64,000 nucleotides of DNA, taken from an uncultured Carboxylicivirga sp. Its GTDB lineage: Bacteria > Bacteroidota > Bacteroidia > Bacteroidales > Marinilabiliaceae. The notes below the pieces were generated by a model. It had not been told where the DNA came from. It did not search any database and worked only from the letters and a program-made list of their open reading frames with translations. Below are positions 1 through 64,000 of the stretch, piece after piece. Each line of letters starts with the position of its first letter. The first letter of the stretch is position 1. The DNA lies in contig CANNEA010000003.1 of assembly GCA_947503525.1 (NCBI GenBank), positions 1 to 64,000 of the forward strand. The letters run 5' to 3'. The position numbers and the translations under genes were made by a program.

Positions 1-105
1 ATAAAACACATTATCTAAAGCTGTATTGCTTTTTTGTCTAATGACAAGGTTACGCAATGTAACGTTTACAGTCTAAGTAATAAAGCTCTTTATATGGCTC
101 TCCTC
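1..105. repeat. Direct repeat, copy A (~105 bp)
   Basis: This stretch is repeated with a few differences at 262-367, an offset of 261-262 bases. Shared blocks include attatctaaagctgtatt, ctaatgacaaggt, and a long run ending in ataaagctctttatatgg followed by ctctcctc. Both copies end in the left arm of a CTCTCCTC hairpin. The copy may extend left of the window. No coding potential is visible. Confidence 0.9.
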
Positions 106-124
106 TTTTTTATATGAGGAGAGC
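97..124. repeat. CTCTCCTC hairpin 1
   Basis: A perfect 9-bp inverted repeat, gctctcctc (97-105) and gaggagagc (116-124), with a 10-nt loop. It has the same arms as the outer ends of the DUF559 element at 359-865, so it is probably a degenerate solo copy of that end. Confidence 0.75.
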
Positions 125-221
125 TGATTAGCAGCTTTCAAAATACATAAACTACTAATGGAAGTTATATGGATATGCTTTTTGTTTTATAACTAGTGTG
201 TTGTAAAAATTGAAATATTAA

Positions 222-250
222 AACTCTCCTCCTTGTTATGGAGGAGAGTT
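222..250. repeat. CTCTCCTC hairpin 2
   Basis: A perfect 11-bp inverted repeat, aactctcctcc (222-232) and ggaggagagtt (240-250), with a 7-nt loop. It belongs to the same hairpin family as 97-124 and 359-381. It lies between the two direct-repeat copies. Confidence 0.75.
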
Positions 251-261
251 GATTAGCATGA

Positions 262-367
262 ATAAATCACATTATCTAAAGCTGTATTACTTTTTTTCTA
301 ATGACAAGGTCACAAGTAATGTAACGTTTACAGTCTAAGCAATAAAGCTCTTTATATGGCTCTCCTC
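262..367. repeat. Direct repeat, copy B (~106 bp)
   Basis: Second copy of 1-105, with a few substitutions and two small length changes. Its right end runs directly into the left inverted repeat of the DUF559 element at 359. The duplication therefore includes the element's boundary. Confidence 0.9.
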
Positions 368-865
368 CTTTTAAAGGAGGAGTACCTCGACGAAGGAGAG
401 GGGAGGTGGTTTTTATATCATTTTTATGCTACCTTGGTTATTAAATGGTTCTTAACTAATGAAAAGCAATCGCCCTGAACTGAAAAGCAGAAGAAAGAGA
501 TTAAGAAATTATTCTACGCCAGCTGAGTGTGAGCTTTGGAAATATTTAAAATCAAAGAAAGTTTGTGGTCTTAAGTTTAGACGACAACATTCAATAGGTA
601 ATTTCATACTTGATTTTTACTGTCCTGAACTAAAGCTTGGAATTGAACTTGATGGAGAATATCATATTTGCAATGAAGATAATGATAGCATAAGAGATCG
701 TAAATTAAAACAACAAGGGATAACAATATTAAGGTATGAGAATTTAATGGTATTTGAACATATTGATACACTAATAGATGAAATTGAAGATTTCAACACT
801 AATAGAGTTTAAAACCACCTCACGATTCGGAACTCATCGTACTCCTCCTTATTAAGGAGGAGAGC
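359..865 (+). mobile_element. DUF559 element bounded by 55-bp inverted repeats
   Basis: The left end (359-413) and the reverse complement of the right end (811-865) are both exactly 55 bp and match at 40 of 55 positions without gaps. The strongest blocks are the outer gctctcctcctt hairpin, the ggaggagtac block and the inner gaggtggtttt. The only gene between them is the DUF559 reading frame at 459-812, whose stop codon touches the right repeat. Related units flank the sulfatase gene at 30799-32382. No transposase is present and no clear target-site duplication is visible. Mobility is inferred; the symmetric architecture is seen directly. Confidence 0.7.
459..812 (+). CDS. DUF559 / Vsr-like endonuclease-fold protein
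   Basis: A 117-residue protein of the DUF559 family, related to very-short-patch-repair-type nucleases with the PD-(D/E)XK fold. Visible family features are TPAE near residues 20-23, RRQ at 41-43, ILDFYCPE around 50-57 and GIELDGEYH at 61-69. Asp52, Glu63 and Asp65 are the likely metal-binding acidic residues. The length is normal for the family. There is no signal peptide, so it is cytoplasmic. The gene stands alone between two 55-bp inverted repeats and is unrelated to the carbohydrate genes that follow. The family function is not established; a DNA nicking or cutting role linked to the flanking repeats is inference. A mismatch-repair Vsr role is unlikely because no dcm-type methylase is nearby. 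Confidence 0.85.
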   Translation: MKSNRPELKSRRKRLRNYSTPAECELWKYLKSKKVCGLKFRRQHSIGNFILDFYCPELKLGIELDGEYHICNEDNDSIRDRKLKQQGITILRYENLMVFEHIDTLIDEIEDFNTNRV

Positions 866-1012
866 TAAATGACAACTAACAAACGAATTACTTACGATTG
901 AATTTAAATACATAAGTGTAAATGATAAATAATGGTTTGTTTCAGATAAAATATGCATAAAAGCATGCAAGTATTAAGTAGATATTTGATGGTGTAATTA
1001 AATTAGAGAGCA

Positions 1013-2830
1013 ATGTTCAGATTATCATTCCTTATAAGTATAATAGCCCTGCACCTCGGTGTAAATGCCACGAATTATTATATAGATGCCTCATCAGGTA
1101 AGGATGGCAATACCGGCCTGACACCTCAACAGGCCTGGGCTACTTTATCAAAAGTGAACAATACATTGTTTAATGCCGGCGATAGTATCTTGTTTAAAGC
1201 TGGTGAAATATGGAGCGGACAACTACTAATTGATGATAAAGGAGTGGAGGATAAGGTAATTGTTTATACTTCATATGGAGAAGGAGATAAACCGCAAATA
1301 AATGGTTTGGGACTAGATGTATACACTATAAAGTTAGCTGATGCAAGTTATACTGAGTTTTCAGGATTTGATATTACCAATACAGGAACGGCATCACAAG
1401 CTGGTCGTTTAGGTATTTATATCACTGCTATGAGCGGAGATATTCCAGGAGTTATAGTAAAAGATTGCAATATTCATGATGTCAATGGGGAAGTTGATAA
1501 GAATCTGCAATCGAAAACAACTGGGGCGGGTTTTGGTATCTACTGGTCCAATAAAGGCAGTGCTAATGGTCGATTGGTAGATGCTTTGATTCAAGGTAAT
1601 CATATCTATCGATGTGAACGTAATGGAATGGGAGGTGCTATTAATCGCAATGTATATCATTTGCGCTTGTTAGTTAGGCAAAACCTCATTGAGCAAGTAC
1701 CAGGCGATGCCATCATCATGAATACCTGTGAAAACTCCGTTGCCGAATACAATGTGGCACGTGACTTCCCCCGTACTTTGCCTGAGAGTAATGCAGCTGC
1801 AGGCATCTGGCCTTTTAATTCCAAGAACACCATTATTCAATTTAATGAAGTGAGTGGGCATCAGGCTTATCTTGATGGACAAGGTTTTGATAGTGACTTT
1901 TGGTGTGAAAATACCACCATCCAGTACAACTATAGTCATGATAATGCCGGCGGATTTTTATTGATCTGTGGTAGCAAAGATCGCAGTGCAGATGGTGAAT
2001 CAAGCCCCAATAAAGGAACTATCGTGCGTTATAACATCAGTATTAATGATGGAGGAAGAACCTGGGGCGATCATGCACATGATTTCCCCTTAATCTATTT
2101 TCATGGCAATCCCGAAGGAACAATGATTTACAATAATACCTTCTACTATGGGAATAAAATGAACGAGTTGAATGGTAATTCACCGCATATGATTAAGGAG
2201 ATATGGGGTGAGCCGTGGTCAACATCTGTTTATAACAATATTTTTGCTTCGCAGTTGCCGGGTGCTAAAATTGACATGCGTAAAAATAAAAACACAGTCA
2301 TCGATAATAATCTCTATTACAATACACCAAGCATTGAGGATCTAGACGGTCCCATTATAGATGAACATAAAATCAATGCGAACCCGCTTTTTGTTGATGC
2401 ACTTGGCTTCACAACTGACGATTATCGCTTGCAGGAAGGTAGTCCGGCTATAAAATCAGGTCGGCTAATTCCAGACAACGGGGGACGAGATTTTTTTGGT
2501 AATGCGGTCTCTGATACCGAAGTTCCTAATGTTGGAGCCGATAATTACAACGAGTGGGTAGGTATATTTGAAGCACCTCTTCAAGACGATTTATTTATCT
2601 CTTACCCAAATATCACAAAGGACACCTTTTTCATCGATGTGCAAACGCCATTGTCAAATGCAAGGGTAAGCATAACATCCCTTAATGGAAATTTAATTTA
2701 TCAGCAGAACTATGATTTATTGCCTGCCGGAAGAAAGGAGCTAAATGTTGCCAATCAAGGTGGTGGGATGTACATTGTTCAGGTTGTGGCGGAGGCGAAG
2801 CAGCAGTCAAAAAGGTTTATAAAGCTGTGA
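1013..2830 (+). CDS. Secreted right-handed beta-helix protein with T9SS sorting domain
   Basis: A 605-residue exported protein. Residues 1-19 form a Sec signal peptide ending at VNA. The mature chain opens with NYYIDASSGKDGNTG, an entry motif typical of parallel beta-helix carbohydrate enzymes, followed by many short strands rich in Asn and by inter-strand phrases such as YNNTFYYG and VYNNIFAS. Residues from about 525 form a type A T9SS sorting domain (YPN start, RFIKL end), so it is probably exported across the outer membrane. Beta-helix proteins in PULs include polysaccharide lyases and several GH families; the catalytic family cannot be assigned by eye. It is related to the proteins at 39463 and 56378 but lacks their shared FPMAGxG segment. 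It stands as a single gene, followed by a 188-bp gap. Confidence 0.8.
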   Translation: MFRLSFLISIIALHLGVNATNYYIDASSGKDGNTGLTPQQAWATLSKVNNTLFNAGDSILFKAGEIWSGQLLIDDKGVEDKVIVYTSYGEGDKPQINGLGLDVYTIKLADASYTEFSGFDITNTGTASQAGRLGIYITAMSGDIPGVIVKDCNIHDVNGEVDKNLQSKTTGAGFGIYWSNKGSANGRLVDALIQGNHIYRCERNGMGGAINRNVYHLRLLVRQNLIEQVPGDAIIMNTCENSVAEYNVARDFPRTLPESNAAAGIWPFNSKNTIIQFNEVSGHQAYLDGQGFDSDFWCENTTIQYNYSHDNAGGFLLICGSKDRSADGESSPNKGTIVRYNISINDGGRTWGDHAHDFPLIYFHGNPEGTMIYNNTFYYGNKMNELNGNSPHMIKEIWGEPWSTSVYNNIFASQLPGAKIDMRKNKNTVIDNNLYYNTPSIEDLDGPIIDEHKINANPLFVDALGFTTDDYRLQEGSPAIKSGRLIPDNGGRDFFGNAVSDTEVPNVGADNYNEWVGIFEAPLQDDLFISYPNITKDTFFIDVQTPLSNARVSITSLNGNLIYQQNYDLLPAGRKELNVANQGGGMYIVQVVAEAKQQSKRFIKL

Positions 2831-3018
2831 ATGATGTGCCTGGGAATTAGGGTTTAGTTTTAGTTTTTCTTCAAAAAACGGCACAAATTAACCCTAAGAA
2901 TAACACAAAAACATCATTGTCTTATATAAGATAGCCATTGATTAATCTGTGGCTGTCCGCTTCTTGAATTCTGACTAGTTTTAAAATTAGGTATAATGTC
3001 GAAATTTTAGAACCGGAT

Positions 3019-4530
3019 ATGAAACAACTAACAATATGCATTTTGAGTTTGATGCTATTTGGCATCACTACATTTGCTCAAAATAAGAAACCAAACATCG
3101 TTATCATTTATGTGGATGATTTAGGTTATGGCGACTTAAGTTGCTATGGTGCCACAGAAGTGCAAACCCCTAATGTTGATAAATTGGCCAATGGAGGTGT
3201 TAAGTTTACCGATGGCCATTGTTCAGCCGCTACCTGCACACCATCACGTTATTCATTATTAACTGGCCGTTATGCCTTTCGAAAAGATGCTGCCGTATTA
3301 CCGGGAGATGCCCCATTACTGATCAGTACTGACAGGGCCACTCTGCCCGGAATGTTAAAGCAAAATGGTTATAATACGGCAGTTGTTGGTAAATGGCATT
3401 TAGGCTTAGGTAATGGCAATGTAGATTGGAATGGAAAAGTAGCTCCAGGTCCCTTGGAAATTGGTTTTGATTACAGCTACCTGATTCCATCAACCGGTGA
3501 CCGTGTGCCTTCTGTCATGTTGGAAAACTACCATGTGGTTGGTCTCGATCAGGAAGACCCAATTGAAATCAGCTACAAGAAAAAAATAGGTGATGATCCG
3601 ACTGGTATCGAAAATCCCGAACTGTTGCGTTATCCATCCGATGATTTCCATGGGAAAACGATTGTGAATGGCGTGAGCCGGATTGGTTATATGTCGGGAG
3701 GAAACTCCGCTCGCTTTCGTGATGAAACCGTTCCCTACCAGATGTTGAACAAAGCACGTTTGTTTATCGATGAAAGCAAGAAAGAACCGTTTTTCCTGTA
3801 TTTTGCCTTCCATGATATACATGTGCCACGCTTGCCGGATGCACCGTTCATTGGTGCCACCAATATGGGTGTGAGAGGCGATGCAATCGTGCAAATGGAT
3901 TACATCACCGGAGAGTTAATCAATCATCTTGAGCTTAGAGGCCTGAGCGAAAATACCATTATTGTTTTTTCAAGCGACAACGGCCCCGTGCTAGATGATG
4001 GTTATTTAGATGAATCTGTTGAGTTGCTTGGCAAACATCAACCTGCAGGTCCTTTTCGTGGCAACAAATACAGTGCCTACGAAGCAGGTACTCGTGTGCC
4101 AACAATCGTATACTGGCCAGGTACCCTGGAATCTAAGGAGAGTGATGCCTTAGTGACTCAAACCGACTTATACGCATCTTTTGCAGAGTTAATTGGACAT
4201 CAGTTGGATAAGACTGAAGCACCAGATAGTGAAGCCATGTGGTCAACTTTTGCAGGTCAATCTGATGCAGGCCGTGAGTTTCTACTGGAAGAATCAGTGA
4301 CACTTTCACTACGCCATGGTCAATACAAATATATCCATCCCACCAAGAAAAAACCAAGCTGGATAAAGGTTGAAAAAAATATTGAAGCAGGTACATCTAC
4401 TGAACCGCAATTATTCGATTTATCAAAAGACACTGGCGAACAAGTGAATATTGCAGCGAAGAATAAAAGACTGGTTAAGAAGATGCAGGCCGAGATTGAA
4501 CGAATCAAAAACAATGAAGTAACTCGCTAG
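3019..4530 (+). CDS. S1 family sulfatase
   Basis: A 503-residue formylglycine-dependent sulfatase. Residues 1-20 are a Sec signal peptide ending TTFA. The metal-binding pair is Asp33-Asp34 in YVDDLGYGD. The modification motif is C73-T-P-S-R, whose Cys would become formylglycine. VVGKWHLG and FSSDNGP give the remaining active-site Lys, His, Asp and Asn. It hydrolyses sulfate esters, presumably on oligosaccharides in the periplasm. It is the first gene of a run with a second sulfatase 31 bp downstream, a GH2 enzyme and a third sulfatase. The Cys-type motif needs a sulfatase-maturing enzyme encoded elsewhere. Substrate position is not inferable. Confidence 0.93.
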   Translation: MKQLTICILSLMLFGITTFAQNKKPNIVIIYVDDLGYGDLSCYGATEVQTPNVDKLANGGVKFTDGHCSAATCTPSRYSLLTGRYAFRKDAAVLPGDAPLLISTDRATLPGMLKQNGYNTAVVGKWHLGLGNGNVDWNGKVAPGPLEIGFDYSYLIPSTGDRVPSVMLENYHVVGLDQEDPIEISYKKKIGDDPTGIENPELLRYPSDDFHGKTIVNGVSRIGYMSGGNSARFRDETVPYQMLNKARLFIDESKKEPFFLYFAFHDIHVPRLPDAPFIGATNMGVRGDAIVQMDYITGELINHLELRGLSENTIIVFSSDNGPVLDDGYLDESVELLGKHQPAGPFRGNKYSAYEAGTRVPTIVYWPGTLESKESDALVTQTDLYASFAELIGHQLDKTEAPDSEAMWSTFAGQSDAGREFLLEESVTLSLRHGQYKYIHPTKKKPSWIKVEKNIEAGTSTEPQLFDLSKDTGEQVNIAAKNKRLVKKMQAEIERIKNNEVTR

Positions 4531-4561
4531 TCGTGTACTAAATAAAATAAACCTCACATCA

Positions 4562-6001
4562 ATGAAGAATCTAAAGTATATATATCCGATAATCATTGCC
4601 TTTGCTTTGTTTTCCTGCAAGGCTAAGGAAAAGACAGAAGGCACAAAGAAACAAGCTAATATTCTTTTGTTATTAGCTGATGATATGGGTTATGGTGAAT
4701 TGGGCAGTTATGGTCAGGAGCGAATTCAAACCCCTGTTCTTGACAATTTGACAAAGCAAGGCATGCGTTTTACTGATTTTTATGCCGGTAACGCCGTCTG
4801 TTCACCATCTCGTGCAGTATTAATGACCGGTAAATCATCATCATTCAATACCATTCGGGGTAACAGTGGACATTTTGATAATGATAGATGGATGCGTGTT
4901 GCACTTAAAAAGGATGATGTTACGATGGCTGAAATGTTGGGGCAGGCTGGTTACCAAACAGGATTTGTTGGTAAATGGCATTTGGGCGACCCAAATGATG
5001 TGTCTACCTGGGCTCACAATCGTGGTTTTGATTATGCGGTGCAGGAGCAATGGGGTTCACGCTTTGGAGGGCTTGAGTTTGATGAGCGTATGCATAGAAT
5101 TAATGGCATGCAGGATTCAATATTCTATGATGTAAATGAATGGGAGTGTCTGGATGATTTCAGAACAAATTTAGCGTTTAACTGGCTTGATAAACTCAAT
5201 ACTGAGAAGCCTTTCTTTTTATTTATGTCGTATCGTGCACCACATGGTCATGAATACACAATTGGTAATAATACGCTTTATCAGGATAAAGACTGGCCTG
5301 AGGCAGAACGCCTGCATGCTTCAAAAATCACATTGCTGGATAAGCAGGTTGGGCGTATGCTGGCCAAGCTGGAAGATTTGGGTGAACTCGATAATACTTT
5401 GATTATTTTTACAAGTGATAATGGTGCTCATAAAGAAGGCCGCGGACATAGTCCAAATTTCTTTAAGAGCAATGGGAAACTCAAAGGTATAAAACGTGAT
5501 ATGTATGAAGGGGGTATTCGTGTGCCAATGATAGCTTATTGGAATGGTCATATTAAAGCAGGAAGTACCTCACATCATATTTCAAGCGCACAGGATTTAA
5601 TGCCTACATTTGCAGAAGTAGCTGGTATTACTATTCCGGAAGCATCTAATGGCGTTTCTATTTTACCTGCATTAACCGGTGAAGAACAAATGGAGCATGA
5701 ATTTTTAAATTGGGAATTTCAGCTGGATGGCTGGTATCGACTCATGCCAACCGGAGGTTTTCGTCAGTCGGCACGTATGGGTAAATGGAAGGCTGTGCGC
5801 TATGGTATTGATTCACCAACAGAGTTATATGACCTGAATAACGACATTAAAGAACAACATAATATAGCAGCAAAACATCCTGAAATTGTTGAAATGATGG
5901 AATTAGCATTTAAAAACCGTTCAGAGAACGACGCATTTCCAGAGGGTGGTGTTATACTGGATTATAAGCCATCGGACAGATATAAATCAGCTCAGCAATA
6001 G
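4562..6001 (+). CDS. S1 family sulfatase, lipoprotein
   Basis: A 479-residue sulfatase with a lipoprotein signal (LFSC, Cys19), so it is probably membrane-anchored. Asp40-Asp41 lie in LADDMGYGE, and the formylglycine precursor is Cys80 in CSPSR. FVGKWHLGDP and FTSDNGAH complete the active site. The C-terminal part (WELDGWYR-like stretch, then ARMGKWKAVRYG and LYDLNNDIKEQHN) is the usual S1 subdomain. It lies 31 bp after the previous sulfatase and 14 bp before a GH2 gene, so joint transcription is likely. The pair of sulfatases plus a GH2 suggests desulfation before exo-cleavage. Confidence 0.93.
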   Translation: MKNLKYIYPIIIAFALFSCKAKEKTEGTKKQANILLLLADDMGYGELGSYGQERIQTPVLDNLTKQGMRFTDFYAGNAVCSPSRAVLMTGKSSSFNTIRGNSGHFDNDRWMRVALKKDDVTMAEMLGQAGYQTGFVGKWHLGDPNDVSTWAHNRGFDYAVQEQWGSRFGGLEFDERMHRINGMQDSIFYDVNEWECLDDFRTNLAFNWLDKLNTEKPFFLFMSYRAPHGHEYTIGNNTLYQDKDWPEAERLHASKITLLDKQVGRMLAKLEDLGELDNTLIIFTSDNGAHKEGRGHSPNFFKSNGKLKGIKRDMYEGGIRVPMIAYWNGHIKAGSTSHHISSAQDLMPTFAEVAGITIPEASNGVSILPALTGEEQMEHEFLNWEFQLDGWYRLMPTGGFRQSARMGKWKAVRYGIDSPTELYDLNNDIKEQHNIAAKHPEIVEMMELAFKNRSENDAFPEGGVILDYKPSDRYKSAQQ

Positions 6002-6015
6002 GGCATATCAGAAAA

Positions 6016-8493
6016 ATGACAAGCATGAAGTATTTTATAATTAAATTAATTTTTCTGGGATTGATAGCCAGCAGTTGCACTGAACAAGCTGACAGCCGTC
6101 GGGTAGAATTATTAGATAGCAACTGGCTATTTATTAATGAGGATGTCAAAGGTGCTGAACAAGTTAGCCTTAAGACTGATGACTGGGAATCGGTTACAGT
6201 GCCCCATGACTGGGCTATCAAGGGACCCTTTGATGAGGCAGTAGATAAGCAAAGTGGCATTATTAAGCAGAATAATGAGAAGATCGCAACAGAAAAGACG
6301 GGCCGTACTGGTGCCCTACCACATGTTGGGATTGGTTGGTATCGAAATAGTTTTACGGTGCCAGACTTTGATTCGGATAAAACGGTACTGTTAACCTTTG
6401 ACGGTGCCATAAGCCAAGCACAGGTTTATATCAATGGCACAAAAGTAGGAGAATGGAAAAATGGCTATAACTATTTCTACTTTGACATAAGCCAATATCT
6501 TCAAAAAGGCGATAACCTGTTGGCTGTTCGCCTGGAGAATCTGCCTCATTCATCTCGCTGGTATCCTGGAGCAGGCCTGTTTCGTAAGGTACAGTTAGTT
6601 GTTAAAGATAAGGTCTCATTCCAACATTGGGGGCATTTTATCACAACTCCTCAGGTGTCTGCCGAACTTGCTACCGTTAATATTAAAAGCAAGGTTAATG
6701 GCGATGATGTACATGTAGAGACATTAATCAAGGATGAAGCTGGAAATGTTGTAGCTCGTAATTATTCAGAAGAAACAAACGGCAATGAAATAGAACAAAT
6801 ATTGGAAATTGCTAAGCCTTCCATTTGGGATATTGAAACACCCAATCTTTATTATGCCGAGTTAAGTTTGTATCAGAATGGTGTCTTGAAAGATAAGGAA
6901 ACCATTCGTTTTGGTATTCGAAAAATTGAGTACAATGCTGATAAAGGCGGATTTTTATTAAACGATAAGGTGACTAAATTTAAAGGTGTTTGTTTACATC
7001 ACGATTTAGGACCTTTGGGAGCAGCCATTAACAAAACTGCCCTAAAAAGACAATTGACAATTCTAAAAGATATGGGGTGCAATGCCATTCGTTCGTCTCA
7101 TAATATGCCATCATTGGAGCAGTTGGAATTGTGCGATGAAATGGGTTTTTTGTTTTTAGCAGAAAGCTTTGATGAGTGGAAAAAGCCAAAGATGAAAAAC
7201 GGTTACAACCTGTTTTTTGAGGAGTGGGCCGAAAAAGATGTGGTGAATCTGGTACATGCTACGCGTAACCATCCTTGCATTGTGATGTGGAGTTCGGGCA
7301 ATGAAGTACCCGATCAATATGGTGAAGCCGGCGTAAATAGGGCAAAGTGGCTGCAGGATATTTTTCATCGTGAAGATCCAACACGGCCTGTTACTGTAGG
7401 AATGGATCAAGTGGAGACCACCATGAAAAGCGGATTTGGTGCTGTGATGGATATTCCCGGCTTGAACTATCGCTTACATCTATACGAAGATGCTTACGAG
7501 AAATTTCCCCAGGGAATGTTACTTGGTTCAGAAACGGCGTCTACAGTGAGTACGAGAGGTTTTTATCGTTTTCCTGTGGAACAGATAAAAGATGATTATA
7601 ACGCAACTAAAGCACAGAAAAAAGCTATTTATGGCGATACCTATCAGTGTTCGTCATATGATTTAGAATATTGTGGCTGGTCTAACCTACCGGAGGATGA
7701 TTTTGTGCTGCAGGATGATAAACCATGGGTGATTGGCGAGTTTGTATGGACAGGCTTTGACTATCTTGGCGAACCAACACCATTCGACCAATTCTGGCCA
7801 TCACGAAGCTCCTACTTTGGTATTTGCGATTTAGCAGGCTTGCCAAAAGATAGATATTATTTGTATCGCAGTCGTTGGAATACAAAAAACGAAACCTTAC
7901 ATATATTGCCACACTGGAACTGGGAAGGTCGAGAAGGCGAGATAACACCTGTTTTTGTATACACGAACTATAGCAGTGCCGAGCTATTTGTTAATGGCCT
8001 TAGTAAAGGCATTAAAACCAAAACTAAAGGAGAGAGCCCACAGCATCGTTATCGATTAATGTGGATGGATGTAAAGTATCAGCCAGGAACACTTAAAGTA
8101 GTTGCTTTTGATGATAACGGAAAAGCTGTTGCTGAAAAAGAACTGCACACAGCTGGAAAGCCCTATCATCTTGAACTAAAGGCTGATCGAGATGTGATCG
8201 CTGCCGATGGAAATGATTTGAGTTATGTAACGGTTTCTGTCGTTGATAAAGATGGAAATTTATGCCCAAGAGCTGATAATCAATTAAGGTTTGATGTTGA
8301 GGGTGCTGGCAGATTTAAAGCTGTTTGTAACGGTGATGCTACTTCTTTAGAGATGTTTCATTTACCAACCATGAAGGCATTTAATGGACAATTGGTAGTG
8401 ACGATACAATCTTTAAAGCAAGCAGGTGATATTAAATTAATAGTAAGAGGTGAAGAGGTGAAGTCTTCAACTTTAACATTGAGTGCGGAATAG
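6016..8493 (+). CDS. GH2 family glycosidase (beta-galactosidase-like), lipoprotein
   Basis: An 825-residue GH2 enzyme. Translation may begin at 6016 or at the Met codon at 6025, which gives a more standard lipoprotein signal (LIASSC, Cys21 in the longer numbering). The N-terminal sugar-binding jelly-roll includes VPHDWAI and GIGWYRNSF. An immunoglobulin-like domain follows, then the TIM barrel from about residue 310. The acid/base is probably Glu430 in SSGNEVP and the nucleophile Glu506 in LGSETAS. C-terminal beta-sandwich domains follow, with one starting around GKPYHLELKADRD. GH2 members act on beta-galactosides, beta-mannosides or beta-glucuronides; beta-galactosidase is the best guess from its context among agarase-family genes. 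It sits inside a sulfatase operon. Confidence 0.9.
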   Translation: MTSMKYFIIKLIFLGLIASSCTEQADSRRVELLDSNWLFINEDVKGAEQVSLKTDDWESVTVPHDWAIKGPFDEAVDKQSGIIKQNNEKIATEKTGRTGALPHVGIGWYRNSFTVPDFDSDKTVLLTFDGAISQAQVYINGTKVGEWKNGYNYFYFDISQYLQKGDNLLAVRLENLPHSSRWYPGAGLFRKVQLVVKDKVSFQHWGHFITTPQVSAELATVNIKSKVNGDDVHVETLIKDEAGNVVARNYSEETNGNEIEQILEIAKPSIWDIETPNLYYAELSLYQNGVLKDKETIRFGIRKIEYNADKGGFLLNDKVTKFKGVCLHHDLGPLGAAINKTALKRQLTILKDMGCNAIRSSHNMPSLEQLELCDEMGFLFLAESFDEWKKPKMKNGYNLFFEEWAEKDVVNLVHATRNHPCIVMWSSGNEVPDQYGEAGVNRAKWLQDIFHREDPTRPVTVGMDQVETTMKSGFGAVMDIPGLNYRLHLYEDAYEKFPQGMLLGSETASTVSTRGFYRFPVEQIKDDYNATKAQKKAIYGDTYQCSSYDLEYCGWSNLPEDDFVLQDDKPWVIGEFVWTGFDYLGEPTPFDQFWPSRSSYFGICDLAGLPKDRYYLYRSRWNTKNETLHILPHWNWEGREGEITPVFVYTNYSSAELFVNGLSKGIKTKTKGESPQHRYRLMWMDVKYQPGTLKVVAFDDNGKAVAEKELHTAGKPYHLELKADRDVIAADGNDLSYVTVSVVDKDGNLCPRADNQLRFDVEGAGRFKAVCNGDATSLEMFHLPTMKAFNGQLVVTIQSLKQAGDIKLIVRGEEVKSSTLTLSAE

Positions 8494-8524
8494 GGTTTAG
8501 AAACGAAATTGTAAAAAAAATCAT

Positions 8525-9913
8525 ATGTATAGGTTTTTAATCATTGTTTGTGTTGCTATAGTACAATTGATATTTAGTTCAGCACAGGCACAAAAAAACA
8601 ATAAACCAAATTTTATTATTATCCTGGCTGATGACTTAGGTTATGGAGATGTTGGTTTTACAGGAAGTACACAAACAAAAACACCAAATATTGACGCATT
8701 AGCCAATGCCGGAGTAACTTTTACTCAGGGCTATGTATCAGCACCTGTTTGCGGACCATCTCGTGCCGGAATCATGACAGGCCGTAATCAAGTGAATTTT
8801 GGTTTTGATAATAATCCAATCGTTGATTTACCACAATTTGACGAGAACTTCGTCGGCCTTCCAGTGGATGAAACAACCATTGCTGACCGTCTTGCTGAAT
8901 TGGGTTATGTCAATGGTTTAATAGGGAAGTGGCATTTGGGTGAAGCCGAGCATTTTCACCCTTTAAAAAGAGGTTTCCATGAGTTTTGGGGTTACCTGGG
9001 CGGCGGACACAATTATTTTGCCAATAAACCCGATGGGAAACCTTATCCATACAAGATTTTAAGTAATTACAAGGAGCCGCAGCCTATCTCTTACATTACA
9101 GATGATAAAGGAGATGAGTGTGTTGACTTTATTCGTCGTCATAAAGATGAGCCATTTTTCCTGTATGCCTCGTTTAATGCACCGCATGCGCCAATGCAGG
9201 CTACTGAAGCAGACCTTCAACTTTATGCACATATAAAAGACGAGAAACGTCGAACTTATTGTGCCATGGTCCACCGCCTGGATGTGAATGTAGGTAGAAT
9301 AATGAGTGAGCTCAAAAAGCAAAAGATAGATGAGAATACAGTAGTTGTCTTTTTTAGTGATAATGGAGGTCCATGTCATCACAATGCGTCCTTAAATATG
9401 CCTTTACGAGGTTCAAAAGGTACGCTTTTAGAGGGCGGTATTCGAGTGCCGTTTGTAATGAGTTGGCCTGAGCAGTTAAAAGCAGGCACTAAATATGATT
9501 ATCCAATCTCCAGTTTGGATCTTACGCCCACTTTTGTGGCCATGGCTGGAGGAACAGCTAATGCTAAAGCCAATTTAGATGGTGTGAATATTTTCCCATT
9601 TATCAACGGAGAAGAAACGAAGAGGCCTCATGAGGAAATGTTATGGCGATTTACCATTAGCGCCGGTATTCGTGAAGGCGACTGGAAATTGATTCGCATG
9701 CCCGATCGTTTACCAATGCTTTATAATGTCAAGGAAGATGTGTCGGAACAAAACAATGTGGCCGACCAGCATCGAGAAAGAGTTGAGCAGATGCTTAAAA
9801 AGCTGGGCGATTGGGATATATCTCGCCCACAGGTACTGTATCTCGAAGGAAATAAGTGGAGACGTGAACAGGTGGATTTATATGACAGGAAGTACCAGTT
9901 AGTACAACCTTAG
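8525..9913 (+). CDS. S1 family sulfatase
   Basis: A 462-residue secreted sulfatase with a signal peptide ending around SSAQA. LADDLGYGDVGF carries the metal-binding Asp pair, and Cys76 in CGPSR is the formylglycine site. LIGKWHLGE and FFSDNGGP complete the active site. It shares the pattern GSTxxxTPNID, CGPSRAGxxTGR and a GGGHNYF block with the sulfatases at 47794 and 54177, so these three look like one subgroup. It is the last gene of the first operon, followed by a 425-bp gap. Confidence 0.93.
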   Translation: MYRFLIIVCVAIVQLIFSSAQAQKNNKPNFIIILADDLGYGDVGFTGSTQTKTPNIDALANAGVTFTQGYVSAPVCGPSRAGIMTGRNQVNFGFDNNPIVDLPQFDENFVGLPVDETTIADRLAELGYVNGLIGKWHLGEAEHFHPLKRGFHEFWGYLGGGHNYFANKPDGKPYPYKILSNYKEPQPISYITDDKGDECVDFIRRHKDEPFFLYASFNAPHAPMQATEADLQLYAHIKDEKRRTYCAMVHRLDVNVGRIMSELKKQKIDENTVVVFFSDNGGPCHHNASLNMPLRGSKGTLLEGGIRVPFVMSWPEQLKAGTKYDYPISSLDLTPTFVAMAGGTANAKANLDGVNIFPFINGEETKRPHEEMLWRFTISAGIREGDWKLIRMPDRLPMLYNVKEDVSEQNNVADQHRERVEQMLKKLGDWDISRPQVLYLEGNKWRREQVDLYDRKYQLVQP

Positions 9914-10338
9914 GAATAATAGACAATGCAATAGATGTCAGATTTTTAGCTCATTTGATAAACATTATCAATACACAAACAGGGAGATGGAAATCTGGCA
10001 TTTACTTTTAATTATATGCTGCATATTTCTATCTTATAAATATTATTTAGGTGAATAATTTTCCCTATTTGCCAAATTTGTTTCCTTCCGAATCAGAAAT
10101 TGTATCTATTTCTATTCAATTTCAGACTTTCCTAATAATAGGTTTATAGCTTATTTTATTTCCTGTATTCATTAGATAATTGATTTTGAGTTAAGCATTG
10201 TCAGCTTTACGCACATAGTTTTGAGTGTTGAGCTTTACTTTTATCATATCGGGTTACTTACAATAAAGAGTGTAAACTGTCCATTAAATATGTTTGCCTG
10301 ATTGTTTGATGGATTCATTAAGATTTTAAAACAAACCA
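9914..10338. other. Intergenic region with partial 21-bp repeat
   Basis: A 425-bp AT-rich gap between two transcription units. No reading frame with coding character was seen on either strand. Near 10193 it contains aagcattgtcagctttacg, a close relative of units in the 21-bp array at 35117-35290 and of 39388-39408. It probably carries the promoter of the 10339-20841 operon, but no clear -7 element could be fixed. Confidence 0.6.
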
Positions 10339-11838
10339 ATGTACTTTACTAAAAATAAGATAACATTCTTCGGCGTTTTGATATTAGTATTTCTTTTTAC
10401 AATTCAATGTACGAAAGCGGATTCGGAAGATGTTGTTGAAGAAGAAAAGGAGGACATTAATGCTCCTTTACCAGCAAAACAGAAAATCGTTATCAATGCC
10501 TCTAAAAGAACGCATCCTGTTTCTAAAAATCCGGGTGGAGTGGTTTCATGCTGGTTAATGGATTCCGATATTGAACGTCCCAGGCAAACCTCTTTTTCGC
10601 AAGCCATGAAAGAAATGGGCGTCAAATACATTCGCTTCCCATATGGTCATTTAGCCGACAACTATCTTTGGGATGCCGATGGCGATTGGGGAAATACATT
10701 GACACCGATAGTGGCTTCATTTTCACAGGCACCAGCAAAATGGGAATGGGCTGTTGATCAAACGACAGGCGAATTTATAAAAGATATGGATTTCGATGAA
10801 TACATTTCCATATGTAAAGATGTTGGTGCTGAACCAATGGTGGTTGTCAATGTCCTCTCGTATAAATACAACAATGGGCCCAGCTATGAGCAGTTAAAGG
10901 AAAGTGCTGTTGAGTGGGTGCGCTATGCCAATATCACAAAGTCGTATGGGGTTAAGCGATGGGCTTTGGGTAATGAAGTCGATCATCATTCTGACTTACT
11001 TTCAAAAGAAGAGTACATGGCTTTGTATTCCGATTTTGCAAGTGCTATGAAAGAAGTGGATCCAGACATTTGGATTGGCCCGGGCTTATTGGGGAACTGG
11101 CATTCAGCTCTGTTGAGTCATGATCCTGATAACATTGATTTTATATGTGCACATAATTATTTGTATAAATACGATTGGCGTAACCAAGACTATGCCGGCT
11201 GGAAACAAGCCACCGATATCATGGTGAATCATGTTGAAACCGCACAAAATGCAGTGAATAATTCGTCGATACCTGATATTGAAATTCATGTGACGGAAAT
11301 GAACTCCAGGCCCTGGAGCGATAAAGCAGATAATGATGATTTATTCAGAGCACTGGCCTATGGTGAAATGCTTTTGAATGCCTGTAGTTTTGAGGATGTA
11401 AAAGCCACCTATGTGTGGAATACACATGGCCCTTGGGGAGGTGAAAATGATAATGCACCATATAATATACTTGACCTCGATAACAAGCGCGAGCCTCGTG
11501 GTGATATTATAAAACTCATTAATGAGAACTTGCTCGATCATTTTGTTGAAGTACCTCGTGTCAAAGGCTTTATTAGGGCTTATGCTTCTGTGGATGAAAA
11601 TAATGAAAATCTGCGTCTTATCCTGATGAACAAAAATGACAAAGTGGAAACTGTTAATATCAATACGAGAATAGCAGAGCTTCCCTCAAATTATACGATT
11701 ATATCCTATACAGGTGATGATGCATACGATGAAGCACCCGTATTGACCGAATCAACAACAGTTGAAATTGAGAGTGGCGTGATGAATGTTGAGCTAGCGC
11801 CCGTATCTTTTAATGTGATAACATTGAAATTGAAATAA
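10339..11838 (+). CDS. Clan GH-A glycoside hydrolase, lipoprotein
   Basis: A 499-residue TIM-barrel hydrolase. The lipoprotein signal ends at Cys24 (FTIQC). An N-terminal strand pair and KYIRFPYG lead into the barrel. The likely acid/base is Glu213 in ALGNEVD, an Asn-Glu pair typical of clan GH-A, and the nucleophile is Glu320 in HVTEMNS. The last ~100 residues form a beta-sandwich, as in GH39, GH51 and related families. The exact family cannot be fixed; GH39-, GH51- or GH86-like are options. It heads an operon with two GH116-type enzymes starting 14 bp downstream. It probably cuts an oligosaccharide in the periplasm. Confidence 0.75.
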   Translation: MYFTKNKITFFGVLILVFLFTIQCTKADSEDVVEEEKEDINAPLPAKQKIVINASKRTHPVSKNPGGVVSCWLMDSDIERPRQTSFSQAMKEMGVKYIRFPYGHLADNYLWDADGDWGNTLTPIVASFSQAPAKWEWAVDQTTGEFIKDMDFDEYISICKDVGAEPMVVVNVLSYKYNNGPSYEQLKESAVEWVRYANITKSYGVKRWALGNEVDHHSDLLSKEEYMALYSDFASAMKEVDPDIWIGPGLLGNWHSALLSHDPDNIDFICAHNYLYKYDWRNQDYAGWKQATDIMVNHVETAQNAVNNSSIPDIEIHVTEMNSRPWSDKADNDDLFRALAYGEMLLNACSFEDVKATYVWNTHGPWGGENDNAPYNILDLDNKREPRGDIIKLINENLLDHFVEVPRVKGFIRAYASVDENNENLRLILMNKNDKVETVNINTRIAELPSNYTIISYTGDDAYDEAPVLTESTTVEIESGVMNVELAPVSFNVITLKLK

Positions 11839-11852
11839 ATTATAGAATAAAT

Positions 11853-14441
11853 ATGAAGAGCTTAATTATAAGTGCCTTGATGCTGATTTCCTTAGGAACA
11901 GTTGCACAAACATCATTATTAAGTGAAAGGATTACACCCTTAAAAAAATACGATAAAGATCACTTATACCGCATAGCTTTGCCGATGGGAGGTATTGGCA
12001 CAGGTACGGTTTCCTTAGGTGGTTCAGGTGCATTGCAAGATTGGGAGGTGATGAATGTGCCAGCAAAGGGATATAGCACTGTAACGACTGGTAACGATGC
12101 ACCTTTCTTTGCTATTTACACTAAGAAGAGTGGCGAAGCATCCAATACCAAAGCTTTGTTAGGTCCTATTCATTATGCCGATTATCAGCATTACGAAGGG
12201 CGCTCGGTTGACCACCATGGGTTTCCACGTTTTCGTGAAGCCTCGTTTGAAACCACTTATCCATTTGGAATCGTTAACCTGGCAGATAAAACAATGCCGG
12301 TCAAGGTGAAAATTGTGGGCTACAATCCATTGGTTCCTGCTGATGCAGATGCTTCAGGTATTCCAATTGCCATTTTAAATTATGAGGTAACTAATACTAG
12401 CAACGATGAAATAGAAGTGTCAGTTTCAGGTAATATCCGCAATTTTATTGGAAAGGATGGACGCAAGCACACCTCTGACTGGAAGGGTGATTTTATCCCT
12501 ACAGGAGCAAAAGACAATAAGAATGAATATAAAGCGACTAATAAGCTTCAGGGTATTTACATGTATTCCGAAGGCGTAGACAAAGACGATGCGGCATGGG
12601 GTACATTGGCCCTGTCAACACCAAAAAACAATGATGGAGATATCTCCTATAGAACAAGTTCAGGGCATAACCGTTGGGGAAACAGCGTGCTTGATTTTTG
12701 GGATGATTTTAGTGCTGATGGTTTGTTGACGGAAAAAGATACGTCGATTGACCAGGACCCAATGGCATCATTAGCAGTCTACAATACTCTAAAAGCAGGA
12801 GAAACAAAAACTTTTACTTTTTACATTACCTGGAACTTCCCTAATCGTTTTGCATGGTCGCCTGAAAAACTAACGAATTATTATTCCACACAATATGATA
12901 ATGCCTGGGATGTGATTGAAAAAGAAGTAGAACGCTTACCAGAATTAACAGAGCAAACATTGACTTTCGTAAATGCATTGCAAGAGAGTACTTATCCGGA
13001 GGTAGTTAAAGAAGCGGCTTTATTCAATTTAAGTACACTTCGCTCACAAACTGTATTTCGTACTGAAGATGCTTATCTATTCGGTTGGGAAGGAATCATG
13101 GACCGTTTTGGTTCTTGTTTTGGTTCATGTACTCACGTTTGGAATTATGAGCAGGCAACAGCTTTCCTGTATAATGATTTGGCCAAAGGCATGCGTGAAG
13201 TAGAGTTTAAATATGCTATGAATAGTGATGGTCATATGGGCTTCAGAACAAAACTGCCTTTGAAAGAAGGTGCTTCGGGCATAGATGTAGCTGCTGCGGA
13301 TGGTCAAATGGGAACCATCATGAAGTTTTACCGTGAATGGCAATTGTCAGGTGATGATGAATTTTTGAATCAGTACTGGCCAAAAGTAAAATCAGCTTTG
13401 GCCTTTGCCTGGCTTGAGAATGGTTGGGATGGCGATGTGGATGGTGTGATGGAAGGCGTACAACACAACACCATGGATGTGGAATATTTTGGCCCTAATC
13501 CACAGATGCAAATCTGGTATCTGGGAGCATTGAAAGCGGCTGAAAAGATGGCGCTTCACCTCAATGATAAATCCTTTGCCAAGAAATGTAAGAAGTTATA
13601 CAAAAATGGTTCAGCCTGGACAGACGATAATTTATTTAATGGTGAGTACTACGTTCATCTTATTCAAACACCACAGAGTAAAGACGATATTGCCAAAGGA
13701 CTGATGTCAAACATGGGCAGCAAGTCAATTGATAATCCTGAATTTCAATTGGAAACAGGTTGTTTGGTTGATCAACTGGTTGGACAATACATGGCGCATG
13801 TATTGGGTTTAGGTTATCTGGTGAAAGAAGAGAATGTGAAGACGGCACTGGCAAGTATTCTGAAATACAACCAGCGCGAAGACATGTACGAGCATTTTAA
13901 TAACATGCGTTCCTACGCCATGGGTGACGAAAAAGCTTTACTAATGGCGAGCTGGCCAAAGGGTGGTCGTCCGAAAAGTCCGTTCCCATACTGGTCGGAA
14001 GTCATGACTGGATTTGAATACACCGCCGCCATTGGCATGTTGTACGAAGGCATGGAAGAGGAAGGCTTAGAATGCATCAAAAACATCCGTGACCGTTACG
14101 ATGGACAAAAGAGAAATCCTTTTGATGAAGCCGAATGTGGGCATCATTATGCACGTGCCATGGCTTCCTGGGCTAGCCTATTGGCCGAAAGTGGATTTCA
14201 GTATTCGGCAGTGAATAAATCAATCCAATTTACTGATAAGCCAGGTAAGTACTTTTGGTCAAATGGTTCGGCCTGGGGTATGTGTGAAATATCGAAAGAT
14301 GGCAAAGATTATAAGCTTACTTTGGAAGTGCTATATGGTGAGATGGAGTTGGAGAAACTTCAAATTGGAGAAAATAAGCATAAATCGTTTAAAAGCGCTA
14401 AGCTTATTACTGAAAAAGGAAAGTTAGAGTTTAGTTTTTAA
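11853..14441 (+). CDS. GH116-type (GBA2-like) glycoside hydrolase, copy 1
   Basis: An 862-residue secreted protein with signal peptide 1-18. The N-terminal domain begins with [16 protein letters not shown], the hallmark of the GBA2 N-terminal domain. The catalytic (alpha/alpha)6 domain covers roughly residues 370-800. By family comparison, Glu433 in THVWNYE is the likely nucleophile and Asp542 in HNTMD the likely acid/base. GH116 members are beta-glucosidases, beta-xylosidases and N-acetylglucosaminidases; this pair may have a different specificity in a sulfated galactan setting. It is followed 41 bp later by a paralogue that shares the active-site motifs. Confidence 0.85.
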
Positions 14442-14482
14442 GAAAAACCAAGCAAGTAATAAGAAAACCAAGATTAAATAAA

Positions 14483-17155
14483 ATGATCAGAAATATAATT
14501 GCATTAATAGTTGTATTAAGCTTACCTGTGTTTATTATCGCTCAGGAAGATATACTGAACACACAGAATAGTGAGTCGTATTCCTCAGAATGGCCCATAC
14601 TAAAAACATTTACTGGAGAAAACCTTTCAGAAGTGGCCATGCCACTTGGCGGTATTGGCACCGGAACAGTTTCCATTGGCGGTCGTGGCGATTTGCGCGA
14701 CTGGGAAATAGGAAACAGAGGTGCGCTTGGTTGGACACCTGGGGTGAAATTGGTAGAGCCTACCATTGCCAATGCACCTTTTTTTGCCCTGTATTTTAAA
14801 GAGAAAGGAAAAGAAAAAGGGCAGCTTCGACTATTAGAAGGACCTATTTCTGAATCAAAATATTATGGCGATTGGGGATGTGATGTGTATAACGCAGGCT
14901 TCCCTCGATTTGAAGAAGCCGAATTTAAAGCGGCCTATCCTTTGGCGCAATTGAGTTTCAAACACAAAAACGTACCGCTTGATGTAAATCTAAAAGCCTT
15001 CAATCCAATGATTCCAGGCGATGAAGATAATAGTAGTATTCCTGTGGCCATTCTCACTTATTCTGTAAAAAATAACTCAGATAAAGTAATGGAATTTGCC
15101 GTATGTGGTATGATTCCCAACTATATCGGAATTGATGGCTGGGGTGGCAAAACAAACCAGAATGAGAACGAATTTAAAGATGAAAGTTCACTAAAAGGGC
15201 TATATATGTTTTCAAATGGTGTCGATTCTATCGATGTAAACTGGGGTACAATGGCACTTTCAACCAATTCAAGCGGAAAAGTAACATATCGTACATCTTG
15301 GGCTAAACTAGGATGGAACTGGACTTTTCGCGAATTTATCGATGATTTCACTACTGATGGTGAACTGGTAAATTTAGGCTTCAATGCAGACAGTAGAGAT
15401 TTCAACACTGGCGATATGCTGGGGGAAGAAATGAAAAACAAAGAGAAATATAGCATACCTACGCCCCCTGCAACCCTTTCGGTAAAAGAAACGATTGCAC
15501 CAGGTGAGGAAAAAGAAGTGACTTTCTACATCACGTGGAATTTCCCTAATCGCCGTGGCTGGGATCTTGGAAAAAGCTGGTATGGTAATTTTGGAACAAA
15601 AGAAATAGTCGGAAACTACTATTCCACTAAATACAAAGATGCATGGGATGTAGCACAAAAAGTAAACAATAACATAACTACCCTCGAAAAAAAGACAGTA
15701 GACTTTCTTAGTGCATTTTGCGAAAGCGATATCCCTGAATCCATTAAAGAAGCAGCACTTTTCAATAGCTGCAATTTACGTAGTCAAACGGTCTTTCAAA
15801 CGGCCGAAGGATATCCCTTTGGTTGGGAAGGAACAGGAAGTGTGCAGGGAACTAAATTGGGTGATTCTAAAAACGCTGGTTGGGGATTGGGTACTTGTAC
15901 TCATGTTTGGAATTACGAATCAACAATACCTTTTCTTTTTGGTGATTTGTCCATGAAATTCCGTGAGATTGAGTTTCTGTATGCTACTCACGAGAATGGT
16001 GCGATGAGCCACAGAGTGGGTTTGCCGCTTGACGAGAAGGCCAAAAGTTTTAAACATTGGGCAGCCGATGGTCAGATGGGAACACTGATAAAAGTATATC
16101 GCGACTGGCAACTTTCGGGCAATGATGAAAAACTGCAAGAAATGTGGCCCTACATTAAAAAAGCTATGAGTTTTGCCTGGAAAGGCATTTGGGACACTGA
16201 CAAGGATGGCGTAATGGAAGGATCGCAACACAATACGATGGATATCGATTACCACGGACCAAATCCACAAATGGCGGCATGGTATCTTGGTGCTTTAAAA
16301 GCAAGTGTTGAAATGGCCGACTACATGGGTGATAAAGTGTTCAAAAAGGAGTGCGAAGATTTGTTTAATAAAGGGCAAAAATGGGTGGATGCAAATCTGT
16401 TTAACGGCGAATATTACGAGCAAATCATTCCCGAAGACCATAATAAAGTTGCCCAGCTGGGTAAAGGCTGTTTGGTCGATCAATTAGTTGGGCAATGTTT
16501 AGCACATACAACTGGTTTAGGTTATGTTTTAGACAAAGACCATGTTTCGAAGACCTTAGTAAGTATTATGAAATACAATTGGGTAGACGATTTTAACAAC
16601 CACACCAACACTTTCCGCAGTTTTGGATTAGGCGATGAAGCTGGTTTAATTATGGCTTCCTACCCCTTAGGCGAATTGCTGGATTTTCCATTCCCGTACT
16701 ACACCGAAATAATGACCGGCTTTGAATACAGCACCGCTGTTCATATGATTTACGAGGGGCACATCGAAAACGGGGAAAAAGTGTTCGAAGCCATCCGAAA
16801 TCGTTTCGACGGTAAAAAACGAAATCCCTTTAACGAAGGCGAATACGGACACCGCTATGCACGTGCCATGGCAGCTTGGGGTGGCGTAATTGCCTGGACA
16901 GGTTTTGAATATTCGGCTGTTACCAAGACAATGAAGTTTACGGATAAAGCAGGTAAGTATTTTTGGTCTAATGGTTATGCCTGGGGCATGTGTGAAGTAT
17001 CGAAAGGTGGAGATGATTATAGGGTTCATTTGGAAGTGCTACATGGCAAAGTGGCTCTGAACACATTTCAATTGGGAGAGCATAAAGCTCATGCTTTCAA
17101 AAAAACGAATTCAGTTGAAGAAGGTGAGAGCCTCATGTTTAAGTATAAATTATAG
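14483..17155 (+). CDS. GH116-type (GBA2-like) glycoside hydrolase, copy 2
   Basis: An 890-residue paralogue of the preceding gene with signal peptide 1-20 (FIIA). It shares [15 protein letters not shown], the THVWNYE motif (Glu479) and HNTMD (Asp587), followed by [11 protein letters not shown]. It is about 28 residues longer than its neighbour, partly through insertions before the catalytic domain ([11 protein letters not shown] and a stretch around [11 protein letters not shown]). The tandem pair probably arose by duplication and then diverged, which would suit two linkages or two sulfation states. Its stop codon lies 3 bp before the GTG start of the esterase gene. Confidence 0.85.
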
Positions 17156-17158
17156 ACA

Positions 17159-19114
17159 GTGATAAACTTAAAAATAATATTAACACTAGTAGCAATAGCT
17201 ATCAGTACCCAAATAAGTAAAGCTGATATAAATGTTGCTGATATATTTTCCGACAATATGGTATTGCAGCGCAATATTAATGTGAAAGTATGGGGTAGTG
17301 CCGAGCCCGGTGAAAAAGTATTGCTGAGTTTTAAAGGACAAAAGCTAAAAACCAAAGCTGATAGAAGGGGTGAGTGGTCTTTGCTACTTAAGCCCATGCA
17401 AGCTGGTGGCCCATATGAGATGACCATTAGTGGAAAAAATGAAGTGGTACTAAAGAACATTCTTATCGGCGATGTATGGATATGTTCAGGCCAATCCAAT
17501 ATGCAATGGCCTGTTTCTAAAACCAATAATGCAGAGCAGGAAATCAAAGATGCTAATTATCCAAATATCCGTTTATTTGAAGTGCCACGAACAGTTAGCA
17601 ATGTGCCGGTTGATAATATTCCCTTTGCCAAATGGAAGGTGTGTAGTCCTGAAACGGTTAAGAACTTTTCAGCTGTTGGCTATTACTTCGGCAGGGATTT
17701 GCAAAAGGAAATTGATGTGCCTATTGGACTGATTCATACATCCTGGGGTGGAACCTGTGTAGAAACATGGACGTCGAAGGCATCCATTACAAAGCTTCCT
17801 AAATATGAAAATTTTGGTGTACGAATCGATAATTACGATATGTTAACCATGGCCGAAAAGTATGAGGATGACCTTAAAAAAGCATTAGGTGGTTTTCCTG
17901 AAAAGGAAAGGGGTATGGATGAGTTTTGGATGATGCCCAACACAGACCGTAGCGATTGGCTCAGTTTGATACTACCTACCTTGTGGGAAAATGCCGGTTA
18001 CAATCGCTTAAATGGCCGTGTATGGTTTAGTTATGACATTAATTTAAGTGCAGAACAACTTGATACAACTGCCCAATTGCATCTGGGTAAAATACACGAC
18101 TCCGACATAAGCTGGGTAAATGGCCAAAGAGTTGGCGGGTTGAATTGGGCCAACGAATTAGAGCGTATATACCCTGTGCCTTCACAATTATTAAAAGTTG
18201 GTAAAAATAACATTACAGTACGTGTTGAAGACAAGTATTACAAAGGAGGTTTTGCCAGTAAGTCCGACAAACTATTCCTCCAGCTTGGAGAGAAGAAGCT
18301 TCCGTTAAGTGGCGAATGGCAATTTAAGGTGGATACCGTCATTCCGGATTTTAAACCAAAGCCAAATGATGTGCCTAGCTTGTTATACAATGCCATGATT
18401 CGTCCACTTATTCCTTATGGAATAAAAGGCGTTATCTGGTATCAGGGAGAATCAAACACACCACGTTCGAAAGAATACGAACTCACTTTTCCAAATATGA
18501 TTAATAATTGGCGTACAGACTGGCAACAAGGTGATTTTCCTTTCTTGTTTGTTCAGCTGGCGAATTATCAGGGTGCTACAATTGTACCTAAAGACGATGC
18601 CTGGGCTGAGCTGCGTGAATGTCAAACCCATGCCTTAAGTGTTAAAAACACGGGTATGGCGGTCGCTATTGATATAGGAGAGGCACACGATATTCATCCC
18701 AAAAACAAACAAGAGGTTGGGAATAGACTGATGCTATCTGCTCTAAAAGTTGCTTATGGTAAAGATATCGTTCATTCCGGACCAATTTATAAATCAATGC
18801 AAATAGATGGAAATAAAGCCATCATCAGTTTTGAGCACATCGGTTCTGGCCTGCTTGTAAAGAACAAGCATGGCTACATCAACGAATTTGAAATAGCTGG
18901 TGATGATAAGAATTTCCATTGGGCCAAGGCAAAACTAGATGGCGATAAAATTATCGTTTGGTCTGATCAAGTCGAAAAACCTATCGCTGTTCGCTTTGCA
19001 TGGTCCATTAATCCTGCTGAGTTTAATTTGTACAACCAAGAAGGTCTGCCGGCATCTCCATTTAGAACAGATGATTGGGAAGGTATAACGGATGGTTTAT
19101 CATTTGATGATTAA
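17159..19114 (+). CDS. Sialate O-acetylesterase-like SGNH esterase
   Basis: A 651-residue secreted esterase. The start is a GTG codon four bases after the previous stop; no suitable ATG precedes the signal peptide (residues 1-22, ending SKA). The SGNH nucleophile is Ser113 in ICSGQSNMQW. GVIWYQGESN gives the oxyanion Asn block, and Asp511-Ile-His513 in HDIHP completes the triad. An inserted jelly-roll of the GH2 sugar-binding type (around residues 260-400) splits the catalytic domain, as is common in this family. The family removes acetyl groups from sialic acids and also from plant or algal glycans; here acetyl removal from the target polysaccharide is the likely role. Confidence 0.88.
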   Translation: MINLKIILTLVAIAISTQISKADINVADIFSDNMVLQRNINVKVWGSAEPGEKVLLSFKGQKLKTKADRRGEWSLLLKPMQAGGPYEMTISGKNEVVLKNILIGDVWICSGQSNMQWPVSKTNNAEQEIKDANYPNIRLFEVPRTVSNVPVDNIPFAKWKVCSPETVKNFSAVGYYFGRDLQKEIDVPIGLIHTSWGGTCVETWTSKASITKLPKYENFGVRIDNYDMLTMAEKYEDDLKKALGGFPEKERGMDEFWMMPNTDRSDWLSLILPTLWENAGYNRLNGRVWFSYDINLSAEQLDTTAQLHLGKIHDSDISWVNGQRVGGLNWANELERIYPVPSQLLKVGKNNITVRVEDKYYKGGFASKSDKLFLQLGEKKLPLSGEWQFKVDTVIPDFKPKPNDVPSLLYNAMIRPLIPYGIKGVIWYQGESNTPRSKEYELTFPNMINNWRTDWQQGDFPFLFVQLANYQGATIVPKDDAWAELRECQTHALSVKNTGMAVAIDIGEAHDIHPKNKQEVGNRLMLSALKVAYGKDIVHSGPIYKSMQIDGNKAIISFEHIGSGLLVKNKHGYINEFEIAGDDKNFHWAKAKLDGDKIIVWSDQVEKPIAVRFAWSINPAEFNLYNQEGLPASPFRTDDWEGITDGLSFDD

Positions 19115-19135
19115 GAATAAATAAGCATTATAAGC

Positions 19136-19705
19136 ATGAAAAAAATAGTATCAATTCTTATTATCGCAATGCTATTGGGAGCATGTTCTGTTCCACAAGA
19201 GAATAAAAAATTAGTAGATAGTATTGCTAATGAGTCAAACTGGAAAACAGAGCTTGAACAAACCATTAAAGTCTTTGGTCACCGCAACTGGATCGTGATT
19301 GCTGATGCAGCCTACCCGGAGCAAAGTAATCCGGCCATTCAAACCATTACCATTGATGCCACTCAATTGGAAGCAGTGGAGTATGTCTCTCAATTAATTG
19401 AGCAAGCCAGCCATGTAGATGCCAATATCTTTGTTGATAAGGAAATGGCCTTTGTGTCTGAAGAAAATGCGAAAGGTATAACGGCTTACCGAACGAATTT
19501 AGAACAAATACTTGCGGGAAAAAACACAGAAAAACTGTTGCACGAAGATATCATAAGAGAACTGGATGCTTCCGCAAAACTATTCAACGTCTTGATCATT
19601 AAAACAGATTTAGCAATTCCTTATACCTCCGTCTTTTTTCAATTAGAATGTGGATACTGGAATGCAGAATTAGAAGAGCAACTAAGAAATAAAATGGATA
19701 AATAA
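19136..19705 (+). CDS. RbsD/FucU-family sugar mutarotase-like lipoprotein
   Basis: A 189-residue protein with a lipoprotein signal (LLGAC, Cys17). The core resembles RbsD/FucU: residues 48-58 read GHRNWIVIADA, with His49 and Asp57 at the family's catalytic spacing, and the C-terminal FNVLIIKTDLAIPYTS matches the segment before the conserved aromatic end. RbsD and FucU interconvert pyranose/furanose forms or sugar anomers and are normally cytoplasmic without signal peptides. An exported lipidated version beside a GH43 and GH116 enzymes would act on sugars released in the periplasm. Its stop overlaps the next start by one base (TAATG), so the two are probably translationally coupled. Moderate confidence in the family. 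Confidence 0.65.
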   Translation: MKKIVSILIIAMLLGACSVPQENKKLVDSIANESNWKTELEQTIKVFGHRNWIVIADAAYPEQSNPAIQTITIDATQLEAVEYVSQLIEQASHVDANIFVDKEMAFVSEENAKGITAYRTNLEQILAGKNTEKLLHEDIIRELDASAKLFNVLIIKTDLAIPYTSVFFQLECGYWNAELEEQLRNKMDK

Positions 19706-20841
19706 TGAGTAGCTATTTAAAATATTTAGGAAGCGTTATTTTCGTATGTGTGTATATGTTACAAGGATGTAAACAACCTTTAAATACCTTCACGCCAGGT
19801 GAATTATGGCCTGATAATAATGGGGTTCATATCAATGCCCATGGAGGCGGTATGTTAGTTCATGACGAGGTTTATTACTGGTTTGGTGAGCACAAGATAG
19901 AAGGCAAAGCCGGTAACAAAGCACATGTGGGTGTGCATTGTTATTCATCCAATGATTTATATAACTGGCAAGATGAAGGCATTGCATTATCTGCAGTTGA
20001 CGATACAACGAGTCTGATTGACAAAGGCTGTATTATCGAGCGTCCCAAGGTAATTTACAACGCCAAAAACAAGCAGTTTGTGATGTGGTTTCACCATGAG
20101 TTAAAAGGAATGGGTTATAAAGCCGCCATGACAGGTGTGGCAGTGAGTGATAAAGTCACTGGTCCGTATACTTACCTGAAAAGTGTTAACCCAAATAAAG
20201 GGTATTGGCCTGCCAATTTTACGGATTCATTAAAGCACATAGCTGTGAATATGGACACAATTAAACAATGGTCTGCTCCTTGGCAAAAAGAAGTGGTTGA
20301 TGGCGCATGGTTGAGGCGTGATATGGAAAAAGGGCAGATGGCTCGTGATATGACATTGTTTGTTGATGATGATGGCACGGCTTATCATATTCATTCCTCA
20401 GAAGAGAACTCTACGCTTCATATTGCTCAACTTTCGGACGATTATATGAGTTTTACAGGCAAATATGTTCGTGTTTTAGAGGGGCAAATGAATGAGGCAC
20501 CCGCTATTTTTAAAAGAGGGGATAAATACTACATGATAAGCTCTGGTTGTTCAGGCTGGAAGCCTAACCCTGCACGTTCTGCTGTTACTGATCATCCTAT
20601 GGGACCTTGGACAGAGTTGGGTAACCCTTGCAGGGGAACAGATGAAGAAATTAATTCGACCTTTAAGTCACAAAGTACCTATGTATTGCCTGTTCAAGGT
20701 GAAAATGACACTTATATTTATATGGGCGACAGGTGGACGCCTGAAAATGCCATTGATGGACGTTATATCTGGCTACCCATTGAGTTTGAAGATGAGAAGC
20801 CGATTATTCGTTGGAATGACGAATGGAGCTTGAGAGAATAA
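19705..20841 (+). CDS. GH43-family glycosidase, galactanase-like, lipoprotein
   Basis: A 378-residue five-bladed beta-propeller glycosidase with a lipoprotein signal (MLQGC, Cys22). The opening NAHGGGMLVHDEVYYWFGEHK is typical of the GH43 branch that includes exo-beta-1,3-galactanases, in which the usual N-terminal catalytic Asp is absent. The likely general acid is Glu264 in NEAPAIFK, and ARDMTLFVDDDGTAYH supplies the middle Asp. The galactanase-type assignment suits a galactan PUL but needs a subfamily tree. It ends the 10339-20841 operon, with a terminator-like hairpin 118 bp downstream. Confidence 0.85.
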   Translation: MSSYLKYLGSVIFVCVYMLQGCKQPLNTFTPGELWPDNNGVHINAHGGGMLVHDEVYYWFGEHKIEGKAGNKAHVGVHCYSSNDLYNWQDEGIALSAVDDTTSLIDKGCIIERPKVIYNAKNKQFVMWFHHELKGMGYKAAMTGVAVSDKVTGPYTYLKSVNPNKGYWPANFTDSLKHIAVNMDTIKQWSAPWQKEVVDGAWLRRDMEKGQMARDMTLFVDDDGTAYHIHSSEENSTLHIAQLSDDYMSFTGKYVRVLEGQMNEAPAIFKRGDKYYMISSGCSGWKPNPARSAVTDHPMGPWTELGNPCRGTDEEINSTFKSQSTYVLPVQGENDTYIYMGDRWTPENAIDGRYIWLPIEFEDEKPIIRWNDEWSLRE

Positions 20842-20959
20842 AAATTTCTTTGGTAAAAGTTCGCTGTAAAGTTCAGAAAGTCATGAGTATATGTTATGGC
20901 AATGATTAATTCATTAGATTTGAGAAGAAAGCTTGATAAAGAAGTTTAAATCATTTGGG

Positions 20960-20984
20960 ACCTTATTATGATAAGGTGTTTTTA
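20960..20984 (+). terminator. Terminator-like hairpin after the GH43 gene
   Basis: A perfect 7-bp stem, accttat (20960-20966) and ataaggt (20971-20977), with a 4-nt loop, is followed by gttttta. The stem is AT-rich, so strength is uncertain. Its position after a long operon and before a gene with an unusual start supports a terminator. Confidence 0.5.
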
Positions 20985-21004
20985 GTAATTTCAGACTAAG
21001 TATA

Positions 21005-21625
21005 TTGAAGAAGCACATCAATGTATATCGGATATGTGATATGCCGCATGGAGAAAACCAAGCAGCGAAATATCAAATAGCAGAGAATAGTTGGAATTTT
21101 GAGAGCGATACAGAAGCTATGTTTAATATAGCTTACGAGGCCCGTAATATATTCCTGAACTTTTATGTTAGAGAGTCCAATGTTAAGGCAAATTATACTG
21201 AGCTTAACCAACCGGTATATGAGGATAGCTGCGTTGAATTTTTTATTTCTTTTGATCGAAAGAATTATTACAATCTCGAATTTAATTACATAGGAAATAT
21301 TTTAGGTGGCTATGGGAATAAAAGAGAAAACAGAACATCTCTTGAAAGCAAATGGCTCAATCCTATAAAGACTGTCCCATCACTGGGTTCAGACAGGCTT
21401 GAAATAATAAATCGGAAGACGTATTGGAAACTTGGAGTTAGGATTCCGCTTAGCGTATTTGTTTTTGATGCCATAGATGATCTTACGGGCTTGAAAGCGT
21501 ATTGCAATTTTTATAAATGCGGAGATAAGCAAGTTTACCCTCACTTTTTATCTTGGTCGCCTATTACCGCTAAAGAGCCTAACTTTCATTTACTTGATTT
21601 TTTTGGCGAAATTGACTTTGTTTAA
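21005..21625 (+). CDS. CBM9-like domain protein without signal peptide
   Basis: A 206-residue protein resembling family 9 carbohydrate-binding (DOMON-like) modules: AMFNIAYEARNIFLNFYVRES, then YEDSCVEFFISFD around residues 77-89, and a C-terminal PHFLSWSPI and FHLLDFFGEIDF. The proposed start is a TTG codon; an in-frame stop lies at 20972 and the first in-frame ATG (21041) would remove the opening strand. There is no signal peptide, so it is cytoplasmic as read. It stands alone between a terminator-like hairpin and the sugar kinase. Such proteins are common in Bacteroidota PULs, but their role is not known. Confidence 0.7.
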   Translation: MKKHINVYRICDMPHGENQAAKYQIAENSWNFESDTEAMFNIAYEARNIFLNFYVRESNVKANYTELNQPVYEDSCVEFFISFDRKNYYNLEFNYIGNILGGYGNKRENRTSLESKWLNPIKTVPSLGSDRLEIINRKTYWKLGVRIPLSVFVFDAIDDLTGLKAYCNFYKCGDKQVYPHFLSWSPITAKEPNFHLLDFFGEIDFV

Positions 21626-21799
21626 TATAAAATCAAATTTCTTACATTCTTGTAGGTGGGTTAATGATATTTAATATTGTTATAACTTTAGTGTTAGTGA
21701 TATGAAGCGGATTCTAAGAATTTTTATGCAATGATTATATCTGTGATTTTTGCTGTAAAGCATCACAAATACTGGAATAACTATTCTAAACTTTAAACA

Positions 21800-22894
21800 A
21801 TGAACACTAAATTATTAGAAATTGCTCAATGCTTTCAATTAAGCGATAAGGTTGCAAAAATTAAAGCTCTTGGTGAAGGTTTTATCAATGATACATATAT
21901 TGTACAAACTCACGGAGATACTTCAGATAATTATATAATGCAACGTAAAAACAAGAATGTTTTTAAGGACATACCTGCAATGATGGACAACATTCAGCGT
22001 GTATGTCAGCATATAAAAGAAAAAGTGATAGTTAGTGGTGGAGATCCTATGCATGAGGTAATGACGCTTATTGAAACCAAGGACCAAAATCTTTATTATA
22101 AAGATTCTGATGGGGAATTTTGGACAGTGTGTATATTTATTTCTGGCAGTGTGAGTTATCAAGCTATTGATAGCCCGGAGTTAGCATTTTCCGGAGGTAA
22201 AGCCATCGGGAAATTCCAATGTATGACGTCTGATTTTAGTGGACATCTGAGCGATATTCTTCCTGGATTCCATAATATTAGATTTCGCTTAAAGCAGTGG
22301 GATGAAGTATTAAGGAGAGATCCTGTTGGTAGAAAAAAGGAATTGACAAATGAGATTAACTGGATAGAAGGCAGAAGGGATGAAATGCTTAAGTTTTGGT
22401 CTTTAGTTGAAGATGGAATTATTCCAACAAGGATAACTCACAATGATACAAAAATCAGCAATATCCTTTTTGATGAAAAAGGGGAGGCCTTGTGTGTTAT
22501 TGATTTAGATACGGTATTAAGCAGTACTGTGTTGAACGACTTTGGTGATGCAGTCCGTTCATATACCAATACAGGCTTGGAAGATGACACAGATTTAAAG
22601 AATGTTTCAATGGATATGACTATTTTTAAAGCATATGCTGAAGGGTATTTATCGGAAGCTAAATCCTTTTTAATTCCTTTGGAATTGGAATATCTGGCTT
22701 TTTCTGCCTTATACATTACTTATGAACAGGTGCTTCGTTTCTTGATGGATTACATTGATGGTGATAACTATTACAAGATTAAATATGAAAGCCATAATTT
22801 GATTCGTTGCAGAGCCCAATATAAGCTGTTGACAAGCATTGAAGAGCAAATGGAGGAAATGAATTCTTATGTAGAATCTATATTTAATCTGTAA
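21800..22894 (+). CDS. Phosphotransferase-family sugar kinase (NahK-like)
   Basis: A 364-residue cytoplasmic kinase of the aminoglycoside phosphotransferase/choline kinase fold. GEGFINDTYIV is the N-terminal nucleotide loop, His214-Asn-Asp216 in ITHNDTKISNILFD is the catalytic loop, and Asp235-Leu-Asp237 in VIDLDTV binds metal. The HNDTK and VIDLDTV wording is that of N-acetylhexosamine 1-kinases (NahK). It could phosphorylate a released amino sugar or galactose at C1. The next gene is a GH109-type enzyme, whose family releases N-acetylgalactosamine, which fits. The exact substrate is inference. Confidence 0.8.
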   Translation: MNTKLLEIAQCFQLSDKVAKIKALGEGFINDTYIVQTHGDTSDNYIMQRKNKNVFKDIPAMMDNIQRVCQHIKEKVIVSGGDPMHEVMTLIETKDQNLYYKDSDGEFWTVCIFISGSVSYQAIDSPELAFSGGKAIGKFQCMTSDFSGHLSDILPGFHNIRFRLKQWDEVLRRDPVGRKKELTNEINWIEGRRDEMLKFWSLVEDGIIPTRITHNDTKISNILFDEKGEALCVIDLDTVLSSTVLNDFGDAVRSYTNTGLEDDTDLKNVSMDMTIFKAYAEGYLSEAKSFLIPLELEYLAFSALYITYEQVLRFLMDYIDGDNYYKIKYESHNLIRCRAQYKLLTSIEEQMEEMNSYVESIFNL

Positions 22895-22927
22895 TAAGCA
22901 ATACTTAAACCTTAAATTAATTGGAGG

Positions 22928-24415
22928 ATGAAATCAAATAGAAGGACCTTTTTAAAAAATATGACATTGGGGACAGGACTTGCGGCGGCTGCACCACTGG
23001 CTTCGTGTGATACAGGTGCGAATAGTAATGAACAAATGGCTTATATAAGAAAAAATGCCGAAGGTGTACCAAAAATGACTTTCAATATGTGTGGTTATGC
23101 AGCGCCTAAGTTGGAAACCGTTCGGATTGGTTTTGTTGGTATAGGTGATAGGGGAATTGGTGCTGTTGATCGTATGGGTTTTATAGAAGGTGTTGAAGTT
23201 ACTGCACTTTGTGATACCCGTCAGGCAGCAATTGATGGGGCACAGGCTTCATTAGTTAAGGCAGGATTACCAAAAGCAAAAGAGTTTAGCGGTAGTGATA
23301 CCGCTTTTAAAGCTTTGTGTGATAGTGGTCTGGTTGATCTTGTTTATATTGCTACACCTTGGGAGTGGCATGTTCCTGTGGCGCTGGCAGCAATGCATGG
23401 AGGAAGCCATACTGCTGTTGAGGTGTCAACAGCTAAAACCATGGATGAATGTTGGGAAATGGTGGAAGTGTCGGAGCAAACGAAAAAACATTGTGTTATT
23501 TTAGAGAATTGTTGTTACGATTTTTTTGAGCTTTTGACATTGAATATGGCTCGACAAGGTGCGTTTGGAGACCTTGTGCATGGCGAAGGTGCATATATTC
23601 ACAATTTGGATTACTGGCATTTTAACAAGCCGCAGGATGATAAACCTCGAGGTGATGGGGCATATGACAAATTATGGCGCTTACATGAGAATACCCGAAA
23701 GGCCAATGTATATCCAACTCATGGCTTAGGTCCAATTTGTCAGGCGATGGACATTAACAGAGGTGATCGTTTAGACTATCTGACGGCTATGATGTCCGAT
23801 GATTTCACCTTGAAACATCGTATTAAAGAACTGGCACCGGAGCGTAAGGATTTGCAACAATTTATTACTAAAGAGATGCGTGGTAATATGGATATGCAAA
23901 TGATTCGTACGCTTAAAGGACGTACTATAATGATTCAGCACGATATCAGCTCGCCACGACCTTATTCAAGAATCCATATGTTGAGCGGCACCAAGTGTTT
24001 TGCTCAAAAGTGGCCCTTGCAACACATTGCCTTTGGTCATGAAAAGGCTGACGAAAATAAAATGAAAGAGTTGCAAGAGAAATATACACCTGAAATTGTT
24101 AAACGAATTGGTGAGATGGCAAAGCAGGTTGGAGGCCACGGAGGGATGGATTTTATGATGGATTGGCGACTAATTGATTGTTTACGTAATGGTTTACCAA
24201 TGGACATGGATGTTTATGATGCTGCGACCTGGAGCTGCATCACTCCTCTAAGCGAATGGTCAATTGCCAATGGCTCAAAACCTATTAATGTGCCGGATTT
24301 TACAAGAGGAGCCTGGAAGACAAATATGCCACTTGAATTAACACTCAAGGGTGGCGGTACAACGGGCGTTCGTAATATCAATAAGACGAATTCTGAATTG
24401 CAGTTATCTGTATAG
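22928..24415 (+). CDS. GH109-type Gfo/Idh/MocA protein with Tat signal
   Basis: A 495-residue NAD-dependent protein. A twin-arginine motif (Arg5-Arg6 in SNRRTFLK) precedes a hydrophobic stretch and PLASC (Cys27), so it is probably exported folded and may be lipidated. The Rossmann loop is GFVGIGDRGIG (about residues 69-78). ATPWEWHVPVA, ENCCYDFFEL and YPTHGLGPICQAMDINRGD (His265) are characteristic of GH109 alpha-N-acetylgalactosaminidases, which cleave through a transient oxidation mechanism using NAD. A GGAGG sequence sits just before the ATG. It lies between a NahK-like kinase and a GH2 enzyme. A non-hydrolytic oxidoreductase role is the alternative. Confidence 0.85.
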   Translation: MKSNRRTFLKNMTLGTGLAAAAPLASCDTGANSNEQMAYIRKNAEGVPKMTFNMCGYAAPKLETVRIGFVGIGDRGIGAVDRMGFIEGVEVTALCDTRQAAIDGAQASLVKAGLPKAKEFSGSDTAFKALCDSGLVDLVYIATPWEWHVPVALAAMHGGSHTAVEVSTAKTMDECWEMVEVSEQTKKHCVILENCCYDFFELLTLNMARQGAFGDLVHGEGAYIHNLDYWHFNKPQDDKPRGDGAYDKLWRLHENTRKANVYPTHGLGPICQAMDINRGDRLDYLTAMMSDDFTLKHRIKELAPERKDLQQFITKEMRGNMDMQMIRTLKGRTIMIQHDISSPRPYSRIHMLSGTKCFAQKWPLQHIAFGHEKADENKMKELQEKYTPEIVKRIGEMAKQVGGHGGMDFMMDWRLIDCLRNGLPMDMDVYDAATWSCITPLSEWSIANGSKPINVPDFTRGAWKTNMPLELTLKGGGTTGVRNINKTNSELQLSV

Positions 24416-24541
24416 AATCATGATATAAGGCTTTGCTTAGAGGCTCTTTTAAATCAGAGTGATAGCTGTTTTGAGTTTGATCTGAAGATGATTGTGTATT
24501 AATAGTGAGTAAATAGCTTTGTGTTTCAATTGATTAAATAA

Positions 24542-27736
<3,195 letters not shown>

Positions 27737-28098
27737 TATGAAATTAGTACACAATAAAAATTAGATAGTTTTATTATAAGAATTAAAAGCTCCAGAATGT
27801 TTCGAAGATATTAAAAGAGACTTAAATCATATCATTAAAAGACAGGTAAAATAAAACTCCGATGCTTAATACGCAGAATGATTGTTTTGTGATATGTATT
27901 GTCTATTATACGTATGATTAATTGTTGCCCTACCACTACTTTTACAAGCATGATTAAAAAACAATAAGTGCTTTGAAATGCATTGTTTTATCATTACTTA
28001 TTATATATAACATGCATAAAAGAGTTTCAACTAAAAAACATAAATATTTCCATACCATTCGATTGAAGCAACAATAGCAAACTCAGATAATATTAATA
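27737..28098. other. AT-rich intergenic region
   Basis: A 362-bp gap between two GH2 genes. No coding frame, tRNA-like fold or strong terminator was found. Its AT richness and length suggest a promoter region for the downstream gene, but no specific element can be supported. Confidence 0.5.
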
Positions 28099-30648
28099 AT
28101 GAAGCAATTTATAATTCTCATACTACTAAGCTTTATTCTTGTTACTTGCGGAACTGTAGAAAAAAGTAGCCGTCTAAAAAAGAACATCAATCGAGACTGG
28201 CAGTTTACCTTTAGTTCCGAAACCGATGATTTCTCTTCGAATGCTTCGGGTAACGCTAGCTGGGAAAGAGTGGGACTACCCCATACTTTTAGCCTGCCTT
28301 ACTTTCGCTCTGAAAGCTTCTACGAAGGTTATGGATGGTATAAAAAGGTACTACATATAGATGAGGAGTGGATAGGCAAAATAATCTGTCTTGAATTCGA
28401 TGGTGTTTTCCAGGTAGCAGAAATATTTTTGAATGGTACACTTGTGGGAGAACATCGTGGTGGTTACACAGGTTTTGAAATTGAAATTACAAATGCTGTA
28501 AAAGCTGGTGACAACCATTTGGCAGTACGTGTCAACAACCTGTGGGATGCTCAATTGGCTCCTCGTGCAGGAGAGCATGTTTTTAGTGGTGGAATTTATC
28601 GGGATGTTTATTTGTCGGTAAGCAATCCTTTGCATGTTACATGGAACGGTACTTTTGTATCAACTCCTATCGTGAGCAAAGAAAAAGCTAAAGTAAATGT
28701 AAAAACAGAGATTAAGAATCAAAGTAAAGTAGATAAAAACTTCACTTTAAAGAGTGTAATTTCTGACTCTGAAGGCAATGAAATAGCTTTGTTAACAAGC
28801 TTAAAAACCATTAAGGCAGGAGAAACAATCATTTGTGATCAAACAAGTGATGAGCTTGCGAATCCTAAATTATGGTCGCCAGACAGCCCAGCTTTGTATA
28901 AGGCTTTAACGTACATTTATGATGGTGAAAACTTACTGGATGATTACGAAACTAGTTTTGGTTTCAGGTGGGTGAAATGGACAGCCGATAAAGGTTTTTT
29001 CTTGAATGGACAGCATTTATATTTAGAAGGCGTTAATGTGCATCAAGACCATGCCGGTTGGGGCGATGCTGTTACCAAAGCTGGTGTTTACCGTGATTTA
29101 AAACTAATGAAAGAGGCCGGTTTTAACTTCATCAGAGGTTCGCATTATCCTCACCATCCTTACTTTACGGAAGTTTGCGACCAGTTGGGGCTGTTATTTA
29201 TACCCGAAAACTGTGTTTGGGGTATTGGTGGTTTTAAAGAAGATGGTTACTGGAATTCTAGTACTTATCCTGTTCATGCGGAAGACATGGAGGCTTATAA
29301 TGAAAGTGCAGCCAATACACTTCAGGAATTGATTCTTATCAATAGAAACAGTCCTTCTGTCATTGCCTGGAGCATGAGCAACGAACCTTTCTTTTCGGCC
29401 ATGTCGGTTGATGCAGAAATGAGACAGCTATTGTCTGATTTGGTTGAGCTTTCTCACATTCTGGACCCAACCCGAATGGCCATGATAGGTGGCGCACAAC
29501 GCAAAGACGTTGATGTACTAGGAGATATTGCCGGTTATAATGGCGATGGTGCAACATTATTCCGAAATCCTGGGATGCCGAATATGGTGAGTGAATATGG
29601 TTCATGTGTCACAGATCGCCCGGGTGATTACACACCATGCTGGAGTCATGTTACTGCTGGTGAAAAGCCTGAGTGGCGGAGTGGACATGCCATTTGGTGT
29701 GGTTTTGATCATGGTAGTATTGCTGGTAATATGGGTGAGATGGGTATTGTTGATTTTGCCCGTATTCCTAAGCGATCGTGGTATTGGTATCGTCATTACT
29801 TCAGAGGCATTGAACCACCGGTTTGGCCAGTAGCAGGAACGCCAAAGAGCTTAAAGCTATTTGCTGATAAAACCACTATTGATGGAACGGATGCAATTGA
29901 CGATGTGCATGTCAATGTGAAGGTGACAGGCGAAAGTGGTCAACATATTTCCAACAGTCCGGATGTGACTTTAACCATCGTTTCAGGGCCCGGTGAATTC
30001 CCAACAGGAAGAAGCATCACCTTTAAAGAAACGACCTATAATGATATTCAAATTTTAGATGGGCATGCCGCCATTGAATTCAGAAGCTACGAAGGTGGTA
30101 AAACGATTATCGAAGCCACTTCAGAAGGTTTGGAACCTGCTCGAATTGAAATAACAACAGTCGGAGAGCCGATGTATCAGGAAGGCGTAACGCCGCTTGT
30201 AAAAGACCGACCATACATTGATTATCGCTTAACCAAGGCCATTGTTGCTGGAGAGCCAGTAAAAGTTTCTGATGCACGCCCTTCACGTAGCAATGCCTTA
30301 GGCCAAAGCTTACCTTCTTTAGCCAATGATGGACATAAATGGACGAAATGGCAACCCGAATTAGAAAATGGAAGTGTTTGGTGGGAACTGGATATGGAGA
30401 ATTTTTACCAGGTAGATCGAGTTGAATTTACCTTTGTTCAAGCAGATGGCCTTAAGCTAATACTTGAAATATCCATTAACCAGAAGGATTGGATTGAGGT
30501 AGCAAATGGAAAATATAAGAATGATGGAAAACCAGAAACAGTATTCGAAATAAGCGACAAAACAGAAGTGCGTTTTTTACGAGTACGTTTTCAAACCAAT
30601 AAACCCTTGGTTGTTGGTGAGATTGAAGTGTTTGGTAATCACCTTTAG
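28099..30648 (+). CDS. GH2 glycosidase with C-terminal discoidin-like domain, lipoprotein
   Basis: An 849-residue GH2 enzyme with a lipoprotein signal (LVTC, Cys17). The N-terminal domain has GLPHTFSLPYF and GYGWYKKVL, the barrel has GVNVHQDHAGWGDA and RGSHYPHHPYF, the acid/base is Glu429 in SMSNEPF and the nucleophile Glu499 in VSEYGSC. Beta-sandwich domains follow. The last ~120 residues (SNALGQSLPSLANDGHK, WWELDM, VRFLRVRF) form an F5/8-type C domain that may bind galactose-rich glycans. It is followed directly by a palindromic repeat unit at 30663. Confidence 0.9.
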   Translation: MKQFIILILLSFILVTCGTVEKSSRLKKNINRDWQFTFSSETDDFSSNASGNASWERVGLPHTFSLPYFRSESFYEGYGWYKKVLHIDEEWIGKIICLEFDGVFQVAEIFLNGTLVGEHRGGYTGFEIEITNAVKAGDNHLAVRVNNLWDAQLAPRAGEHVFSGGIYRDVYLSVSNPLHVTWNGTFVSTPIVSKEKAKVNVKTEIKNQSKVDKNFTLKSVISDSEGNEIALLTSLKTIKAGETIICDQTSDELANPKLWSPDSPALYKALTYIYDGENLLDDYETSFGFRWVKWTADKGFFLNGQHLYLEGVNVHQDHAGWGDAVTKAGVYRDLKLMKEAGFNFIRGSHYPHHPYFTEVCDQLGLLFIPENCVWGIGGFKEDGYWNSSTYPVHAEDMEAYNESAANTLQELILINRNSPSVIAWSMSNEPFFSAMSVDAEMRQLLSDLVELSHILDPTRMAMIGGAQRKDVDVLGDIAGYNGDGATLFRNPGMPNMVSEYGSCVTDRPGDYTPCWSHVTAGEKPEWRSGHAIWCGFDHGSIAGNMGEMGIVDFARIPKRSWYWYRHYFRGIEPPVWPVAGTPKSLKLFADKTTIDGTDAIDDVHVNVKVTGESGQHISNSPDVTLTIVSGPGEFPTGRSITFKETTYNDIQILDGHAAIEFRSYEGGKTIIEATSEGLEPARIEITTVGEPMYQEGVTPLVKDRPYIDYRLTKAIVAGEPVKVSDARPSRSNALGQSLPSLANDGHKWTKWQPELENGSVWWELDMENFYQVDRVEFTFVQADGLKLILEISINQKDWIEVANGKYKNDGKPETVFEISDKTEVRFLRVRFQTNKPLVVGEIEVFGNHL

Positions 30649-30662
30649 ATATTAATTGATAG

Positions 30663-30780
30663 ACCACCCCGCCTTTGGTACCGCTTCTAAAATTCAGGAG
30701 GGGAAGTATTCACATCACTCTCCTCCTATTAAAGGAGAGCATGTTCCGCTTAAACGGAAAGTACTACGAAGTGGGGAGTT
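30663..30780. repeat. Palindromic repeat unit L (upstream of sulfatase)
   Basis: A ~118-bp unit that begins accaccccg and ends tggggagtt. It contains a ctaaaattcaggagggg block (30687-30703), a hairpin ctctcct/aggagag (718-724 with 733-739 of the 30,000s) and a second small stem ttccg/cggaa (30744-30759). The same blocks occur in reverse order and orientation at 32457-32557, so the sulfatase gene is bracketed by an inverted pair. The ctctcctcc-hairpin half also matches the ends of the DUF559 element. Confidence 0.8.
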
Positions 30781-30798
30781 AGTTAAAGAAAGTAGCAA

Positions 30799-32382
30799 AT
30801 GGGAATAAGAAATTTTAATATCATAGTATTATCTGGTCTACTACTATGGTCTTGTAAGACTGTAGAGCCTGAACAACACCCCAATGTGATTCTGATTTAT
30901 GCCGATGATCTTGGACGAGGATTATTGTCGCACGAAGGGCAGGAAATTATTCTAACGCCACACATTGATAAACTGGCAGATGCCGGTATACGTTTCGAAA
31001 ATGTGTATGGGTGCATGTTTTGTGCACCTTCCCGTGCCAGTTTACAAACAGGCTATCACGATTGCCATGGTAATAAATGGGAAATTTCCAGAGCCGGATT
31101 ATATGCTGATATAACGCGAGGTAAATATACCAGAGAGCAAGTTGAGAATGCCTATGACCAACAAGCTTCTACGGTTCCTGATGAAGAGGTTTTTCTGGCC
31201 GAGGTATTTAGAAAAGCGGGTTATGTAACTGCTCAGGTAGGTAAACTCGATTGGGGGTTTGCTACCACCCACAAACAATTGAAACGGCATGGTTGGGATT
31301 ACTACTACGGTTACTACGACCATCAACGTTGTCATGGTTTTTATCCGCCTTTTTTATTCGAGAACGGAGAGATGGTGATGTTTGAGGGAAATACAAGAGC
31401 CGATTGTGGTAAAACGGCTGAATGGGATAAAGATGGTGGTTATGATGATCGATGGAGCAAAGAGCGTAAAAAGACCTATTCTCAAAATCTGTTTTTGGAA
31501 AAGATGATTGATTTTCTTAGGACAAATAAGGATAGCAGTTTCTTTCTGTATCACCCTACGCAACTGCCGCACGGACCATCGGCCATTCCTGAAATTCATC
31601 CGGATTTTAAAAACAACTCGGAGCTGACAGAGATAGAAAAAACTTACGCATCCATGGTAAAGTTACTGGATGATCATGTGGGTATCATTGTTGAAGAATT
31701 AAAAGCATTAGGCTTGTACGAAAACACCATCATCGTCTTCTCAAGTGATAATGGGCATGAGATATACTACCCCTCAGAAGGCAAAATTCATAAGCCCATG
31801 CTTAATATGCAAACCGGTGAGCACTTTGATAATATTGATACAAAATACTACAGCGATTTAGTTGGTGATGTATTTGACGGGAACGATGGCATGGCCGGTA
31901 TGAAACGCGATAACTGGGAAGGTGGCGTGCGTGTTCCACTGATTTATCACTGGCCCGGCAAGTTACAAGGTGGGAAAACGATTCATACCAGAGTGACGAA
32001 CTACGATATGATAAACACCTTTGCTGAGCTGTTAAACATAGACTTACCCGAAGGAAAAGACGGTGTGTCCTACTATCCGGAACTCATAGGAAAAGAAGCG
32101 AGCAAACCGCATGAATTTATTGTTTTTGCATCTTTTCATGGGCCTGCACTGGTGACACAGGATGGATGGAAGCTACGCTATTTCGGCACCAAAGACATTT
32201 ATCAGCTTTACTATTTACCCGATGATTACCGGGAAGAAAGAGATTTGGCTGAAGAACATAGTGAAGTATTGGAAAGATTAAAGAAAGAACTGATCGAAGC
32301 TTGTGACGGAGATATCAAAAACGGTTGGTTTTCCTATCAAACAGGTATTTTAGAAATGCCTGAGATAGCAAGTGATGATTAA
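30799..32382 (+). CDS. S1 family sulfatase with variant GK-x-D motif, lipoprotein
   Basis: A 527-residue sulfatase with a lipoprotein signal (LLWSC, Cys19). YADDLGRG carries the metal-binding pair and Cys75 in CAPSR is the formylglycine site. Lys149 is present, but the usual GKWH reads GKLDWGF, so the His after the Lys is replaced by Asp. VFSSDNGHEIYYP is normal. The region QTGEHFDNIDTKYYSDLVGDVFDGN is an insertion compared with the other sulfatases here. It is distinct from the seven others in the window. Inverted repeat units flank it closely (L ends 18 bp before the start, R begins 75 bp after the stop), which suggests a passenger gene or a hotspot. Function as a sulfatase is likely. Confidence 0.88.
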   Translation: MGIRNFNIIVLSGLLLWSCKTVEPEQHPNVILIYADDLGRGLLSHEGQEIILTPHIDKLADAGIRFENVYGCMFCAPSRASLQTGYHDCHGNKWEISRAGLYADITRGKYTREQVENAYDQQASTVPDEEVFLAEVFRKAGYVTAQVGKLDWGFATTHKQLKRHGWDYYYGYYDHQRCHGFYPPFLFENGEMVMFEGNTRADCGKTAEWDKDGGYDDRWSKERKKTYSQNLFLEKMIDFLRTNKDSSFFLYHPTQLPHGPSAIPEIHPDFKNNSELTEIEKTYASMVKLLDDHVGIIVEELKALGLYENTIIVFSSDNGHEIYYPSEGKIHKPMLNMQTGEHFDNIDTKYYSDLVGDVFDGNDGMAGMKRDNWEGGVRVPLIYHWPGKLQGGKTIHTRVTNYDMINTFAELLNIDLPEGKDGVSYYPELIGKEASKPHEFIVFASFHGPALVTQDGWKLRYFGTKDIYQLYYLPDDYREERDLAEEHSEVLERLKKELIEACDGDIKNGWFSYQTGILEMPEIASDD

Positions 32383-32456
32383 CATTTTACTAAACCGATG
32401 AATCAGGATCTGATGGTATTGTTCAACCCTTATAGGCTTGTTGTTTTAACAATATC

Positions 32457-32557
32457 AACCACCTCCCCTCTACGAGGTACTCCTTTTCTAAAGGAGGAGA
32501 GGGACACAACACCGTCCCCTCCTGAATTTTAGGAGGGGTGTCGATAGACGGGGTGGT
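32457..32557. repeat. Palindromic repeat unit R (downstream of sulfatase)
   Basis: A 101-bp unit opening aaccacctcccctct and closing ggggtggt. It contains a perfect stem cccctcct/aggagggg (32516-32538, 7-nt loop). Its reverse complement aligns with unit L at 30663-30780. The reverse complement of its first half (32457-32503) shares ctctcctcctt, gagtacctcg and agaggggaggtggtt with the left end of the DUF559 element (359-413). Confidence 0.85.
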
Positions 32558-32663
32558 ATAATAATCTTTAAAAGTATTTATCTGATAAACAAACACACAA
32601 ATATGAAACGAGCCATGAGAATAGCTTCTCACACAGGAGGATGACAAAATTGGCGAGTTCCAT

Positions 32664-32679
32664 CCCGATTGCTATCGGG
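32664..32679. repeat. CCCGAT/ATCGGG hairpin
   Basis: A perfect 6-bp inverted repeat, cccgat and atcggg, around a 4-nt loop. It lies in front of the GH95 gene and overlaps the longest reading frame, which argues for the downstream start at 32707. Short palindromes of this wording are common intergenic repeats in Bacteroidota. Confidence 0.55.
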
Positions 32680-32706
32680 AGGCAAATGAAAGTAAATTAT
32701 AATCAT

Positions 32707-35064
32707 ATGAAATTCTCATTTAAAATAGTACTTCTGACTGTATTAATAGGCACTTCAGCCTGCTGTTCAGAGGTAAAAGAAAATTCAGCCCTAAAGCTAT
32801 GGTACCATCAGCCAGCTACCGACTGGCAATCGGAAGCACTCCCCATTGGTAATGGCTATATTGGTGCCATGTTTTTCGGAGGCATCGAAAAAGAACAGAT
32901 CCAATTTGCCGAGGGTACTTTATGGAGCGGTGGTCCGGGAAGCGGCGAAGAATACAACTATGGTATTAAAAAAGATGCCTGGAAACACCTGAATGGAGTA
33001 CGTCGCCTGTTAGATACAGGCAAAATGGAAGAAGCCCACGAATTGGCCAACCGCGAATTAACCGGGGCCATGCACAAAGCCGAAGGTTCAGAATCTCTAT
33101 TTGGTAATTATGGTGCTCAGCAAACCATGGGTGATTTTTATGTGGAGGTACAACACAATGGAGAAGCATTGGACTATGTGCGCGAATTGGACATTGATAA
33201 TGCAGAGGGTAGAGTAAGTTACAAAATTGGTGATACGCAGTATAAACGTACTTATTTTGCTTCATACCCTTCTAAAACATTGGTTTACCGTTTCGAGGCC
33301 GACAAGGCGACAGATTACTCTGTTAAATTTGAAACGCCTCATGTAAAGAATGATGAATCATTTACCAATTTAGTGTATTCCTTTCAAGGCGAAGTGGCTG
33401 ATAATGGCATGCAGTTTGAAACTTGTGTGAGGGTTGAAACCGACGGAAAAACAACATTCGTAGACGGAAAACTAGAAGTTGTAGGAGCGAATTATTTGAA
33501 CCTATACCATGTAGCTGCTACCGACTACATTAATAAATACCCTGATTACAAGGGCAACGATTTTCAGTCAGACAATGAAGAAGTATTACAAAACATAGAA
33601 GGTCGCTCGTATAAAGAATTATTGGCTGAACATCGGAAGGACTACAAAGCTTTATACGACAGAGTAGAGTTGGAATTGGGTGATAACACCAGAGACAGTC
33701 TTTCAACCGATGTTCGTTTAGAAGAATATGCTGAAGGATTAACAGATTTCGGTCTTGAAGAGCTTCATTTCCAATTCGGTCGCTATATGATGATTGCTTC
33801 ATCACGACCAGGTACGATGCCGATGAACTTACAAGGAAGATGGAACAACAGTATCAATCCTGCATGGGCTTGCGATTACCACATGAACATTAATCAGCAG
33901 ATGTTGTATTGGCCAGCTGAGCTTACCAACCTGAGCGAATGTCATACACCGCTATCCGACTATATGGAGACACTTGTTGAGCCGGGTAAAATTTCAGCCA
34001 AAGAGTTTTATAATACGCGTGGTTGGGTGGTTAATACCATGAACAATCCATTTGGTTATACTTCGCCGGGCTGGCAATTTCCCTGGGGCGCTTTCCCTGG
34101 CGGAGCGGCCTGGTTATGTCAGCATTTATGGGAGCATTACGAATTTACACAAGACAAGCAGTTTTTGGAACAAACAGCTTATCCCTTGATGAAAGAGGCT
34201 GCTTTGTTCTGGATAGATTATCTGATTGAAGATGAAAACGGATATTTGGTTTCTTCACCATCTTATTCACCGGAGCATGGTGGTATATCACGTGGTGCAT
34301 CCATGGATCATCAAATAGCCTGGGATCTGCTAAACAACTGTATGGCCGCTTGTGAAGTATTGAATATCGATAGCGACTTTAAAACTGAAGCACAAGGCAT
34401 ACGCGACCTTATCTCACCTCCAAGCATTGGTAGTTGGGGACAGCTTCAGGAATGGAAAGAAGATGTGGACGACCCGGAAAGCAGACATCGTCATGTATCA
34501 CATTTGTATGCTTTTCATCCCGGCAAACAAATATCCTTGAAGAAGACACCAGAATTGGCCGAAGCGGCAAAAGTCAGTCTGAATGCACGAGGTGACAATG
34601 GTACCGGTTGGTCATTGGCATGGAAAGTGAATTTCTGGGCTCGTTTCAAAGATGGCGACCGTGCTTATAAGTTGTACAAAAGATTGCTACTGCCAGCAAC
34701 CATCAAAACCGAAAAGTTGATGGGACAAGGAAGTGGTACGTTCTCGAATTTATTCTGCGCCCACCCACCATTTCAGTTGGATGGAAACATGGGTGGAACG
34801 GCCGGCATGGCTGAAATATTATTACAATCACACGCCGGCATTATTGAACTGCTTCCTGCATTGCCTGCAGCATGGAGAAATGGCCATGTAAAGGGTTTAA
34901 AAGCTCGTGGTGGCTATGAAGTAGATCTGGAGTGGAAAGATGGTAAACTTATAAGTTCCGAAATTACAGCAGCTACAGAAGGTGAATGTAGCATCAACTA
35001 TAAGGGTAGAACCCAGACCAAACCAATGAAAAGTGATGAAGTATGGAAGTTAGTTTTTGATTAA
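32707..35064 (+). CDS. GH95 family glycosidase (alpha-L-fucosidase/galactosidase type), lipoprotein
   Basis: A 785-residue GH95 enzyme. The Met at 32707 gives a clean lipoprotein signal (GTSAC, Cys19); the frame extends to 32641 but that stretch includes a hairpin repeat. LWYHQPATDWQSEALPIGNG and EGTLWSGGPG mark the N-terminal domain. The (alpha/alpha)6 domain holds NPAWACDYHMNINQQ (Asn394, Asn396), SPSYSPEHGG (Glu523, probable general acid) and LDGNMGGTAG (Asp692), consistent with the inverting GH95 mechanism. Family members remove alpha-1,2-L-fucose or alpha-L-galactose; alpha-L-galactose is attractive because agar-type galactans contain L-galactose derivatives. It has its own unit, ended by a terminator-like stem at 35096. 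Confidence 0.92.
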   Translation: MKFSFKIVLLTVLIGTSACCSEVKENSALKLWYHQPATDWQSEALPIGNGYIGAMFFGGIEKEQIQFAEGTLWSGGPGSGEEYNYGIKKDAWKHLNGVRRLLDTGKMEEAHELANRELTGAMHKAEGSESLFGNYGAQQTMGDFYVEVQHNGEALDYVRELDIDNAEGRVSYKIGDTQYKRTYFASYPSKTLVYRFEADKATDYSVKFETPHVKNDESFTNLVYSFQGEVADNGMQFETCVRVETDGKTTFVDGKLEVVGANYLNLYHVAATDYINKYPDYKGNDFQSDNEEVLQNIEGRSYKELLAEHRKDYKALYDRVELELGDNTRDSLSTDVRLEEYAEGLTDFGLEELHFQFGRYMMIASSRPGTMPMNLQGRWNNSINPAWACDYHMNINQQMLYWPAELTNLSECHTPLSDYMETLVEPGKISAKEFYNTRGWVVNTMNNPFGYTSPGWQFPWGAFPGGAAWLCQHLWEHYEFTQDKQFLEQTAYPLMKEAALFWIDYLIEDENGYLVSSPSYSPEHGGISRGASMDHQIAWDLLNNCMAACEVLNIDSDFKTEAQGIRDLISPPSIGSWGQLQEWKEDVDDPESRHRHVSHLYAFHPGKQISLKKTPELAEAAKVSLNARGDNGTGWSLAWKVNFWARFKDGDRAYKLYKRLLLPATIKTEKLMGQGSGTFSNLFCAHPPFQLDGNMGGTAGMAEILLQSHAGIIELLPALPAAWRNGHVKGLKARGGYEVDLEWKDGKLISSEITAATEGECSINYKGRTQTKPMKSDEVWKLVFD

Positions 35065-35095
35065 ATGAAAATTGTAAAACTCCTGATTTTACTAG

Positions 35096-35133
35096 TCCCG
35101 AGGCAGGTTATATCCTCCAATCGGGATTTTTTT
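35096..35133 (+). terminator. Terminator-like stem after GH95
   Basis: The arms tcccgagg (35096-35103) and cctccaatcggga (35114-35126) pair with a small internal bulge, followed by seven T residues (35127-35133). It overlaps the first unit of the 21-bp repeat array. Confidence 0.5.
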
Positions 35134-35290
35134 GTCTCCTATCAGTATTTTTATTCCTTCCATCGGCAACTTATACCCTCCCATTGGTAATTTTATGGCT
35201 CCAATCGGTAACATTTGGCAGCCCATTAGCAAATTGAGAGGTCCAATTGGTAAATTTGAGCTAAGCATTGTCAAATATGAGCTTATTGTT
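35117..35290. repeat. 21-bp phased tandem repeat array
   Basis: Eight to nine degenerate units start at exactly 21-base steps: 35117, 35138, 35159, 35180, 35201, 35222, 35243, 35264 and probably 35285. The consensus is close to CC(A/C)AT(C/T)GGTAA(T/A)TTT. The spacing never slips, although the units have diverged. Both strands stay open for about 60 codons because 21 is a multiple of three, but the resulting peptides are simple 7-residue repeats and are not credible proteins. The array lies in the gap between GH95 and the first GH50-type gene. Confidence 0.85.
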
Positions 35291-35347
35291 CCCCTTTCGA
35301 ACGATTACTTTTAATGCATAAAGTAAAAGCATTAAAAACAGTCATTA

Positions 35348-37399
35348 ATGAAAAGTCAGAAAATATTTTTAATAATCATATTGCAGGTTGTCACGGCCGT
35401 TTCATTTGCACAGACTAAGCTGATAGAAATATCTCCAGAGTACCTCAGTAATTTTGTGAAAACAAGGCATGCGAAAGTTGCACTAAAGCCAGAAAACGCT
35501 CTGCTTATTGAGATGGATGCTGAAAATCCTTTGGTAGAATTATACGCACCCGATAGTCATTGGGATTTGCGTACTAACTCAGCTGTTTCTTTTGAGGTAA
35601 GCAATCTTGGTAGCAGACCGATCCTATTAAATGGCCATATAGACGATTACCAGTGGAATGAAGGAGTGCTGGCTCTTAATCCTGGAGAAACTAGTGTTAT
35701 GCGTATACTAATTAAAGGTTACCGCTTACCTGAGACCCACCCCATGGCACGTTCCTATGAAGGCATGTTTGGATTCCCAGGAGGCTATTACTGGCATTGG
35801 GTACCTAAAGATGCACAACATATTAAAAAGATCAAACTGTCATTGGTGAATCCGAAAGAAAGCGCGAGACTTTCGATTAAGAACATTGTTGCAGAAGGAA
35901 ACTTGATGGAGAAAAGCTACGAAGAGATTCGAAAAACGCTTTTCCCTTTTGTAGATGCATATGGTCAATACATGCATAAGGAATGGATGGGTAAGGTACA
36001 TTCTGATGAAGAATTGAAAAAAGCAGTAGAGCTGGAGAAGAAGGATTTGTTGAAACATCCTTCACCTCAGGATAGAAACAAATATGGCGGGTGGACCAAA
36101 GGCAAAAAGTATAAAGCTACCAGACATTTCAGAGTCGAAAAGATAAGTGGCCGTTGGTGGTTGATCGATCCGGAAGGTTGCTTGTTTTGGTCGCATGGCA
36201 TAACGGGTGTGGCCAAAGCGGCTGCCACCACCAAAGTAGCGGGTAGAGAGAAGTATTTCTCATCCATGCCAGACAAAAAATCACCATTGTATCAATTTGC
36301 GAATTCCAGACAAGGAGCAATTGTAACCTTCAATTATACCGGCGCCAACCTCTATCGAAAATATGGTGCTAATTGGGAAGACATTAAAAGTGAGATGGCG
36401 CATCGTCGATTGAGGAGCTGGGGCATGAATACCTTTGGTAACTGGTCTGATGAAACTACCTATTTACAACGTAAAACACCCTATACCGTCAGTGTGAATT
36501 TTCGCTGGAAACGGGTAGGTGGTAATTTGAAGTTCCCCAATGTATTTGATCCGAGCTATAAAACGAACCTGGAAAAGACCTTTAAAAAGCACGCAGAAAC
36601 TTGGGAGGATGATTATTGTATTGGCTATTTTGTGGATAATGAGCTGCATGGCTGGGGTAGCATTGGTAAACATGTGCTGCAATCGCCAGCCTCCGATAAT
36701 GCCAAAGTAGAGTTGGTAAAATACCTGACAGACAAGTATAAATCCATAGAACAACTAAATACGGCATGGGCTTGTGATTATCATTCGTGGAAGACCTTAC
36801 TTAATTCGACCAATGAAGTAAAAGGAAAAGCAGCGAATACAGATTTGTTAGCCTTTGAAAGAATAATGGTAGACCTCTATTACATGACATGCCGTGATGT
36901 GATTAAGTCAATGGCTCCTCATAAACTTTATATGGGTAGTCGCCTGCACAATCATTATTACCCAGAAGATCTGGGGCATCAACGTTGGATAGTACCCATA
37001 GCGGCTAAATATTGCGACATCGTTAGCTTTAACCGTTACCGTTTTGTGCCCAATGATATGTTGTTTCATGATAAGTCAATTGACAAGCCTATCATTATTG
37101 GTGAGTTTCACTTTGGGGCTTTGGACCGGGGTATGCTGCACACGGGCTTACGTTCGGTGCAAAATCAGGAACAACGAGGACGAGTATATTACGAGTACAT
37201 CAAAGGAGCTTTGGAGAATCCTTACATTGTGGGTGCGCATTGGTTTCAGTATGGAGAGCAGGCTGTGACGGGGCGTGGTGATGGCGAGAACTATCAGATT
37301 GGTTTTTTGGACGTGTGTGACACACCTTATCAGGAAACCATTGATGCCAGTAGAAAAGTTGGTGAGCAGATGTATGAGCTTAGGTTAAATGCGCAGTAA
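35348..37399 (+). CDS. GH50-type (beta-agarase family) hydrolase, copy 1
   Basis: A 683-residue secreted enzyme with signal peptide 1-21 (VSFA). An N-terminal beta-sandwich resembling the CBM-like domain of GH50 agarases spans about residues 25-185. The catalytic part begins with PFVDAYGQYMHKEW, then GRWWLIDPEGCLFWSHG, wording typical of GH50. The likely acid/base is Glu432 in VDNELHGWG and the nucleophile Glu586 in IIGEFHFGA. GH50 enzymes cleave beta-1,4 bonds in agarose and neoagaro-oligosaccharides. Several GH50 relatives have unknown specificity, so agarase activity is a prediction. A paralogue lies at 41501. Confidence 0.87.
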   Translation: MKSQKIFLIIILQVVTAVSFAQTKLIEISPEYLSNFVKTRHAKVALKPENALLIEMDAENPLVELYAPDSHWDLRTNSAVSFEVSNLGSRPILLNGHIDDYQWNEGVLALNPGETSVMRILIKGYRLPETHPMARSYEGMFGFPGGYYWHWVPKDAQHIKKIKLSLVNPKESARLSIKNIVAEGNLMEKSYEEIRKTLFPFVDAYGQYMHKEWMGKVHSDEELKKAVELEKKDLLKHPSPQDRNKYGGWTKGKKYKATRHFRVEKISGRWWLIDPEGCLFWSHGITGVAKAAATTKVAGREKYFSSMPDKKSPLYQFANSRQGAIVTFNYTGANLYRKYGANWEDIKSEMAHRRLRSWGMNTFGNWSDETTYLQRKTPYTVSVNFRWKRVGGNLKFPNVFDPSYKTNLEKTFKKHAETWEDDYCIGYFVDNELHGWGSIGKHVLQSPASDNAKVELVKYLTDKYKSIEQLNTAWACDYHSWKTLLNSTNEVKGKAANTDLLAFERIMVDLYYMTCRDVIKSMAPHKLYMGSRLHNHYYPEDLGHQRWIVPIAAKYCDIVSFNRYRFVPNDMLFHDKSIDKPIIIGEFHFGALDRGMLHTGLRSVQNQEQRGRVYYEYIKGALENPYIVGAHWFQYGEQAVTGRGDGENYQIGFLDVCDTPYQETIDASRKVGEQMYELRLNAQ

Positions 37400-37463
37400 G
37401 CCAGTGTTTTTGTGCCTCCGTGTAATAGCTATTATGAATCAACACATTTCTTAATTAATAATA

Positions 37464-39374
37464 ATGAAGAGAATTTATCTATATACAATTGTTGGGGCTT
37501 TGATGTTACAGATTAATTGTTTAGCCCAAGAATACGAAACCTGGCGTTTTATCAATATTCCCGATTACCATAATGCCGAAGGTTTTTCAAAAAATAGTCC
37601 TGAACGTGCAAAACGTATTGCTGATCAAACGGGGCAGTTCAAACAAATGAAGGAGCGCTATGGTGGCGAGCTAATAATTATGCCCGGCGATTGTAATGGT
37701 GGACACTGGTATCGACAAAAATACCTGAAGCAGTTTAGAAATTATCCCGATTATAAAGATTTCACAAGCAAACAAGTTGTTTTGGAAGCTTCACGATTAT
37801 GTTATGATGGACTTTGGGATATTGTGCACAAGGGCGGTTATGATAACTTTCTGATGGCAGTTGGCGATCATGAGCTGGGTGATAACCCATGGCATAAAGG
37901 TTCAGAGGTGGTGAAACATATTGCTGCTTTCCGTCAGGGCTTTGCCAATACATTTACCTTGAATGAACATGGAGAATCTCGGTTTAATGAAAATATTGGT
38001 AAGGCATTAGCAAGACCTGTAGGCACTATCTATGAGCACACTTCCAATGCCGTTCAGTATAAAAACGTGCTGTTTATTACAATTGATATGTTTCGTTTTG
38101 ATGGTGAAGATCAAACATTGGGAAGTCAAGGCGTAGTTAATGGCGACATTGATGGCAAACATTTAGCGTGGTTTGAATCGGTATTGAGTGAGGCACAACA
38201 CATACCATCCATCAAACACATTGTGGTACAAGCTCACTTGCCCATTATATACCCTGTTCGAAAATACGCCAGCAGTGGCATGCTTGTGGATAAAAAGGAA
38301 AGTGAGAAAATTTTGAATATGCTTCGAAAGTATAAGGTGGATTTATACCTGGCTGGCGAAGTACATATGAATACGGTGACTAAAGATCCACAATCGGATT
38401 TAATTCAATTGGTGGCCCGTGGTAATAATCTATCGAATATGACTCTTATAGATGTTGAAAATGATAAGCTTCTGATTAGTACTTATCATCAAAATGGAGA
38501 TAAATTGGGGAGTCTGAGCATCGATAAAACCGCTGTAGATACACAAATAGCAGGAACGGGATTATTAAACCCAATCAATCCACATGGTTTGCAAATTCAT
38601 TGGAGTTTTGATGAGCTATTGACTAAGAATAACTACAAGAACAGTGTTGATGGAACGTTCCCAAAGCAAGGGAAGCATAATCCTGTGATGAAAAGGATAA
38701 CTGAGCCTGTGGCATTTATTAACGATGGTGGTTTTAATTTCGATTATGCACTAATTGGTGGTGAAGTCACCACAACGAAAGGCATTATAGGAAATGCAGC
38801 GAAGATTGAAGAAGCGAGCTGTTTATCGGTTTTGCCAATTGGGCCCATGGATGCTGCTTATGCACGGAGCCTGGCATGCTGGGTAAAAACAAGCGCAACA
38901 GGCAGACGGCTGATCTTCAATAGTGCTTCCTATTGGGGACAAGGGCAGTTTTTTAACCTCTCGATTAAAGATGGTAATGTGGAGCTGGCTTTACGTCCTG
39001 AAATAGTTACTAGCACACAAAATCAACAGCTTAATGATGGCGAATGGCACCACTTGGCAGTGGTTATGCCCGAAGAAGCCAGTCTCAACGAACTGAAGTT
39101 ATATGTTGATGGCAAACTAATTGAAGACAAAAAGGCCAGCAAATCCGACGTGAAAATAAACACTTCACAAGCCAACTGGATGTCCATTGCAACACAATCA
39201 GCTCCTTACAAAACAGATTTAGCCAAGACAATGGGCATGAAAACGTATGTAGGGCTATTGGATGACTTTTCAATTTGGACCAGGCCATTAACAGACAGCG
39301 ATATAAAACTACTTTACAATGAAGGGCTAAAAGGAAAGGATGCGTTGACGGTTGAGGTAATTATTAGGGATTAG
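37464..39374 (+). CDS. Secreted metallophosphoesterase with LamG domain
   Basis: A 636-residue exported protein with signal peptide 1-22 (CLAQ). The calcineurin-like domain has Asp34-x-His36 in IPDYHN, Asp76 in MPGDCNGG, Asp135-His136 in VGDHE, His258 in VVQAHLP and a final motif GEVH (Glu299, His301) in place of the usual GHxH. From about residue 375 a LamG/concanavalin-type domain (IHWSFDELL, ACWVKTSATGRRLIF, DGEWHHLAVVM, YVDGKLI) could bind sugars. A phosphoesterase between two GH50-type genes is unusual; it may remove phosphate or act on another ester of the polysaccharide. The substituted metal ligand makes the activity uncertain. Confidence 0.82.
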   Translation: MKRIYLYTIVGALMLQINCLAQEYETWRFINIPDYHNAEGFSKNSPERAKRIADQTGQFKQMKERYGGELIIMPGDCNGGHWYRQKYLKQFRNYPDYKDFTSKQVVLEASRLCYDGLWDIVHKGGYDNFLMAVGDHELGDNPWHKGSEVVKHIAAFRQGFANTFTLNEHGESRFNENIGKALARPVGTIYEHTSNAVQYKNVLFITIDMFRFDGEDQTLGSQGVVNGDIDGKHLAWFESVLSEAQHIPSIKHIVVQAHLPIIYPVRKYASSGMLVDKKESEKILNMLRKYKVDLYLAGEVHMNTVTKDPQSDLIQLVARGNNLSNMTLIDVENDKLLISTYHQNGDKLGSLSIDKTAVDTQIAGTGLLNPINPHGLQIHWSFDELLTKNNYKNSVDGTFPKQGKHNPVMKRITEPVAFINDGGFNFDYALIGGEVTTTKGIIGNAAKIEEASCLSVLPIGPMDAAYARSLACWVKTSATGRRLIFNSASYWGQGQFFNLSIKDGNVELALRPEIVTSTQNQQLNDGEWHHLAVVMPEEASLNELKLYVDGKLIEDKKASKSDVKINTSQANWMSIATQSAPYKTDLAKTMGMKTYVGLLDDFSIWTRPLTDSDIKLLYNEGLKGKDALTVEVIIRD

Positions 39375-39408
39375 CAAATTTGCGCTAAGCATTGTCCAAT
39401 TTACGCCC
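39367..39408. repeat. Two units of the 21-bp repeat
   Basis: Units starting at 39367 and 39388 (gggattagcaaatttgcgcta, then agcattgtccaatttacg) match the last units of the array at 35222-35284 (cccattagcaaattgag and agcattgtcaaatatgag). They overlap the stop of the metallophosphoesterase gene and precede the beta-helix gene. Confidence 0.7.
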
Positions 39409-39462
39409 CTTTATTTGTTCATAGGTCTCTATTTTTACATCGTTCATAAATTGATGTAAGCT

Positions 39463-41457
39463 ATGCGATCACGAATTATATTCCTTGTGTTGGTACTGCT
39501 ATTGCCAACCGGCCTTTTTGCCACCGATTACTATGTTAGTGCCGATGGTAATGATAATAATGATGGATTATCCGAAGCAACGCCATGGATTTCTTTATCC
39601 AAGGTATCTGAAGCGGCGGCTAATGATAAGAATGGTGGATTTATTCAGGCAGGAGATCAAATCTTGTTCAGGTCGGGCGATACTTTCGAAGGACAGTTAG
39701 TTATTAACCGATCAGGTACAGCCGATCATCCCATTGTAATCAGTAATTACGGAGATGGTGAGCTGCCAATATTAAGTGGTTCGGGTAATATACCAACAGG
39801 CGATTTTATTGAAGCTGTAAAATTAGTCAACACCAGTCATATTATTATCGATGGTGTCTGGATTAAAAACGACCGAAAGAACCTGGGTGATATTACATGG
39901 GGAACCAACTCAGCCTATGGAATTAAAGTGATTGCCAATAAATGGGGAGGCATCAGTAAAGATCTGACCTTTCGTAACCTGAAGGTAAGCGATGTGTTTG
40001 GCTATGATATGATGGACTGGGAAGGCAAGTTCACATTGGATTATTATAATGCTAAGGGTATTTTCTTTGATTCAGATAAGGATGATGATACGACTTCTCC
40101 GGTAACAGAAGTAAGGTTCGAAGACGTGTTAGTTGAAGACTGCTATTTCTACAACTTGGGAAGTACGGCCATTAGTGCCAGAAACTTAAATCCATCTAAT
40201 AACCCCAATAGTGAAGAAGGGCGAAATCGTAATTTTGTGATACGCAACAATACTTTCGAACAGTTAGGTGGCGATGGCGTGGTGTTTGCTTCGGTTTGTA
40301 ATGGTCTGGTTGAGAATAATGAATTTATCGATTTAGGATGGGGCGATCATACGTCCTCAATTGACCGATATTATGGCAGGGGTGAAGGTTGCTGGATTTG
40401 GGATTCGCATAACATCATTGTGCAATATAACAAGCAGTACAGAGCGCGAGGTTTTGGAGATACATACGGTGCTGCCGGACACATTGATTTCTATTGTAAG
40501 CATTCTATTTTCCAATATAACTATAGCGAAGATACCGAAGGTGGTTTTGTTGAGATATTGGGAGATTGCGACAATAGTGTGTTTCGTTATAATGTCAGTG
40601 TCAATGATGGTCACCGTGCCAATGGACACCATCGATACAGCATATGGTTATCAGGGTGGGTAGGCAAAGATATTACCCCAGTTCCTTCTCGTGATAATTA
40701 TATTTACAACAATACAGTGTATTTGGATGCTGCCAAGTGTAAACCTGATATATCGATTTTTGCTGAGGATACCTACATCTATAACAATGTTTTTTATGCC
40801 ATTAATGGTGCTCAAATTGGTTCGGGAGGAGTCGATGTTAATATGCAAAACGGTGGTGAGTTAAAGGTGTCAAATAACCTCTTTCATGGAAATATAGCTG
40901 CAGCTTTCACCAATTTGGATGACAATAAGGTAAGTGGCGACCCATTATTTGTAAATCCAGTTTCGGCCAATGGCGATGTAGATAATTTTGATATTCAATC
41001 AGGCAGTGCAGCTATTGACAAAGGTTTCTCGTTTAAAGAGCCTGAGTTTCCAATGGCCGGACAAGGTGTTTTTAAAGATATAACACTTATTCCAATTGAA
41101 GATGCTTTTGGAAATAGCATCGATATGGAGAATCTAATCCCAAACATAGGGGCTAGTAATGCGCACAATTCAGGTGACCAAGTTGGTATTAATGATGCAG
41201 TTCGTGTATCAGATATGTTTAGTATATATCCAAATCCGGTACAGGATGAGTTAAGGGTGAGCTTCAATAAGTTTAATCAGGAGTTTAATTATAACATATA
41301 CAACATTCAAGGGCAAATGATACAGTCAGCAGAAACAGTGTCGATAGCTGATGAGTTACGAATCAATTTACCTGGAACAGCAAAGAACGGCATCTACTTT
41401 ATTCGAATCGAGCAAGGCGGTTATTATCAGGTAGAGCGTTTTGTATTGTATCGTTAA
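39463..41457 (+). CDS. Secreted right-handed beta-helix protein with T9SS sorting domain
   Basis: A 664-residue protein with signal peptide 1-20 (GLFA). TDYYVSADGNDNNDGLSEATPW opens the beta-helix, which continues with IYNNTVYLD and IYNNVFYAI rungs. The C-terminal ~80 residues (FSIYPNPVQDEL to ERFVLYR) form a T9SS type A sorting domain. It is a close paralogue of the protein at 56378, sharing EPEFPMAGQGVFKDI and the following PNIGA segment. A lyase or hydrolase acting on the backbone is likely, but its family is not recognisable by eye. It lies between the phosphoesterase and the second GH50-type gene. Confidence 0.82.
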   Translation: MRSRIIFLVLVLLLPTGLFATDYYVSADGNDNNDGLSEATPWISLSKVSEAAANDKNGGFIQAGDQILFRSGDTFEGQLVINRSGTADHPIVISNYGDGELPILSGSGNIPTGDFIEAVKLVNTSHIIIDGVWIKNDRKNLGDITWGTNSAYGIKVIANKWGGISKDLTFRNLKVSDVFGYDMMDWEGKFTLDYYNAKGIFFDSDKDDDTTSPVTEVRFEDVLVEDCYFYNLGSTAISARNLNPSNNPNSEEGRNRNFVIRNNTFEQLGGDGVVFASVCNGLVENNEFIDLGWGDHTSSIDRYYGRGEGCWIWDSHNIIVQYNKQYRARGFGDTYGAAGHIDFYCKHSIFQYNYSEDTEGGFVEILGDCDNSVFRYNVSVNDGHRANGHHRYSIWLSGWVGKDITPVPSRDNYIYNNTVYLDAAKCKPDISIFAEDTYIYNNVFYAINGAQIGSGGVDVNMQNGGELKVSNNLFHGNIAAAFTNLDDNKVSGDPLFVNPVSANGDVDNFDIQSGSAAIDKGFSFKEPEFPMAGQGVFKDITLIPIEDAFGNSIDMENLIPNIGASNAHNSGDQVGINDAVRVSDMFSIYPNPVQDELRVSFNKFNQEFNYNIYNIQGQMIQSAETVSIADELRINLPGTAKNGIYFIRIEQGGYYQVERFVLYR

Positions 41458-41500
41458 AGAAGAGGTGCAATTAAGGTAAAACTAAAAAGAAAAGATAGAC

Positions 41501-43573
41501 ATGCTTAAACAGTCAATTCTCATACTGCTTATTATTAACTCTATTGTCTTGCCTGCACAAGAGGAGAGTGAAGACCTGCTGAATATTAACGATCTTTCAC
41601 CTGAACTATATAAGTTACAGGATCTTGAGGCATCCCCTACTTCTGAAGGCATAATATGCCAAGTAAAGGCAGGAGAGGGAGGTAGTATCGTGTTTTTTCC
41701 AGAAGAGCAATATTGGGATTTAACAGAGTGGGTGTTTTTAAGTTTGGATATTGAAAATAAGATCGATAAGAAAGTTCGTTTTGAACCTGTTTTGGCCTAT
41801 GATAATCCCCGAAGAGGAAAGAAATTTTATCCGGTTAATAACAAGCATATCGGCTTTGTGAAAGCAAATGAAACATTAACATACAACTGTGTGATGATTC
41901 GTGATAAAATTAATGCACAGGATTACCCACAGAGTATTGATTTTCCGCAAATGAAAGGTTTGCCCGAAGGTGTTATTCTAAATTATGCCGGTATTGATGC
42001 CAAACACATTAAGGCTTTCAGGATAAATTTCCCCAAACAGAATTTTGACCGACAGGTATGCATAAAGCGATTGTTTAAAAACAAAGCAGCCCTACCCGAA
42101 TTATATACGCAGGATAAAGAGGCATTTTTCCCTTTTATCAATAAATACGGACAGTACAAACATGTTGACTGGCCCGGTAAAATTACAGATGATAGTCAGT
42201 TTTTAGCAGCCATTGAAAAAGAGCAGCAGGACCTAATAAAGCGCCCTGGTTCAAAAGAATGGAACCGCTTTGGCGGGTTTGTAAATGGGCCAAAGTATGA
42301 AGCAACAGGCCATTTCAGAACGCAAAAGATTGATGATCGTTGGTGGATCATTGATCCGGAAGGCTGCTTGTTTTGGTCAAGTGGCGTTAATAGTGCAGGA
42401 CGATTGGAAATACTAACGCCAACTAAAGGACGGGAACATTTCTTTGAAGGCATACCTGATAAGACTAATAGCAATGCTCATTTATTTGCTAAGAACCAAT
42501 ACAAGCATGGCTTAGCAAATCTGCATCGTAAATATGGTGCGGATAGTGAAGATGACTATGTGGCTGTTTCATTAAAACGTATGAAAAGTTGGGGACTGAA
42601 TACCCTAGGTGGCTGGTCGGCCGAAACAGTTGGAGAACACCCTGATGATATTAAATTGCCCTATACTGTATATATCAATTCTGTATCACCAGGCATTAAT
42701 GATAAGTTTCCTGATGTGTTTGATTCACGCTGGCAGGCTGATGTGGAGAAGAAAATAAAGGAAAAGGCAGCATTTGTAACAGATGATCCTTACTTCTTTG
42801 GATTCTTTATCAATAATGAAATCCATTGGGGTAATCCCAATAGCTTGGTCATACATTCTTTGGAAAAAGGTGCCGACTGCGCCGGGAAGAAAGCATACAT
42901 CAAGCTATTGAAAGAGGAATTGGAAAATATAAAATTGTTTAATGAGCTAAGCGGGGCCACTTTTAATACCTGGGATGAACTACTGACAAGCAAAGTGAAA
43001 GCCGGAACACTAAAGGTAGCTGGTCTAAAGGAATATAATGTGAAACATTACACCAAGATGTGTGAACTGTATTTCAAAACCACCAAAGCACTAATCGATA
43101 AATATGCACCGGATAAAATGTACATCGGCTGTCGTTGGCATGGAAACCATAAGAATAAGATAAATACAACAGTATCGGCTAAGTATCTCGATATACTCAC
43201 CTTTAATGCTTATGAAAATGAGGTGGAGTTTTACCCTTATCCGGCAAAGGATATAGATAAACCATTTATCATCTCTGAATTTAATTTTGGAGCTTTAGAT
43301 GCAGGTAAATTTTTTACAGGATTGGGCTATGCATCCAGTCAGCGAAACAGGGGTGAGAAGTATATGAATTTTATCGAAGGAGCACTCCGAAATCCAAGGT
43401 GCGTTGGAGCGCATTGGTTTATGTGGGCCAACTCAACCACTGCCGGTCGTGGCAATGGTGAAAATGCCAATTGTGGTTTGGTATCGATGACTGACCAGAT
43501 TTATTATGAATTAATAAGCTATATCCGCGAAACGACATACAAGATGTACCATTATCGTACTGAAGAACAATAA
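41501..43573 (+). CDS. GH50-type (beta-agarase family) hydrolase, copy 2
   Basis: A 690-residue secreted enzyme with signal peptide 1-19 (VLPA). It shares with the copy at 35348 the N-terminal beta-sandwich, PFINKYGQYKHVDWPGKI and DRWWIIDPEGCLFWSSG. The likely acid/base is Glu440 in INNEIHWGN and the nucleophile Glu593 in IISEFNFGA. GAHWFMWANSTTAGRGNGEN near the end is another shared block. Two diverged GH50-type copies suggest a division of labour, for example endo- and exo-acting, or different sulfation tolerance. Confidence 0.88.
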   Translation: MLKQSILILLIINSIVLPAQEESEDLLNINDLSPELYKLQDLEASPTSEGIICQVKAGEGGSIVFFPEEQYWDLTEWVFLSLDIENKIDKKVRFEPVLAYDNPRRGKKFYPVNNKHIGFVKANETLTYNCVMIRDKINAQDYPQSIDFPQMKGLPEGVILNYAGIDAKHIKAFRINFPKQNFDRQVCIKRLFKNKAALPELYTQDKEAFFPFINKYGQYKHVDWPGKITDDSQFLAAIEKEQQDLIKRPGSKEWNRFGGFVNGPKYEATGHFRTQKIDDRWWIIDPEGCLFWSSGVNSAGRLEILTPTKGREHFFEGIPDKTNSNAHLFAKNQYKHGLANLHRKYGADSEDDYVAVSLKRMKSWGLNTLGGWSAETVGEHPDDIKLPYTVYINSVSPGINDKFPDVFDSRWQADVEKKIKEKAAFVTDDPYFFGFFINNEIHWGNPNSLVIHSLEKGADCAGKKAYIKLLKEELENIKLFNELSGATFNTWDELLTSKVKAGTLKVAGLKEYNVKHYTKMCELYFKTTKALIDKYAPDKMYIGCRWHGNHKNKINTTVSAKYLDILTFNAYENEVEFYPYPAKDIDKPFIISEFNFGALDAGKFFTGLGYASSQRNRGEKYMNFIEGALRNPRCVGAHWFMWANSTTAGRGNGENANCGLVSMTDQIYYELISYIRETTYKMYHYRTEEQ

Positions 43574-43584
43574 ACAAAATTCAG

Positions 43585-44469
43585 ATGAAGAATCTACTTA
43601 TAATAAGCCTGTTGCTCTTTTCTGTTGTTGGTGTGTCAGCCCAAATAAAGCCAGATACCATTGTGGTTTATAAAACGATAGGGGATGTTGAACTAAGAAT
43701 GCACATCTTCTTTCCGGAAAATCATCATACGGATGGGGCTAAACCAGCCCTTGTATTCTTTCACGGTGGAGGTTGGAAAGGTGGCGGACCGGAACATTTT
43801 TATGGTCAATGTGCGTATTTTGCTTCACGAGGAATGGTGTGTATGAGTGCCCAATACCGCACCGAAAAAAGCAATGGTACAAGCCCCATTGAATGTGTAA
43901 AGGATGGTAAAACGGCCATGCGATGGGCATATGCAAATGCATGTAGTTATGGTATTCATAAAGATAAGATAGTAGCCGCAGGTGGTTCTGCAGGTGGGCA
44001 TGTGGCCGCAGCCACAGCAACGGTACAGGGGTTTAATGAGGCAGGAGAGGATACAGCTATTTCTTGCCGACCCAAAGCTCTGGTCTTGTATAATCCGGTG
44101 GCTAATAACGGTCCTGGAGCTTATGGTTATAATAGGGTAAAAGCCTATTATAAAGCTTTTTCACCTTATCACAACCTGAAGAAAGATACACCACCAACAT
44201 TAATCATGTTGGGCACCAAAGACAAGTTGTTTACACCTGGCATGGCTCAGAATTATAAAAGTAAAATGGAGGCTTTGGGGCAACACTGTGATTTAATTCT
44301 TTACGAAGACCAGGATCATGCTTTTTTTAATAAAGACAAGAACGAAGAGATGCATTACCAAACTATGATTGATGCTGATAAATTTCTAATTTCTCTTGGT
44401 TACTTAAAAGGAGAGCCGGTCGTATTGGATTTATTGATGAAAAGTGAAAACAGTAACCATAAACATTAA
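43585..44469 (+). CDS. Alpha/beta hydrolase, esterase
   Basis: A 294-residue secreted esterase with signal peptide 1-20 (VSA). The oxyanion motif is HGGGW (His60), the nucleophile is Ser135 in GGSAGG, and Asp213 (TKDKLF) and His245 (DQDHAFF) complete the triad, as in hormone-sensitive-lipase and carbohydrate esterases. It begins 11 bp after the GH50-type gene and ends 2 bp before the next gene. It probably removes acyl groups from the polysaccharide or its oligomers. Confidence 0.87.
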   Translation: MKNLLIISLLLFSVVGVSAQIKPDTIVVYKTIGDVELRMHIFFPENHHTDGAKPALVFFHGGGWKGGGPEHFYGQCAYFASRGMVCMSAQYRTEKSNGTSPIECVKDGKTAMRWAYANACSYGIHKDKIVAAGGSAGGHVAAATATVQGFNEAGEDTAISCRPKALVLYNPVANNGPGAYGYNRVKAYYKAFSPYHNLKKDTPPTLIMLGTKDKLFTPGMAQNYKSKMEALGQHCDLILYEDQDHAFFNKDKNEEMHYQTMIDADKFLISLGYLKGEPVVLDLLMKSENSNHKH

Positions 44470-44471
44470 AT

Positions 44472-47400
44472 ATGCGAATAGTTCTATCCATTTATATACT
44501 GTTGTTGACGGGTACACTCGTTGCCCAAACAAACACTGCCTTTCAAGCTTACAATACGCAAGGCGATAATTTGATCCATATCGTAACGGCTGATTTTGAT
44601 AATGTAGGTGCAAAGGATTTCGTAGTGGCTATGTCTGTTGAAGGAAAGGTAATCGCATTTAAGCGCCCTGATCAGATTACTGAATCTGGTGCCGACAATC
44701 GTTTATGGGAATATACAGATTTACCCTCAATGGGACTAAGAGTGTTGGCGGGTGATGTAAGCGAAAGTAGTTCTGGTGATGAAATCCTGCTGCCAGGGAC
44801 AGACGGTCATTTAAGGGTTCTTTCTTCGGGTGGAGAATTATTATTGGATAAGGAGGTAAGTACTGGCGCTCTCTACTCAGCTACTGTGGCCAAAGGAGTA
44901 GGTGGCCAAGCGGTAATTGTCACTTCAGGGGTTGATGGAATGGTATATATACTAAATAATTCGGGTGTCTTACTTCATTCTTTTCGGCCGGAAACAGGCA
45001 AGGCTTCAGGCGTATCCGGGTTGGTGCGTCATGTAGTGGCTGGCGATTTTGATGGCAATGGAACAGACGAAGTGCTTGCTTTTGTCAACCGTAAGAGTTT
45101 TGAAGGCAATAATTTCATTGATATCATTGATTTAGCCACATATAAGCGTCCAGCCTATTGGAATGGAGATGCCGATGAGCTAAGTGATGATGTGGTGGCA
45201 GGTCTTGGATTTACCGACAAGCAATTACCACGGATTTATGATATGGATGGCGATGGTCAAGTTGAGCTAGCTGCTCATTGGGGTGTTTTTCATCCCGAAG
45301 ATGGTCCGCGTACCAAAGTGTTTTCTAGCATGATGGCCGAAACAGAAAAACTACATTTAAATACCTACAAGACCTATGCAAAAAACTATTTAATTCAAAA
45401 TCATGGTTTTGAAAAATCAGACAAGGAAGATTTAACATCTACGGGTAAATACCTGATGCAGCATGGTGTTCCTGGCGATTTTGATGGGGATGGACATGCC
45501 GAAATATTCACCATTTATGGCGATGATTTATTTCTTTCACAATACGATGCCACTACCAAAACATTGGCTATCTCTGATTATACCTGGGCGCACTCCATGT
45601 ATCATTTTAGCGATGGCGCATGTTTACAAGATAGAAATGGTGGGGCAGATAAAATGGTGCTGTCAGGTCCCATCAATGGCGACGACCATTTTTACATTGT
45701 TGACCTGACGAATGATAATTGGAAAACTGAAGCTCGTAATATCTGTTGCAATGGCCGTTTTGCCGAAGTAGAACAAAACTTAAATGTGTTAAGTGATAAA
45801 ATCGACCAATTTTCCGGGACCTTGGCTGGTGGAGAAAAGCCGATATGGTACCTTGATTATTTTGCCAGCGGTTTATGGTGGGACATGACACCTGAGAATA
45901 GTGCACTGCAGGCGCAGAAAGTGTATGATGCACAACAGCAATGGTACAATAAAATTGGCGGACAAGAGAACTACCGTTCTACAAAAATTCGACTCGCAGC
46001 CAGTGTGAACTCTTGTATTTATGGCATGAGTAACGAATGTGACAAGGAAAGTATTACTGCTGAAGGCGTCAAGAACTTTTGTGCAGCGCTGGCCCAAAAG
46101 GGAGCCTACTTCTGCCTGAAAATCGGGCATGGCCCTCATATTTTTATTACCCCTGAGGATTTAGCTGATTGTTATGAGGCCTCTGTAGTGGATGGCGAAT
46201 GTTACATGATGGCACGAACCCGGGAATTAAACGATCATGAAGACTTTGAATCCTATATACCACATCTTGACGCCTTGTTGGCTCGTGCTGAACAGATTGG
46301 TTCGGCCCCGCCAATGGTGATGTTATGTGCCAAGGGTGCAACGTTTACCGCTTTAACACAGAATCAGGCCGATAGCTATTTTCCAAAGTACAAGGATATA
46401 TTGGTGCCTGGGGTGGAGAATTCCAATGTGACTGAGCTGGACCTTAGTTTAGCCGAACGAGTTGGTTTGTGGATGAATGGCGATGTAGAAAACTGGGGCT
46501 GTAATGTTATTGGCGACAACTTGTCCGCCAATCGTGTAGCCGAATGGGGCGGCATGCGCAATGCACATATTGTTTTACGTCAAATGCTATCACAATATAG
46601 TCTTGGAGCTAAGGTATTCAGAACAACATCTATTACTGCATTGAACAATCCACTCTACGAACGTGGTGATGTGAGTGGCGAGGACCAGCAATGGACACAG
46701 GTATTTCAGAAAGGAGTGTTGAACTTCCTGAAATTGGTGGATAAAGGTGTTTATCCCAATACTCCTGTACCGGCTCAAATCAAAGGCATCTCACCTGTGT
46801 CGGTGGGCATTTATAATCGAAGCAATCGCCTGACTGAACAAAGCATTAATCACGACCATTACTTGTATCAGCCCGAAACCAATAACTATGTCATCAATCG
46901 CTTGGCCTGTTGGAATGCCTATACCGATATTCCCGAAACAGATGCTACTTCCTTTTTGTACGGCACTACGCGCCGTTGGGAAAATATGTTTCCATCCATG
47001 CCTGGTGGTTTTGTAACGATTGTGCCTTCAACTCAGGCTTCAGAAATTGAGGGGAATTCATGGTGTAATGTCGCCTATCAAACCAATGGCGATGCATGGG
47101 ATAACTTATCTTTAAACGAGGCAAGAGAGACCATCAGTAATGAGGTATTATCGCAACGTCATCATCTTGATTTTTATGTCGATGGAGATTGTTTTTGGCA
47201 GATAACACAACAAAAAGATGATCCTTATACCTACTTTGCCTTTCTAATGGATAATAATGAATTATCACCTGTTGAACATACTATAAAATTAAAAGCTGGT
47301 ATGTCAATCAATGGCGAGTGCCAGGTGTTTGACCAGCTTGGTAGTTCTGAGGCTATCGGCACATTGTCTTCTAATACCGATGAGTTGAGTATCAATATCC

Positions 47401-47720
47401 CGGCCGGAACAGCACGCTTTTTAAGTATTAAGTTAAGTGAATTGCCTAAGGAGGATGTGGGAATTAGAAGAATTGAGGCTGACTTGATTAAGATGTATCC
47501 AAACCCTTCTAATGATATCATAAATATTGAACTGAAGGATACTTCACCACATACTACGGATATAACGATCTATAATAGTGCAGGATTAAAAATGCAGCGA
47601 TTACAATTAAATGGTGATCATCAACAAATATCAGTTAATAATTGGTTGCCGGGAGTGTATGTTTTGCACATAATGCAAAGCAATAAATTCCAGGCGCTAA
47701 AGTTGGTAATAAGTGACTGA
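44472..47720 (+). CDS. Large FG-GAP beta-propeller protein with T9SS domain, candidate polysaccharide-degrading enzyme
   Basis: A 1082-residue protein with signal peptide 1-19 (TLVA). The first ~400 residues contain FG-GAP/VCBS-type repeats with Ca-binding loops: DFDNVGAKD, DFDGNGTDE, DMDGDGQVE and DFDGDGHAE. Residues about 450-990 form a globular region rich in Trp, Tyr and Cys (YLDYFASGLWWDMTP, NGDVENWGCNVIG, TRRWENMFPSMPGG) whose family I do not recognise with certainty. The last ~80 residues (MYPNPSNDIINIEL to KLVISD) are a T9SS sorting domain. An N-terminal propeller joined to a second domain resembles the known lambda-carrageenase layout (GH150). That is the leading hypothesis, not a firm assignment. 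It starts 2 bp after the esterase. Confidence 0.75.
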   Translation: MRIVLSIYILLLTGTLVAQTNTAFQAYNTQGDNLIHIVTADFDNVGAKDFVVAMSVEGKVIAFKRPDQITESGADNRLWEYTDLPSMGLRVLAGDVSESSSGDEILLPGTDGHLRVLSSGGELLLDKEVSTGALYSATVAKGVGGQAVIVTSGVDGMVYILNNSGVLLHSFRPETGKASGVSGLVRHVVAGDFDGNGTDEVLAFVNRKSFEGNNFIDIIDLATYKRPAYWNGDADELSDDVVAGLGFTDKQLPRIYDMDGDGQVELAAHWGVFHPEDGPRTKVFSSMMAETEKLHLNTYKTYAKNYLIQNHGFEKSDKEDLTSTGKYLMQHGVPGDFDGDGHAEIFTIYGDDLFLSQYDATTKTLAISDYTWAHSMYHFSDGACLQDRNGGADKMVLSGPINGDDHFYIVDLTNDNWKTEARNICCNGRFAEVEQNLNVLSDKIDQFSGTLAGGEKPIWYLDYFASGLWWDMTPENSALQAQKVYDAQQQWYNKIGGQENYRSTKIRLAASVNSCIYGMSNECDKESITAEGVKNFCAALAQKGAYFCLKIGHGPHIFITPEDLADCYEASVVDGECYMMARTRELNDHEDFESYIPHLDALLARAEQIGSAPPMVMLCAKGATFTALTQNQADSYFPKYKDILVPGVENSNVTELDLSLAERVGLWMNGDVENWGCNVIGDNLSANRVAEWGGMRNAHIVLRQMLSQYSLGAKVFRTTSITALNNPLYERGDVSGEDQQWTQVFQKGVLNFLKLVDKGVYPNTPVPAQIKGISPVSVGIYNRSNRLTEQSINHDHYLYQPETNNYVINRLACWNAYTDIPETDATSFLYGTTRRWENMFPSMPGGFVTIVPSTQASEIEGNSWCNVAYQTNGDAWDNLSLNEARETISNEVLSQRHHLDFYVDGDCFWQITQQKDDPYTYFAFLMDNNELSPVEHTIKLKAGMSINGECQVFDQLGSSEAIGTLSSNTDELSINIPAGTARFLSIKLSELPKEDVGIRRIEADLIKMYPNPSNDIINIELKDTSPHTTDITIYNSAGLKMQRLQLNGDHQQISVNNWLPGVYVLHIMQSNKFQALKLVISD

Positions 47721-47793
47721 TAGATGGTAATTAGCTTATTGTGAGAGTAGGAGTCTTTGACTTCATTTAAACACTTTATTGATAAACAATAAA

Positions 47794-49995
47794 ATGAATG
47801 TGAAATATATGAATAAGTGCCTTGTTTTGTTAGTGTTATCGATCTTTAGTTTGATAGCGACTGCCCAGGATAAGCCTAATGTGATTGTGATCATGGCTGA
47901 CGATCTGGGCTATGGTGATGTGGGGTTTAACGGTTCCACAGAAATACCAACACCTAACATCGATCGCATTGCTGATAATGGTATCAAATTCACCAGTGCT
48001 TATACTACTTATTCGGTTTGTGGGCCGAGCCGAGCGGGTTTCATTACTGGTCGCTATCAGCAGCGTTTCGGTTTTGAGCGTAATCCACTTTACAGAGTTA
48101 ATGACCCACACATGGGCTTGCCACTTGATGAAATGACCATTGCCGAATCGGTTTCAGAAGTGGGCTATACCTCTGGAATAATTGGCAAATGGCATTTGGG
48201 TGCTCATATCTCCAACCATCCGCTCAATCGAGGATTCGACGAGTTTTATGGTCACCTGGGTGGCGGGCACAAATATTTTCCGGAATCATTGACCATTGAA
48301 GATAGCTACGATGCTAAAAATGAAGAACAGAGTTATCTTACATGGCTGTTACGTAATCATAGCCCGGAAAAAACAGATGAGTACATTACCGATGAATTTT
48401 CTAATGAAGCAGTTGAGTTCGTCAATCGTCATAAGGACAATCCCTTTTTTCTTTTTCTCTCGTACAATGCACCACATACACCCATGGAGGCTAAGGTTGA
48501 AGATTTAGCTTTATTTCCTAATCTGGTGGATGAAAACGGCCATAAGCGCAAAACTTATGCAGCAATGGTGTATGCTGTTGACAGAGGTGTTGGTCGTGTT
48601 TTAGATAAGCTTCAGGAATTAGAGATTGAAGATAATACCATCATTTTTTTCTTGTCAGATAATGGTGGGCCTATTAATAAAAATGCTTCGGACAATGGTG
48701 TTTTACGCGGCGGTAAAAGTGATGTTTTTGAAGGCGGATATCGGGTTCCATTTGCCATGCAATGGACCGGTGAAATTGATGGTGGAGGCACTTTTAATTA
48801 TCCTGTATCATCGCTGGATATTTTCGCTACTTTATCAGCCCTTTCAAATTCCCCAATTAACCCGGATAAACCGCTGGATGGGGTAAATCTAATGCCTTTT
48901 TTAAGAGGTGAAGAAGTCAGTCCTCCACATGAAACCATCCACATTCGCAAATTTGATCAGGATCGTCATGCTGTGCGCTATGGCGATATGAAATACATAC
49001 GATTTAAAGCGGAAAGTCCGAATTCCAGATTGTACGACTTAAGCACCAATATCAGTGAAAGTGATGCAGATGGCAAAAACCTGTATTGGAATGCTGATTT
49101 TCGTGCTCAGCGTGATGAATTACAAACTATTCAAGCTAATTGGGAAGCCGATCTACTTCACCCTCGTTTTTTAGGTCTAGTACATGATGAGTTGGTTTGG
49201 GCCACTGAAGTTACTTTATCGAGCACTAAGCTGGAACTTAATGTTGATGATGCACATCAGCTTGAAGCTTCTATCTTGCCCGATGATGCCTTCAATGATT
49301 TCATCGAATGGAACACGAATAATACAGCTGTAGCGACCGTCGATAAGGATGGAACTATAAGGGCACATAAGGACGGATATGCACTAATCACAGCCCGTGT
49401 AGTCGATCGTCGGCAGATATTCAGGCAATGTATCGTTAAGGTTGGGAACCCAAATGCCCCAAGCAGTATTACCTTATCTAAAGAACAGGTAACGCTTACC
49501 CAAGGAAAAGGGGTGCATTTAACAAGCACGTCTTCCCCGAGCAATGATACTTATGCGATTGAATGGACAAGTAGCAATACATCGGTGGCAACTGTTGATG
49601 AACAGGGTTTGGTATTAAGTCATCAAAAAGGTTCTGCAACCATAACAGCTAAAGTGATAGGAAATGAGCAAGTTTATGCTACTTGTGCCATTACGGTTAA
49701 TAAATATGTTGAGAATACTGGTATTTTCGACAATTACGATAAGGTTACAGATATCTATACCTTTTATCCTAATCCTGTTGATAAACAGTTAAATGTGTTC
49801 TTTAAGAATGCGTCGGTAAAGAAAGAACTAAGTATTTGTGATATTCAAGGAAGAACATTATTTAGAGAATCAATTAATGCCGGCGTTCAGAATACTTCAA
49901 TTGTATTACCACCAACTCTGCTTAATGATATTTACCTTCTTAGCATTATCGAAGGTGCTAGCAGGCAGACAAGTAAGTTGGTTTTGAACAGATAA
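47794..49995 (+). CDS. S1 family sulfatase with two BIG2 domains and T9SS sorting domain
   Basis: A multidomain sulfatase of 733 residues from the ATG at 47794; the ATG at 47809 is an equally good start, and the frame reaches a TTG at 47779. The signal peptide ends LIATAQ. MADDLGYGDVGF, CGPSR (Cys76), IIGKWHLG and FLSDNGGP define the sulfatase domain, about residues 25-465. Two bacterial immunoglobulin-like (BIG2) domains follow, each with an AVATVD or SVATVD phrase. The C-terminus (FYPNPVDKQL to SKLVLNR) is a T9SS sorting domain, so it is probably surface-located. It is the first of four sulfatases in tight array. Confidence 0.93.
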   Translation: MNVKYMNKCLVLLVLSIFSLIATAQDKPNVIVIMADDLGYGDVGFNGSTEIPTPNIDRIADNGIKFTSAYTTYSVCGPSRAGFITGRYQQRFGFERNPLYRVNDPHMGLPLDEMTIAESVSEVGYTSGIIGKWHLGAHISNHPLNRGFDEFYGHLGGGHKYFPESLTIEDSYDAKNEEQSYLTWLLRNHSPEKTDEYITDEFSNEAVEFVNRHKDNPFFLFLSYNAPHTPMEAKVEDLALFPNLVDENGHKRKTYAAMVYAVDRGVGRVLDKLQELEIEDNTIIFFLSDNGGPINKNASDNGVLRGGKSDVFEGGYRVPFAMQWTGEIDGGGTFNYPVSSLDIFATLSALSNSPINPDKPLDGVNLMPFLRGEEVSPPHETIHIRKFDQDRHAVRYGDMKYIRFKAESPNSRLYDLSTNISESDADGKNLYWNADFRAQRDELQTIQANWEADLLHPRFLGLVHDELVWATEVTLSSTKLELNVDDAHQLEASILPDDAFNDFIEWNTNNTAVATVDKDGTIRAHKDGYALITARVVDRRQIFRQCIVKVGNPNAPSSITLSKEQVTLTQGKGVHLTSTSSPSNDTYAIEWTSSNTSVATVDEQGLVLSHQKGSATITAKVIGNEQVYATCAITVNKYVENTGIFDNYDKVTDIYTFYPNPVDKQLNVFFKNASVKKELSICDIQGRTLFRESINAGVQNTSIVLPPTLLNDIYLLSIIEGASRQTSKLVLNR

Positions 49996-50000
49996 GCTTG

Positions 50001-51455
50001 ATGAAGAATAAACAAAAACGAAATAGCTTATATATTTCATTCATAGTTTCTGTTATTCTATGTTCTTGTAGTGGTATGGAACAAAATGAACATACAAATA
50101 TCATTATTTTCCTTACTGATGATCAGGGATATAATGATTTAGGATGTTATGGTTCACCTACTATCAAAACACCTAACCTGGATGAGATGGCGAATCATGG
50201 AATCAGATTTACTAATTTCTATGCACAACCATTGTGTGGCCCTTCCAGGGCTGCTTTACTCACCGGAAGTTATCCAATTCGAATTGCTGAACCTAATAAC
50301 ACAAAAGGTTTTCATACAAAATTGCATCCTAAAGAAATAACCATCGCTGAAGTTTTAAAGAAGAAAGCTTATAACACTGCATGCATTGGTAAATGGCATG
50401 CAGGAGAGGAAACGGAACAAATGCCCTTAAAACAAGGTTTTGATTATTATTTCGGTACACCTAAATATAATGGCAATACTAAATTAATTGAACAATCGAA
50501 ACATAGGAGTATCGTTTTAAGGAACAACGATACACTAAACGTCATCAATAAAGTAAAAGAAATGGGGCAGCTTACCCAAAGGTATACCAAAGAAGCTGTT
50601 AACTACATAAGGTCAAATAAGAATAAGCCGTTCTTCCTGTATTTATCACATAACATGCCTCACGTTCCCTTGGGTGCTTCAGAAGATTTTAGAGGAAAAT
50701 CAGCTGGTGGTTTTTATGGTGATGTGATTGAGGAATTGGATTGGAGCATGGGCGAAGTTTTAAGAACCCTTAAGGAAGAAAGTTTGGAAGAAAATACACT
50801 TGTCATCTTTGTGTCGGATAATGGGCCTTGGATTGAAGGAAAAATTGGTGATCACGCAGGCAGTGCTTTCCCTCTAAGAGGCTCCAAGGCACAAACCTGG
50901 GAAGGTGGCGTGCGGGTTCCCTGTATTATGCAATGGAAGGGGAAACTAGCAGAGGGAAGTGTTAATCATGAATTGTTAACTACAATGGATTTCTTACCTT
51001 CATTTGCTGAGCTCGCTGGAATTCAGATGCCTGATACTATTGCCATAGATGGTAAGAGTTTTAAAGATGTCATTCTGCATAATAAAGAGAGTGAGCACGA
51101 TCGTTTTTTTTACTATGCCTTTACACACCTTCAAGCAATCAGAGACAAGGAGTGGAAGTTGGTATTGCCGCGCACAAAGAAACCAGCCTATATGAAATGG
51201 AGAGGGAGAAGGATTGATGGAGTTGAAGGTATTCAGCTTTTTAATCTGATTGAAGATAAAGAAGAGCAATACAACCTTGCTGATAAATATCCCGATAAAG
51301 TAAAGGAATTAATGTTGCTAATTGAAGAAGGTCGTACAGAGTTAGGCGATTGCAATTGCATAGGTCAGGGTGCACGGTTTTACGACAGTTCGCCTATGTC
51401 GGCTCGCATCGAAGAATTCTATAAATCAGAAATTAGTAAGAAGCGTGAAAACTAA
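50001..51455 (+). CDS. S1 family sulfatase, lipoprotein
   Basis: A 484-residue sulfatase. The ATG at 50001 is preferred; an in-frame TTG lies directly before it. The lipoprotein signal ends at Cys23 (ILCSC). LTDDQGYNDLGCYG, Cys79 in CGPSR, CIGKWHAGE and FVSDNGPW make the active site. It begins 5 bp after the previous stop and ends 4 bp before the next gene. LYLSHNMPHVPLG is the normal substrate-side His motif. Confidence 0.92.
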   Translation: MKNKQKRNSLYISFIVSVILCSCSGMEQNEHTNIIIFLTDDQGYNDLGCYGSPTIKTPNLDEMANHGIRFTNFYAQPLCGPSRAALLTGSYPIRIAEPNNTKGFHTKLHPKEITIAEVLKKKAYNTACIGKWHAGEETEQMPLKQGFDYYFGTPKYNGNTKLIEQSKHRSIVLRNNDTLNVINKVKEMGQLTQRYTKEAVNYIRSNKNKPFFLYLSHNMPHVPLGASEDFRGKSAGGFYGDVIEELDWSMGEVLRTLKEESLEENTLVIFVSDNGPWIEGKIGDHAGSAFPLRGSKAQTWEGGVRVPCIMQWKGKLAEGSVNHELLTTMDFLPSFAELAGIQMPDTIAIDGKSFKDVILHNKESEHDRFFYYAFTHLQAIRDKEWKLVLPRTKKPAYMKWRGRRIDGVEGIQLFNLIEDKEEQYNLADKYPDKVKELMLLIEEGRTELGDCNCIGQGARFYDSSPMSARIEEFYKSEISKKREN

Positions 51456-51459
51456 AAAG

Positions 51460-54171
51460 ATGAAGCAAATAGCATTTCTTTTTCTATCGTTAATAAGCTT
51501 TTCTCTTTTGGCACAAGAGAAAAATAATGCAGTCCTCATTATCCTTGATGATATGAATGATTACATTGGCGTGATGGGTGGCCATCCGCAAGCCATCACA
51601 CCCAATATCGACCAGTTGGCCAATGAAGGTGTATTCTTTTCCAATGCACATGCCAATGCACCCATCTGTGCACCATCAAGGGCCAGTTTTTTATCGGGTT
51701 TGTATCCATCGACCACCGGTAATTTTGGTTTTGGCCATATTGGGGATAATAAGGTGCTGAGCAATTCCAAGTTTATAATGGAATATGCCGCAGAGAATGC
51801 TTATGAGACCTATAGTACTGGTAAAATTTTTCATAGAAGTGCTGATGATCCATCCAAAACAATGGGTGAGAAACAAGATCAGGGGCCGTATGCCTGGGAT
51901 GGTACGAATCCAATACCTCATCCGTCCGTACCTGAACCATTTCGTAATGTCGGACTCTTGAATGGTTCATTGGCACCCTTGTCTGATGTGCCACCCGGTG
52001 GCTGGCGTAACGATTACAATGGAAGTACGCCTTTTCGTTATGTGTCGGCCAAAGAGCGGGATAAGATGTGCGATGAGATAAGTGCCGATTTTGTGTCAGA
52101 TTGGATACAGCAGCATGAAAGTATGAAATCACAAGGCAATGATAAACCTTTCTTTATTGCCTATGGCGGGATGAAACCACATACACCACATATCGTACCG
52201 CAGCGCTTTTTTGATATGTATCCGCTGGATAAGGTGATGATACCCGAAATTCTAAAGGATGATTTAAAAGATACTTATGGGCATCATTTTAGTGCTTCAG
52301 GCTTTAATGACTATGACTCATTAATCGTATCATACGCTACCGTTGAAGAGGGTTTACGCCGATATGTACAAAGTAAATTAGCTTGCATCACCTTTGCCGA
52401 TAGTTTGGTTGGAGTGGTTCATAAGGCCATAAAAAACAGCTCTTTTGCTAACAATACGGTTATCATGCTGTGTGGCGACAATGGTTTTCACATGGGTGAG
52501 AAATTTCGATTAGCAAAAAATACTTTGTGGGAAGAAAGTACCCGAATCCCCTTCATTGTTAAAGCACCTGGCTTTAGTGTTTCAGAAGGTGCCAGAGTGA
52601 CTCATCCGGTTGGACTGATTGACATCTACCCAACTTTTAAAGATTTATGTGGATGGGCTGGTGAGACAAAAAAGAATGCCCTGGGAGCCGATTTGGATGG
52701 CCATAGTCTTCGGGCTTTTTTAAATGATCCGAATACCAAGAGTTGGGAAGGACCTGAAGTCGCTCTGGAATCTGTTGTGAATCCAGCCTCTCTGGAAATC
52801 GGTAGGCAAAACTACGCTCTGCGTTCTGAAAAGCACCGATATATTTTATTTCCATCGGGTGACGAGGAACTATATGACCTTTCGGTGGATAAAAATGAAT
52901 GGACCAATGTGATATATGATGAGAAATATGATGCTATAGCTCAAGAACTAAGAGAGCATCTACTAGCTTTGGTACCTCAAGTCAGTTTTGAAAAAACGAG
53001 CTCTATTTCTTATCTCTTTTATGATGATTTTGAAAGCTACAATGAAGGAGATGATTTGTTGAGTAAAGGTTATAAGCAAAAGAATGATGAAGCCACCACA
53101 ACTACATTGACGCTTGAAGAAGATAATAAATATGCCCTAAATGTTTCGGTTAATGGCAGTGCTATCAGTATGCGTAGAAACGTCAAAAACCTGACACCGG
53201 GAAAACTCTATTTTTTTGAGGCATCTACACGCACAGAAACGAGTGTGACCGCCGGTTCGTGGGAAGCCATTACACCCAATACCATCACCGGACATCAATG
53301 TGCCGAATGGCAAACATTTTCTGTTCCCTTAATGCCTAACAAAGATTCATGGGCCAATGGTTTAGCCATGAATATATTTATCAGTTCGGCTCAGAATAAA
53401 CCTTTAGCAGTTGATAGTTTTGCCTTTTATGCCGCTGAACTGAAGATCGCAGCTAAAGGATTTAATGAGAATGAATTAGTTGCCGGAAATGATTATCAGT
53501 TCGAAGCTACTGCTATTCCTTCCAGAGAAACATATTCCTGGACCGTTATCGATGGAACAGGTTCGGCAAGTATTAATACAAGTGGTCAGCTAAGTGCTCT
53601 AACGGAAGGAAGTGTTCAGGTGGTGGCTGTTATGGAAAATTATCCGTCGGTAAGTTGTACTACTGAGGTCTATATTTGGGATGATGCAGTTGATCCTAAG
53701 TTGACAATTACAGAAATCGAGGAGGAGTTGCTGGTTGATGTCCCTTATCAATTATCTGCCAATCTTAATCCTGAAATTAATATCCCGGTATTATGGCGAG
53801 TTGACGATGAAAGCAAGGCCATTATCAACCAAACAACAGGTTTATTAATCCCTATTGATTACGGAAGCATTACTGTTACAGCCCAGTTATACAAGCATCA
53901 GGATGTTTTTACCACAGTGCAATTAGATATTAAAAAGGATACGGCGGTAGAAGAGTTGAAGGCATCGTATTTTAGTATTTATCCCAATCCGTCCACCGGT
54001 ATATTTTACATTGATGGAGATGGCATAGAGCCACGATATCAAGTTTTTGATTCAATGGGGCGAATGATAAAGGATACCTCTGGTTCGATGCTAAGCCTAA
54101 ATGGCCATGCTAAAGGCATTTATTATTTAGTGATTGATAAAAATAATGTTGAAAAAATCGTATTAAAATAA
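51460..54171 (+). CDS. Iduronate-2-sulfatase-like sulfatase with binding, Ig-like and T9SS domains
   Basis: A 903-residue multidomain sulfatase. The ATG at 51460 is chosen because it opens a signal peptide (to LLAQ); an upstream in-frame ATG at 51370 would overlap the previous gene by 86 bases. ILDDMNDYIGVMGGHP and CAPSR (Cys70) with STGKIFHR and CGDNGFHMGEK are typical of the iduronate-2-sulfatase-like S1 branch. From about residue 520 a CBM-like jelly-roll (DDFESYNEGD to DSFAFYAAEL) is followed by two Ig-like domains and a T9SS sorting domain (IYPNPSTGIF to IVLK). It is probably surface-bound. Confidence 0.92.
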   Translation: MKQIAFLFLSLISFSLLAQEKNNAVLIILDDMNDYIGVMGGHPQAITPNIDQLANEGVFFSNAHANAPICAPSRASFLSGLYPSTTGNFGFGHIGDNKVLSNSKFIMEYAAENAYETYSTGKIFHRSADDPSKTMGEKQDQGPYAWDGTNPIPHPSVPEPFRNVGLLNGSLAPLSDVPPGGWRNDYNGSTPFRYVSAKERDKMCDEISADFVSDWIQQHESMKSQGNDKPFFIAYGGMKPHTPHIVPQRFFDMYPLDKVMIPEILKDDLKDTYGHHFSASGFNDYDSLIVSYATVEEGLRRYVQSKLACITFADSLVGVVHKAIKNSSFANNTVIMLCGDNGFHMGEKFRLAKNTLWEESTRIPFIVKAPGFSVSEGARVTHPVGLIDIYPTFKDLCGWAGETKKNALGADLDGHSLRAFLNDPNTKSWEGPEVALESVVNPASLEIGRQNYALRSEKHRYILFPSGDEELYDLSVDKNEWTNVIYDEKYDAIAQELREHLLALVPQVSFEKTSSISYLFYDDFESYNEGDDLLSKGYKQKNDEATTTTLTLEEDNKYALNVSVNGSAISMRRNVKNLTPGKLYFFEASTRTETSVTAGSWEAITPNTITGHQCAEWQTFSVPLMPNKDSWANGLAMNIFISSAQNKPLAVDSFAFYAAELKIAAKGFNENELVAGNDYQFEATAIPSRETYSWTVIDGTGSASINTSGQLSALTEGSVQVVAVMENYPSVSCTTEVYIWDDAVDPKLTITEIEEELLVDVPYQLSANLNPEINIPVLWRVDDESKAIINQTTGLLIPIDYGSITVTAQLYKHQDVFTTVQLDIKKDTAVEELKASYFSIYPNPSTGIFYIDGDGIEPRYQVFDSMGRMIKDTSGSMLSLNGHAKGIYYLVIDKNNVEKIVLK

Positions 54172-54176
54172 AGCAT

Positions 54177-55571
54177 ATGTTTAAACACCTCCTTTTACTA
54201 GTACTGCCACTTATTGCTGTAGCGTGCAATATGCAGGCAGATAAAAACACGCCAAAACAACCCAATTTAGTGGTGATCATGACCGATGATATGGGCTATG
54301 CAGATGTTGGTTTTAACGGCTGCACTGATATCCCAACACCTAATATTGATAAAATTGCCGACCAGGGCGTGCGCTTTACCCAAGGCTATGTTACTTTTCC
54401 GGTATGTGGACCAAGTAGAGCTGGTTTCTTAACGGGTCGCTATCAGGATCGCTTTGGATTTACTACAAATCCTTCAATTGATCCTGATAATCCGATTTCA
54501 GGCTTGCCTGTTAAAGAAGAAACCATGGCTCAGGTATTGCGCAAGGCGAATTACCAAAGCGCTATAATTGGAAAATGGCACATGGGTACGCATCCTAATT
54601 TTCACCCTTTAGAACGCGGCTTTGATTATTTCTATGGTTTCTTATCCGGAGGGCATAATTATTACCACGACGAGTTATATTTAAACGACTTGTCAGAAGT
54701 GACAAAAAGATGGGAGTGGTATCGCACCAAGATAATTGAAAACAGAGAAAAGGTTGAAACTGATGATTACCTGACGGATGAATTAAGTGATGCCGCCGTT
54801 CGATTTATTAATAAGAAAGTTGAGAAGGACGATCATTTTATGCTTTTTCTGGCTTATAATGCACCACATACACCACTGCAAGCCACAAAGAAGTACTTAT
54901 CTCGTTTTCCTGATATCGCGGATAAAAAACGAAAAACATACGCTGCCATGGTCAGTGCCGTCGATGATGGCGTTGGGCGTGTTCTTAAGGCCTTACAGGA
55001 CGGAGCTATAGATAAAAACACAATCGTAGTGTTCTTGTCAGATAATGGTGGTGCCCATAACAATGCATCAGATAACGGTGCATTGCGAGGTTTAAAAGGC
55101 GACTTATTTGAAGGTGGTATCCGCGTGCCTTTTGCAATGCGTTGGCCTGCCAGACTTCCTGCTGGTCAAACCTACAAAAAGGCCATTTCATCCATGGATA
55201 TTATGGCGACCATTGTAGCACAAAGCAATATTGAAATAAGTGCTGAGCGACCATTAGATGGTGTGGACCTTACACCTTATTTGACTGGTGAAAATGATGA
55301 AGATCCACATGATTATTTATTCTGGCGTAAATGGGAGCAGAATGCAATGGCTATTCGTCAGGGCATGAATAAACTGGTGGCTAATGATAATCAGAATGAA
55401 AATGCACCTGAGTTATACAATCTGGCAATGGAGGTAAATGAACAAAGGGATCTGAAAGCAGAAAAGGAAGAGTTGTCGCAGCAATTGTTGGAAGAGTGGC
55501 AAAACTGGAATGCACAATTAAACGACCGTGTTTTTCCAACACTTGGAGGTGATGAATGGTGGAAAGAGTAA
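54177..55571 (+). CDS. S1 family sulfatase, lipoprotein
   Basis: A 464-residue sulfatase with a lipoprotein signal (IAVAC, Cys17). MTDDMGYADVGF, Cys77 in CGPSR, IIGKWHMGT and FLSDNGGAHN complete the active site. It belongs to the same subgroup as the sulfatases at 8525 and 47794 (GCTDIPTPNID, RAGFLTGR, LSGGHNYY). It begins 5 bp after the previous stop. The last coding bases are close to the small lipoprotein gene at 55603. Confidence 0.93.
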   Translation: MFKHLLLLVLPLIAVACNMQADKNTPKQPNLVVIMTDDMGYADVGFNGCTDIPTPNIDKIADQGVRFTQGYVTFPVCGPSRAGFLTGRYQDRFGFTTNPSIDPDNPISGLPVKEETMAQVLRKANYQSAIIGKWHMGTHPNFHPLERGFDYFYGFLSGGHNYYHDELYLNDLSEVTKRWEWYRTKIIENREKVETDDYLTDELSDAAVRFINKKVEKDDHFMLFLAYNAPHTPLQATKKYLSRFPDIADKKRKTYAAMVSAVDDGVGRVLKALQDGAIDKNTIVVFLSDNGGAHNNASDNGALRGLKGDLFEGGIRVPFAMRWPARLPAGQTYKKAISSMDIMATIVAQSNIEISAERPLDGVDLTPYLTGENDEDPHDYLFWRKWEQNAMAIRQGMNKLVANDNQNENAPELYNLAMEVNEQRDLKAEKEELSQQLLEEWQNWNAQLNDRVFPTLGGDEWWKE

Positions 55572-55602
55572 TAACAGTAATGAAATGATAAAACGAAATA
55601 AC

Positions 55603-56058
55603 ATGAAAAAGAATTTTGGAGCCATTGTATTCTCAATGTTAATGATTTTAAGCTATGGATGCGGTGGCAGTGATGGCGGAGATACACTTGAACCGGAAGA
55701 TACTAAGAATCCTGAAATGATTATATCTAAACCTGGGGAAGGTGCAAATGTCATGCTAGGAAATGATTTGCTGCTATCAGGCACTTTTAGTGATGATATG
55801 GAATTGGAGAGTTTAGTTGTTAGCTTGAGTTTTAATGAAACTAAAGCAGAAAAAGGAATCGAAGATCCGTGGGAACCAGGCAATAATCCGGAAATAATTG
55901 TATTAACTGGAGTTGAAGATGAATTAATTAATCATAAACTTTTTGCCGAAAAGATTCCAATTGATTGTAAGTCTGGAATTTACATACTGACACTAAGTCT
56001 AAAGGATAAGTCTGGGAAATCTACGAGTAAACAAATCAATATTACCATTGGAGGGTAG
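55603..56058 (+). CDS. DUF4625-like Ig-fold lipoprotein
   Basis: A 151-residue protein. The ATG at 55603 opens a lipoprotein signal (LSYGC, Cys20); the longer frame from 55528 would run into the preceding gene. The mature part (KNPEMIISKPGEGANVML, LLLSGTFSDDMELESLVV, and IYILTLSLKDKSGKST) looks like a single Ig-like beta-sandwich of the DUF4625 type found in Bacteroidota surface lipoproteins. It may bind glycan or act as a structural lipoprotein. It is the last gene of the sulfatase operon and is followed by a terminator. Confidence 0.72.
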   Translation: MKKNFGAIVFSMLMILSYGCGGSDGGDTLEPEDTKNPEMIISKPGEGANVMLGNDLLLSGTFSDDMELESLVVSLSFNETKAEKGIEDPWEPGNNPEIIVLTGVEDELINHKLFAEKIPIDCKSGIYILTLSLKDKSGKSTSKQINITIGG

Positions 56059-56081
56059 ATGCATCAATGCATTTAAATAAG

Positions 56082-56120
56082 CTGGTAACCATGGTTAAAT
56101 GGTTGCCAGTTTTTGTTTTT
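56082..56120 (+). terminator. Rho-independent terminator
   Basis: Arms ctggtaaccat (56082-56092) and atggttgccag (56099-56109) form an 11-bp stem with one G-T pair and a 6-nt loop, followed by tttttgttttt. It closes the sulfatase operon. Confidence 0.85.
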
Positions 56121-56377
56121 ATGAGAGCTGGACTATCCATTAAATTTTATTTCGGGATTTTTTCAGAAGTATTGTGAGTAATTGAATATAAAATTGAAGG
56201 CTTAGATGCTGGTAAATGTAGCAAGCAATAATTGTCAATAATTGCGCTGTATGTTGTATGTAATCAGGATATAAAGTGTTTTAAAGGAAGAGCATTGTTG
56301 TTTAAAAGTGCTAATCCTTGTCCGTTTTGTGTTAATGTAAGTAGGTAGCAATAAATATTTTTGTAAAAACGTATACG
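56121..56377. promoter_or_regulatory. Intergenic region with a TATTTTTG -7-like element
   Basis: A 257-bp gap upstream of the beta-helix gene at 56378. TATTTTTG at 56356-56363 matches the Bacteroidota -7 consensus TAnnTTTG and lies 14 bp before the start codon. A TTTG at 56326-56329 is too far upstream (26 bp) to be a standard -33 element, so only the -7 half is supported. No reading frame was recognised. Confidence 0.4.
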
Positions 56378-58702
56378 ATGATGAAGAGTATTTTATTTCT
56401 GATATTAGCCAGTTTAGGTATGGCATTGTCTGCCCAAACGGTCGTATGGCAAGCTCAAGCTGAAGATGGGCAATTAGGTGGAGCCACCGAAATTATGGAA
56501 GGTTGTGCCAATGCTTCTGGTGGCTTATTCGTTAAATTTGCTAGTTCAGCTAACAATTCATTAAGTTTTAATGATATAGAAGTGAGTGTGGCTGGAATCT
56601 ATCAACTCTCAATTTTTCACTTCAATTCAAATCCCGTTAACTTAGTCATTGAGGTAAATGGTCAATCATTGGGGACTAAGACTTTTCCAGCGGCAGTTTG
56701 GTGTTACCAGGGCAGTGCTGTAGAAACAGTCTTCGATATTGAACTTAACGAAGGGGCTAATACTTTATTAGTTCGACCCGAAGAAGGAACAGGTTCGCCT
56801 TTAGTCGATCGTTTTATTATAATAGACGAATCAGGAGTGGTAATACCTCAAAAGTACTATGTCAGTAGTTCAATGGGTGATGATGCCAATTTAGGTACTT
56901 CCCCTGAAAAAGCATGGAGCAGCCTGGACAGAGTAAGTGAGCAATTATTAAATCCTGGGGATTCTGTATTATTCAAATCGGGTGATACATTTATCGGGCA
57001 GTTACAAATTAATCGTTCCGGTACTAAAGATAATCTTTTATACTTTGGTAGATATGGCGAAGGTGAATTGCCAATTTTAGATGGAGCAAAGGCTGAAGGA
57101 GGTGCACATTTAACAACCATAGCCATCACTAACCAAGACAATATTGAATTAGCTAATCTGGAGATTACCAATGACAGAATGACCTCCCGTGCCGGAGTGT
57201 CTGATAATTTAGCATATGGAATTGATGTACAGAATACAGGGCCTGATACGCTTCGTAATTATCATTTTCATGATTTGACTGTTAGAGATATTTTTGCGCC
57301 AACTACAGAAAATCAGGATTTTAATGCCATCAAAGTATCAGCGATTAACTTTTTCACAAGCAAAAATACTGAAGTAGGTAAGGAACGTAATATTCAGGAT
57401 GTTTTGGTTGAAAACTGTTATATAGCCCGAACCACGCGCCTGGGTATTAAAACAGGACATGCCGGGGGTGATGAGGGTGTTGGCAACGATTCCATCAATC
57501 GTAATATGAACCTGGTGTTTCGTAATAATCATTTTTATCAAACAGGTGGAACCTGTATACTACCAACCAAAACCTATAATTGCCTGATAGAGCATAATAT
57601 TTTCGATGAACCAGGTTCCGATGCTGATCCACGTATGGCCAACCGGGGGAGTAGTGTTTGGTTTTTCAGTAGTCGTAATGGAATCTCGCAATACAATAAG
57701 TGTTATAGTGTGCGTGGCTATGCTGATTCTTACAGTCAGCACATCGATTTTGGAAATCGTAATATCATCATGCAATATAATTATAGTGAAGACAGTGAAG
57801 GTGGTTTTGTAGAGATATTAGGAGACAATATTCATTCAACCTATCGTTTTAATGTCAGTGTGAATGATGGATTTAGAGATAATAAAGGGAACACTTTATG
57901 GGTGTCTGCTTACGCCGGAAAAGACAGGGATATATTATCAGACAGCAGTTTTATTTATAATAATTCAGTTTACGTAGATGCGGCTATTACACCTGATATT
58001 TCATTCGTTGGAAAAAATATATTTGTGTACAATAATATATTTTACGCTACCGGAGCCGGCACAATAGGACAAGATGTTACAATGGAAATTGAAGCAGGTA
58101 GTCAATTGTATATGTCCAACAATCTGTATCACGGGAATGTTACTAATACGTTTAAAAGCTACGATAGCCAAGCGATTAATGGCGATCCTCTTTATGTAAA
58201 TAAAGGAGGTTTAACAAGTGAAGATTATAAAATTGCAGATGATAGTCCGGCAATAAATGGAGGGAAGCAATTTCCTGAACCAATTTTTCCTATGGCAGGT
58301 AAAGGAATCTTTAAGGATATTGCAATTACGCCAAATCTTGATATGTATGGTAATCCGGTTGGTGTATCAGATTCTGTTCCTAACATTGGAGCTGATAATC
58401 ACAATAACTCCTATGTAGGTATAAATGATCTCGAGTTAGTGGATGAACAGTCTTTTACTGTGTTTCCAAATCCAGTAAGGGAAAAGCTGTCGATAAGTAT
58501 TGATGGAAAAAATGCAGGACGTGTTTCACTCATCATATCCGATTTAGGGGGGCAATTATTGCAAGTTGAAGGCTTTGATTTAATTACAGGTAGTAATCGC
58601 TTGCAAATGTCAGTTAAACCTGAAATTTCAAATGGTATTTACTTGTTAAGTATAGAGGAAAAAGGAAAGTATATAAGCAAAAAGATAGTGCTTTACCGAT
58701 AA
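56378..58702 (+). CDS. Beta-helix protein with N-terminal CBM-like and C-terminal T9SS domains
   Basis: A 774-residue protein. Two adjacent ATG codons (56378, 56381) are possible starts; the signal peptide ends ALSAQ. A CBM6/CBM35-like jelly-roll (WQAQAEDGQLGGATEIM to LVDRFIIID) covers about residues 23-150. The beta-helix begins KYYVSSSMGDDANLG and ends with PEPIFPMAGKGIFKDI. The C-terminal ~80 residues (FTVFPNPVREKL to KKIVLYR) are a T9SS sorting domain. It is the larger paralogue of 39463. It may be a surface polysaccharide lyase or hydrolase. It lies 71 bp before the HTCS regulator and could be autoregulated by it. Confidence 0.82.
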   Translation: MMKSILFLILASLGMALSAQTVVWQAQAEDGQLGGATEIMEGCANASGGLFVKFASSANNSLSFNDIEVSVAGIYQLSIFHFNSNPVNLVIEVNGQSLGTKTFPAAVWCYQGSAVETVFDIELNEGANTLLVRPEEGTGSPLVDRFIIIDESGVVIPQKYYVSSSMGDDANLGTSPEKAWSSLDRVSEQLLNPGDSVLFKSGDTFIGQLQINRSGTKDNLLYFGRYGEGELPILDGAKAEGGAHLTTIAITNQDNIELANLEITNDRMTSRAGVSDNLAYGIDVQNTGPDTLRNYHFHDLTVRDIFAPTTENQDFNAIKVSAINFFTSKNTEVGKERNIQDVLVENCYIARTTRLGIKTGHAGGDEGVGNDSINRNMNLVFRNNHFYQTGGTCILPTKTYNCLIEHNIFDEPGSDADPRMANRGSSVWFFSSRNGISQYNKCYSVRGYADSYSQHIDFGNRNIIMQYNYSEDSEGGFVEILGDNIHSTYRFNVSVNDGFRDNKGNTLWVSAYAGKDRDILSDSSFIYNNSVYVDAAITPDISFVGKNIFVYNNIFYATGAGTIGQDVTMEIEAGSQLYMSNNLYHGNVTNTFKSYDSQAINGDPLYVNKGGLTSEDYKIADDSPAINGGKQFPEPIFPMAGKGIFKDIAITPNLDMYGNPVGVSDSVPNIGADNHNNSYVGINDLELVDEQSFTVFPNPVREKLSISIDGKNAGRVSLIISDLGGQLLQVEGFDLITGSNRLQMSVKPEISNGIYLLSIEEKGKYISKKIVLYR

Positions 58703-58761
58703 GTATAGTCAGCAAATAAGTATACCTAACCGACTTTGTTCTATAATTTTTTAAAAATTGG

Positions 58762-58769
58762 TACTTTTG
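58762..58769 (+). promoter_or_regulatory. Possible TACTTTTG -7 element of the HTCS gene
   Basis: TACTTTTG matches TAnnTTTG and ends four bases before the ATG at 58774. A TTTG lies 23 bp upstream of it, a longer spacer than usual. If it is used, the transcript would begin at or next to the start codon, so it would be leaderless. This is a weak prediction. Confidence 0.35.
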
Positions 58770-58773
58770 AAAT

Positions 58774-61700
58774 ATGCGCAAAAGAGAAAAGTATATTTAC
58801 ATAGTAAGTTTAGGATTAATGCTATTGGGATTTATATCCAAAGCTAATGAGAATGTGCGTTTCGAACATCTGGCTTTACCATCTGGGATTAATTCAACAG
58901 TTAAGTGTTTGATTGAAGACTCGGAAGGTTTTATGTGGTTCGGTACATCGAACGGACTTGCCATGTACGATGCCTATCATTTAAGGCAGGTTGAATTTGT
59001 TTCTAATGGTGTATTTGGCTCATTTGGTGCTATAAATGCACTTGCAGAAGATCGGATAAAGCAAATATGGGTTGGCACTGAAGCCGGTGTTTTTATTTAT
59101 GATAAAACCACGGAAACCTCAAAGCGCATTGAGGATGACTTTTTGAGGGGAGTTCAATGCCGATCAATATATATTGGTTCCAATGAAGAAATCTTTATTG
59201 GTACTGCAGATGGTTTTTATATCTACAATCAAGAAGGACAGTACAAGGAACGCTATCTTCATCAGGCTGAAATGGGAAGTGGGCTTAGCCATAATATGGT
59301 TCGCTGTTTTTATGAAGATAAAAAACAACGGATTTGGATTGGTACCTTTGATGGTTTAAATTGTTTGGATCGAAATAAGAAAGAGGTTACAAAATACAGA
59401 CTTCAGCCTGAATCAAGCGTGAAGAAGAATAATCTGATTTTGAGTATTCAGCCTCGTTATCAGGAATCAGATAGTATTTTATTGGTAGGAACCGAAACAG
59501 GACTATGCCATTTTACGACTTCAACTGGTGAATATTCAAATTTCCAATCTGTTAATGGTAAAAATTCATTAAGTAACGATGTGGTTAAATCAATCTGTTT
59601 GAATGGAACAGATGTTTGGATGGGTACTGATTTGGGACTGAATTTATTTAAAACAGAAGAAAATAGGTTTTATAATTATTTTCATGACTATAGAAATACC
59701 TTTTCAATAGCGAACAACGTTATCCATCAGGTATATGTCGACCGACAAAAGAACCTATGGTTAGCAACGGATAATGGAATTGATAAGATGTACTTGCGTA
59801 GCAGTATGATGTTGCAAAATAAATTTTATGATTCATCGAAAGTTTTAGAAGGGGAATTCAATGTTACTGGTTTATTTGGAGCCAATAATGGAGATGTTTG
59901 GCTATCTACCAGAGAAGGTTTAATTCAATACAATAAAGAGAGGGATTTATACAAAAACTATTTGCCTCCCCAAATACTTCACAATAAAGTAAGTGATGTA
60001 TTGTTTGATGATAGTGGACTTCTATGGATATCAACAGCCGGCGGCTTAAACACTTATGATACACGTAACCAACGTTTTAGAAGTTATGAAGCGGATGTTG
60101 ATAATGATCAGGCATTAAAAACGAATTACATTCATGTTGTTGCAAAAAGTCGATCAGCTGTGTGGGTTGGTTCTTATGATAAAGGAATACATAAGATTGT
60201 AAAAGATGATAATGGCAAACTTAAATTCTTTAATTTCCGTCATCAACCTGATAATCGAAATTCCATAAATTCCGATCGGGTAACTGATATTATTGCGGAT
60301 AAAAAGAATAATATTTGGATATCAACTAATAAGGGACTGAATAAAATAGACGAACTAAGAGGGGTAGTAGAACGATTTAAGATCGATCCTAATGCAAATG
60401 ATCAGTATGTGGGTGATTTGTTCGTTGATAACAATAATACGCTTTGGATAGCAAATTATCACGGTTTGTTTTATACCGATCCTGATGATGTGAATATCAA
60501 GGCGGTTAAAGAGATTCAGTTTGATGTTCAATCTGTTGCTGTAGAGGATTCTGGAGTGTATTTGGCTGCCAATAACGCTTTCTATTATTTTGATTTATCA
60601 AGTCGCGAATTGTTACGTATTCCAAATGCGGATTTAGGACTGAAATCAATTTTGAATGTAGAAATACTTGAAGATAAAAAACTCGTTCTGTATGGTAAAG
60701 AGGGTTTTGTGACTGTCAATATGCAAGATATCGAAATTGATACAAATATTCCAAAGGTCAACTGGACCAATATCTCAATACTAAACGAGGATATTAAACC
60801 TTTCAGGATGCGAGATGATCGGTATGTGATCCATCGGCGAATAAATGAAACAGAGAACATCGAACTTAAATATGGTGAGAATACTTTTCGTGTCGATTTT
60901 TCTTCCCTACAATATAGTCATGTTAATGATTGTAGTTACAAGTTTATGCTCGATGGTTATGATAATGAATGGCGAACTACCATGCCAAATCAGGCCTATG
61001 TGTCTTATACACAAGTACGACCTGGTAAGTATACACTAAAAGTAAAAGCTTCTAATAAATATGGTTTATTCAATGAAGACTATCGGGAAATAGCTATCCG
61101 AATTAAACCTCCATTATACTTGTCTTTATGGGCAATAATATTTTACATTGTTGTAATAATTGTGTTGTTTATTGTATCAAGACAGTTACTGATAGCAAGG
61201 GAGAAGGCGAATAGTGATATTCGATTCCAAACGCTGCAACGTCAGAAAAGTGAAGAGTTAATTGAAATTAAAACACGATTTTTTACCAATATTTCGCACG
61301 AACTTAAAACGCCATTGACTTTAATAAGTAGTCCGATAGATGATTTATTAGCTTCTGAACCAGGGGAACCGATTAAATCAGCTTTACTATTAGTCAAGCG
61401 AAATACGGATCGACTTAAAAAGCTGGTTAATCAAATACTCGATATACGTAAGATAGAAAAAGGTGGGGAAAAATTATCAATTCAGGAATATGATATTATT
61501 CGATTCTGTGACCGAATTGTAGGTCAGTTTAAGGAGGAAGCAGAAAGACGAAATATGTTACTGCAATACAACACCAGTGAGTCATCATTGATGCTGTGGT
61601 TCGATATGGAGAAAATTGAAAAAGTTCTTGTTAATCTGCTTTCCAATGCATTTAAGTTTACACCGGATGGAGGATTTATCCGAATTGAAGTTAAAGATGC

Positions 61701-62814
61701 CAGAAAACTTGCGGGTAAGCAAAATAAGGTGCTGATTGCGATTACAGATGATGGATGCGGTATCAGTAAACATGCTCAATCAGATGTGTTTGATCGTTTT
61801 AATACACAAGCATCGCCGAATTACAGCAATCAACAAGGAACAGGTATAGGTTTATCATTAGTTAAGGAATATGTATACATGCATGGGGGTGAGGTAAGAG
61901 TTAAAAGTGAACTTGATAAAGGTAGCTGCTTTACATTTTCAATTCCATTGGATAAAAATAAGTTTGAGAAATTCGAAGAACAGGCTGATGAAATTGAAAA
62001 GGAAGAAATAGAGCCAAAACAACAGGCAATAGAGGAAGTAGGAAAATCCAACGAAGAGATTGAAAATGGAGAGATGGTCGTTTTAGTTGTTGAGGATGAT
62101 AATGATATGCGTGATTATATTGTATCCGGCTTAAAAGATCAATACAAGGTAATATCGGCTGAAAATGGTGTAAAAGGGCATAAGTTGGCTTTAAAAGTGG
62201 TGCCGGACATTATTATTTCAGACTGGATGATGCCGCAGATGAATGGCATTGAATTATGTGATAAGGTTAAAAATGATCTCAGAACCTGTCATATACCACT
62301 TATCTTATTAACAGCTAAAGGTGGATTGGAAAGTAAAACGGAAGGGATAGAAATTGGTGCTGATGATTATATTCAGAAACCATTTAGTATGTCCTATCTG
62401 CAAGTACGTATTAAAAACTTATGGCAACAGCGTGAAAGGCTTAAGAGCGTTTATCAAAAACAAACGAGTCTTGAGCCTTCTGAGGTAACTGTTACTTCTT
62501 TGGATGAAAAATTCTTGTCGGACTTGATGACCTTACTTGAGAAAGATATGGACAACCCTGAACTCAATGTTAAATCAATGAGTGAATTGATGGGTATGAG
62601 CCACACTAATTTTTATCGTAAGATTAAGGCGCTGACAGGTCAAACAGCTACTGAATTCATTCGCACAATAAGGTTAAAGAGGGCAGCACAACTACTTAAA
62701 GCAGGCCAGTTAAACGTTAGTGAGGTGATGTATATGGTTGGTTTCTCACACCGCTCTTATTTTACACAAAGTTTCAAAGCCATGTATGGTGTTTCACCTA
62801 AAGAGTATAAGTAA
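58774..62814 (+). CDS. Hybrid two-component system regulator (HTCS)
   Basis: A 1346-residue one-protein signalling system. A signal peptide or membrane anchor opens the chain (ending SKA). About twelve Reg_prop beta-propeller repeats follow (WFGTSNGLAMYD, WVGTEAGVFIYD, WIGTFDGLNCLD and others), then a Y_Y_Y domain and a membrane segment near residues 783-808 (LWAIIFYIVVIIVLFIV). The cytoplasmic part has the phospho-acceptor His842 in NISHELKTPL, an HATPase with GTGIGLSLVKEY, a response regulator with Asp1150 in ISDWMMP, and a C-terminal AraC-type DNA-binding domain. The periplasmic domain would bind an oligosaccharide of the substrate. It is the only regulator in the window and the likely activator of these genes. 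Confidence 0.95.
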   Translation: MRKREKYIYIVSLGLMLLGFISKANENVRFEHLALPSGINSTVKCLIEDSEGFMWFGTSNGLAMYDAYHLRQVEFVSNGVFGSFGAINALAEDRIKQIWVGTEAGVFIYDKTTETSKRIEDDFLRGVQCRSIYIGSNEEIFIGTADGFYIYNQEGQYKERYLHQAEMGSGLSHNMVRCFYEDKKQRIWIGTFDGLNCLDRNKKEVTKYRLQPESSVKKNNLILSIQPRYQESDSILLVGTETGLCHFTTSTGEYSNFQSVNGKNSLSNDVVKSICLNGTDVWMGTDLGLNLFKTEENRFYNYFHDYRNTFSIANNVIHQVYVDRQKNLWLATDNGIDKMYLRSSMMLQNKFYDSSKVLEGEFNVTGLFGANNGDVWLSTREGLIQYNKERDLYKNYLPPQILHNKVSDVLFDDSGLLWISTAGGLNTYDTRNQRFRSYEADVDNDQALKTNYIHVVAKSRSAVWVGSYDKGIHKIVKDDNGKLKFFNFRHQPDNRNSINSDRVTDIIADKKNNIWISTNKGLNKIDELRGVVERFKIDPNANDQYVGDLFVDNNNTLWIANYHGLFYTDPDDVNIKAVKEIQFDVQSVAVEDSGVYLAANNAFYYFDLSSRELLRIPNADLGLKSILNVEILEDKKLVLYGKEGFVTVNMQDIEIDTNIPKVNWTNISILNEDIKPFRMRDDRYVIHRRINETENIELKYGENTFRVDFSSLQYSHVNDCSYKFMLDGYDNEWRTTMPNQAYVSYTQVRPGKYTLKVKASNKYGLFNEDYREIAIRIKPPLYLSLWAIIFYIVVIIVLFIVSRQLLIAREKANSDIRFQTLQRQKSEELIEIKTRFFTNISHELKTPLTLISSPIDDLLASEPGEPIKSALLLVKRNTDRLKKLVNQILDIRKIEKGGEKLSIQEYDIIRFCDRIVGQFKEEAERRNMLLQYNTSESSLMLWFDMEKIEKVLVNLLSNAFKFTPDGGFIRIEVKDARKLAGKQNKVLIAITDDGCGISKHAQSDVFDRFNTQASPNYSNQQGTGIGLSLVKEYVYMHGGEVRVKSELDKGSCFTFSIPLDKNKFEKFEEQADEIEKEEIEPKQQAIEEVGKSNEEIENGEMVVLVVEDDNDMRDYIVSGLKDQYKVISAENGVKGHKLALKVVPDIIISDWMMPQMNGIELCDKVKNDLRTCHIPLILLTAKGGLESKTEGIEIGADDYIQKPFSMSYLQVRIKNLWQQRERLKSVYQKQTSLEPSEVTVTSLDEKFLSDLMTLLEKDMDNPELNVKSMSELMGMSHTNFYRKIKALTGQTATEFIRTIRLKRAAQLLKAGQLNVSEVMYMVGFSHRSYFTQSFKAMYGVSPKEYK

Positions 62815-62836
62815 GTGCGCTATATGATGAAATATA

Positions 62837-62876
62837 AAAGTCCTGAATGATTTTAATTCAGGACTTTCTTGTTTTT
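62837..62876 (+). terminator. Strong rho-independent terminator after HTCS
   Basis: A perfect 12-bp stem, aaagtcctgaat (62837-62848) and attcaggacttt (62856-62867), has a 7-nt loop and is followed by cttgttttt. It closes the regulator gene. Confidence 0.9.
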
Positions 62877-63298
62877 CAGTACTTATTCTTTATCAGATAA
62901 TCATCTTTCAAGTGTGCATTTGGCCAATGCTTATAAGTCTTATAAGCCTCTTAATGTTCCATTTACATGCCAATCTATTTGCGGGTTTGTCATTCGGTTG
63001 ATATCAAAAATAAAGAAAGGAATAAGGGCTGAAATTGTTTCATGAAAAATAATATGTTCAATTAATTACATGTGCTATCGATAGCTGTAAGCGATTTGAA
63101 TACACTAAGAATCTCAAATATTATGGTGTATCTGGTTTGTAAGGAACAGAATATTAGTGTGTAGTATTATTGAATAACACAAATACAACAAGAAATAACA
63201 CTAATAGAGCATGGTGTCTATGTGTTAAGAATAGACGTTTATATGAAAAACTAAATAGTAGTAAGTCACTATGTTTGTTTGTGCTGAATTGATTTAAA
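62877..63298. other. Intergenic region with a 12-bp palindrome
   Basis: A 422-bp AT-rich gap between the HTCS terminator and the next genes. It contains a perfect 12-bp palindrome, gctatcgatagc, at 63074-63085, which could be an operator, but no partner evidence is visible. No large reading frame was recognised. Confidence 0.4.
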
Positions 63299-63406
63299 AT
63301 GAAAAGAACTTTAGTGAACAAACATTGGATTGAAGCATTAATTGTCGTGCTGCTTATTGGTGCGGTTATTTTTCTTCTGACAACCTTATTCAAGGTGTAT
63401 TTATAA
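63299..63406 (+). CDS. Putative 35-residue single-pass membrane protein
   Basis: A short frame encodes a 35-residue peptide with a charged start (KRTLVNKHW) and a hydrophobic helix (ALIVVLLIGAVIFLLTTLF). The pattern of a short cytoplasmic or periplasmic tail plus one transmembrane helix is typical of small membrane peptides, but this cannot be shown to be expressed. It lies 19 bp before the lipoprotein gene at 63426. Confidence 0.4.
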   Translation: MKRTLVNKHWIEALIVVLLIGAVIFLLTTLFKVYL

Positions 63407-63425
63407 CCATTTACATCTGAAATTT

Positions 63426-64000
63426 ATGAGTTTTTATAAGAAACATCCATATAGATTATTTACGACAATATTAACTCATATTTTATTGTTGGCAGCTTGC
63501 AGCGATGCGAACAATAACGAAAACACTGCACCTCCTTTTACAAAAACGGCTTATGGTATTCTGGTGAATGCAAATTCACCTAAAGGAACAATAAGTCCGC
63601 TTCTCATGGGTTTTGGAATAATCTATTCATTTGAGAAAGACGCCATTTGGCAAAATAGTCAAGGCATGATGCCAAATGTATTTAAGCGTCTTAATACCGG
63701 GGTTTTAAGGTACCTGGGAGGTACATTGGTTAAGCGCTATCACTGGAATAATCTCAATGGAGAGGGCTGGAAAGACAATTGGAATCCAAATTATGATCTG
63801 GGCAATGATAAAGATCCAAGTGAGTTTTTGGATGTGGATGAGTACATTCTAAATATAAATACAATTGGTGAAGAGCCTATGCTTGGAATTAATAGGGGAT
63901 CCGGGTTAAAATATAATCGAGTAAATGATGGTATAAAAATAAATGGTTTCAATAGTTCATCCGCGAGTGCTACTTCATTTGTAGCGAACAATGTTACTCA
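63426..64000 (+). CDS. Clan GH-A-like glycoside hydrolase, lipoprotein (5' part only)
   Basis: The first 191 codons of a gene that runs off the window. A lipoprotein signal ends at LLAAC. The mature start (YGILVNANSPKGTISPLLMGFG) and FKRLNTGVLRYLGGTLVKRYHWNN resemble the N-terminal strand and first barrel helix of GH51- and GH39-type clan GH-A hydrolases. The catalytic residues lie outside the window. It may be related to the hydrolase at 10339. Its specificity is not inferable. Confidence 0.6.
   Translation, partial: MSFYKKHPYRLFTTILTHILLLAACSDANNNENTAPPFTKTAYGILVNANSPKGTISPLLMGFGIIYSFEKDAIWQNSQGMMPNVFKRLNTGVLRYLGGTLVKRYHWNNLNGEGWKDNWNPNYDLGNDKDPSEFLDVDEYILNINTIGEEPMLGINRGSGLKYNRVNDGIKINGFNSSSASATSFVANNVT

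What the first reader, a model, noticed from the sequence alone, without database searches (positions are those of the whole stretch)
359..865. DUF559 nuclease gene exactly bounded by 55-bp inverted repeats: a possible compact mobile unit
Seen directly: the ends 359-413 and 811-865 are equal in length, align ungapped as inverted repeats (40 of 55), and the single DUF559 gene fills the space between them. Established: DUF559 proteins have a PD-(D/E)XK-type nuclease fold related to Vsr. Inference: the nuclease acts on these hairpin ends and spreads or maintains them, in the way RAYT transposases are tied to REP/REPIN sequences. I know of no established role for DUF559 in such a system.
Basis: partly seen in the sequence, partly recalled or inferred. 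Interest (0 to 1): 0.85.

Follow-up and report, generated by a model that had tools for sequence, protein, structure and literature searches.

The report
Nuclease gene between triplex-forming repeats
A tiny DNA-cutting enzyme gene sits between two inverted copies of a folding DNA repeat, and comparison with many bacteria suggests that gene plus repeats form a small jumping element, which would explain where a widespread but orphaned family of bacterial repeats (E. coli "BoxC" among them) comes from.

Summary
Each end is a three-block motif: pyrimidine/purine hairpin plus mirror third block. That is the architecture of the "intrastrand triplex" repeats (BoxC/PIT/TM) that Holder et al. 2015 found in >260 genomes without a mobility gene nearby. 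Standalone DUF559 genes carry such motifs in 52 of 67 loci; long fused DUF559 ORFs in 0 of 7. In E. coli two copies lie between ycjD (DUF559) and fabI. Repeat number correlates with DUF559 in Bacteroidota and with the ycjD-locus copy in E. coli. In three genomes the unit is duplicated at unrelated sites, with limits at or inside the motifs, once with 1 mismatch in 537 nt; two relatives lack that unit. Gene-less elements of 62-121 nt in the same genome share both termini with it. Best reading: a REPIN/RAYT-like element whose enzyme is a Vsr-like nuclease. Action of the enzyme on the ends is inferred; some repeat-rich genomes lack DUF559.

The parts
359..413 (+). left end: triplex-type motif (hairpin 362-382, third block 403-413 GAGGTGGTTTT, spacer 20 nt), third block facing the gene
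   Evidence: folds as ssDNA, z -3.4
459..812 (+). DUF559 (PF04480) Vsr-like nuclease gene, 117 aa
   Evidence: AlphaFold2 pLDDT 88.6; Foldseek 3hrl, I-Bth0305I, Vsr
811..865 (-). right end: same motif inverted (third block 811-821, hairpin 842-862), third block facing the gene
   Evidence: folds as ssDNA, z -4.4
97..124 (.). related palindrome GCTCTCCTC...GAGGAGAGC upstream
222..250 (.). related palindrome AACTCTCCTCC...GGAGGAGAGTT, without a third block (0.56/0.44)
1..382 (.). direct repeat 1-121 / 262-382 (90%), continuing from the end of contig C8
32457..32557 (.). inverted pair of triplex-type motifs WITHOUT a gene (AACCACCTCC...GGGGTGGT); hairpin 32516-32538 has a perfect third block, the left hairpin is below my stem threshold
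   Evidence: ssDNA fold z -4.3
30718..30739 (.). pyrimidine/purine hairpin with partial third block (0.86)

Best explanation
The window holds a gene-bearing copy of a small mobile element of a class that I found described in no paper I could search: motif - DUF559 gene - inverted motif. The ends are intrastrand-triplex-type motifs (a hairpin with a pyrimidine and a purine arm, plus a third block that is the mirror of the purine arm). The one gene encodes a Vsr-like (EDxHD-type; label from listings and recall) PD-(D/E)XK-related nuclease. Shown here by comparison: standalone DUF559 genes are flanked by such motifs in several phyla; DUF559 types keep motif types; units are duplicated with limits at or inside the motifs; gene-less miniatures with the same termini are dispersed in the same genome. 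Inferred: the nuclease recognises the folded motif when it is single-stranded (lagging-strand template or during repair), nicks or cuts at it, and host replication or recombination copies the piece between two motifs to a new place; gene-less inverted pairs are mobilised in trans, as is proposed for RAYT transposases and REPINs. I saw no target duplication at the near-identical pair, which fits a non-DDE route.
For: Flank test: inverted-repeat score above every null placement of the own locus in 32 of 66 loci; score >=30 in 32 of 66 against 66 of 6721 nulls. Intergenic only: Y/R hairpins 6.06/kb beside DUF559 vs 0.53/kb elsewhere, other hairpins 1.21 vs 1.11/kb. Perfect mirror third block in 107 of 148, 19 of 25 and 17 of 23 hairpins in three data sets vs 1% or less in shuffled flanks. 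Fused DUF559 0 of 7. Nearest motifs inverted in 22 loci, direct in 5 (sign test p 0.0015). Duplicates: G551 1 mismatch in 537 nt at two sites, G026 90% over 482 nt, G242 85.5% over 490 nt. Unit and motifs absent at that junction in G554 and G449. Same termini with and without gene. Cognate end within 220 nt of 5 of 5 close DUF559 copies and 0 of 22 other DUF559 places in that genus (p 1.2e-5). Mantel r 0.31, 0 of 2000 permutations. Genome level: odds ratio 11.2, 4.0 stratified over nine families, p 0.014. E. coli: median 19 vs 7 copies with/without the ycjD-locus copy.
Against: No biochemistry. Repeats without DUF559 exist: 9 of 62 repeat-rich Bacteroidota genomes lack a strong match (G470 has 61 copies), E. 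coli O157/O55 records have 14 places without the ycjD-locus copy, and G449 has 38 ends and no close cognate gene. In the window's own order one hairpin pattern shows only a weak link: >=3 copies in 10 of 59 DUF559+ vs 6 of 90 DUF559- genomes. 15 of 67 standalone loci and 6 of 14 plasmid-collection loci have no full motif by the strict rule; the latter include both E. coli ycjD loci, whose hairpin stem holds a mismatch and whose motifs lie downstream only. Hairpins >=1 kb away from DUF559 in the same loci also have the third block (25 of 41), so the motif is not confined to the gene. The window's own unit is single copy; its site in the relative G153 has one intron-split palindrome and no DUF559, which is gain or loss, not proof of movement. 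The E. coli comparison follows phylogroups and ycjD was not checked row by row. Holder et al. saw no triplex in vivo or in duplex DNA.
Confidence: 0.7

Rival explanations
1. DUF559 is a host-serving structure-specific nuclease that relieves or repairs replication blocks at triplex repeats; the repeats spread by another route (slippage, recombination, another element) and the gene stays near them by selection or hitchhiking.
For: Repeat-rich genomes without DUF559 exist; Holder et al. 2015 link the motifs to instability and discuss replication stalling (sections 15, 18 and 20 part 1 read); alleles at two E. coli sites differ by more than a clean insertion.
Against: A repair gene need not lie between inverted cognate motifs, nor be duplicated with them as a unit, nor share termini with gene-less miniatures; 5 of 5 vs 0 of 22 cognate adjacency.
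Confidence: 0.17
2. Homing-like spread: the nuclease cuts existing motif copies and the gene is copied into them by recombinational repair (as homing endonucleases do); no true transposition to new sites.
For: Nearest characterised enzyme among solved structures is the homing endonuclease I-Bth0305I (the first hit, 3hrl, is an uncharacterised DUF559-like protein); DUF559 genes often sit between long direct repeats (score >=100 in 14 of 66 loci vs 3 of 6721 nulls); the G153 site has a lone palindrome where G000 has repeats plus gene.
Against: Unit B of G551 lies where G554 and G449 have no Y/R hairpin and no end motif in the corresponding stretch; gene-less miniatures have precise termini at many sites (T before and A after in 13 of 13).
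Confidence: 0.2
3. Solitary Vsr-type mismatch-repair or defence nuclease; the repeats are incidental.
For: Fold and sequence relation to Vsr; Caulobacter VsrA, a DUF559 protein, causes an SOS response when the methylase ScmA is lost (passages); weak PADLOC hit mREase_II E=1.7e-5 for the window protein.
Against: Does not predict the three-block motifs, their absence at fused genes, or the duplicated units.
Confidence: 0.06
4. Ordinary transcription terminators or attenuators that happen to be palindromic.
For: Hairpins near gene ends are common.
Against: Non-Y/R hairpins are not enriched (1.21 vs 1.11/kb); terminators need no mirror third block; Holder et al. cite earlier work that found no terminator activity of the E. 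coli motif.
Confidence: 0.02

Closest known systems
REPIN / RAYT (REP-associated tyrosine transposase) systems
   Same: Short inverted palindrome pairs dispersed in the genome, a single small gene between two copies of the same repeat, cognate repeat and enzyme types, gene-less miniatures (RAYT side partly recalled; papers seen in listings, and passages).
   Different: Enzyme is a Vsr-like nuclease (DUF559), not a Y1 HUH transposase; ends carry a mirror third block, no GTAG in the window ends; the spacer between hairpin and third block may hold its own hairpin.
BoxC / PIT / intrastrand triplex motifs (Holder et al. 2015, PMC4666352: abstract, sections 15, 18, 20 part 1, passages and part of Table 1 read)
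   Same: Same three-block architecture; the copy between ycjD and fabI is letter for letter Table 1 no. 9; five inverted pairs among 23 copies in MG1655.
   Different: [quoted passage not shown] no mention of ycjD); the window motif has a 20-nt spacer before block 3, larger than their 1-6 nt loops.
I-Bth0305I homing endonuclease and Vsr (PDB 3r3p, 1vsr)
   Same: Fold: Foldseek E=3.9e-5, TM 0.67 (3r3p); TM 0.60, E=0.13 (1vsr).
   Different: Not in an intron; flanked by cognate repeats; only about 120 aa.
MITEs and their parent transposons (general knowledge)
   Same: Gene-less miniatures share termini with a gene-bearing unit.
   Different: No DDE transposase; no target-site duplication seen in the G551 pair.
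CGTC-tagged REPs (Di Nocera et al. 2013, PMC3733652, passages read)
   Same: Orphan palindromes without a known transposase.
   Different: Their core (from recall) was found in the flanks of 1 of 79 DUF559 loci only.

Membership tests
DUF559 (PF04480), Vsr-like nuclease | Pfam model match and conserved putative catalytic residues | tested here: met
   E=1.3e-29; E23, D52, E63, D65, H69, D76 invariant in the 67 aligned proteins; catalysis itself not tested
DUF559 (PF04480), Vsr-like nuclease | fold of the Vsr / I-Bth0305I group | tested here: met
   model pLDDT 88.6, pTM 0.81; 3hrl E=2.4e-7, 3r3p E=3.9e-5, 1vsr TM 0.60 but E=0.13
Intrastrand triplex motif (BoxC/PIT/TM) | three blocks: Y arm, R arm, mirror third block | tested here: met
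   both window ends perfect over 9 nt, spacer 20; shuffles 1% or less
Intrastrand triplex motif (BoxC/PIT/TM) | loops of 1-6 nt in the published search | tested here: not met
   spacer 20 nt in the window; published limits; so same architecture with a long spacer, not a member by that definition
Intrastrand triplex motif (BoxC/PIT/TM) | forms a triplex in vitro | not testable with these tools
   folding tools here do not model triplexes
REPIN/RAYT | inverted pair of palindromic repeats flanking the gene | tested here: met
REPIN/RAYT | Y1 HUH tyrosine transposase | tested here: not met
   the only ORF of 80 aa or more in the unit is DUF559
REPIN/RAYT | GTAG tag on the palindrome | tested here: not met
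   no GTAG in 359-413 or 811-865 on either strand (sequence)
CGTC REP | CGTC-type core beside the gene | tested here: not met
   1 of 79 loci
DDE transposon / MITE | target-site duplication | tested here: inconclusive
   none seen by eye at the two G551 units; not surveyed
Mobile element (any) | same unit at unrelated sites; sites without it in relatives | tested here: met
   for relatives: G551, G026, G242 duplicates; G554/G449 lack the G551 unit; base-exact empty site not obtained; the window's own copy not shown to be mobile

The most novel reading that the evidence does not exclude
DUF559/YcjD nucleases are the mobilising enzymes of a pan-bacterial class of transposable element whose ends are intrastrand-triplex motifs; the orphan BoxC/PIT repeats of E. 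coli, Neisseria, cyanobacteria and others are gene-less members or remnants of it. It would be a transposition system built on a Vsr-like nuclease and a folded three-strand DNA signal.
Probability: 0.6. Interest if true: 0.95.

Novelty: categorically new. Interest (0 to 1): 0.88.

Why it matters
Intrastrand-triplex repeats are widespread in bacteria (more than 260 genomes in the 2015 survey), and that survey found no gene that could move them. A cognate nuclease gene, present in laboratory E. coli as ycjD, makes origin, spread and cost of these repeats directly testable. It would also give a function to a domain family of unknown function and, if the mechanism holds, add a new enzyme type and a new kind of end signal to the known ways in which DNA moves.

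Tried and rejected
(1) DUF559 as partner of CGTC-tagged REPs: tested, 1 of 79 flanks, rejected. (2) One hairpin pattern as proxy for repeat load in the window's order: weak (10 of 59 vs 6 of 90); the phylum test with a pattern taken from many loci was stronger (53 of 167 vs 9 of 225), but phylogeny accounts for part of it (odds ratio 11.2 falls to 4.0). (3) Clean empty site for E. coli ycjD: none found; the four strains fetched without it (L141, L142, L144, L145) carry an efflux operon beside fabI (PMC12817139 passages). (4) Clean empty sites for two E. coli motif copies: the four alleles fetched carry other repeat-like DNA or lack more than the motif. (5) Cross-locus flank pairs as null: contaminated, I think, because different genomes share the repeat type; replaced by within-locus placements. 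(6) My first third-block test used one strand only and was replaced. (7) Terminator reading: rejected. (8) Whole-genome counts in Python were not possible, so counts rest on tool patterns. (9) First stratified test left out family f123 (odds ratio 3.8, p 0.024); with it 4.0, p 0.014. Rows dropped before counts: five edge loci, eight fused loci and one locus with too few null positions (80 in all); one of the eight fused loci; one 298,830-nt record and one plasmid; L036/L107 counted once (and L037/L131 look the same), judged from equal contig length and position.

Full report
OBSERVATION. The two 55-nt ends match at 40 of 55 positions; no other placement of that geometry in the window exceeds 29. 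The mismatches are confined to the loop and the spacer; the identical blocks are GCTCTCCTCCTT, AAGGAGGAGTAC and GAGGTGGTTTT. The gene between them is DUF559. Upstream lie related palindromes in a direct repeat, and the window begins at a contig start. In the same window an inverted pair of such motifs without a gene lies at 32457-32557.

WHAT THE ENDS ARE. Read on the strand that gives pyrimidine arm, loop, purine arm, the third block GAGGTGGTTTT is the mirror of the purine arm AAAGGAGGAG with G opposite G and A or T opposite A. That is the rule of purine-motif intrastrand triplexes. Holder et al. 2015 (PMC4666352; abstract, sections 15, 18, 20 part 1, passages and part of Table 1 read) describe such motifs, known in E. 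coli as BoxC or PIT, in more than 260 genomes. They show that the single-stranded E. coli sequence forms a triplex in vitro but find no sign of it in duplex DNA or by footprinting in vivo, and state that they never found a mobility function near the motifs. The text holds no mention of ycjD, DUF or endonuclease.

ASSOCIATION WITH DUF559. Sources: 30 loci from a search that found DUF559 in 59 of 149 genomes of the order, 80 loci from genome contigs (by record titles Bacteroidota, Cyanobacteria, candidate phyla such as Magasanikbacteria, Chloroflexota, Nitrospirae, Nitrospinae, Planctomycetota, Pseudomonadota and others), and 14 loci from the plasmid collection. Of the 80, 67 are standalone genes with usable flanks. 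(a) The inverted-repeat score between upstream and downstream 350 nt beats every null placement in the own locus in 32 of 66; score >=30 in 32 of 66 vs 66 of 6721 nulls. Direct-repeat score >=100 in 14 of 66 vs 3 of 6721. (b) In intergenic DNA only, hairpins with a pyrimidine and a purine arm occur at 6.06/kb beside DUF559 and 0.53/kb elsewhere in the same loci, while other hairpins do not differ (1.21 vs 1.11/kb); 55 of 67 loci have at least one. (c) A perfect mirror third block of 7-9 nt lies within 45 nt of 107 of 148 such hairpins (19 of 25 and 17 of 23 in the other two sets), against 1% or less in shuffled flanks; of hairpins at least 1 kb away in the same loci 25 of 41 have it too, so these are probably dispersed copies. 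(d) 52 of 67 standalone loci have at least one full motif within 350 nt, or just inside the gene's ends; 0 of 7 fused DUF559 genes have one beside their ORF; 8 of 14 plasmid-collection loci pass the strict rule. (e) Where full motifs lie on both sides, the nearest pair is inverted in 22 loci and direct in 5 (92 loci examined, 61 without motifs on both sides, 3 ambiguous, one duplicate dropped; sign test p 0.0015).

COGNATE TYPES. In the window's genome the window gene and a distant trio at contig C5 (36-40% identical to it) have different hairpin arms (unit scores 14-19), while the trio (72-98% identical) share theirs (29-44). Over the seven genomes, pairs at least 72% identical score 29 to 72, except two pairs where one member has no detected motif; pairs at most 63% identical score 12 to 31, with one such exception. 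The ranges overlap slightly. Over 66 loci, similarity of the arm follows similarity of the protein (Mantel r 0.31, 0 of 2000 permutations). In the genus of G551 the end motif TCAATCCTCCTGTCCTCCTTCTCC lies within 220 nt of 5 of 5 DUF559 copies at least 73% identical to the G551 protein and of 0 of the 22 other DUF559 places (my reading of the two tables; p 1.2e-5). The three genomes of that genus without a match to this protein have 1, 0 and 0 copies of the motif; the nine others have 1 to 38. G449, with 38, has no close cognate gene, which is against a simple rule.

MOBILITY. G551 carries two copies of a 537-nt stretch, motif - gene - motif, 3.25 kb apart on one contig, with one mismatch and unrelated flanks. 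The left limit is the first base of the left motif in both; the right limit lies inside the right motif, whose outer arm follows in both, in copy B after about 44 nt of other sequence. G026 has two copies on different contigs, 90% identical over 482 nt, with homology beginning at the first bases of the left motif. G242 has two, 85.5% over 490 nt, ending at the last base of the right motif. Copies from 13 genomes were compared by BLAST, not all copies of each. Of the rest, G130 has one 81% pair with motifs on both sides, G013 has copies in arrays whose limits I did not resolve, and the others gave no such pair. At the G551 unit B, the relative G554 has 136 nt between the aligned neighbours where G551 has 824; G449 also lacks units A and B; those three stretches hold no Y/R hairpin and no end motif. 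DNA identity of about 71-79% prevents a base-exact empty site. Gene-less elements: 13 of 17 fetched G449 places hold 93-163-nt inverted motif pairs with termini CAATCC...GATTG, preceded by T and followed by A in 13 of 13. G551 itself has such elements of 62-121 nt at 7 of 12 fetched places, with the termini of its gene-bearing unit. G391 has one between two genes where G551, G449 and G554 have none.

THE WINDOW'S OWN SITE. In the genus relative G153 the neighbours on both sides are kept (78-80% DNA identity). Between them is one palindrome of the window type, split by a group II intron (RVT_1 plus maturase domain), and no match to DUF559. This shows a difference in state, not its direction; the gap between contigs C8 and C3 of the window's genome is not closed.

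GENOME LEVEL. Over 392 Bacteroidota genomes, at least 3 copies of a hairpin pattern occur in 53 of 167 with a strong DUF559 match (E<=1e-10) and 9 of 225 without (odds ratio 11.2); counting any match at E<=1e-3, 55 of 222 vs 7 of 170 (the strong group includes fused genes; the window's own genome has 0 copies of this pattern). Stratified over nine families (160 genomes; the other families with repeat-rich genomes have no contrast), the ratio is 4.0, p 0.014. In E. coli, ycjD is annotated as DUF559 between sapF and fabI; its locus is at least 80% covered in 3333 of 5426 genomes. Two motif copies lie between ycjD and fabI, none was seen upstream; one of them is letter for letter no. 9 of Holder's Table 1. 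That repeat has a median of 18 places per genome. In a spread of 60 records, 37 chromosomes whose best place covers at least 97% of the ycjD-fabI 60-mer have 14-30 places (median 19) and 21 without have 1-20 (median 7). This is a proxy for ycjD, follows phylogroups, and some records without it have many copies. In the window's order a single hairpin pattern showed only a weak link.

ENZYME. AlphaFold2 model pLDDT 88.6. Best solved relatives: 3hrl (an N. gonorrhoeae endonuclease-like protein), the homing endonuclease I-Bth0305I and, weakly by E-value, Vsr. E23, D52, E63, D65, H69 and D76 are invariant in the 67 aligned proteins. YcjD had been predicted as PD-(D/E)XK, related to Vsr (PMC1189080, passages). 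A DUF559 protein of Caulobacter, VsrA, is needed for the SOS response of a methylase mutant (PMC12907096, passages), which supports nuclease activity in vivo and also a repair role.

MECHANISM. Shown by comparison: duplication of motif - gene - motif, shared termini, cognate pairing, a nuclease fold. Inferred: recognition of the folded single strand, nicking or cutting, copying through host replication or recombination, and action in trans on gene-less pairs. A homing-like route is the nearest alternative; unit B of G551, where two relatives show no motif, speaks for true insertion.

LITERATURE. Ten searches of the open PMC library listed no paper joining DUF559, ycjD or COG2852 with BoxC, triplex or REP repeats; subscription papers and most preprints were not searchable. 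Di Nocera et al. 2013 (passages) pose the same question for CGTC REPs, but those are not beside DUF559 (1 of 79). RAYT/REPIN papers were seen in listings only, except passages of PMC6006769.

Noticed in passing
L188, about 5366-7900 (G153:C140): A group II intron (RVT_1 and maturase domains) sits inside a palindrome of the window type, splitting it into its two arms.
   Followed up: partly
L012:3073-3436 (G000:C8:287072-287435) and window 1-39: Contigs C8 and C3 share 39 nt and probably adjoin; the assembly breaks in the palindrome repeats.
   Followed up: partly
L013 (G000:C5:320000-336000): Three further DUF559 genes of the same genome lie among repeats of a different motif type (CTTCCCC..GGGGAAG), two of them as a recent tandem copy.
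   Followed up: partly
L152 vs L241, L242; L150 vs L243, L244: At two E. coli intergenic sites the BoxC allele of one strain is replaced by other, mostly repeat-like DNA in other strains.
   Followed up: partly
L080, L092, L105, L114, L116, L129, L132: DUF559 domains inside ORFs of about 390-1370 aa have no triplex motifs beside the ORF (0 of 7); possibly domesticated relatives.
   Followed up: partly
G449 (12-genome genus search): 38 copies of one end motif without a close cognate DUF559 gene.
   Followed up: no
G470, G170, G289, G194, G403, G517, G549: Repeat-rich Bacteroidota genomes without a DUF559 match at E<=1e-3; a different partner enzyme or loss of the gene.
   Followed up: no
L245-L247 (G551:C19): Three gene-less elements of 100, 62 and 72 nt share one 12-nt flank and differ in length.
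   Followed up: no
L047 downstream flank (Sinorhizobium): A DUF559 gene beside CTCTGCCCTGCCGGGCATCTCCCCC..GGGGGAGAT repeats that look like the RIME repeats of rhizobia (name recalled); they fail my strict three-block rule.
   Followed up: no
window 3019-9913: ORFs after the unit look like sulfatases and a glycoside hydrolase of a polysaccharide-use cluster (reading of translations only).
   Followed up: no
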